Positions 1-29,521 of a stretch of 29,521 bases of DNA are shown piece by piece. Under the pieces are notes generated by a model that saw nothing but the letters and a program-made list of their open reading frames with translations, did no database searches and was not told the DNA's origin. The stretch spans positions 1 to 29,521 of IMG/VR virus record IMGVR_UViG_3300040801_003099. The stretch is one strand, 5' to 3'. The position numbers and the translations under genes were made by a program. This DNA comes from a virus. Within the stretch, counting starts at the first letter, position 1, and each line of letters starts with the position of its first letter.

Positions 1-339
1 CCAACGCTCAGTATCTCTACGCGTCTCTTTGTAAACGTAGGCAATCCACTCGAGCACCCAGCTGGGCATCTCCGCAGGTAACTCAAAGAGTTCGTCTTCG
101 TACTCTTCATCGGTAACGATGACTACATCAGCACGGCTCGAGTGAGGCATCACACGCAGGTAGTAGCCGTCCCACTCTTCGGGGAGAGGTTTGCCTTGTT
201 CATCAATGCGTGAAGGGGTTTTGTGATTGAGTTCAGTCAAATTGGCAACATCGCCGACGGTAGGGTAGCTTTCATAGTCAAAATCAGGAATTTCGCTAGC
301 ACGGAGATTGGTAAGTGCGGGGTCGTTAATACGTTTCAT
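1..339 (-). CDS. Hypothetical protein, 3' end cut by window edge
   Basis: The frame is open from an ATG at 339 to the left edge, giving 113 residues with no stop. I do not recognise the family. The visible part is acidic and rich in Asp, Glu, Tyr and Trp, with no signal peptide or membrane segment. The start overlaps the end of the upstream gene by 14 bases, so it is probably translated as part of the same unit as the genes ending at 326 and 835. Two CTCGAG hexamers (49 and 137) lie inside it. The reading frame is well supported by its length and operon position; the function is unknown. Confidence 0.7.
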   Translation of the reverse strand, partial: MKRINDPALTNLRASEIPDFDYESYPTVGDVANLTELNHKTPSRIDEQGKPLPEEWDGYYLRVMPHSSRADVVIVTDEEYEDELFELPAEMPSWVLEWIAYVYKETRRDTERW

Positions 340-835
340 TGTTTTTGCCTCGAGCTTTATATTCCCGAATCACATCGGGGTACATGTCAATGTGTCCGCA
401 TGGGTTTGTCCAGTTGTGAACGCTGTACCATTCGCCATCATCGCAGTACCTACGCAGCACAGGCTCACCGCGTTTGCGGCCACACACCGGGCAGCGGTCG
501 CTGATGGTGATAGCTACAACCGTGAAGTACAGTTCGCGTCCGCGCCCAGGGTCACGGTAGACAACCCGTACTGTCAATTCACCCGCATTTGCAAGTAACC
601 AGTCGCGACCATTGATGTTTTGCCCTGCTTCCAATAGCCCACTTTCCGTAACAGCAGCCACGTCAAGCCAGCACACATGAAACTGCTCGGGCGAGCAATC
701 CTCGAGGGAATCGAAAAACGCTATCACCGCATCTGCGTTTTCGAAATACTCAGGTGTGGGGAGAGCATCTTCCAATGCTCCCCAGTTGTCGTAGTCGTTG
801 GGGAATTCAGGATTTTTGACGTCAACTTCGTACAT
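326..835 (-). CDS. Hypothetical protein with a CPVCG zinc-knuckle-like motif
   Basis: The product has 169 residues from the ATG at 835; a GTG one codon upstream is an alternative. The ATG shares one base with the stop of the upstream gene (TGATG), which suggests coupled translation. The C-terminal third carries CPVCG, a later lone Cys and an NPCGH segment, which together could hold a zinc ion. The N-terminal half is acidic. It sits in a three-gene unit with the genes on either side. I do not recognise the family. Confidence 0.75.
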   Translation of the reverse strand: MYEVDVKNPEFPNDYDNWGALEDALPTPEYFENADAVIAFFDSLEDCSPEQFHVCWLDVAAVTESGLLEAGQNINGRDWLLANAGELTVRVVYRDPGRGRELYFTVVAITISDRCPVCGRKRGEPVLRRYCDDGEWYSVHNWTNPCGHIDMYPDVIREYKARGKNNETY

Positions 836-1275
836 CACGCTACCTCCGCCATGTAGTACCCAAACGAAAGCGAACCGCCCACATTACGCTGATATACCTC
901 ACTAGCCTTGCTGATAGTGACAGTATTGAATTCACCACTTACCGCACCACTACACACGCTTTTGAGCATGCTAAGTGGTGTGCGACGTTCATCGGCGCGA
1001 TAACCAGCGGTAGCCTTTTGGATGAACACGTAAGCGGTGTCGTAATCGACATCTTCGGTAAGCGTTACGTCGTCTGCAAAAATCGTGTAGACAGTGCGAG
1101 TTTCGGGAACTTGACGACCAAACCAATCTTCAACCATATTGCCAGTCTCAACCACGCGGCCAGTAATTGTCAGTTTGCCCCAACTTTCAGGGACGGTTGG
1201 CACCGGATATGCAGGCATCGGCTGAAAGTACTTGCTGTGCTTATTGCGTGAAGCGCGGCCTTTTGCTACAGTCAT
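835..1275 (-). CDS. Hypothetical protein, first gene of a three-gene unit
   Basis: The start is set at the ATG at 1275, which has GAGG seven bases upstream; a TTG two codons earlier is also in frame. The product is 146 residues. It begins with a basic stretch, and the rest looks like a beta-rich soluble domain (many Val, Thr and Tyr). I see no known motif. It is divergent from the regulator at 1386-1664, and the intergenic palindrome at 1347-1362 could control both directions. Confidence 0.75.
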   Translation of the reverse strand: MTVAKGRASRNKHSKYFQPMPAYPVPTVPESWGKLTITGRVVETGNMVEDWFGRQVPETRTVYTIFADDVTLTEDVDYDTAYVFIQKATAGYRADERRTPLSMLKSVCSGAVSGEFNTVTISKASEVYQRNVGGSLSFGYYMAEVA

Positions 1276-1346
1276 GGTCAATCCTCATTCACTTTGGATT
1301 TAGCAGGGGCTGCCCGTCACAGCTTGCCCCCTGCTATAGCTATATA

Positions 1347-1362
1347 CTACGTTATAGCGTAG
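1347..1362. promoter_or_regulatory. Operator-like palindrome between divergent genes
   Basis: The 16-base element CTACGTTATAGCGTAG matches its own reverse complement at 14 of 16 positions. It lies 24 bases upstream of the start of the XRE-type gene and just before a possible -10 (GATAAT, 1363-1368). Its position suggests autoregulation by that protein, which is inference. Confidence 0.5.
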
Positions 1363-1385
1363 GATAATGCAAGGAATGTGCTAAC

Positions 1386-1664
1386 ATGGCGGCTGTGAAA
1401 ATAACTGTGACGGGCGATAATCAAACGGTGACTGTGCGTTGGAAGTTGGTAGATGTACTTACCAAGTACCAGTTGACGGCGTATCGACTTGCTAGGGCGG
1501 CTGATGTGTCAGATTCGACGATTTATCAGCTCGTCTCTACCAAGAAGCCACCTCGTAGTGTCGGTTTTGAGATGATCGCCAAACTACTCGTAGCGCTGCG
1601 CGAAGTGACGGGCGAGGATGTAGCCTTTGGGGAATTGCTCGAGGTGACTTTTGAAGAATCTTAA
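1386..1664 (+). CDS. Small XRE/Cro-like helix-turn-helix regulator
   Basis: The 92-residue product has a helix-turn-helix at about residues 28-52 (TAYRLARAADVSDSTIYQLV) followed by a helical segment. The family binds operator DNA as repressor or activator. It resembles the protein at 21483-21725, which has TAYRLAQATG and TAIYRLIN at matching positions, so the two look like paralogues. AAGGA lies about ten bases before the ATG. The gene is divergent from the unit ending at 1275 and has a palindrome in its upstream region. It probably acts as a local switch; the actual operator is not proven. Confidence 0.85.
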   Translation: MAAVKITVTGDNQTVTVRWKLVDVLTKYQLTAYRLARAADVSDSTIYQLVSTKKPPRSVGFEMIAKLLVALREVTGEDVAFGELLEVTFEES

Positions 1665-1695
1665 CGATACGGTGACGACTGACGCTGTAATAGTC

Positions 1696-1726
1696 AAAAG
1701 AAAATCCCGCCTGCGCCACAGCGGGA
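1696..1726 (-). terminator. Rho-independent terminator, minus strand
   Basis: On the minus strand TCCCGC pairs with GCGGGA around a 10-base loop, and TTTTCTTTT follows. It would stop leftward transcripts before they run antisense into the regulator at 1386. It is the second of two leftward terminators about 90 bases apart. Confidence 0.7.
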
Positions 1727-1753
1727 AAGCATCAGTAGCAATTCACTCGAGCC

Positions 1754-1773
1754 ACCTAAAGTAACCTAAAGTA
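1754..1773. repeat. Two tandem copies of ACCTAAAGTA
   Basis: A 10-base unit occurs twice in direct succession in the gap between two leftward terminators. The spacing is one helical turn, which would suit a protein site, but nothing else supports that. Confidence 0.4.
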
Positions 1774-1804
1774 ACCCAATTGAATTTGGCGCAATGTCAG
1801 TGTA

Positions 1805-1836
1805 GGGCAAAAGAAAGAGCCCTCGCAGTGAGGGCT
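1805..1836 (-). terminator. Rho-independent terminator of the leftward 1938-4411 unit
   Basis: On the minus strand AGCCCTC pairs with GAGGGCT around a 5-base loop, followed by the T-rich tail TCTTTCTTTT. It lies about 100 bases past the stop of the gene ending at 1938. The remaining gap from 1665 to 1937 holds only this hairpin, the one at 1696-1726 and a short tandem repeat; I see no gene in it. Confidence 0.8.
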
Positions 1837-1937
1837 AAAAATCGCTAATTTACTACGCTGGTTTAGCGCGAACCTCGATAGATTCACTACCGTTGGGTAG
1901 TCAACTCGAGCCAATTGCAGCATTCGTTCGCGCCACT

Positions 1938-2276
1938 TCAATCTGAGATACGATACGTCACCATTTGCGCCATAAGCGACTGCTCCCAGTTCTCGCACAT
2001 CCGCTGCAACGACCTACTTAAGGCGTCATCGCGTCCTTGGGTCAACATGGCAATATCTCGCAGCCCTGCCCAAAGTGCATGAGCATGTGTAGGCAAGTCA
2101 TCACGGCAACGCGAAATATCAGGCTCGTCACTACCTTTTTTGCAGACTGTAACGGTATACGTTGGAACAATCGCAGGGTTATAGTCGCCACTTTCGGGGT
2201 AGCGGTTGACAATCGTGATATGCCAGCCGCACAGTTCGTAGTCAGTATGGGTAGGTTGTGGAGTATTTATCGCCAT
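1938..2276 (-). CDS. Hypothetical protein, last gene of its unit
   Basis: The start is taken as the ATG at 2276 (112 residues), which overlaps the stop of the upstream small membrane protein as TGATG. A TTG one codon earlier is possible. The product is soluble, with a beta-like first half and a helical, Arg- and Glu-containing second half. I do not recognise the family. It is the last gene before the leftward terminator at 1805-1836. Confidence 0.7.
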   Translation of the reverse strand: MAINTPQPTHTDYELCGWHITIVNRYPESGDYNPAIVPTYTVTVCKKGSDEPDISRCRDDLPTHAHALWAGLRDIAMLTQGRDDALSRSLQRMCENWEQSLMAQMVTYRISD

Positions 2277-2371
2277 CAACCGCTAATCAGATACAGACAC
2301 AGAATTGCAAGAAGCAAAAACACGACCAAACCACCAACGCTGAAGCCGAGCCAAAATGATAACCATTCCAT
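2276..2371 (-). CDS. Very small single-span membrane protein
   Basis: A 31-residue frame runs from an ATG at 2371 to a TGA that overlaps the next start (TGATG). Nearly the whole chain is one hydrophobic segment (WLGFSVGGLVVFLLLAILCL), typical of small phage membrane proteins. No strong ribosome binding site is visible. Support comes from the hydrophobic pattern and the stop-start overlap. It could act in lysis or membrane anchoring, but nothing shows which. Confidence 0.5.
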   Translation of the reverse strand: MEWLSFWLGFSVGGLVVFLLLAILCLYLISG

Positions 2372-2432
2372 AAAAGCACCATAGAAAAGCGCCCTAGTTG
2401 GATGCTGTAAGGGTGTGAGATAGGTCGAGTGG

Positions 2433-2903
2433 TCAATAATCCTCGAGCAACGCCGCTCGAATCTTTAAGCTGAGCCGTTCAAGTTCATACGCGACGTTGC
2501 GAATGGATTCATCCTTCAACACGACTCGTTCAAAAGCAGGGGTGGACACAATGGTGAGTTTACAGAGCCGCGAATAGTAGGATAGCTGATAATCTACCTC
2601 GAGGCATACTGCGCAACACAAATAGAGTTCACCATCGTCTATGTGCTCGAGAATTTGCCAGTCATTGGCATCAAGCGAGTATCTATGACTGTGCAAATCC
2701 CAGTCAGCACTACTCCAATCATCGTATTCACTCTTTTCATCTTGAGCTTCCAGCTCTTTGAGACGCGCTTGTCGTTGCTTGAGCCACCGGGTAAGGGTCA
2801 TGCGGCTATCACGCCATGCTTGCTGCTTGGCACGGGTCAACTCGAGTTCTTTAGCAACTTCATTGGCGCGTTCAGTTAGGCTTTCATAAGGGATGGTCTT
2901 CAC
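2433..2903 (-). CDS. Hypothetical protein with N-terminal coiled coil
   Basis: The product is 156 residues. Residues about 8-55 are charged and helical with heptad-like Leu spacing, which suggests a coiled coil. A middle segment contains CCAVC, and the C-terminal part is helical. The start shares ATGA with the stop of the upstream gene. The function is unknown. It belongs to a tightly packed leftward set of small genes lying past the tail genes, a place where phages often keep poorly conserved accessory or lysis-related genes. Confidence 0.7.
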   Translation of the reverse strand: MKTIPYESLTERANEVAKELELTRAKQQAWRDSRMTLTRWLKQRQARLKELEAQDEKSEYDDWSSADWDLHSHRYSLDANDWQILEHIDDGELYLCCAVCLEVDYQLSYYSRLCKLTIVSTPAFERVVLKDESIRNVAYELERLSLKIRAALLEDY

Positions 2904-3268
2904 TCGAGAGATTCCTTCTCCCCTAAAATACCTGTAGGCACTTTGTCTCTTATGTAGTTGATTCCAATCAAGCTAAGTTCAATCAATTCGAGTAGCGCAA
3001 CTTGAAACTCGCCCAAACGCTCGTTTTCGATATTGATAACAACGATTACCTCAGCGATGCGCTCAATGAACCAATTTATCACTGCGTTCTCGTTGTCACT
3101 CAACAGATTTGAAGGGGAAACAAGTAGGTTACTGTATTTGCGAATGTAGGGTGTGAGCCATACAGTACGCGCCTCCCAGTACTCAAAGGTATTTGTACCG
3201 TCAATAATTTTCTGCGCCGCTTGCGGCAACATCTCACCCACACGTCGCATCAGGCCATGTTTGCTCAT
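2900..3268 (-). CDS. Hypothetical helical protein
   Basis: The ATG at 3268 overlaps the upstream stop as ATGA, so I prefer it to the longer upstream start. The product is 122 residues with a basic N terminus and a largely helical body. A hydrophobic stretch (about residues 74-108) has too many charges for a clear membrane span. The function is unknown. Confidence 0.7.
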   Translation of the reverse strand: MSKHGLMRRVGEMLPQAAQKIIDGTNTFEYWEARTVWLTPYIRKYSNLLVSPSNLLSDNENAVINWFIERIAEVIVVINIENERLGEFQVALLELIELSLIGINYIRDKVPTGILGEKESLE

Positions 3269-3507
3269 GGCTTTTCTTCTTCCAAACAACTCAAATATGC
3301 ATCAAGCTTATTTTGTTCAACTCTGATCTTGTTTTGCACGGCGGCAATGATGTCACGCTTGGCTGCCCGTTCGGTAAGACGCCCAAACAACAAGATGCCA
3401 TAGAGTGTCGAAAAAGCCATCCAATTACCATCATGACGTTTTGTAACTGCGAGATAGTGTCCGTCGTGTAGGCGCATGATTGTGTTTGTTTCCTCGTGCC
3501 AACTCAC
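3265..3507 (-). CDS. Hypothetical small protein, probable GTG start
   Basis: The frame is open further upstream, but the GTG at 3507 forms a GTGA overlap with the preceding stop, as elsewhere in this unit. That gives 80 residues. An internal ATG at about residue 11, with GAGGAAAC upstream, is the alternative. The C-terminal half is helical and charged, and the middle holds a short hydrophobic segment (YGILLFG). I do not recognise the family. Confidence 0.6.
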   Translation of the reverse strand: MSWHEETNTIMRLHDGHYLAVTKRHDGNWMAFSTLYGILLFGRLTERAAKRDIIAAVQNKIRVEQNKLDAYLSCLEEEKP

Positions 3508-3671
3508 TCCATGACCGCCCAAACCAACCCCCTTGCAAGCAATGCACCGCCAACGGCACTTAAAACCACGATACCGACACCACCCAATAGTAACCACACG
3601 CTCTCAGGTAAGGCGTTGCCGATGGTAGCCGCAAACGCCGCTGATAACGCTATCTCGAGCCATTTACTCAT
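3504..3671 (-). CDS. Small two-span membrane protein, holin-like in form
   Basis: The start at 3671 (MSKWLE) overlaps the upstream stop by 8 bases and gives 55 residues. Two hydrophobic segments (about residues 7-17 and 21-50, with Gly and Ala) are separated by a short polar turn containing Pro and Glu. Small two-span proteins near phage tail genes are often holins, which open the inner membrane at lysis. No endolysin is visible beside it, so that role is only a possibility. Confidence 0.55.
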   Translation of the reverse strand: MSKWLEIALSAAFAATIGNALPESVWLLLGGVGIVVLSAVGGALLARGLVWAVME

Positions 3672-3987
3672 CTTGCGCCAGCATTTCAGCCTTAGCAATC
3701 TCAGCTTGCAACACCTCTACTAACTTGTAGGCTTGCTCGAGTGTCAAATACAAGCCGATATACGGGTTATTGAGAATACGTGGATTAAATGCCCCTAAAT
3801 ACGCCATTAAATTCACATTGGGGTGTGTGCCATTTAAGCAAGAACGCACGGCAAAACCAGCTATTCCATCGGCTGGCAAACTACTATCAACAAAAGTGTA
3901 GTCTTTAACCTCTGCACCGCCCAAAGCCAACTCATCTGCGTCCGCAAAATAATCTTCAAAACTCACAAACTTTTTTTGTGCTGCCAT
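3664..3987 (-). CDS. Hypothetical protein after a junction terminator
   Basis: The ATG at 3987 has GGAGG seven bases upstream. The product is 107 residues with an acidic N-terminal third, a central beta-like part and a C-terminal helix rich in Ala, Glu and Lys. The family is not recognised. Its ribosome binding site begins a few bases after the T-run of the terminator at 4001-4038, so its expression would need read-through, antitermination or an unseen promoter. Confidence 0.75.
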   Translation of the reverse strand: MAAQKKFVSFEDYFADADELALGGAEVKDYTFVDSSLPADGIAGFAVRSCLNGTHPNVNLMAYLGAFNPRILNNPYIGLYLTLEQAYKLVEVLQAEIAKAEMLAQDE

Positions 3988-4000
3988 CAAATCCCTCCAA

Positions 4001-4038
4001 CAAAAAAAGACGGCATACCCACATCGGGCAGCCGTCTT
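4001..4038 (-). terminator. Intrinsic terminator directly upstream of a ribosome binding site
   Basis: On the minus strand AAGACGGC pairs perfectly with GCCGTCTT around a 16-base loop and seven T follow. It marks the end of the virion operon, but the next gene's GGAGG begins almost at once after the T-run, as at two other junctions in this operon. Confidence 0.8.
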
Positions 4039-4411
4039 AAATCACATCACTCATTGTAAGAAACGCACACCATCGTTGGCTTGGCAGATGCCACCACACA
4101 CTCACCAACCGATGATGTGGATGGGTAAAGTGCTCAGCGAGGTAGATGGGTGTCACGAAGTTGCTTAACGCGTCTTGTTTAGGAGTGATGTAGCGTGGCT
4201 CGAGCACCGCCCTAGCTTCTTGATAATCCAAGCCGTAGCCACTAGCAATGACCACAATAGGCGCAACCGTTTCGGCCTGAACTTTTGCCGCTAACCTCGA
4301 GCAAAACCATTCAGAGGCACTAGCTGGCGACATCATCAACATCAACAGAACGACTGCCAAATTTAGCAAACGCTTTGCGCACCATCCTGAAATTGCGTTC
4401 AGCATCGGCAT
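4037..4411 (-). CDS. Exported protein with signal peptide
   Basis: The ATG at 4411 is preceded by a near-ideal GGAGG four bases upstream, which decides against the longer frame. The first 31 residues form a signal peptide: a basic patch (CAKR), a hydrophobic core (LLNLAVVLLMLMM) and an Ala-X-Ala end (SPASA). The mature part of about 93 residues has two Cys and many Trp and His. It is the last gene before the terminator at 4001-4038. In many phages the tape measure gene sits here; this protein is far too short to be one. A lysis, membrane or superinfection role is possible but not shown. Confidence 0.75.
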   Translation of the reverse strand: MPMLNAISGWCAKRLLNLAVVLLMLMMSPASASEWFCSRLAAKVQAETVAPIVVIASGYGLDYQEARAVLEPRYITPKQDALSNFVTPIYLAEHFTHPHHRLVSVWWHLPSQRWCAFLTMSDVI

Positions 4412-4814
4412 AATCCTCCTCGAGCGTCCTAACGGGACGTGGAATATGCCCATGGTATTGAAGCCACTCTAAGGGCGTCAGTAATGACTTTTCAGGGTCA
4501 CGCTTGGGTGATTCATCACTGGGTACATGCCGGATGGCAGCTTCATAGTTTTTGTAGGTAAGCCCGCCCTGCATGCCTGCGTAGAGTTCGAACATAGCAA
4601 GACTTTGGCTAATGCGGGCTTCTTCTAATTCCTTGGCTCGCAGTTCTTCGTTAAGCCGCAAACGCTGCATCAATCGCGCATAGGGCATATGGAGTAGCTC
4701 GAGATCGCCCATACCTGTACGCAGTTGGAAGCGCTCGAGCCTTAGTTCAAGCTTCTCTCGCTGCGGCGCGTCCGTTTCGGAGCGGTGTCTTGGGGATTCC
4801 AAGACTGTGTGATG
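4320..4814 (-). CDS. Tail assembly chaperone extension (GT-like, made by -1 frameshift)
   Basis: This frame overlaps the end of the upstream chaperone gene in the -1 frame and has no good start of its own; the first candidate is a TTG at 4802. It stays open back through the heptamer T TTT TTC at 4814-4820. A -1 shift there would join the first 262 residues of the upstream protein to 164 residues coded here, for a fusion of about 426. Lambda gpG/gpGT and most long-tailed phages make such a pair to help assemble the tail around the tape measure. The extension is charged and helical. The frameshift is inferred from sequence only. Confidence 0.7.
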   Translation of the reverse strand, partial: HHTVLESPRHRSETDAPQREKLELRLERFQLRTGMGDLELLHMPYARLMQRLRLNEELRAKELEEARISQSLAMFELYAGMQGGLTYKNYEAAIRHVPSDESPKRDPEKSLLTPLEWLQYHGHIPRPVRTLEEDYADAERNFRMVRKAFAKFGSRSVDVDDVAS

Positions 4815-5599
4815 AAAAAAGTTTGCATACTCGCTGAATGCAGTTGAATTTTGAGGGCATCTAGCACATCCAACGCGGGCGCTTTTTCATGGCTAGTTAA
4901 ATCCTGCGCGTCGATGTTTTTGCCTGTTGTTTCGTCAACTAAACATGAGGCCATAAACAGCGTGAAATACACCGGGCTGCGCGTCATGCCGTCTAGGAAT
5001 AGCATCACAGGATTGACACTTTTGAGGCGTGCGGATTGTGCAAAGTCCCGTCCGGCAGCCATAACTGCGTTGGCATTGTTTTGCATGACCCAGTTAAACG
5101 GTGCCAGTTTGTAGGTCTTCTCGCCAATTTTGACGGTACGTGGCGCACTTTCCATCAGCGGTAACAAGCCTTCGCTCATGTCTTGCGGAGGGCTGTCGGC
5201 CAGTTGAGCACGTATGTCTTGAATGAACGTGATAACACCAACAACATCTTCGAGGTTGGCAATATCTTCAGTTAACGCATTCATCGCTTCAACTGGGAAC
5301 TGATTGACGTCAGCGAGGGCTTTGGCTTCAATGGCAACGTTGGCATTGGTGTCATAAATCATGGTGGCGATGGCAGCAGCAGATTTGTCAGGACGCACCA
5401 TCCAACCACGCATCAAAATATCGACAGGATCGGTAAGCTCATCGCCTGCGCTACGCACAAAGTCCATGATGTTAAGTGCGTCCCCTAAGCCAAGGGGCGT
5501 CTTGATGTGATACTTGCGGTCACGCAGTTCAAACGTCCTGTCTTCTTTTAGCAAATTAAAGACAGTGCCGGTAGTGGGTTCGGGGGCAGTGTCGGTCAT
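4742..5599 (-). CDS. Tail assembly chaperone (G-like)
   Basis: The ATG at 5599 has GGAGAA seven bases upstream and gives 285 residues; the longer upstream frame overlaps the previous gene and is unlikely. The call rests on position (after the tail tube and small tail genes) and on the -1 overlapping partner with a classic slippery site near its 3' end. The sequence is mainly helical. At 285 residues it is longer than many G proteins. It should act in the cytoplasm during tail assembly and be absent from virions. Confidence 0.65.
   Translation of the reverse strand: MTDTAPEPTTGTVFNLLKEDRTFELRDRKYHIKTPLGLGDALNIMDFVRSAGDELTDPVDILMRGWMVRPDKSAAAIATMIYDTNANVAIEAKALADVNQFPVEAMNALTEDIANLEDVVGVITFIQDIRAQLADSPPQDMSEGLLPLMESAPRTVKIGEKTYKLAPFNWVMQNNANAVMAAGRDFAQSARLKSVNPVMLFLDGMTRSPVYFTLFMASCLVDETTGKNIDAQDLTSHEKAPALDVLDALKIQLHSASMQTFFITQSWNPQDTAPKRTRRSERSLN
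4814..4820 (-). other. Programmed -1 ribosomal frameshift site T TTT TTC
   Basis: In the upstream reading frame the codons are ACT TTT TTC, so the heptamer T TTT TTC sits in the right phase for simultaneous slippage of both tRNAs. After the slip both read TTT. The -1 frame then stays open for 164 codons. The site lies 23 codons before the stop of the upstream frame, as in lambda-type G/GT genes. Confidence 0.75.
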
Positions 5600-5609
5600 A
5601 AGTATTCTC

Positions 5610-5951
5610 CTAAATGTTTTCGTGTACGCTTTGCCAGCGTTGAAAGATTGCGGTGGTGGTTTCGGCGGGTAAAGGGGCGTCAAAGGTGATTTCAAAGTGG
5701 TCACCGTTGACAAACTGCCCTGAGAGCATGTGCCTTTTGGCGTTGTAGACCATCAACTCAATGCGAGATAGATCAAGGGCGACGTTGTAACTGTCGCCTT
5801 CGTTGATGACGGTGGTTCGTTCGGCGATAATGACACCTCCAAAGGTGCGTGTTGTTGATAGGTTTTGCGACTCGAGCAACGCTTCAAAGTAACTATCGGG
5901 TAGGTTTTTGATTTCGGCTAGTGCTCGAGTTAACCGTTCAACACGGGTCAT
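5610..5951 (-). CDS. Small tail-region protein, unknown
   Basis: The product is 113 residues, with a helical N terminus (residues 1-28) and a mainly beta remainder. Its ATG overlaps the upstream stop as ATGA. It lies between the tail tube and the chaperone gene. I see no family signature; a tail completion or assembly role is suggested only by position. Confidence 0.75.
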   Translation of the reverse strand: MTRVERLTRALAEIKNLPDSYFEALLESQNLSTTRTFGGVIIAERTTVINEGDSYNVALDLSRIELMVYNAKRHMLSGQFVNGDHFEITFDAPLPAETTTAIFQRWQSVHENI

Positions 5952-6160
5952 GTCATGGCAACCTCCTCGAGTTGCCCTTCAAAATGAAGTGTGCCAGCCG
6001 TCGATGCTACAGAAAAACTACTTGCGTTTTCCTGTAGCGCTACAACCCTTTTTAGGTCAATAACAAACTCCCCTTTTCCATCACGCTTGATGGGTGACAA
6101 GGCGTTTGGTAGCTTCTTTGACGACGCTGATGCTGGCTTACTAGGGTCTTTTCGCTTCAT
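5948..6160 (-). CDS. Small tail-region protein with basic N terminus
   Basis: This 70-residue product starts with a Lys-, Ser- and Pro-rich segment that is probably disordered and ends in a short beta-like domain. Its start and stop overlap both neighbours by ATGA, so it is translated with them. The family is not recognised. Confidence 0.7.
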   Translation of the reverse strand: MKRKDPSKPASASSKKLPNALSPIKRDGKGEFVIDLKRVVALQENASSFSVASTAGTLHFEGQLEEVAMT

Positions 6161-6432
6161 GTTGGCCCTTCATTAGCACCACTTTGTTGAGTGCCGACCT
6201 CAACAGTCCTTTTGCGTTCGGGGTCAACTTCAACACCTATAAATGAAAAATCTCCAGTGAGTCTGCCTACGTATTCGGTTTTGCCTGACTTATCAGTGAA
6301 AAAGAGACGTCCTGCACCTTGGTATATCGAGGTTGGGTCTATAGCTCGAGTGTTTGAATCATCTTCATTTATGTTGCTCAACTCCTTCCCAAAGAAAAGA
6401 GCGCCTCGAGCAAACCTCGAGACACCCTTCAA
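6157..6432 (-). CDS. Small tail-region protein, unknown
   Basis: The product is 91 residues. Its stop overlaps the next start (ATGA), and its start lies 8 bases after the tail tube stop. It contains a beta-like core (residues about 33-75) with Gly turns. It is the first of three small genes between tail tube and chaperone. Function unknown. Confidence 0.7.
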   Translation of the reverse strand: MKGVSRFARGALFFGKELSNINEDDSNTRAIDPTSIYQGAGRLFFTDKSGKTEYVGRLTGDFSFIGVEVDPERKRTVEVGTQQSGANEGPT

Positions 6433-6440
6433 AACTAGAC

Positions 6441-7376
6441 TTAAGCAGCCGTTACAGTGAAAGTGATTTTCTCGTAGAAAACGATGTCATCAGCGCTAAA
6501 CTTAAGTGGCACGGTGTATTCACCTGCAGTAACACCTGCAGCAACTGCCAAGGTTAACGTTTCAGATGCTGTGCCGCCTGTAACGGTCACAGGGTCAGTC
6601 TGCAAGGTGATACCAGCATTTACATTCGTAGACGCACTACGAGGATCATCTTCAACAGTTACCGTCACGTCAGACGAATAACCATCTACCCACACAAACG
6701 TCGCGTCAACGGTGGTCGACGCACCTGCAGCGGCAGTGGCAGTAGCAGGCACATCCACAATGAATGCGGCTTCGTTGGCCATGAACAAGTAAGCAGGCAC
6801 AAGCTCATCATTAGTGAGGTCGTAGTGAGCACGGAACTCACACTGGTTGACAGGCTCACCTTGGTCAGCAAACGACAAGGCAAAGTTGGCGCTGTTGAGA
6901 ACCTCTGCTAAGACGATAATCATTGGTACGTTGCGTGTACCGTGAGTGGCGAATAGGGCAACGTTGGTGAGATAATCTTCGCCGACAATGTCTTTGAAGA
7001 ACTTGATTTCGGTCACGCCGTTAGAACGAGGAATCGCCCTTGCCCCCGGCACGCTGTATTGCAAGTTTGTGCGGTCTTGCTCGAGCAAACCCACACTCAA
7101 CATCGGACTGACTGTCTCGAGATACTGCAAGTCTTTGTACATGCCCCTCGAGCCGTTAAATTCAGGCTGACGGATTTCACGTTCAATCGTGAAGCCGTTT
7201 TCACCTCGAGTCATCCCAGCAAGTTTGGCAGTTGCGATTGACGACCCTACAGGGTCAGTGGCCGCGCCATCTTGTAGCGGTGCCATGTCGATGTTGTAGT
7301 AAAGTGCGCCTGCGTTGACGGCGATGTTTTTGAATGAATTAGAACGGACACCCGTTGCGGCTTTGTATCGTGCCAT
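6441..7376 (-). CDS. Major tail tube protein with C-terminal Ig-like domain
   Basis: The protein is 311 residues, with GGAGA upstream of the ATG. Its place after the connector genes and before the chaperone pair is that of the major tail protein, whose hexameric rings form the tail tube. Residues about 1-200 would be the tube domain. From about residue 208 a linker rich in Ala and Thr leads to a beta-rich domain (repeated TVTV, LTLAV and TFTV strands) of the Ig-like kind often displayed on the tail surface, where it may bind sugars or cells. The call rests on order, length and domain form rather than a diagnostic motif. Confidence 0.75.
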   Translation of the reverse strand: MARYKAATGVRSNSFKNIAVNAGALYYNIDMAPLQDGAATDPVGSSIATAKLAGMTRGENGFTIEREIRQPEFNGSRGMYKDLQYLETVSPMLSVGLLEQDRTNLQYSVPGARAIPRSNGVTEIKFFKDIVGEDYLTNVALFATHGTRNVPMIIVLAEVLNSANFALSFADQGEPVNQCEFRAHYDLTNDELVPAYLFMANEAAFIVDVPATATAAAGASTTVDATFVWVDGYSSDVTVTVEDDPRSASTNVNAGITLQTDPVTVTGGTASETLTLAVAAGVTAGEYTVPLKFSADDIVFYEKITFTVTAA

Positions 7377-7451
7377 GAGAATATCTCCATCTCAGGCAGG
7401 GGTGACTTGCGTCAGCCTCGGATGGTGCTTAACGCCAACAGGCAATGCGTG

Positions 7452-7886
7452 TTAGCGCGAGCGTCTTTTTACGTGCGGGTTGTTCTCAACATCGTTGTAA
7501 GCAATCACAATGTCTTTGATGCGGCGCATGAGGTGCTCTAAAAGTTCAGCTTCACTCATGCTGTAGGGGTCGGCGGCATAGTTGGATACGCTGGTAAGAA
7601 ATCCTTTGTATCCCGCTGCCACTTTGTCGATAAAGTCTTTGGTGGGCTGCGACAACGACGCGGCGTATTCTGGCTTGACGATAATCGTCACGGTGTCCTT
7701 TGAGAACTTAGCAAGGTCACTAGCAAGCGCCTTAGGATGATGCCCACTTGCCATGTGCCCCGCGACCTGCTTGATGTTGGCGTTGTGCGCATGGGTAATC
7801 ACGCGGTAGCCGTTGCGTTTGGCAAAGGCTTCTAAGCCCACAGGGTCAGAAGTGCGAAAAAAGTTTGTTTCAAACGAATGCTTCAT
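7452..7886 (-). CDS. Head-tail or tail-terminator region protein, unknown
   Basis: The product has 144 residues and starts with an ATGA overlap with the preceding tail-completion gene. It is helical and basic with several His near residues 30-50. It sits between a DUF3168-like gene and the tail tube. No motif is recognised. The 75-base gap to the tail tube gene holds only the latter's ribosome binding site. Confidence 0.7.
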   Translation of the reverse strand: MKHSFETNFFRTSDPVGLEAFAKRNGYRVITHAHNANIKQVAGHMASGHHPKALASDLAKFSKDTVTIIVKPEYAASLSQPTKDFIDKVAAGYKGFLTSVSNYAADPYSMSEAELLEHLMRRIKDIVIAYNDVENNPHVKRRSR

Positions 7887-8332
7887 ACGTAATCTGCCAC
7901 TTCAGCCAGTTGACGGTAACGCGCCTCAAAGCGAAGCTCTTGCCGCAAGACGTTTTCAGCGTCCGTTGGAATCACTTCTGAGCGGCTGCTGTAGATATGT
8001 CCCAATACCGTTGAGGTGTCACCGTCGGTAAACACCGTGTGCTCGAGCAACCGCGTCACTGCATCACGAAGGGCATGAACGTTTGCAAACGTACTGCTAA
8101 AATCCCAGACGTCAACAATCAGCACACCTTCTTTAAAACCTTGTTCGTTAACGCCAGAACTGTCGCGCACTGCATAGACAAGATAGGGCATGGGGGCATC
8201 TACAGTGGCAATAAACGGAAAGATACGCATGTCAGCCGTGACCCCTTGAGACGTACCAAGGGCAGCTAACACATCACTATCTGCAGCTAAGGCGCTGTGA
8301 ATTTCGGAGAGGAATTTCAGTTGACTATCCAC
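7883..8332 (-). CDS. Tail completion / tail terminator protein (DUF3168-like)
   Basis: The GTG start at 8332 has AGGAGG close upstream, and the product is 149 residues. It follows the gp10-like gene, as DUF3168 proteins usually do. The plan fits that family: an N-terminal helix with an SALAAD-type segment, a PYLVY strand, a strand holding VDVWDFS, and a helix with a basic LRDAVTRLLE stretch. Such proteins cap the tail tube and join it to the head. Family assignment is from pattern, not a search. Confidence 0.65.
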   Translation of the reverse strand: MDSQLKFLSEIHSALAADSDVLAALGTSQGVTADMRIFPFIATVDAPMPYLVYAVRDSSGVNEQGFKEGVLIVDVWDFSSTFANVHALRDAVTRLLEHTVFTDGDTSTVLGHIYSSRSEVIPTDAENVLRQELRFEARYRQLAEVADYV

Positions 8333-8340
8333 AACACCTC

Positions 8341-8760
8341 CTAACGTTGCATGTGGCGTTTGATGGTTTGAATGAGGGCAGCCTGTTCTTGCTCGAGCGT
8401 CTTGCGAAGGTGCGGTCTAGCGGCCATTTTGGATGTGCCTTTCTCGAGCCAAACAGCTTTCTCGAGGGGGCTACCAATATGCACTTGGCGTTTAATTCCA
8501 GACGGATTATCAGGTGACAGCGTGTAACTAAAGCGCAAGTCACCTGTGCGAACTGCGGGCATTTCTCCAGGAGCGGACGCTGTGTAAAAGGTGTTCGTAC
8601 CCGGGACGCGATAGTGTTTACCGGAACGCGAGCCTGCCAAGTTTTGCTTGAGCTTCGTTAAACCTTGTTGGGCGGCGGCATAAAGGGCGACGGCTGCTTT
8701 ACGCTCAACAGTGCGCTTGGCTGCACCCGCATGACTAACAACAAAAATGCGTTCACTCAC
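8341..8760 (-). CDS. HK97 gp10-like head-tail joining protein
   Basis: The 139-residue product starts with GTG in a GTGA overlap with the preceding gene. It shows the family pattern: APGEMPAVRTGDLR in the centre, a Gly-Ser strand (IGSPLEKAVWLEKGT), then KMAARPHLRKTLE before a C-terminal helix. Members of this neck protein family act in head-tail attachment. The position between stopper and tail completion genes is standard. Confidence 0.85.
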   Translation of the reverse strand: MSERIFVVSHAGAAKRTVERKAAVALYAAAQQGLTKLKQNLAGSRSGKHYRVPGTNTFYTASAPGEMPAVRTGDLRFSYTLSPDNPSGIKRQVHIGSPLEKAVWLEKGTSKMAARPHLRKTLEQEQAALIQTIKRHMQR

Positions 8761-9437
8761 GGCGTTTCCTCGCTAACTGCTACCACCCGTACCGCCCCGC
8801 GATTGTCGGGATTAAAAGGTGGTGCAACAGGACGCAAAATGCGACTGCCTAGCGTGAAGCGAAACTTGCCGTACTCGAGCTCCACATCACTGCGGATGCT
8901 AATTTCAAAACTGACTTGCGAAAAGCCAGCTTGTTGGTAGCGCCCTTGTCCATCAGCATCGAGCGCCCGCATAAACGCGTAGACATTGCCAACATCCGCC
9001 CATGACTGTGAAATGCCAATACCAGGTTGATTGACGCTAGTGACTGTCTGCAAAGTGAGTGCTGTTGTGTAAGCGTTTTTGATGAGATAGCCCGCTAGCT
9101 TTTGCCCCAAGACGTTAGTTACGACCTCGAGCGCACTGCTTGTAGGGGCGAGCAGCACCAAAATGGCGTCATCAACAATCAACTCAGAGCCTGTTTTGAG
9201 AATGCTAGGCAGCGTAACAGGGTCAAGCATGCGCACCTTGACATTTTCAGTTACCCCGTCATACTTGGCGTTTTCAGGTAGCTTCATTTGCCGACCCGAT
9301 GGCTGCAGCATGATGGTGACAGTATCGCTTGCATCGGTAATAACGGGCATACCTGTGCTGTCAACACGAACGGGGCTACTGCTCGTACTGTAGGTAGCAA
9401 GCGTATTGCGAAATGCCCCAGCAAGTGCCGAGGGCAT
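8757..9437 (-). CDS. Head-tail stopper with N-terminal extension
   Basis: The product is 226 residues. The last ~80 match the head-tail joining (SPP1 gp16-like) pattern: GNVYAFMRALD, a Gln-rich connection, then SFEISIRSDVELEYGKFRF and a terminal VVAVSEE strand. Such proteins close the head after packaging. The family is usually 100-120 residues, so the first ~145 are extra and may be a divergent copy of the same fold or a linker domain. The start overlaps the previous stop as TGATG. Confidence 0.65.
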   Translation of the reverse strand: MPSALAGAFRNTLATYSTSSSPVRVDSTGMPVITDASDTVTIMLQPSGRQMKLPENAKYDGVTENVKVRMLDPVTLPSILKTGSELIVDDAILVLLAPTSSALEVVTNVLGQKLAGYLIKNAYTTALTLQTVTSVNQPGIGISQSWADVGNVYAFMRALDADGQGRYQQAGFSQVSFEISIRSDVELEYGKFRFTLGSRILRPVAPPFNPDNRGAVRVVAVSEETP

Positions 9438-9853
9438 CAGTAATCCTGTCTAGCCGACAAGTGACCGCCCACAAGGGGTGTCTTGGTGGATTGTTTAGCC
9501 TTGAAAGCGTTAAGAATGCCCTTACTGTATGCCTGAAACTGCTTAGGAATGGTCAGCTCATGAAAAGTGTCATAGGCTTTTTGCCAATCTAACAGTGCTT
9601 GCACGCTGATGGCACGGTCAGTAAATTCCGTACCTTCAGCCTCAACGAGGTGTTGGCTGTTCATCTCGAGCAACTTGGCGGCCACGTAATCAGGGCGGTA
9701 GTGGGTTTCGGTGGTGGTGTCCTCGAGCGTTTTAGTGCCAACCGTCAAATCAAGCATGTCAGACGCATCATCGGCATTGTAGGCGGCTTGGGCACGACGC
9801 TGAACTCTGGCTAGCGCCTCACTCTTGACTAGGTACGTCAGCATCGGCATCAT
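9437..9853 (-). CDS. Head-tail connector protein
   Basis: The product is 138 residues from the ATG at 9853, with further in-frame ATGs two and four codons on. It overlaps the upstream gene by 35 bases. It is largely helical, and its place between capsid-proximal genes and the stopper fits an adaptor of the gp6/gp15 type that docks under the portal. No exact motif was recognised, so the role is from gene order. Confidence 0.6.
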   Translation of the reverse strand: MMPMLTYLVKSEALARVQRRAQAAYNADDASDMLDLTVGTKTLEDTTTETHYRPDYVAAKLLEMNSQHLVEAEGTEFTDRAISVQALLDWQKAYDTFHELTIPKQFQAYSKGILNAFKAKQSTKTPLVGGHLSARQDY

Positions 9854-10088
9854 CCGTTTCCGGCGTGTCTACCTCACGAGGCGACGGCACAGCGGTTGTC
9901 TTGCGGCGGTTGCGGCCTTTGCCTACTTCGCGTACATCTTCAGAATCGCGTGCCAGCCCCGATTCAATCAGCGTGTTCGCTTGGGATTCTTCGACGCTTT
10001 GCCACGTTTTGGCGGGCAAGTTTCGCGTGTAGATTCCGACTGTTTCGGAGGCATCTTTTAACATGTAGATGCGCTTTTTGATTGCCAT
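9819..10088 (-). CDS. Small virion-region protein with basic and acidic tail
   Basis: The ATG at 10088 has GGAGG six bases upstream, and the product is 89 residues. Residues 1-48 form a small compact domain. Next come a basic patch (GKGRNRRK) and an acidic end (PETDDADADVPSQE). Proteins of this size and place are common between capsid and connector genes. The function is unknown. Confidence 0.7.
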   Translation of the reverse strand: MAIKKRIYMLKDASETVGIYTRNLPAKTWQSVEESQANTLIESGLARDSEDVREVGKGRNRRKTTAVPSPREVDTPETDDADADVPSQE

Positions 10089-10096
10089 GTTGCCTC

Positions 10097-10462
10097 CTAT
10101 TCAGCAAGGTAAGCACGGATTTTCTCGAGCGCTTTGCCGCCAATACCAATGACCGCCAAAAGCTCATCGTCAGTAGCATTGTTGATAGCATCTACAGAGT
10201 CAAATCCGTCTTCAAGTAGGGCGTCCCGGTAAGGCATGTCTTCAGGCAAGCCCTCCGGTGTTGGCTGCGGCTTTGACTCACTAACAGGCTCAGGCTCGGG
10301 CGTAGGCTTAGCGGGGGGTGTCCCTACTGCTTTAGCCACGCCTAAGCTAATAAGTTCGCGGGCGATGTCATCGTCACAGGAGTAGGTGTAACCCGCTACC
10401 CACGTCTGACGATTACCGCGAACCGTTAGTGAGTGGTCGACGACCATCTCAACTTTGGACAT
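10097..10462 (-). CDS. Capsid-proximal protein with helix-hairpin-helix domain
   Basis: The product is 121 residues. The N-terminal half resembles a small domain containing SCDDDIARELISLGVA. A Pro- and Glu-rich linker (residues ~48-72) follows, then a C-terminal helix-hairpin-helix segment (DELLAVIGIGGKALEKIRAYL). That fold usually contacts DNA without sequence preference, so the protein could touch DNA at the portal. The start overlaps the upstream stop as TAATG. Confidence 0.75.
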   Translation of the reverse strand: MSKVEMVVDHSLTVRGNRQTWVAGYTYSCDDDIARELISLGVAKAVGTPPAKPTPEPEPVSESKPQPTPEGLPEDMPYRDALLEDGFDSVDAINNATDDELLAVIGIGGKALEKIRAYLAE

Positions 10463-10863
10463 TACTCAGCCAAAGCGTTTGCGCCAGCAAAGCGCCCAGC
10501 AACGCGAAGGGCATGCACGCCGATATTCGCACCACTTGTCGTACCCGATGAGGTGATGACGGGGCGAATAAATGACTTATCACCGAGGTAATCAAAAAGG
10601 TGGCAACCAACAAAACCCGCCGCGTCAATGGTAGCTGGGATGTTATTGGTAAGCGTGGTGTCAACGGCTGTCCAAGTGCTGCCATCGTCACTGTGCTCGA
10701 GGCTAATCACATGGTCACCATCGGTATAGGCGACAACCGTAACAAGGAAAGCAAGGCCATGAAACGCGCCCCGCTCCACACTGCTACCCGTTACCGAGGC
10801 AGTGCGAACGCTTTGTCCAATAGCTTCAACGGCATTAGAGTTGCTCGAGAAATCTTTCATCAT
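10462..10863 (-). CDS. Head decoration-like protein
   Basis: The product is 133 residues with two consecutive ATGs at its start. It lies right after the capsid gene. The sequence is beta-rich with a strand pattern (VISLEHSDDGSTWTAVD) seen in small phage structural proteins coded next to the capsid. A decoration or cement role on the head surface is likely by position. No strict motif supports it. Confidence 0.6.
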   Translation of the reverse strand: MMKDFSSNSNAVEAIGQSVRTASVTGSSVERGAFHGLAFLVTVVAYTDGDHVISLEHSDDGSTWTAVDTTLTNNIPATIDAAGFVGCHLFDYLGDKSFIRPVITSSGTTSGANIGVHALRVAGRFAGANALAE

Positions 10864-10880
10864 TCACTCCCTTTCAGAGA

Positions 10881-12083
10881 TTAAGAAGCGCGGCCAAAAC
10901 GGGCAAACGCGGATTTTTGCACGGGGCTACCATCAGCACGCATGTCGAAGAAGAAGCCGACAGCGCGTTCGTCGAGGTATTTTTCGTCCATACGAATGAC
11001 CTCAATAATGGTCCGTAGGGCAATAGCGTAGTAATTCAAGTCACCAAAAACAAACAGTGGGTCGTTGGCATTGCCGCTCAAGGTGTAATCGGGGAAGAAT
11101 TCCGATTCCCAGAGGTTAAACCCGTTAAGTGTAGGGGGCTGACCCAACGCCAGCGAGGGTTGCCACAAGAACTGACCATCATTGGTTTTGAGCAAACGTG
11201 CGCGGCGTACCGCAGAACGGCTCATGATGTAGCCAGCGGTTGCGGTGCGGTAGCCAGCATGCACTTGATAAGGCGCACCGGCAATGTCATCAGCACTAAA
11301 TACTTCACCGCTACCCGGTGTGGCGGGGTAAGTGTTTAGGTTAGCGGTGAGCAAACCCAAGGGCTCATCGGCTCCAGAGCCTTGAATAAAAGCTTTGTCG
11401 GCGATGTAACCAAACTGACGCCCTTGTTGTTCGACTAGGAACGACTCGACATTGAATTCACTGTCGCTTAGGAGATCGCGTTTAACTTTGATGATGCGCG
11501 AAGGCGCAGTAGGACGTAGTACGTTTTTACCGAACGTAGCGTAGCTCTCCGTTGCGTCCTTGGCTTTGTCGCCAGTTTTCCAGTCCAACTCACCAGGGTC
11601 TTCAAAGGTCGGCACTTCAAGGTCGGTACGACTGGTTTCAAAGACTCGAGCATTTTGAAAGAAAAATGTCGTCTTACGTGCCTCCGTCATAATTTCATTG
11701 ACGGTTTCGGTGGGAGCAAGGACGCCGCCTTTACTATCAACAGCGGTAGTCAAAGCGCGTTGCTCTTCAGGCTTCATTTCGCTGTAGCCATGACGGGTAA
11801 AGCTACGGAAGGCCAGTTGTTTTTCGGTTGGCGCGTTGAGTTGGCGTCCCGTAAAGTTACGCGTCACATCAGGGCGGTTTTTACGTACTTCTAGCTCTTG
11901 AAAACGCCGTTGGTTTTCTGCCTCGAGCTTGTCAATTTGACTATTGATTTGATCAAGCGTTTCTCGAGTTGTAGCAAGGTCGGTGCCAAACTGCGCAAAC
12001 TCTTCGTTTTTACGGTCAATGAACGCTCTGAGGTCGGCGCTCAGTTTTTGCATTTTGTCTGCATTGGGTGCAGCGGTAGCCAT
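10881..12083 (-). CDS. Major capsid protein, HK97 fold
   Basis: The ATG at 12083 has GGAGG seven bases upstream and gives 400 residues, the usual length of the family with its scaffold domain. Residues ~5-75 form a charged coiled coil (the delta/scaffold domain), which the protease coded just upstream would remove. The remainder carries typical HK97 features: MTEARKTTFFF, a tract with RIIKVKRDLLSDS, the LTANLNTYP region, and a C-terminal VIRMDEKYLDERAVGFFF. It builds the icosahedral shell. A terminator hairpin lies directly upstream of its ribosome binding site. Confidence 0.9.
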   Translation of the reverse strand: MATAAPNADKMQKLSADLRAFIDRKNEEFAQFGTDLATTRETLDQINSQIDKLEAENQRRFQELEVRKNRPDVTRNFTGRQLNAPTEKQLAFRSFTRHGYSEMKPEEQRALTTAVDSKGGVLAPTETVNEIMTEARKTTFFFQNARVFETSRTDLEVPTFEDPGELDWKTGDKAKDATESYATFGKNVLRPTAPSRIIKVKRDLLSDSEFNVESFLVEQQGRQFGYIADKAFIQGSGADEPLGLLTANLNTYPATPGSGEVFSADDIAGAPYQVHAGYRTATAGYIMSRSAVRRARLLKTNDGQFLWQPSLALGQPPTLNGFNLWESEFFPDYTLSGNANDPLFVFGDLNYYAIALRTIIEVIRMDEKYLDERAVGFFFDMRADGSPVQKSAFARFGRAS

Positions 12084-12094
12084 AATAGCCTCCA

Positions 12095-12118
12095 TAAAAA
12101 ATCCGCCCGTAAAGGCGG
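12095..12118 (-). terminator. Intrinsic terminator between protease and capsid genes
   Basis: On the minus strand CCGCC and GGCGG form a short stem around a 6-base loop, with a run of T after it. The capsid gene's GGAGG begins within a few bases of the T-run. It would reduce or regulate transcription into the capsid gene unless bypassed. Confidence 0.65.
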
Positions 12119-12152
12119 CTAAAAGGGTTTTTAGGTTGTTGGGCGGACAGTG

Positions 12153-13628
12153 TTAGTTGGTCTTCAAGTAGTCAGCGACCCCCTCCCGTTGCAGGTTGGC
12201 AAGGATGTCATCAAGCGGGTCGGCACTACGGTCTTCTTTGTCGTTGCCGTAGTCCTGTTCATCAGCGGCGCTTTCGGATTCGTCATCCATCGCCATTTCT
12301 TCGGCGTCTTCATCGGCAGCGTTTTCATCCATGCCAAGAAGTTCACCGAGAATGTCCATCGCCCGCTTTTCGCACGCCCTTGCTTCAGTAAGCTCTTTAA
12401 GTGCGCTGCTTAACATCTCTTGCGTCTGTTTCGAGATGGTTTTGCCAGCCCTTACCTGAGGTGGCATGGTTAGGATTTCGGTCATGCGCTGCTCGAGCAT
12501 GGAGATTTTTGCCTCGAGCTGATTGGTTTCATCGGTTTCAGGGACGGTTTCAACAGGTTCACTTGCCACAGGCGTCACCGTGACGGTTTCAGTAGGCTGT
12601 TCAATCAAGATCAGTTCGCTCACAGCGTCATTTGGCGTAGAGAACATCACCTTGTCAAACTCGAGGTTGTGCATACTCATGCGCGGCAAGCTCTCGGCGT
12701 ACATGCTGCCTTTACCTTTGGCGAGGTAAGCCAGCGTGACGTGCGGATGATAGCCGTCGTAAAACGTGGTGTGGGCAAGGTTGTTGGCTAGTGTGGCGTT
12801 AAGTTCACTGAGCACACCCGATTCGTCCTGTACGCGCAGATAAAGCACGTCGTAGTCGGGATGTTCAAAGACGCCATAGCCACCAATGTGTAGTTTGAAT
12901 GGCGCGGTTTGCTCGAGTAGCGGCGCAATATCCTCGGCGTTATCTGAGTGAATGCCGTACAAAACGGTGATGTGCGGCTGTTCTTCGCGCAAAAACACCA
13001 CTTCTTCGGGAAGCTCATCAAGCAGTTTGATGACTTGCTCAGCAGCACGCTCACCAAGTTGCAAAAACACTGAGCTGTAGGTTTGCGGCTGTTCCAAGTC
13101 CCCAGGAACGGCAAGTTTACGCATGCCACCTTGACGCGAAAGCACCCTAGCAAGAGGGTTGGCTGGGAACGTCACCATACTGACTTCCCAAAGGTCTGCC
13201 CGCGTCACCTCGCGGATGCCCTCATCGTCATATTGGCTTTCTTTAATCCAAAACCCAATCGACATACCTTGCGGGTTGCCAAGGGTTTTGCGTTCTTTGA
13301 TTTTGCCCCATACCTCACGGGCATTTTTGGAACTATCAAGGTACAACTTGCCTTTGACTTTGAGGCCGTATTCAGTCTCAAAAACCTGTGTCGTGTGGCC
13401 AATTTCTTTGTCACTGTCGTGATTGTCAAGCACAGGAAACTTGCCTTGTTGGTCACGAATGGAGTCGATAAACGACCCTTTAAGGATGCGTTCTTCGTAA
13501 AAGTTGATGTTGCCCCAAACGGTTGCATAGCCCTCAAAAAAGCCCTCTTCGGTAGCGTCTGTGTCTACCTCGAGATTTTGAATGTTGAGCTGCCTAAACG
13601 CTTGCGGCGGTTTTAATGTGGCTGGCAC
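12153..13628 (-). CDS. Prohead protease fused to a 2H phosphoesterase-like domain
   Basis: The product is 491 residues from a GTG with GGAGG seven bases upstream. Residues ~15-165 are an HK97-type (S78) prohead protease, with likely catalytic His70 (DNH), Ser123 (GMSIGFW) and Glu148 (WEVSMVTFPANP). Residues ~183-345 contain two H-x-T motifs about 77 residues apart (H219-I-T and H296-V-T) in hydrophobic strands, the hallmark of 2H phosphoesterases, which act on 2',3'-cyclic or 2'-5' phosphodiesters. A coiled coil and a very acidic tail (~435-480) follow, like an internal scaffold. The protease should cut the capsid scaffold domain; what the 2H part does in the head is unknown. Usual proteases of this class are about 180-250 residues. 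Confidence 0.85.
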   Translation of the reverse strand: MPATLKPPQAFRQLNIQNLEVDTDATEEGFFEGYATVWGNINFYEERILKGSFIDSIRDQQGKFPVLDNHDSDKEIGHTTQVFETEYGLKVKGKLYLDSSKNAREVWGKIKERKTLGNPQGMSIGFWIKESQYDDEGIREVTRADLWEVSMVTFPANPLARVLSRQGGMRKLAVPGDLEQPQTYSSVFLQLGERAAEQVIKLLDELPEEVVFLREEQPHITVLYGIHSDNAEDIAPLLEQTAPFKLHIGGYGVFEHPDYDVLYLRVQDESGVLSELNATLANNLAHTTFYDGYHPHVTLAYLAKGKGSMYAESLPRMSMHNLEFDKVMFSTPNDAVSELILIEQPTETVTVTPVASEPVETVPETDETNQLEAKISMLEQRMTEILTMPPQVRAGKTISKQTQEMLSSALKELTEARACEKRAMDILGELLGMDENAADEDAEEMAMDDESESAADEQDYGNDKEDRSADPLDDILANLQREGVADYLKTN

Positions 13629-13642
13629 TGTCTACCTCCAAT

Positions 13643-13665
13643 AAAAAACCCCGCCGTAGCGAGGT
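13643..13665 (-). terminator. Intrinsic terminator between portal and protease genes
   Basis: On the minus strand ACCTCGC pairs with GCGGGGT around TACG, a C(UACG)G loop of the very stable UNCG type. Six T follow. The GGAGG of the protease gene begins just after the T-run. Confidence 0.8.
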
Positions 13666-13686
13666 GAATGGGTGTGAGTTGGTTGC

Positions 13687-15684
13687 CTACTGAATTTCAT
13701 AGCCAAGGACACATCGGCAGTGAACCACCTCCTTGGCAGGCGCTCCGAATTCGCAAGGATGCAACAGACCATTAGAAAAGCGTTCGTCCATTGCCCTTGT
13801 TTCGCCGTTTAAGGCGCTGTGCGAATCACGAACGCGGCTATCGCCTGCGCTAAGCCACGTTTTGCGCACGCTTAAGTTATTTTCGCTGGCCGCTCGTCTG
13901 ACCCCGTAGTCAGTAGCGGTGTTGCTAACGATGCCGATTTCAGTTCGGGCAATGCGGTAAGCGCGGCTGGTATCAACGTCACCTTCTTGCCAGAGGTTGT
14001 AAAGGCGTTCTATCCCTGTGGCAATGTCATCAACGGGTAAGGCAGCTTCAAAGGCTTGGACGAAATAGCGTTGGAGGTGCTCGAGTGTCGTCTCATTGAT
14101 ATGCCCGACTTGCACCCCTGCAATGGATTCAATCAAATCAGCAGCATCTTGGCTAAGCCGTGTGGCATCACGTTGTTGGATGACGCGATAGCCTGAAAGT
14201 CCAAAATCATCAAAAACAGTTTTGTAAGCACCCTCAAACGCGGCTTTCCACATTTCTGCGTTGGCTCGAGCTTGATTCAAGGCGGCCTGTCTACCATCAC
14301 GGTCAAAGGCTTCGCGCACCTGTTTAGCTTCATCGGTAAACAGTTTTTTGACCACATTGAAAAAACGGTCTTCGTAGCGTTCGCGCTTGTCCGTTTGCAG
14401 TTCGCGCCATGCCCTACGCACTTCGCGCCTTTGGATGGCTCTTGTGTTGTCTTCATTATTATCGTCTTGATTATCAGTCACGTTGGGCGCAGCTTGCACC
14501 GTTTTGAGCATGCCGGTATGGGTCAAATTGAGGTGCAACTTAAGGCTGACTTCTTCAGGGCTAAATCCTGTAGCGATAAGCGTCTGGGCAATTTTGGCAC
14601 GCTCAGCAAGGGTAGCGTTTAGCGCCTCAACTGCCGAGTAGTCAGCTGCGATGACATGGTCATCGTGGAATTCGGGCGTCAAGTCTTTGTTGAGTTGCTC
14701 CACCATGTCATCAATCCACGGCATGACAGAATCAACCCACCAGGCATAACGCGCCCAGCGCATATTGTTGTAGGTTGCTCGCTCGCCGAAGCCAACCAAA
14801 ATTGGGTCAATGTCAAACCCCATGCAGATTTGCCGGAAGCCAAAATTGCGGGAGTTGATCAGGTCGAGTTCAACGCTGTTTTGACTGATGGGGCTGTAGT
14901 TGGCGGTGGTGTCAAGCACAATCAGCTTGCGAGCGTTTTGGGTGCCGATGAAATACTGTTGCACAAGGTCTTCGGCTTTATCCCATTCATCTTCGTCCAT
15001 GGGCGCGTTCATCGACAGAACGCCACTCACGACACCGCGATTTTCCAAAGAATTTAATTGAAACTGTTGCGCGTAGGTGTCGGTATCCACAGCTTGCGCC
15101 AACGCCTGCAATTCACCAAGCCCCCAATAAGGGTCAACAGGATTAGGCAGTTGATCGTGAATCAAATCTTCAGGGCGCAACATACCTGGCATGAAGTCCA
15201 CTTTGTAACCAAGAATGTAACTCTCTTGGTCAGGTACAACGCGCACTTTGGTGGGTTGCACGTTCCACAGTTCCATGATTTGCCCGTTACCGTCGCGCAC
15301 CTTATACAGCAAGCTATTGCCTGCTAGTGACAAGTGTGATGACATGTACCAGCGCAGCGTTTTTTGCGTGTGAAAGGGGTTTGGGCGGTCAAGTAGCGCT
15401 TGCAAAGGGCTTTTGGGATTTTCTACCAAGCGGCCATCACGTTGCTTGCGGTATACCTTGAGGGGTGCGCTGCTAGCGGCGGTGGCTTTTTTACTGACAC
15501 AGCGAAACACAATCGGGTTGGCTTGATAGCCGTCTCTGACTGCCCGCTCCAAGTCCCAGTTGTAGTAGTTTTGTAAACCATTTCGCCACGGCTCGAGCGC
15601 CGTCAAGTGCGGAATCTTGGCGCGTTGGGATTTTGGCGCGATAATGTTGGCAAGGCTTAGGCGAGCGCGTGTAACAAGGTTCAT
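13687..15684 (-). CDS. Portal protein fused to a MuF-type minor head protein
   Basis: The product is 665 residues, starting with an ATGA overlap with the terminase stop. Residues ~1-400 follow the HK97-type portal pattern: YQANPIVFRCVSKKA near the start, PEDLIHDQLPNPVDPYWG in the middle, and a later segment with FDIDPILVGFGERATYNN. The C-terminal ~250 residues form a helical region ending in the MuF/SPP1 gp7 domain, with ARTEIG, DSRVRDSHSALNGE and CRCVLGYEIQ. The portal ring is the DNA gate of the head, and MuF proteins are few-copy internal proteins. Separate genes are more usual; the single frame has no sign of an internal stop. Confidence 0.9.
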   Translation of the reverse strand: MNLVTRARLSLANIIAPKSQRAKIPHLTALEPWRNGLQNYYNWDLERAVRDGYQANPIVFRCVSKKATAASSAPLKVYRKQRDGRLVENPKSPLQALLDRPNPFHTQKTLRWYMSSHLSLAGNSLLYKVRDGNGQIMELWNVQPTKVRVVPDQESYILGYKVDFMPGMLRPEDLIHDQLPNPVDPYWGLGELQALAQAVDTDTYAQQFQLNSLENRGVVSGVLSMNAPMDEDEWDKAEDLVQQYFIGTQNARKLIVLDTTANYSPISQNSVELDLINSRNFGFRQICMGFDIDPILVGFGERATYNNMRWARYAWWVDSVMPWIDDMVEQLNKDLTPEFHDDHVIAADYSAVEALNATLAERAKIAQTLIATGFSPEEVSLKLHLNLTHTGMLKTVQAAPNVTDNQDDNNEDNTRAIQRREVRRAWRELQTDKRERYEDRFFNVVKKLFTDEAKQVREAFDRDGRQAALNQARANAEMWKAAFEGAYKTVFDDFGLSGYRVIQQRDATRLSQDAADLIESIAGVQVGHINETTLEHLQRYFVQAFEAALPVDDIATGIERLYNLWQEGDVDTSRAYRIARTEIGIVSNTATDYGVRRAASENNLSVRKTWLSAGDSRVRDSHSALNGETRAMDERFSNGLLHPCEFGAPAKEVVHCRCVLGYEIQ

Positions 15685-17210
15685 AAATCCACCTGCCGAA
15701 TCCGCGCTTTACGCCGCTTACGCCGCCCTGACAGTTTAATCAGCCCCAACGTCAGCGCATCGACCATGTCATCATGCGCACCGTTCGGAAATTGCGCCGC
15801 TTGCAGAACAAAATCGTCTGTCTTTGCGGAGATGTGTGGATGCGGCAGGTACACATTGCCCGCTTCCACTGCTGGCACAATAGCGTTGACCCTAGCAATC
15901 TTTGACCCGCCAACCTCTTGAGGGGTTACTAAAATCAAGCCAGGGATTTTATCTTTTAGTAGACTCACTACAGCGGGGCCATTGGCAGCTTTTTCAATGA
16001 ATTTGGCAACGGTATCTTCACCGTCGCTCCATTGACTGACCGCTACAAGCGTCTCGTTAATGTCCATCCGGTCATTGGTAATTTCCGTGACGTAGCGATT
16101 TGCGCCAACCACGCCAATCTTCATGCCCGCTACGAAGTCGCTATCGGCACTCTTACCAAACGCCATATCCCACGTGTGAATGGTTCGTTCAAATTCTGTC
16201 GGTAATTCTTCTGCAAAAATCTCAATATCTTTATCATCAACCCGCAACGTGACGGCGGGTAATTTTTGTCCGGGATAGCACCAATAGCGCCACATGTGCT
16301 TTTTCAGCATGCCACCTTCAGCGGGAGCGGGGTTTTGTTGCTGTTGGGCAGCGAAGCCGTATGAGCCTAGTGTGCGCTTTTTCTTGGTGGTTTCGGTTTC
16401 GTCGTAGCGGGTAGGCCACAAAAGCTCACCATGCGTTTGACGCGGGTCAGAAAAGCCAATGCTAGTTTGGCAGCGGCGTTTGGGGTCGAACTCAGTCGGT
16501 AGCATCAAATGCTCAAAGCCGCCTACCTCTGAGAGTAAGTGCCCTGTGGCATCGTCCTCGTGAAGGCGCTGCATAATCAGAATGGTGCGGGTGGTAGCGG
16601 GGTCGTTTTTACGTTGCAACCATGTTTGGCGAATCCACTCGAGGTCTTTGCTGCGCTGGGTGTCACTGCTCACGTCAATCGGGTTGTGTGGGTCATCCAA
16701 AATAAGAATGTCGCCACCTTCACCGATGGTGGAGCTATTCACCGATGTTGCCAAGCGGTGACCGTAGTGGTCATTGTCATAGCGCCCTTTGGTGTTCTGG
16801 TCGCCACTGAGCCTAAAAACATCGCCAAAGTGCTGTTGGTACCAAGGAGATTGAATAAGCCTCCTCGAGGCCAAAGCATCACGCATGGCTAACGTTAAAG
16901 CGTGTGACGCCGTCAAAAAACGGGTTTCTGGCTCTGTTGTCCATACCCATGTTGGAAACATCACGCTCGTTAGTAGTGACTTCGTGTGGCGGGGTGGGAT
17001 GTTGATAATGAGGTCGCGGATGTCGCCTTTAACAACCGCCTCGAGGTGATCACAAATCACTTCGATGTGCCAGTTATCTTGAAACACATTCCCGCCGCCT
17101 GCATATTCCCATGCACCTTTGACGTACTCGTAAAGGCTGCGCTTAAACAGGCTGATTTCTACAGCATTGAAAAGCGAGGTTGGCTCGAGCTTCGTAATCT
17201 CAGGAATCAT
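15681..17210 (-). CDS. terL: Terminase large subunit
   Basis: The ATG at 17210 lies inside the end of the small terminase gene and gives 509 residues; a TTG 13 codons upstream is possible. The ATPase domain has a Walker A-like PPRHTKS at residues 72-78 and Walker B DILILDDP at 168-175. The nuclease domain has THTWDMAFG-like Asp349 and SADSD near 356-360, plus a late Asp cluster (GAHDDMVDA). This motor cuts and pumps DNA into the prohead through the portal coded next to it. Confidence 0.95.
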   Translation of the reverse strand: MIPEITKLEPTSLFNAVEISLFKRSLYEYVKGAWEYAGGGNVFQDNWHIEVICDHLEAVVKGDIRDLIINIPPRHTKSLLTSVMFPTWVWTTEPETRFLTASHALTLAMRDALASRRLIQSPWYQQHFGDVFRLSGDQNTKGRYDNDHYGHRLATSVNSSTIGEGGDILILDDPHNPIDVSSDTQRSKDLEWIRQTWLQRKNDPATTRTILIMQRLHEDDATGHLLSEVGGFEHLMLPTEFDPKRRCQTSIGFSDPRQTHGELLWPTRYDETETTKKKRTLGSYGFAAQQQQNPAPAEGGMLKKHMWRYWCYPGQKLPAVTLRVDDKDIEIFAEELPTEFERTIHTWDMAFGKSADSDFVAGMKIGVVGANRYVTEITNDRMDINETLVAVSQWSDGEDTVAKFIEKAANGPAVVSLLKDKIPGLILVTPQEVGGSKIARVNAIVPAVEAGNVYLPHPHISAKTDDFVLQAAQFPNGAHDDMVDALTLGLIKLSGRRKRRKARIRQVDL

Positions 17211-17688
17211 CGGACGGCACGACTTTCTTGAGGAGATTCCTAAATTCAATCAACTGGTGCTTATCGAGATTCTCTAAATGCCACGTCGCACCGCGTAAAT
17301 GCACGTTGTGTTCATCACTCATGCCCATGGCTTTGCGTTCAATGTCGGTAGCATCGCGCAGGTATTGCAAGGTGTCTCGAGCGTTGAGTTCACTGACGTT
17401 GAGAGAGTGCAGTCGCTCGAGTGCTTTGTCTTGCAGTTCCCGTGCAATCTCAATATGCCGCGCCCTTACTTCTGCTTCAGCGATGGCGGTGTGTTCAATG
17501 GTCTGTTTTTGGACTTGTAACTGATATTGACTGCGTTGCCCTGTCCAATTTTCTTCAGCCGCCCGTTGCCGGATTGTGTTGAACTTGGGTGCGCCGTCCA
17601 TTTCAGAAATACTCTTAAAGGTCACGTCATCAGTACCGGTGATGTAAATCTGACGCCACTTTTGCCAGTCATAGGTTCTTGCTGCCAT
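17200..17688 (-). CDS. terS: Terminase small subunit
   Basis: The ATG at 17688 has a near-perfect AAGGAGGT upstream, which decides the start, and the product is 162 residues. The N-terminal part (residues ~1-50, with YITGTDDVTFKSISE and FNTIRQRAAEENW) looks like a helix-turn-helix for packaging-site DNA, followed by a long charged helix for oligomerisation. It overlaps the large subunit gene by 11 bases, the normal arrangement. Confidence 0.85.
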   Translation of the reverse strand: MAARTYDWQKWRQIYITGTDDVTFKSISEMDGAPKFNTIRQRAAEENWTGQRSQYQLQVQKQTIEHTAIAEAEVRARHIEIARELQDKALERLHSLNVSELNARDTLQYLRDATDIERKAMGMSDEHNVHLRGATWHLENLDKHQLIEFRNLLKKVVPSDDS

Positions 17689-17757
17689 AGCGCACCTCCT
17701 TTCATACACGGTTGCGACATAGGGGTATATCGTGTCTATTTAGTAGGGTGTTTACCG

Positions 17758-18153
17758 TCAGAGACGAATGTCACAGGTATGTGTTGCTAGTGGCGCGAGT
17801 TGCTCAAAGAGCCAATTAGCGGTATCCATCGACAAACTGACATCGCCAAGACTGAGGGTTTCTTTTTCAATGGCTTTAGCAAAATAGGGGTCACGTTGCT
17901 TGGCAGAAATAATCAACATGAGATTGGCATCCGTTAGCATGTATTCAACGCCAGCAATCAAAAATTTAAGCGCCCTAGCCTTAGGACGCTCGGAGTATTT
18001 TGGATTGTAGGAACTGCGCGGCGGAATACCCCCGTAGAGGGTACGCCCACGCAGGCCATTAACGACGCTTAGGGCAGTTTGAAAATCTTTTTGGCAACCT
18101 GCGGCGCTAACCAGTCCTCTGCGGTGAAGCCGATGAAGCCGCACGTGTTGCAT
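17758..18153 (-). CDS. Hypothetical protein upstream of terminase, start uncertain
   Basis: The frame is open from an ATG at 18153 but overlaps the zinc ribbon gene by 85 bases. No start with a clear ribosome binding site lies past the overlap, so the true start is uncertain. The residues beyond the overlap (about 103) look folded and soluble, with a helix bundle-like second half. The two frames are related by -1, and CAAAAAG lies in the overlap, so a frameshifted fusion with the zinc ribbon protein is possible. Function unknown. Confidence 0.6.
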   Translation of the reverse strand: MQHVRLHRLHRRGLVSAAGCQKDFQTALSVVNGLRGRTLYGGIPPRSSYNPKYSERPKARALKFLIAGVEYMLTDANLMLIISAKQRDPYFAKAIEKETLSLGDVSLSMDTANWLFEQLAPLATHTCDIRL

Positions 18154-18317
18154 TTGCGACGGCGTAAGGTGAGGGGTTCGGGCGAATCCTCGAGCGATAG
18201 CACATCACCAACCTCTTCAAGAAAATAAGTCTGCACCGTGACCTCAAATTTTGTGCCATGACAATGAGGACAGCGCAGGGATTTATGTTTAGTTTTTTTG
18301 GGAATAGTAGACATCAT
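18069..18317 (-). CDS. Small zinc ribbon protein
   Basis: The product is 82 residues with two Cys pairs: CPHC at about residues 16-19 and CNTCG at about 56-60. This spacing forms a zinc ribbon. The protein starts with a basic tail (KKTKHKS). It is the first gene of the leftward virion operon, just before the terminase genes, where a small DNA- or RNA-binding regulator or packaging helper would fit. The specific role is unknown. Confidence 0.75.
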   Translation of the reverse strand: MMSTIPKKTKHKSLRCPHCHGTKFEVTVQTYFLEEVGDVLSLEDSPEPLTLRRRKCNTCGFIGFTAEDWLAPQVAKKIFKLP

Positions 18318-18456
18318 GCGGGTGCAAACGTCCCACAGTAAAAATAATGTAGCACATTCACAGACATGATGTGTGATTTACAAAGCATGAACTAATTTTG
18401 AACGGGGTCAAGAGTAGGTGTCTGTGATGTCAAGATTGGGAAAGGTTGGGGCGAAA

Positions 18457-18669
18457 TTAGTCACGTTTTACTACTATCACTTTGAGGTTGAGGCGCTCGA
18501 GCAACCTTCTTGCTGTTGGCGTCAAGATGCCCTGCCTGCCGTTCAAAATATCTGAAATAGTGGGTTGTCGCACCTCTAAAGTATCTGCCAAGTCTTGCTG
18601 AGTTAAGCCTTGCTCGAGCATTGCCCGACGTATTGCAGCCGCTAAATTTCGTTCATTAAAATCCGCCAT
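18457..18669 (-). CDS. XRE-family repressor or Cro-like protein
   Basis: The start is placed at the ATG at 18669 with GGAG seven bases upstream, giving 70 residues; the longer frame lacks a site. A clear helix-turn-helix (LTQQDLADTLEVRQPTISDI) spans residues ~24-43. The gene is divergent from the rightward gene at 18807, and the shared gap contains a perfect 7-base inverted repeat within a consensus promoter. It most likely binds there and represses rightward transcription, possibly its own as well. Confidence 0.85.
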   Translation of the reverse strand: MADFNERNLAAAIRRAMLEQGLTQQDLADTLEVRQPTISDILNGRQGILTPTARRLLERLNLKVIVVKRD

Positions 18670-18696
18670 TTTCACGCTCCTAGACGTGCTTTTTGC

Positions 18697-18725
18697 TTGC
18701 AATTTATACGGCTATACCGTATAAT
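18697..18725 (+). promoter_or_regulatory. Sigma70-type promoter with embedded operator
   Basis: TTGCAA (18697-18702), a 17-base spacer and TATAAT (18720-18725) form a near-consensus promoter for the rightward genes at 18807-19549. Within it, TATACGG (18705-18711) and CCGTATA (18717-18723) are a perfect inverted repeat around CTATA. A repressor bound there would block the polymerase; the divergent XRE protein is the obvious candidate. Confidence 0.8.
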
Positions 18726-18738
18726 AAAGACATCAGAG

Positions 18739-18774
18739 AAGGGGCGTTATGCCTGCCAGCAACTCGCGCCCCTT
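18739..18774 (+). promoter_or_regulatory. Structured 5' leader hairpin
   Basis: AAGGGGCG pairs with CGCCCCTT around a 20-base loop, just after the predicted start of transcription and 32 bases before the ATG at 18807. No T-run follows, so it is not a simple terminator. It may protect the transcript or control translation. Confidence 0.5.
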
Positions 18775-18806
18775 ACCTGAAATTCTGTCCCGAAAGGACT
18801 TCGTTT

Positions 18807-19004
18807 ATGCACAATAGCAGATTTCCAACTCAGTCGCTGCGAGATGCTGCCAAGGTATGCGAACAGGGTCAACTTGACCCGCCCGTCTACCCTGACCCCG
18901 AACCTGTAAGCCGGAATTTTGAACGCTCATCTGTTGATTATGCAAGCCTTTTGGCTGCACAAATGGACGAACTCGATGCTTTAGAAATGGAGGTCGCAGC
19001 ATGA
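18807..19004 (+). CDS. Small early protein, unknown
   Basis: The ATG at 18807 follows AAAGGA and lies after a structured leader, so it is chosen over the longer frame, which would start inside the promoter. The product has 65 residues, with a Pro-rich middle and an acidic helical end (LLAAQMDELDALEMEV). Its stop overlaps the next start as ATGA. It is not recognised; it may partner the protein coded next to it. Confidence 0.7.
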   Translation: MHNSRFPTQSLRDAAKVCEQGQLDPPVYPDPEPVSRNFERSSVDYASLLAAQMDELDALEMEVAA

Positions 19005-19549
19005 TTTCAGGTACGACGCAAAACGTTGAACTCGAGCACGGCATGTATCACGCCACGCTGACAGGCACAAACATGTTTCTTAGTCCGAATTACAACACAG
19101 GCGAGCTTGAATTGAATCTGACGCTCGAGCTTGACCTCGGCGGCAAAACCCACTACGACAGCTTCATCACCATCCCCACCGACGATGCTGGCTTGCCCCG
19201 CATGGCTGGTAGCAAGTCGAAACTCTACAACCGCTTTAGCGCCTTGTATGGTGAGCGATTTGACCCTAAGGCTGTCGGCAAAACCTTGGATGTCGAATAC
19301 GTCTTGCCTGAACAGTACGACAGCGCCGACGGCTTACGTGATTTGCCCACATGGGATGAGATTGACACGGGCGCAAAACAGCGTGTTCCCGTTGGCATCC
19401 TTGTAAACGGTGTCGATTTGACGGGGCGGCAATGCCTTATTGAGGTTGGACACATGCAGAAACCTGATGGGACTATGAGTAAACGCACGTCTGTTGTGAC
19501 CGCCATGCCCTTACCCAAAGGGGGTGACACAGCGAAACGGGCGGCGTAG
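19001..19549 (+). CDS. Possible phage single-strand DNA binding protein
   Basis: The product is 182 residues, beta-rich, with a segment (GMYHATLTGTN) followed by strand-like ELELNLTLELDLGG, a helix with SKLYNRFSALYG, and later strands. This resembles OB-fold-like proteins of the DUF669 kind that serve phages as single-strand binding proteins. I cannot confirm the family. It is transcribed from the operator-controlled promoter at 18697 and ends before a strong terminator. Confidence 0.6.
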   Translation: MISGTTQNVELEHGMYHATLTGTNMFLSPNYNTGELELNLTLELDLGGKTHYDSFITIPTDDAGLPRMAGSKSKLYNRFSALYGERFDPKAVGKTLDVEYVLPEQYDSADGLRDLPTWDEIDTGAKQRVPVGILVNGVDLTGRQCLIEVGHMQKPDGTMSKRTSVVTAMPLPKGGDTAKRAA

Positions 19550-19580
19550 GCGTTATTCTGATTTTGCACGCGCCTTGTGC

Positions 19581-19622
19581 AACCCCCCTCGAGACCTCAA
19601 CCAGCTCGAGGGGGGTTTTTTT
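19581..19622 (+). terminator. Strong rho-independent terminator
   Basis: A perfect 13-base stem (19581-19593 with 19605-19617) encloses an 11-base loop, and the T-run continues to 19622. Both arms contain the window's iterated hexamer CTCGAG. It ends the transcript from 18697. Confidence 0.95.
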
Positions 19623-19663
19623 GTGACACTGACATGACCGCGCATCGCGACGTGTAATGAACT

Positions 19664-20482
19664 ATGCCCACAATCACTCCCAATCCTGCATACCGAGCCG
19701 GACGCAACCTACCAGATGGTTACATGACCGTTGCCGAGTTTAGCCGTTCGCTAGGCTTACGCGGTGGTGGCCTGTATCGAGAGTTGGGTCGTTACGGTAT
19801 TCGCACCAAAAGAATTGGCAAATACCGCGCTATCAGTGTAGAAAATGCCCAAAAATACATCACATTAACCGAGTTACCTCACATCAAGAGGGTAACTAAA
19901 CGACCTAGCGGATGGCTGAATACTGCACGTACGGCTGATGTCATTGGTTGTTCAACATGTACCGTGGATAGACTTGCGAGGCAAAAAGCGTTTCGGGCGG
20001 TCCGCGTAGGGTACACGCGCTACTTTCATCCAGCCGATGTAGAACAGGTACGGCTCGAGTACAACAATTTCCCGTTACCTCACTGGTATGCCGTTGTTGA
20101 CACAGCACAGATTTATAATGCCGATGTCAACACAGCTATTCGCTGGTTACGCCGCCACTTTGAATTGCGAAAATATCGACGACCCGAGACAAAGCAATTG
20201 ATTATGTACGCTGAACAAAAATCACTCGAGCACTGGGTAGGCCACTATGCCCAATGGTGGAAAGATGTTGGTAGCCAACCCACGATTGGCGAACAGATAA
20301 TGCAACTCGTAGCACAACACCCTATGACCCTAGATGACCTGAATACCCACATTGATAGTACACGCGAATCTATCAAAAATACCGCCAATCGAATGGCTCG
20401 AGATGGCATCATTAGCAAAGATACTTCTGACATCCGCAAGCCACGCTATCAGGCAGCGGTATCCGCCCAAAAAGCGGCATAG
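19664..20482 (+). CDS. Multi-domain helix-turn-helix DNA-binding protein
   Basis: The product has 272 residues. It appears to hold successive DNA-binding modules. Residues ~20-70 look like an excisionase/MerR-type winged helix (GYMTVAEFSRSLGL then KRIGKYRAISVENAQKYI). Residues ~85-130 repeat that form (WLNTARTADVIGCSTCTVDRLA then YTRYFHPADVEQV). The C terminus (~210-262) resembles a winged helix (MTLDDLNTHIDSTRESIKNT). Replication initiation or control of early genes is possible. It stands alone between two terminators. Confidence 0.7.
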   Translation: MPTITPNPAYRAGRNLPDGYMTVAEFSRSLGLRGGGLYRELGRYGIRTKRIGKYRAISVENAQKYITLTELPHIKRVTKRPSGWLNTARTADVIGCSTCTVDRLARQKAFRAVRVGYTRYFHPADVEQVRLEYNNFPLPHWYAVVDTAQIYNADVNTAIRWLRRHFELRKYRRPETKQLIMYAEQKSLEHWVGHYAQWWKDVGSQPTIGEQIMQLVAQHPMTLDDLNTHIDSTRESIKNTANRMARDGIISKDTSDIRKPRYQAAVSAQKAA

Positions 20483-20510
20483 AAAAACCTCCTACCCAGA
20501 AGGTAGAAGG
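20483..20510 (-). terminator. Terminator of the leftward GemA unit
   Basis: On the minus strand CCTTCTACC pairs with GGTAGGAGG (one G-U) around a 5-base loop, followed by five T. It lies 35 bases past the stop of the small gene at 20545. Confidence 0.8.
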
Positions 20511-20544
20511 CTCGAGAAATTCATGTGTGTTTGGTGGTGTGGTA

Positions 20545-20715
20545 TTACATAGTCGTTACCCCCGCTTTCACAACTTTGACACTCTTGTGGGTCACGTAGC
20601 TGTTAGGTGAGTTCCGCCACGCAACCAGCAATACTTGACCACGACCTTCAACGCTAACGACCTTGCCAACTTTTGAGCCGACCTGAATGGTGTCACCTAC
20701 CTTGATACGTGTCAT
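20545..20715 (-). CDS. Small KOW/SH3-like protein
   Basis: This 56-residue frame starts with an ATGA overlap with the preceding gene and is followed by a terminator. The sequence (KVGDTIQVGSKVGKVVSVEG, then VLLVAW and YVTHKSVKVV) has the short strands and Gly turns of a KOW or SH3-type small barrel, often an RNA- or protein-binding unit. The coupling to its neighbour and the beta pattern support it as real. Its partner is unknown. Confidence 0.65.
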   Translation of the reverse strand: MTRIKVGDTIQVGSKVGKVVSVEGRGQVLLVAWRNSPNSYVTHKSVKVVKAGVTTM

Positions 20716-20960
20716 TTTATCGCCTCGAGCTGCTGCTTGTACTCAGCTTCCGACACCACCGCAACAGGCGTAACGTAGGTGTAGCGCCCTTTACCGAGGT
20801 TAAAGGCGCGATGTTCTTGCTCGAGGTCAGCGAGGCATTGGAATAGCTCGAGCAACCCCACTTTATAACCCGCATCCAACAACTCACCTTGAATCGCGTT
20901 GATGTTTACAAAACTGCCTTCGTTGGACTTGAGAATTGCCACTACAGATTCTTTCACCAT
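20712..20960 (-). CDS. Small winged-helix-like protein
   Basis: The start is placed at the ATG at 20960, which has GGAGG three bases upstream; the longer open frame overlaps the GemA-like gene and is a shadow there. The 82-residue product has helices and a wing-like end (LGKGRYTYVTPV), like a small winged helix. It lies between GemA and the KOW-like protein in one unit. The function is unknown. Confidence 0.7.
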   Translation of the reverse strand: MVKESVVAILKSNEGSFVNINAIQGELLDAGYKVGLLELFQCLADLEQEHRAFNLGKGRYTYVTPVAVVSEAEYKQQLEAIK

Positions 20961-20979
20961 AACCTCCAAAAAGGAGCGC

Positions 20980-21378
20980 TTAACGCGCCCCTTCGCTGAC
21001 AAGACGGGCGATTTCGTGGGCGATAAAGTCACTTTCTTTGAGTGCGTTGCGATAGCCACGCTCGGCAATTTCTTTAACAGCCGTGCCGTCAACTTTATTG
21101 CTAAATTCGGCAAGACGCTCAAGGTTGTCTTGTGTCAAGCGATAAGCTTCTACAAGGCTGTCAAGCTCGGTAGGTTCGGCGGGCGGATTGAGTTCGTTAT
21201 CAAAGTCGCTACTAACGCACTCGAGCTGCTCAATGTCCATATCGGCACAAGAACGTAAGCCTGTAAGACGCTCGAGGCGGTCTCGGTAAGCGGTATCGCC
21301 TAATCCGAGTTGGCGTTGCATCGCGTGGATTGCACGCAAGTGGTTGTTGCGAATTTCGCGGTAGGTACCAGTAAGCAT
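20980..21378 (-). CDS. GemA-like protein (Mu gp16 / DUF1018 type)
   Basis: The product is 132 residues with GGAGA before the ATG. The N terminus matches the family pattern: IRNNHLRAIHAMQRQLGLGD, then TAYRDRLERLTGLRSCADM. In phage Mu, GemA affects host gene expression and DNA supercoiling; relatives occur in many non-transposing prophages. Here it is the first gene of a leftward three-gene unit with a consensus promoter at 21431-21460. No transposase is visible, so the phage need not be Mu-like. Confidence 0.7.
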   Translation of the reverse strand: MLTGTYREIRNNHLRAIHAMQRQLGLGDTAYRDRLERLTGLRSCADMDIEQLECVSSDFDNELNPPAEPTELDSLVEAYRLTQDNLERLAEFSNKVDGTAVKEIAERGYRNALKESDFIAHEIARLVSEGAR

Positions 21379-21430
21379 GTGGTCTCCAATCTGTGCGAGG
21401 GAGAGGGGAACTCTCTCGCTTACATTTGTA

Positions 21431-21460
21431 ACTATAGCACGCTAGCATGGTATATGTCAA
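21431..21460 (-). promoter_or_regulatory. Promoter of the leftward GemA unit
   Basis: On the minus strand TTGACA (21460-21455), an 18-base spacer and TATAGT (21436-21431) form a strong sigma70-type promoter with an extended -10 (TGC before TATAGT). The spacer holds GCTAGC in the same place as in the promoter at 29253-29282, which suggests shared control. Confidence 0.8.
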
Positions 21461-21476
21461 GCTAGTATGCTATACT
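21461..21476 (+). promoter_or_regulatory. Extended -10 promoter of the regulator at 21483
   Basis: GCTAGTATGCTATACT contains an extended -10 (TGC plus TATACT, 21471-21476) and the same GCTAG box as two other promoters. Transcription would start at or next to the ATG at 21483, so the message may lack a leader. No good -35 is seen. Confidence 0.6.
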
Positions 21477-21482
21477 GACACC

Positions 21483-21725
21483 ATGAGGCAAGCATCGTTT
21501 CAACTACAAAAAGTGCTGGATAAATGTGACGTGACTGCATACCGATTGGCACAGGCAACAGGCAAGCGTCTGTCGCGCACGGCAATATACCGCCTTATCA
21601 ACCATCCGCCCTTGCGAGTTGACCTCGAGACACTGGCAACCCTGCTGGACGCATTTGAAGAACTAGGTTGTGAGGTGGAATTGAATGATTTGATTGTGGT
21701 GAGCGTGGTGCGAAGTGCGTCGTAA
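21483..21725 (+). CDS. Small XRE-type regulator, probably leaderless message
   Basis: The ATG at 21483 lies 7 bases after TATACT; the frame's earlier ATG is inside the promoter. The product is 80 residues with a helix-turn-helix (VTAYRLAQATGKRLSRTAIYRLIN) and a Leu-rich end. It is a paralogue of the protein at 1386-1664. The divergent promoter arrangement with the GemA unit and repeated GCTAG boxes suggest it controls that region, much as lysogeny regulators do. The PadR-like gene follows with an 11-base overlap. Confidence 0.8.
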   Translation: MRQASFQLQKVLDKCDVTAYRLAQATGKRLSRTAIYRLINHPPLRVDLETLATLLDAFEELGCEVELNDLIVVSVVRSAS

Positions 21726-21984
21726 ACTGTCTAAAAAAGAGATGCGCATTCTGCAAGCATTGGATGCACCAAACGCGCCATTGTTTGGCTATGAAGTCGG
21801 GCAAGCTGCAAAAATATGGCCAGGCACGTTATATCCGATACTGTACAAGCTCGAGCGCGATGGATTCGTTGCTGGCGAATGGGAAACCGATGAACCACAA
21901 CCTGATCAGAAAGGACGCCGCCGCTATTACCACTTGACGCTAGCAGGCATTCGGGCTGTGCAACGTGTTTCCGTTCAAACGTGA
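21715..21984 (+). CDS. PadR-family transcriptional regulator
   Basis: The GTG start overlaps the end of the preceding regulator by 11 bases. The 89-residue product matches the PadR winged helix: LSKKEMRILQAL, then WPGTLYPILYKLERDGFVAGEW and GRRRYYHLTLAGI. The family usually represses a target and binds small ligands. It forms a two-gene control unit with the XRE-type gene. Confidence 0.85.
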   Translation: MRRKLSKKEMRILQALDAPNAPLFGYEVGQAAKIWPGTLYPILYKLERDGFVAGEWETDEPQPDQKGRRRYYHLTLAGIRAVQRVSVQT

Positions 21985-22011
21985 CCATATTCCCGGCGTC
22001 GCGAAAATGGT

Positions 22012-22031
22012 TTAGCCCTGTCTAGGGGCTA
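22012..22031. terminator. Short bidirectional terminator-like hairpin
   Basis: TAGCCC (22013-22018) pairs with GGGCTA (22026-22031) between two convergent genes. The tail TTGTTTG on the plus side is weak. It overlaps the stop codon of the leftward gene. Confidence 0.4.
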
Positions 22032-22356
22032 TTGTTTGCACGATGATGTCAAGCTCGAGTAACCGCAAAATCCGCTGCCACACATAGGGGATCAGTTCGG
22101 ATGTTTCAGGTAGGTGCTCGAGCAAACTCACACCCTCACCCGACCCCTCAACAACCACAACTAACTGACAAGAAAAAAGACGCGCTATAGCGTCTAAATC
22201 ATCGCCTGCAATGTGTGAGTGCTCACCTGCTAACACCTGACTAATAAACGGCTGTGTGCGTCCTAGCACGTCGCTTATATCACCCTGCTTCATTCCTAAA
22301 GCATGACGCCTGTCGTCAACAGCTTGTAAAATTGCCTGCTTAATTCCCACAATCAC
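22012..22356 (-). CDS. XRE-family repressor divergent from parA
   Basis: The GTG at 22356 gives 114 residues. A helix-turn-helix (KQGDISDVLGRTQPFISQVL) lies at about residues 23-42, and the C-terminal part is helical. A possible -10 (TATCAT, 22366-22361 on the minus strand) lies so close that transcription would begin at the start codon. Between it and parA is a perfect 9-base palindrome, so it probably represses the partition operon and perhaps itself. Confidence 0.8.
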   Translation of the reverse strand: MIVGIKQAILQAVDDRRHALGMKQGDISDVLGRTQPFISQVLAGEHSHIAGDDLDAIARLFSCQLVVVVEGSGEGVSLLEHLPETSELIPYVWQRILRLLELDIIVQTIAPRQG

Positions 22357-22382
22357 AACGATGATAGCGCACGTTTGCTATA

Positions 22383-22412
22383 TTGGCACTCATATAAGCA
22401 AGTGCTTATATA
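22383..22412 (+). promoter_or_regulatory. parA promoter covering a perfect palindrome
   Basis: TTGGCA (22383-22388), an 18-base spacer and TATATA (22407-22412) fit a promoter for parA. ATATAAGCA (22392-22400) and TGCTTATAT (22403-22411) are a perfect inverted repeat with a 2-base centre, occupying the spacer and the -10. Candidate binders are the divergent XRE protein or the RHH partner of ParA. Confidence 0.7.
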
Positions 22413-22425
22413 GATTGGAGACAAT

Positions 22426-23070
22426 ATGGCAACAAAAACGCAAACAGGCAAGGTTGTCACGTTTATGAGTTTCGAGCGTGGGCAATCAAAAACGACCCTC
22501 GCACTACACCTTGCAAGTCGCCTCCCCCGTAGCAAGGTGTTTGACTACGACGAAAGCGCAGGAAACCGCTCAGCCAGTCGTATCGTCAACCGTGGCAAAC
22601 AAGCAGGCTCTCCCCTACCCTTTGAAGTCACCAACGACTTAGATGACATCGGTGAAGCGCTTAACACGTACGATTTCATTCTCATTGATACCGAGGGCGG
22701 GCTACCCCTGGATAAAGCCGCCGCACTTAGTGATGGCATCAGCGACGTGATTATCGTTCCCACCAAACTTGATTACGTTTCTATCGAGGGCTGTTTGGAT
22801 GTGATGGACAGTGACTTTGTACGCGACAATAACGCACCTGTGTACGCGCTATTTACGGCAGTTGACAACCACAGCAAACTAGCCGCCTTCCAAGATGAGT
22901 TTGCCCGCCACCACCGCAATACCCTTGAATCGTACTTACCCTTCAACCCCACACTGGCCGACTTGTCGAAGCGTGGCATGACGGCAGATCATGCCCAAAC
23001 CGATAGTGGCTTGCTAGCAGTCCGGCAGGCTTTCGATGCTATCGCGAGTGAGGTGCAGCGCATTGCCTGA
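22426..23070 (+). CDS. parA: ParA-like partition ATPase with altered Walker A
   Basis: The product is 214 residues after GGAGA. The P-loop is SFERGQSKTT (residues 15-24), where the family norm is KGGxGKTT. The signature Lys is Glu here and the second Gly of GKTT is Ser, while the catalytic KTT stays. Walker B is FILIDTEGG at about 84-92. ParA proteins move plasmids or prophage-plasmids by ATP-driven dynamics on the nucleoid. A ribbon-helix-helix gene follows with an overlap, the usual type Ib layout. The changed loop may mean altered nucleotide cycling, or a divergent subfamily. Confidence 0.8.
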   Translation: MATKTQTGKVVTFMSFERGQSKTTLALHLASRLPRSKVFDYDESAGNRSASRIVNRGKQAGSPLPFEVTNDLDDIGEALNTYDFILIDTEGGLPLDKAAALSDGISDVIIVPTKLDYVSIEGCLDVMDSDFVRDNNAPVYALFTAVDNHSKLAAFQDEFARHHRNTLESYLPFNPTLADLSKRGMTADHAQTDSGLLAVRQAFDAIASEVQRIA

Positions 23071-23362
23071 CCCCCTCGAGAACTTACGCCGCGCCAAGCA
23101 GGGTGCAAAAAAATTTCAGACTGAGACTCACATTTCTAGTGAAGTTGAAAGTACAACACCATCAAATGAGCAAAAGCAAGACTCAACAAAACCTGAAACG
23201 CGCAGGCTCACAGTGGATATGGACGCAAAGGATTTTTATGCGTTTAAGAAGTGGTGCTTGCTAGCGGACACGGAGCGCAAAGAAACCGTGAATATGACGG
23301 TAGTCATTAACGCGCTAGTTCGGGGTGTGCTCAATGGGCACATTGACCCATTTGAAGGATAA
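23063..23362 (+). CDS. Ribbon-helix-helix partner of ParA (ParG-like)
   Basis: I place the start at TTG 23063, nine bases after AGGTG; GTG 23048 and ATG 23036 are alternatives. The 99-residue product has a mobile, Lys-, Glu- and Thr-rich N terminus and a C-terminal RHH-like unit (RRLTVDMDAKDFYAFKKWC, then a helix with NMTVVINALVRGVL). ParG-type proteins bind the partition site and stimulate ParA through the flexible tail. The overlap with parA supports pairing. Confidence 0.7.
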   Translation: MPDPLENLRRAKQGAKKFQTETHISSEVESTTPSNEQKQDSTKPETRRLTVDMDAKDFYAFKKWCLLADTERKETVNMTVVINALVRGVLNGHIDPFEG

Positions 23363-23363
23363 C

Positions 23364-23675
23364 GTGACACTTTTACTACTGATAGCAGCCGTTTTGATGA
23401 TTATCGGCATAGTGCGCTTATTGGGGCAGGCACTTAACGCCGCAGTGATTGTGTTAGCCATCGTTTTTGCGTCTATCACAGTATTGCTCACGTCGCAAAT
23501 GAGCCAGTCCGCATTGTCGTTGCGTTATTTCGTTTGGGCAGTACTAGCAAGTGCATTTTGGGGTATGGCGATTGGTGGCGTTCGTTTTTTTAGAAGGGAG
23601 ATAAATGATGCTTGGGCAGTATCCGAAGCGGGCTACGAAAGCGCGTTCTTTGCAGAAGAAGCATGGCAAGAGTAA
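23364..23675 (+). CDS. Small membrane protein, likely three spans
   Basis: The GTG at 23364 follows AAGGA and lies one base past the preceding stop. The product is 103 residues, with hydrophobic segments at about 3-16, 20-36 and 49-67, then a charged tail (FFRREINDAW). It is upstream of an FtsK-like translocase in one transcription unit. Small membrane proteins of this kind accompany TraB-type translocases in mobile elements. The exact role is unknown. Confidence 0.7.
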   Translation: MTLLLLIAAVLMIIGIVRLLGQALNAAVIVLAIVFASITVLLTSQMSQSALSLRYFVWAVLASAFWGMAIGGVRFFRREINDAWAVSEAGYESAFFAEEAWQE

Positions 23676-23982
23676 TAGGTTGGTAAATTACGCGGTCTCG
23701 CTCGAGCAAACTCTCGACCGACTGCTAGATCACCTCGAGCAACCGTATCTCAACAGCGAACAGCGCCAATGGCTGCAAGCTGACCCTGCACGGTGGGCAT
23801 TTTGGCTCGAGGTGATACGCAACCTTGATAACGGACAAGCTGACTTAGCAGATATAACGGCGTACACGTTTTTCAATCGCAACCAGCGCAAGTACCTTGC
23901 CGACGGGCTAAAAGCGCGCAAGATTGCCACACTATCACGTCAAGGTGACGGCGGGACATTCACGCTTTGGGAGGCAAGATGA
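23605..23982 (+). CDS. Hypothetical protein overlapping the membrane protein gene
   Basis: The two ATGs at 23605 have GGGAG five bases upstream, so the 71-base overlap with the preceding gene appears real. The product is 125 residues, basic at the start and helical, ending in a winged-helix-like segment (FNRNQRKYLADGLKARKIATL then GGTFTLWEAR). It may bind DNA. Three CTCGAG hexamers lie within 110 bases. The family is not recognised. Confidence 0.7.
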   Translation: MMLGQYPKRATKARSLQKKHGKSNRLVNYAVSLEQTLDRLLDHLEQPYLNSEQRQWLQADPARWAFWLEVIRNLDNGQADLADITAYTFFNRNQRKYLADGLKARKIATLSRQGDGGTFTLWEAR

Positions 23983-24221
23983 TTAGCCAGTTGTACGTCA
24001 TGGCTACACTCGCAAGCGGTCAAGTTGTCCAGTTTCACCCTGAAAGAATACTGAACCCCGCCCCTGAATACGTCCCTAATCGTATCTATAGCCTTGTGCT
24101 GATTGGCTGGGCGGTGTTTCGTCTGTGGCCTAACTGTGCCAACCAACGCATGCACTCACAGTTAAAAGTCGAATTGCTTTTGTTGGCTGTTGGCGCTGTC
24201 GTTTTGAGGTTCGTGCAATGA
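23979..24221 (+). CDS. Small two-span membrane protein
   Basis: The ATG at 23979 has GGGAGG four bases upstream and shares ATGA with the preceding stop. The product is 80 residues with hydrophobic segments at about 39-53 and 66-79. It overlaps the translocase start by 4 bases, so it may act with that protein at the membrane. Function unknown. Confidence 0.7.
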   Translation: MISQLYVMATLASGQVVQFHPERILNPAPEYVPNRIYSLVLIGWAVFRLWPNCANQRMHSQLKVELLLLAVGAVVLRFVQ

Positions 24222-25510
24222 CTAGCACCCGAAGACAGTTAGAGTTACGCCTCCATGACAAAGGTTTTTTGTGTGGCGTTATGCCTCCCAGAAGTGCGCC
24301 ATCAATCGACATTTACCCAACATTCGTACCGCCTGATGTTGAAATTGACGCCTTAAACCGCAAGCTACCTGAGATTGCGGGGCGTTTAGGATTAGGCGCT
24401 ATTCGCGGTGCGTGGTTGCCTGATGGCTTCTATGGTTTGGAGCTACCACGTGAGCGGCGGCAAAGGGTGGATTTTGAAGCGTTGAACGTGCCTAAAATCG
24501 ATGCGGCTATTCCTTGGCTCATGGGGATTCAAAACGACGGCAAAGTACTGATAAGAGATGTTGCTGATATGCCTCACTTATTAGTTGCTGGTACAACGGG
24601 CGCGGGTAAGTCGAATGCTGTTAGCGCGGCTTTGGCGTGGTTGTTCAAGTACAAGACCCCACAGGATGTGCGCGTGATGTTACTTGATCCCAAACAGACC
24701 GACTTATTGCCGTTCGCATCCGTTCCACATGTGTTTCAACACGTACCTAAACTTGACGATATGCCTACAGCATTAGAGATACTAGTCAACGAAATGCACA
24801 GGCGTTACAAGATGTTTGCCAAAAGTGGCGCAAGAGATTTTACAGGCTATAAAGGTGAGCAGATACCGCGCATCTTGTGCGTAGTCGATGAGCTTGCTTT
24901 AATTATGGACGATCCCAAAATCAAAAAACCTTTTGAAGTCAGCCTTTACCCGCTTTTGCAGGCGGCAAGAGCAGCAGGTATTCACATGATTGTTGCCACC
25001 CAACGACCTGATACAAAGGTTTTGTCTACTCGCTTGAAAGGTAACTTGCCGTGGCGCATCTGCTTTCGCGTGCTTAATCACTACGATAGCGAAGTAGTCA
25101 TGAATGACGGCAGTGCGGCTGGGCTATTAGGACAAGGTGACGGGCTGTTACGTGACTCCGTTTCCCCCTCTCCTATACGCTTTCAAGCACCGTATTTGAG
25201 TGATGATGCGTTAGCGGCAGTTATCAAGACTGCCAGCAAGCATGACGCGGGTGATTGGCAGTTAGAAGGCGCGGCAGATGTGGTGTCGATTCCCGAGGAT
25301 TTACCCGATGTTGACAAAGCCAAGATTCTCATTCAGCGTCTTGATTATGTTTCGACTAAAGACCTGTTAGATGCCAATATCTGCAACTCACGTAGTCAGG
25401 CTAAAAAAGTCTTAAAACAGCTTCGTAACAATGGCTTTATAGGTGGCTATCAAGCGGCTATTGGCAAGTCACCTGTAACCACTAAGAGTGGCTCACTGGC
25501 TACACCCTAA
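24218..25510 (+). CDS. FtsK/SpoIIIE-type DNA translocase
   Basis: The product is 430 residues with Walker A GTTGAGKS at 125-132, Walker B ILCVVDEL at 219-226 and the family segment ATQRPDTKVLS. The C terminus (~370-425) looks like the gamma winged helix (STKDLLDANICNSRSQAKKVLKQ), which in FtsK reads polar DNA signals. There is no N-terminal membrane region; the small membrane proteins coded before and after may supply it. Such proteins pump double-stranded DNA, as in chromosome segregation or TraB-type transfer in mobile elements. No CTCGAG occurs in this gene, unlike most of the window. Confidence 0.9.
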   Translation: MTSTRRQLELRLHDKGFLCGVMPPRSAPSIDIYPTFVPPDVEIDALNRKLPEIAGRLGLGAIRGAWLPDGFYGLELPRERRQRVDFEALNVPKIDAAIPWLMGIQNDGKVLIRDVADMPHLLVAGTTGAGKSNAVSAALAWLFKYKTPQDVRVMLLDPKQTDLLPFASVPHVFQHVPKLDDMPTALEILVNEMHRRYKMFAKSGARDFTGYKGEQIPRILCVVDELALIMDDPKIKKPFEVSLYPLLQAARAAGIHMIVATQRPDTKVLSTRLKGNLPWRICFRVLNHYDSEVVMNDGSAAGLLGQGDGLLRDSVSPSPIRFQAPYLSDDALAAVIKTASKHDAGDWQLEGAADVVSIPEDLPDVDKAKILIQRLDYVSTKDLLDANICNSRSQAKKVLKQLRNNGFIGGYQAAIGKSPVTTKSGSLATP

Positions 25511-25598
25511 AACCACCAATATAGCCACTAAAACCGCGCCTTAGACGCAAAATGACCACTATGACCACCTCAGATATGAGGGGAGGTATCCAGCTAAA

Positions 25599-26183
25599 AT
25601 GCCCAAAAAACAAGCCAAAAACACCGACATCGTGACATGGCAGGACAACGCGTCCAATGGATTCACACGCGGCATCATTTCGCACAACGTACCGCGTCCG
25701 CACTTCATCGAAATCAGCCCGAACGGTAAGTGGCTACTACTCACGATTGATGATGACGATCAGCCCGTACACATCGCAGGCGGTAAGGCTAAAGATATTG
25801 CTCGAGCCAAGGCAGAGGTACGGGCACACGCTATCACTAAAATTCCAAGCCTCAAAGCAGCTATCAAGGAAGTTGAAGAAGCCGAACAGCCCGAAAAAAC
25901 ACCCGTATTGATAAGCGCACGGCGTGCCACCGTCAGGATGTATGCAGCCTTAACAGCGGCAGTGCTGTGGGTCGGTTGGGGGTTCTACTGGTTTGCGCGT
26001 ATTCGTCCAAAAACCGCCACACTCACCATTATCATTGTGGCAGTTGCGGCGTTTGCTGCTACCAAGATTATTGACTGGCTTGACGACAAAAACGCCAAAC
26101 GTGTACGCCTTATTAAACGTCAACAAGCAGAGCAGATGGTCAAGGCGGCGCAAGCGCAACGTCAGCCTGCTATGAGGCGATAA
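25599..26183 (+). CDS. Two-span membrane protein
   Basis: The product is 194 residues. Residues 1-~105 are soluble, ending in an acidic helix. Two membrane segments (about 113-131 and 139-157) follow, then a basic helical tail with many Gln and Arg. The 88-base gap upstream holds a small hairpin and GGGGAGG about 12 bases before the ATG. It lies between the translocase and the large disordered protein and may be a membrane anchor for either. The family is unknown. Confidence 0.7.
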   Translation: MPKKQAKNTDIVTWQDNASNGFTRGIISHNVPRPHFIEISPNGKWLLLTIDDDDQPVHIAGGKAKDIARAKAEVRAHAITKIPSLKAAIKEVEEAEQPEKTPVLISARRATVRMYAALTAAVLWVGWGFYWFARIRPKTATLTIIIVAVAAFAATKIIDWLDDKNAKRVRLIKRQQAEQMVKAAQAQRQPAMRR

Positions 26184-27415
26184 TGGCGTGGGATATGGAG
26201 AAATGGCAACCAAGTAACGAGTTGGCAGAAACGGACGATACAAGCGCGTTTGATGAGCCTGAGATTGTTGATGCTGATTGGTCGTATGTCGAACCTGAAC
26301 CCGCTTATGACGTTGCTGAATATGAAGTTGATGACGACTACGATAATTATGCGCTGCAACCCGAGCCTGAACCACAGCAAAACGGTTGGGGTTGGGGTGG
26401 CAGCCTTGTGGAATACGAAGAGCCTAGTGTCGTTGACGTGCCATTTTCGTTTTTGCAGCCGGATGAAAGTCAGTTACCCGTCAAGCGGTCTAGTTGGGGT
26501 TGGGGTGGCAGCACTAGTAATGAAATTGAGCCGTATGAGGATGACACAACCTCTGAAGAAATTGAACGTTACACATCGGCATGGTTTGAAAGTGATCCTG
26601 ACACCGTGGACGCCGATTATGAATACATTGACCCCGAAACGCGCGGGTTAGAAAATCCTTACCAACGGTCTACCGATGATTTTTTTCGCACTGTTGAGGT
26701 AGGCGAAAACCCTGAACCAGCACCGTCTTTTAATCCGTTTGCAGGGTTCTTTGGGCAGTCGTCTACATCGCAAAAGAATGACACATGGCAAGGTAGCAGC
26801 AACAAGACATCATCGAACTCCAAGCCAAAACAGCGCAATGATAGCAGCGTGCGTAGCCATGCAAGCACACATCAAAGCACGGGTAGCTTTACGGGTAGTA
26901 GCACGAATAACGCTACAGGAAGCGCCACAGGTAGTAGCACAAGCAATCGTACGCGCAACCATACACAACCACAAACACAAACACGTGCACCACTAAGTGC
27001 ACCCAATAAAACGCAAACAATACATCCACAAAAGGGCGTTAAGCCGTCAGACAGGGGGAAAGGCGGCGCTGATAAGGATTATCCTTGGTATTTTTTAGCC
27101 TATCCTGACCCGCGTGAAGATGAAGATGTGCAATACCTGAGGTACTGGTATCTTTTTCAGCAATACAGTGAAGGCGTTGTTGAATGGGATGAACCAAAAT
27201 TTCACGACTGGATTGCATCACTTAAAGGTGCTGATAGAGACTTGTATGTTGATGCGGGCAAACAAGTAGCAGACCAAGAGGTGTTCGACCAGTTGCAAGA
27301 TGGCACACTCAAAAAAGCCATGACAAGCATGAGGCTCGAGGGTGACGACGGCGCACCCGCCTACAAAGACCCTGTTGGGCATTTTTCAGCTTGGGTATTG
27401 CGTGGTTTTAGTTGA
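26183..27415 (+). CDS. Large, mostly disordered acidic protein
   Basis: The product is 410 residues. Residues 1-~175 are very acidic (Asp/Glu/Tyr/Pro) and hold two copies of GWGWGGS or WGWGGS about 36 residues apart. Residues ~185-290 are Ser-, Thr-, Asn- and Gln-rich with repeated TGSSTN-like units. The last ~115 residues look folded, with aromatic-rich YPWYFLAYPD and YLRYWYLFQQY. No enzyme motif is seen. Such layout fits a scaffold, tether or condensate-forming protein. Its start overlaps the preceding stop. A GG-periodic array follows its stop. Confidence 0.75.
   Translation: MAWDMEKWQPSNELAETDDTSAFDEPEIVDADWSYVEPEPAYDVAEYEVDDDYDNYALQPEPEPQQNGWGWGGSLVEYEEPSVVDVPFSFLQPDESQLPVKRSSWGWGGSTSNEIEPYEDDTTSEEIERYTSAWFESDPDTVDADYEYIDPETRGLENPYQRSTDDFFRTVEVGENPEPAPSFNPFAGFFGQSSTSQKNDTWQGSSNKTSSNSKPKQRNDSSVRSHASTHQSTGSFTGSSTNNATGSATGSSTSNRTRNHTQPQTQTRAPLSAPNKTQTIHPQKGVKPSDRGKGGADKDYPWYFLAYPDPREDEDVQYLRYWYLFQQYSEGVVEWDEPKFHDWIASLKGADRDLYVDAGKQVADQEVFDQLQDGTLKKAMTSMRLEGDDGAPAYKDPVGHFSAWVLRGFS
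26385..26512. repeat. Exact 20-base G-rich direct repeat inside a coding gene
   Basis: GTTGGGGTTGGGGTGGCAGC occurs identically at 26385-26404 and 26493-26512, coding the WGWGGS motifs. The exact DNA identity, including wobble bases, points to a recent duplication or to selection on the DNA itself. Confidence 0.7.
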
Positions 27416-27437
27416 GGCATGGTATAACAATGTTATC

Positions 27438-27512
27438 AAGGTTCGGCTAGGCAGTGTAAGGCTAGGTCAGGTTGGGACTGGTAAAATGCGGTTGGTAATG
27501 GTTCGGTATGGA
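27438..27512 (+). repeat. GG-periodic pentamer array 1
   Basis: GG occurs at first positions 27440, 27445, 27450, 27460, 27465, 27470, 27475, 27480, 27490, 27500, 27505 and 27510, which is 12 of 15 places in a strict 5-base register. The flanking bases vary. A short palindrome (ATAACA-A-TGTTAT, 27424-27436) precedes it and a terminator follows. It lies in the 3' untranslated region of the disordered protein gene. The rest of the 267-base gap up to 27682 holds that terminator, a promoter and a leader hairpin. Confidence 0.8.
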
Positions 27513-27516
27513 TAAA

Positions 27517-27543
27517 GGGGTTGCTTAGGTAGCCTCTTTTTTT
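27517..27543 (+). terminator. Intrinsic terminator after array 1
   Basis: GGGGTTGC pairs with GTAGCCTC (three G-U pairs) around TTAG, followed by seven T. Confidence 0.8.
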
Positions 27544-27563
27544 ATTACAACTGCACTTGTATC

Positions 27564-27592
27564 TTGCTAGTAGCGACAAAACAAGGTATAGT
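27564..27592 (+). promoter_or_regulatory. Promoter for the HNH gene unit
   Basis: TTGCTA (27564-27569), a 17-base spacer and TATAGT (27587-27592) fit a sigma70-type promoter just past the terminator. Confidence 0.65.
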
Positions 27593-27596
27593 AAAG

Positions 27597-27626
27597 GTGC
27601 TTCACGGGATGGCACTCCCCAAGCAC
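27597..27626 (+). promoter_or_regulatory. Structured 5' leader hairpin before the HNH gene
   Basis: GTGCTT pairs with AAGCAC, with an inner GGGA-TCCC pair set, at the predicted 5' end of the transcript. A second small stem (GGAAA with TTTCC) follows near 27631-27647. Confidence 0.5.
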
Positions 27627-27682
27627 TCTAGGAAAGGATTGGTTTCCCAGCATGGCTATTCTACCCCTAAAAACTTAACAAC

Positions 27683-28075
27683 ATGTCTAATCGGTATGAA
27701 GCATATATTGCATCCGAGTCATGGCGTCGTAAGCGTCAAGCAGTGCTCGAGCGTGATAACCATCAGTGCCAAACGTGTTTAGCCACAGAGCGTTTAGAGG
27801 TGCATCACAAGACCTATAGCGCCCTTGGTAATGAACCGTTAGAAGATTTAATCACGCTGTGCAAAGACTGTCATTTCGCTATTACTACGTCAATTCGTGA
27901 GCGGCGCTATCACAAGCGTGCCACGTTTGAATCGGGTGGTATCAAGGCTTCAATTCCACAATTTCAGGACAAGCGCAGACAAAAAACGTTTGTGACTGAA
28001 AGCAATCTCGGTAGCACCCCAAAACCGAAAGGACATGAATATGCACAAAACTTTGACGTTCAAATTGACAAGTGA
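27683..28075 (+). CDS. HNH endonuclease
   Basis: The product is 130 residues with a classic HNH domain: C29-x2-C32, LEVHHKTY with His41/His42, NE at 50-51, and LC-x2-CH at 60-64. It should cut DNA with a metal ion. Phage HNH proteins can assist packaging, act as homing enzymes or join recombination; this one is far from the terminase genes. No Shine-Dalgarno is visible before its ATG. An 8-codon frame (27652-27678) ends 4 bases earlier and may couple translation. The last 35 bases overlap the next gene. Confidence 0.85.
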   Translation: MSNRYEAYIASESWRRKRQAVLERDNHQCQTCLATERLEVHHKTYSALGNEPLEDLITLCKDCHFAITTSIRERRYHKRATFESGGIKASIPQFQDKRRQKTFVTESNLGSTPKPKGHEYAQNFDVQIDK

Positions 28076-28619
28076 AGCGCCCATCTTGCTTCACAACGGA
28101 CAACTCGCAGACCCCACAAACAAGTGGGCAAAAGAAATGAAAAAGATTAGCTCCAAGCGCAACAAAACCGAGTCTGACTTTGAAGAATTGGCGCGGCTTG
28201 AGTGGCTTGGCAGTTTGTACACTAACAAAGCTAGTCAGGTTGTTATCCCTGACATGGTTGTGACGGCGGCGCTGCTTGCAGGCGCTAAGAAGTTTCGACT
28301 AGGCAAGCAAGCACAAGCGGGGCTGTTCGTTTTCGAGCACGCACGCCTTGAGTTTGATGGTGATGATTTACCACTGAAAGAACTTTGGGAACGCGATGAA
28401 AACCGCTTTACAGTAGGCGTGAACGTACAACGCTCCAAAGTTATGCGCACACGCTTTATTGCGCATGAATGGCAGTTGATTGTGCCTGTGACCTATGAAG
28501 ATTCTTTGTTGAATGAAAGCCAAGTGCTTGAGATTGCAGACGCTGCAGGCACACAGGTTGGTTTGTGCGATTGGCGTCCAAGGTACGGACGGTTCACACC
28601 TCAGCTTTTGACTGACTAG
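28041..28619 (+). CDS. Conserved phage protein of unknown function
   Basis: The ATG at 28041 has AAAGGA seven bases upstream; ATG 28035 is too close to the site. The product is 192 residues. The pattern (APILLHNGQLADP, a long Lys-rich helix, ELARLEWLGSLY, then VMRTRF and DWRPRYGRFTPQ) matches a conserved protein I have seen in many phages and mobile elements, usually annotated as hypothetical. I recall no firm function. It is co-transcribed with the HNH gene and followed by array 2. Confidence 0.75.
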   Translation: MHKTLTFKLTSEAPILLHNGQLADPTNKWAKEMKKISSKRNKTESDFEELARLEWLGSLYTNKASQVVIPDMVVTAALLAGAKKFRLGKQAQAGLFVFEHARLEFDGDDLPLKELWERDENRFTVGVNVQRSKVMRTRFIAHEWQLIVPVTYEDSLLNESQVLEIADAAGTQVGLCDWRPRYGRFTPQLLTD

Positions 28620-28625
28620 GTAACA

Positions 28626-28719
28626 CTTTCAGGGTTGGGTCAGGTTTGATTTGGCGAGTCACGCTTGGGTCGGGTAAGGTCGGATGCAATTAGGTCTGGT
28701 CTGGCAAGGCATGGATAAC
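28626..28719 (+). repeat. GG-periodic pentamer array 2
   Basis: GG starts at 28633, 28638, 28643, 28653, 28668, 28673, 28678, 28693, 28698, 28703, 28708 and 28713, 12 of 17 register positions. Four of the other five places still have G first. It opens with CTTTCAGGGTTGG, identical to the opening of array 3, and ends ATGGATAAC. It begins right after the stop at 28619. The 300-base gap 28620-28919 is filled by arrays 2 and 3 and their hairpins. Confidence 0.85.
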
Positions 28720-28722
28720 ACA

Positions 28723-28744
28723 ACCCGCGTGTAACAGCGCGGGT
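28723..28744 (+). terminator. Terminator-like hairpin after array 2
   Basis: ACCCGCG pairs perfectly with CGCGGGT around 8 bases. The following bases (ACTATTTAAC, then a T-rich tract near 28765-28774) make a weak tail, so it may be a terminator or a stable transcript end. Confidence 0.55.
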
Positions 28745-28770
28745 ACTATTTAACTGTTTGAGTTATTTTT

Positions 28771-28864
28771 CTTTCAGGGTTGGATATGGTATGGCGAGGC
28801 GATGTTGGGCGGGGCATGATCTGGCATGGCGAGGTACGGTCAGGCGCAGCAAAGCATGGGTAAC
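28771..28864 (+). repeat. GG-periodic pentamer array 3
   Basis: GG starts at 28778, 28788, 28793, 28798, 28808, 28813, 28823, 28828, 28833, 28838, 28843 and 28858, 12 of 17 register positions. It opens with the same 13 bases as array 2, offset by exactly 145 (29 x 5), and ends ATGGGTAAC. A terminator follows, then the gene at 28920, so it may lie in that gene's leader. Confidence 0.85.
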
Positions 28865-28867
28865 ATC

Positions 28868-28894
28868 ACAGCACTCTTAGCGGGTGCTGTTTTT
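28868..28894 (+). terminator. Intrinsic terminator or attenuator after array 3
   Basis: ACAGCAC pairs with GTGCTGT around 9 bases and five T follow. The next gene's GGAG lies about 17 bases past the T-run, with no promoter visible between. Confidence 0.8.
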
Positions 28895-28919
28895 AATGGT
28901 GTTAAAGATTGGAGAAAGT

Positions 28920-29162
28920 ATGATTCAAGTTGACACCGCTGCCGGCATTGAACTTGCAGGCATGGCATTTAATGGCGTTTGGAGCCTATTCACGTCACCC
29001 GCTATTCCCCTTGGCGCGTGGTTTGCAAGTAGTTGGTGGCTTCTACTATCGACCAAGAAAGACCCGTCTAAGGATTGGATTGCAGGTGCTAAGTTCTTTT
29101 TAAGCGGCTTAGTCCTAGGCATTGCTATTCTAGTTGATTTAATTCGATGGTCACAGATGTAA
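28920..29162 (+). CDS. Small two-span membrane protein
   Basis: The ATG at 28920 has GGAG six bases upstream; the longer frame starts inside the terminator. The product is 80 residues with hydrophobic segments at about 22-43 and 56-76 and a charged loop (STKKDPSKD). Its transcription must pass the array 3 terminator or start very close. A terminator follows its stop. Function unknown. Confidence 0.75.
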   Translation: MIQVDTAAGIELAGMAFNGVWSLFTSPAIPLGAWFASSWWLLLSTKKDPSKDWIAGAKFFLSGLVLGIAILVDLIRWSQM

Positions 29163-29187
29163 AAAATAACCTCAACAGATATTGATT

Positions 29188-29211
29188 AACCCCGTCCTGT
29201 ACGGGGTTTTT
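29188..29211 (+). terminator. Rho-independent terminator
   Basis: AACCCCGT pairs perfectly with ACGGGGTT around CCTGT, followed by five T. Confidence 0.9.
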
Positions 29212-29226
29212 GTTGAATAGATAGTG

Positions 29227-29282
29227 TGTCAACACATTTTTAACATAAAGTGTTGACAAGTAGCACGCTAGCTTGCTATAGT
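29227..29282 (+). promoter_or_regulatory. Promoter with a 9-base inverted repeat and GCTAGC box
   Basis: TTGACA (29253-29258), an 18-base spacer and TATAGT (29277-29282, extended by TGC) form a strong promoter. TGTCAACAC (29227-29235) and GTGTTGACA (29250-29258) are a perfect inverted repeat whose right arm covers the -35. GCTAGC in the spacer matches the GemA-unit promoter. A stem-loop leader (TAAGCA with TGCTTA, about 29291-29320) follows before the ATG at 29336. Confidence 0.8.
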
Positions 29283-29335
29283 TGTCGACATAAGCAAGCG
29301 GCTTCCCCTGCTGCCTGCTTAGATTGGAGAACGCA

Positions 29336-29521
29336 ATGTCAACTTCCATTAAAACCCCTCGCAGCAAACAAGCCTTCCGTGAGATGGTTAGCAACCTCGC
29401 ACCTTTTGAGTCCATCAACTGGCAGCACCACGATGATTGGTATGGCGTCATCGACGTGACGCTAAAAGTTGAGTACAAATTTGGTTCGGCGCGTGCTGTG
29501 ATTACGTTGCGCTACAGCAGC
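29336..29521 (+). CDS. Hypothetical protein, 3' end cut by window edge
   Basis: The ATG at 29336 has GGAGA six bases upstream, and 62 codons are open to the right edge. The visible part has a basic start, a helix and a beta-like segment (WYGVIDVTLKVEYKFG). The family is not recognised. It is under the strong promoter at 29253-29282, which shares a box with the GemA-unit promoter. Confidence 0.7.
   Translation, partial: MSTSIKTPRSKQAFREMVSNLAPFESINWQHHDDWYGVIDVTLKVEYKFGSARAVITLRYSS

What the first reader, a model, noticed from the sequence alone, without database searches (positions are those of the whole stretch)
27438..28864. Three arrays of GG with a strict 5-base period in the gaps of the plus-strand module
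In three intergenic stretches GG falls on a fixed 5-base register at 36 of 49 positions (12 of 15, 12 of 17, 12 of 17), while the other bases vary. Arrays 2 and 3 open with the same 13 bases (CTTTCAGGGTTGG) and all three end in ATGG(A/G)TAA. Unit numbers are alike and all have the G-rich strand on plus. A 5-base period is not coding and does not match CRISPR or the usual iteron form. I know of no described element of this form. Possible readings, all inference: an RNA target of a ring-shaped binding protein (TRAP reads triplets spaced by two bases, also period 5); a chain of two-layer G-quadruplexes (GG with 3-base loops); a Rho loading site on the C-rich opposite strand; or polar DNA signals for the nearby FtsK-type translocase.
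Basis: partly seen in the sequence, partly recalled or inferred. Interest (0 to 1): 0.9.

Follow-up and report, generated by a model that had tools for sequence, protein, structure and literature searches.

The report
Phage VIPR guide-RNA arrays with HNH
The three GG-every-five-bases arrays are guide RNAs of a phage-encoded VIPR system, a relative of CRISPR first described in a 2026 preprint that phages use against rival phages; this one also carries a predicted DNA-cutting (HNH) partner gene, and its own targets are not yet known.

Summary
GG falls on a 5-base register at 12/15, 12/17 and 12/17 positions, only on the plus strand; 0 of 20,000 dinucleotide shuffles matched any array. The arrays are the guide-RNA genes (vrRNAs) of a VIPR system (PMC13142463, 2026 preprint). 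The 194-aa protein beside them (28035-28619) is Vipr: it matches the solved SUSP1 Vipr (PDB 36pp, E=1.5e-21) and its predicted structure is Cas7/Csm3-like. In 101 of 106 related loci such arrays lie within 3.5 kb of vipr, on its strand. GGY is constant, NN free. The preprint's reading rule was tested on loci fetched here and holds: reading NN pairs with one skipped target base gave 20 guides with 5 or fewer mismatches, against 1-2 in controls. Matched genes include portal and terminase genes of related phages, mostly with the skipped base at the wobble position. The window belongs to a clade in which an HNH nuclease gene overlaps vipr (89/106 loci), mostly in viral contigs. The window's own targets were not found; array 1 has a weak near-match in its own genome. 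This is a new member of a known kind. Worth following is the phage-borne HNH clade that appears to target packaging genes of near relatives.

The parts
27440..27539 (+). vrRNA 1: 13 variable GGYNN units (27440-27504), conserved 3' end GGTATGGATAA (27505-27515), terminator hairpin (27514-27539)
28626..28744 (+). vrRNA 2: shared leader CTTTCAGGGTTGG (28626-28638), units from 28633, conserved 3' end GGCATGGATAA (28708-28718), hairpin 28723-28744
28771..28890 (+). vrRNA 3: shared leader CTTTCAGGGTTGG (28771-28783), units from 28778, conserved 3' end GCATGGGTAA (28854-28863), terminator 28868-28890
28035..28619 (+). vipr: 194-aa RAMP (Cas7-like) guide-RNA-binding protein, phrog_4652
   Evidence: SUSP1 Vipr (PDB 36pp) E=1.5e-21 with the single sequence, 7.5e-53 with the profile; AlphaFold2 pLDDT 93.7; best PDB folds are Csm3/Cas7 subunits
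27683..28075 (+). HNH endonuclease gene whose 3' end overlaps the start of vipr by 41 bases; candidate vipr-accessory protein (vap)
   Evidence: homologue directly upstream in 88 of 106 vipr loci, HNH and zinc-ligand residues kept in 70-72 of 72 distinct sequences
23231..23268 (-). weak near-self match of vrRNA 1 under the one-base-skip rule (19 of 26 NN bases), inside ORF 23036-23362 next to a parA-like gene; skip base at codon position 3; a lead only
   Evidence: permutation p 0.014-0.024, uncorrected for three guides; not significant for the other skip lengths

Best explanation
The locus is a phage-borne VIPR system. Each array would be transcribed as a guide RNA (vrRNA) of about 100 bases that ends in a hairpin. 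Vipr, a Cas7-like RAMP, is expected to coat the RNA with one subunit per GGY-NN unit, hold the GGY and present the NN pairs, which then pair with DNA in the pattern NN-x-NN-x (two bases read, one skipped). The guides would direct the complex to genes of competing phages, where it represses transcription (shown for other VIPRs in the preprint) or, in this clade, brings an HNH nuclease to the DNA (inferred). Shown here: Vipr homology and fold, array-vipr linkage, the GGY/NN make-up, the one-base-skip signal and wobble phase in relatives, and the HNH partner with conserved active-site residues. Inferred: transcription and processing in this phage, one subunit per unit, HNH recruitment and cutting, and the identity of this phage's own targets.
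For: Window protein vs SUSP1 Vipr E=1.5e-21 over residues 5-193, profile 7.5e-53. Predicted structure pLDDT 93.7; best PDB fold matches are type III Csm3 and type VII Cas7 subunits, E 3e-5, probability 1.00. In 106 vipr loci 258 arrays lie on the vipr strand and 3 on the other, all 258 within 3.5 kb of vipr; control contigs 1 array in 420 kb. Entropy per unit position 0.47, 0.88, 1.50, 1.97, 2.00 bits over 218 distinct arrays. Best target with 5 or fewer mismatches: 20 guides with skip 1, against 2 (skip 0), 1 (skip 2), 2 (permuted) and 2 (reversed). Skip base at codon position 3 for 16 of those 20. Target genes include portal, terminase large subunit and dCTP deaminase of related phages. Published mechanism: PMC13142463.
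Against: No convincing target of the window's own three guides was found: exact 8-unit seeds in IMG/VR, loci of relatives and 49 whole records for vrRNA 1. Arrays 2 and 3 have 5 of 17 slots without GG. There is no expression evidence. The host is unknown, so its mobile elements could not be searched.
Confidence: 0.95

Rival explanations
1. TRAP-like regulation: the array is an RNA leader or 3' UTR wrapped by a ring protein that controls the neighbouring terminators; the spacer bases carry no information.
For: Period 5 with fixed triplets and free spacers, arrays next to terminators, and an adjacent RNA-binding protein.
Against: The protein is a 194-aa Cas7/Csm3-like RAMP. The spacer dinucleotides of relatives match phage genes under the one-base-skip rule far above permuted controls, so they do carry information.
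Confidence: 0.02
2. Chain of two-layer G-quadruplexes acting as an RNA or DNA structure.
For: GG runs with 3-base loops could form two-layer quadruplexes.
Against: A pyrimidine follows GG in most units (position 3: C 53%, T 35%), which a quadruplex does not need; it does not explain linkage to vipr or target matches.
Confidence: 0.01
3. DNA signals for the nearby FtsK-like translocase, or Rho loading on the opposite strand.
For: An FtsK/SpoIIIE-family gene lies at 24218-25510.
Against: Arrays track vipr in 101 of 106 loci, and are confined to within 3.5 kb of vipr, not spread along the genome.
Confidence: 0.01
4. VIPR system in which the HNH gene is a functionally unrelated neighbour (homing or packaging HNH) and silencing is by binding alone.
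For: Phage HNH genes are common and mobile; in 22 loci a terminase gene is also close.
Against: The HNH is kept directly upstream in 88 of 106 loci, with its 3' end running into vipr in all 89 loci that have it, in several contexts: terminase, portal, tape measure, neck, and, in the window, 10 kb from the terminase.
Confidence: 0.25

Closest known systems
VIPR (Viral Interference Programmable Repeat) systems, SUSP1 and P. fulva clades (PMC13142463)
   Same: Vipr RAMP homologue, arrays of GGY/NN units followed by a structured 3' tail, several arrays around vipr on the same strand, one-base-skip reading recovered in relatives.
   Different: Upstream HNH gene overlapping vipr, where the preprint gives type II (SUSP1) a predicted DNA-binding vap; Vipr only about 28-35% identical to the non-HNH clade; frequent non-GG slots; matched genes in the clade include portal and terminase, where the preprint reports satellites and lysogeny regulators for the two clades it analysed.
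VIPR types III-V (nuclease or helicase vap genes)
   Same: A predicted nuclease as partner.
   Different: The preprint places types III and V in host defence islands; here the system sits among phage structural genes. The type could not be assigned because the supplementary data were not available to me.
Class 1 CRISPR-Cas (type III Csm / type VII backbone Cas7)
   Same: Cas7-like fold; guide RNA read in periodic segments.
   Different: No repeat-spacer array; period 5 with two read bases, not period 6 with five.
TRAP (MtrB)
   Same: RNA triplets at period 5.
   Different: Different protein fold and size; the triplet is GGY, not (G/U)AG; the spacers carry information.

Membership tests
VIPR | Vipr protein, an ancestral RAMP of about 20 kDa | tested here: met
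   SUSP1 Vipr E=1.5e-21; Csm3/Cas7 fold; 194 aa
VIPR | vrRNA of 9-16 YNNGG repeats, GGY conserved and NN hypervariable | tested here: met
   13-15 variable units in each of three arrays; clade entropies 0.47/0.88/1.50/1.97/2.00 bits
VIPR | Constant structured 3' tail after the repeats | tested here: met
   All three end ATGGRTAA followed by a hairpin; hairpin sequences differ between arrays; no covariation test or pseudoknot search done
VIPR | Arrays in intergenic stretches next to vipr | tested here: met
   258 arrays in 101 of 106 loci
VIPR | One-base-skip target rule | tested here: inconclusive
   Supported for relatives of the same clade; for the window's own guides no target found, one weak near-self match p about 0.02
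VIPR | vrRNA expression and co-purification with Vipr | not testable with these tools
   needs RNA and protein work
VIPR | vap accessory gene | tested here: inconclusive
   HNH gene overlapping vipr, conserved in the clade; whether it is one of the named vap families could not be checked
CRISPR-Cas class 1 | Repeat-spacer array with Cas1/Cas2 | tested here: not met
   The arrays are GGYNN units, not repeat-spacer; no CRISPR family in the Rfam scan. Cas1/Cas2 was not searched for as such; the window proteins scanned gave no such hit
TRAP (MtrB) | TRAP fold and (G/U)AG triplets | tested here: not met
   Csm3/Cas7 fold; GGY triplets

The most novel reading that the evidence does not exclude
A large phage-borne VIPR clade carries an HNH nuclease and uses it against near-relative phages by targeting packaging genes (portal, terminase), sparing its own diverged copies through NN mismatches. 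This differs from the preprint's picture, in which nuclease VIPRs are host-defence systems and the phage VIPRs tested act by repression.
Probability: 0.4. Interest if true: 0.6.

Novelty: new member of a known kind. Interest (0 to 1): 0.42.

Why it matters
It puts a puzzling repeat into a newly found class of RNA-guided systems, and the VIPR reading code, tested here as a rule taken from the preprint and also against alternatives, holds by computation in a clade other than the two that the preprint's main text analyses in detail. The HNH-vipr gene pair in phages suggests that some phages may cut, and not only silence, their competitors. The cross-targeting of portal and terminase genes makes exclusion between close phage relatives testable.

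Tried and rejected
Exact 8-unit seeds of the three guides in IMG/VR: 43 stretches, flanks at chance; 33 of them belong to vrRNA 2 and fall mostly in a few families of near-identical sequence. Seed built on the near-self site: two contigs with the same 19/26 match and none of the seven missing bases gained. Relatives of the near-self gene and of the ParA-like gene: none in IMG/VR, none convincing in plasmids. vrRNA 2 vs portal genes of L066/L068 at 22/30: skip base at codon position 1 and not clearly above chance, so rejected. vrRNA 3 vs L146, L147 and L015 at 22/30: not accepted, two of the three were selected by an exact seed and the third is out of wobble phase. Rfam: no match in the window or seven relatives. 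Host inference from the major capsid protein: hits scattered over phyla, no close relative. BLASTN of arrays 2-3 against phages: nothing, as expected for hypervariable NN.

Full report
Observation. The three arrays are present as described. GG occupies 12/15, 12/17 and 12/17 slots of a 5-base register. No dinucleotide-preserving shuffle (0 of 20,000 for each array) reached the observed 15-slot count. Besides period 10 (the double), the only other strong GG run in the window is a period-6 one inside a coding region at about 10.2 kb; the minus strand has none at period 5. The unit is better written GGYNN. Each array is followed by an RNA hairpin, with a T run behind arrays 1 and 3.

Partner protein. 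The gene that ends just upstream of array 2 (28035-28619) belongs to phrog_4652, of unknown function. Relatives were found in 11 IMG/VR contigs, 129 GenBank phages (among them Felixounavirus wV8, Gordonia Trine, Mycobacterium LittleE and Pseudomonas LESphi2), 13 bacterial genomes and 397 IMG/VR stretches by profile, the best 80 kept. All seven annotated phage loci fetched carry period-5 GG arrays on the strand of this gene; the wV8 record annotates repeats there as DR_4. Over 106 loci, 258 arrays lie on the gene's strand, all within 3.5 kb of it, and 3 on the other; 101 loci have at least one. Control contigs: 1 array in 420 kb.

Identity. The idea that the arrays are noncontiguous guides of a RAMP-like protein was written down before the literature search. 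The search then found the VIPR preprint (PMC13142463): a Vipr RAMP protein, vrRNAs of GGY/NN units, and recognition of double-stranded DNA with one skipped base. The window protein matches the solved SUSP1 Vipr (PDB 36pp) at E=1.5e-21 and by profile at 7.5e-53. Its AlphaFold2 model (pLDDT 93.7) is most like Csm3 and type VII Cas7 subunits. No other paper on VIPR was found in the library.

Test of the code. The one-base-skip rule was taken from the preprint and tested on loci fetched here, with the other skip lengths as controls. From the 106 loci I extracted 218 distinct arrays. Unit positions 1-5 have entropies 0.47, 0.88, 1.50, 1.97 and 2.00 bits. Searching each guide's NN string against all loci, skip 1 gave 20 guides with at most 5 mismatches; skip 0 gave 2, skip 2 gave 1, permuted units 2, reversed units 2. 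For 16 of those 20 the skip base is codon position 3. The matched genes include portal, terminase large subunit and dCTP deaminase genes of related phages. Thirteen of 223 guides have a near match in their own locus (under 28% mismatch), against 1 of 1,115 permuted; for all 20 guides listed, the best own match is worse than the best foreign one. I read this as guides aimed at homologues of a gene that the phage itself carries in diverged form. Homologous targets are not independent, so the counts are by guide, and related guides may still be counted more than once.

The HNH clade. In 89 of 106 loci a homologue of the window's HNH gene (27683-28075) is present, 88 times directly upstream on the same strand; in all 89 its 3' end runs into the vipr reading frame, by 41 bases in the window. 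Residues C29, C32, H41, H42, D55, C60, C63 and H64 are kept in 70-72 of 72 distinct sequences. In the Vipr tree the HNH loci fall in one 70-row part (support 100/99) that also holds two rows without a detected HNH; 15 other loci without HNH form the rest (the root is a midpoint, for drawing only). The HNH-vipr pair lies near terminase, portal, tape-measure or neck genes in different phages, so I take it as a unit and not as part of a packaging module.

Targets of the window itself. None was found with confidence. vrRNA 1 matches its own genome at 23231-23268 (minus strand) with 19 of 26 NN bases, in the gene after a parA-like gene, with the skip base at codon position 3; permutation p is 0.014-0.024, before correction for three guides. 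By analogy with the relatives this may mean that the real target is the same gene in a competitor, but that is a lead only.

Verdict. Real, and a member of the VIPR systems described in 2026. New here, as far as I could check, are the phage-borne HNH clade with its packaging-gene targets and the near-self matches.

Noticed in passing
L043:4232-4983; L034:2798-3205; L054:1798-2083: Long runs of GGYNN units: L043 has ten arrays in a row joined by short linkers such as TGATNATTCAT, L054 has arrays of 26-30 units, L034 overlapping near-copies. Perhaps the staggered arrays mentioned in the VIPR preprint.
   Followed up: no
window 10215-10320: GG with period 6 on plus (10 of 15 slots), inside the minus-strand ORF 10097-10462, which encodes a proline-rich stretch; a coding repeat, not an array.
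   Followed up: partly
window 22426-25510: ParA-like gene and FtsK/SpoIIIE-like gene in the same strand block, suggesting a plasmid-like lifestyle; no ParA relative found in IMG/VR or the plasmid collection.
   Followed up: partly
L019 (Escherichia phage wV8): Repeats beside wV8 gp95 were deposited as DR_4 without explanation; they fall at the 3' ends of vrRNA-like GGYNN arrays that share a tail.
   Followed up: partly
L036:1448-2022: In the closest Vipr relative of the window (61% identity) vipr is split over two frames, a possible frameshift in the contig.
   Followed up: no
window 26183-27415: A 410-aa ORF with a long low-complexity Ser/Thr/Asn-rich stretch and no PHROG or Pfam match lies directly upstream of array 1.
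   Followed up: partly
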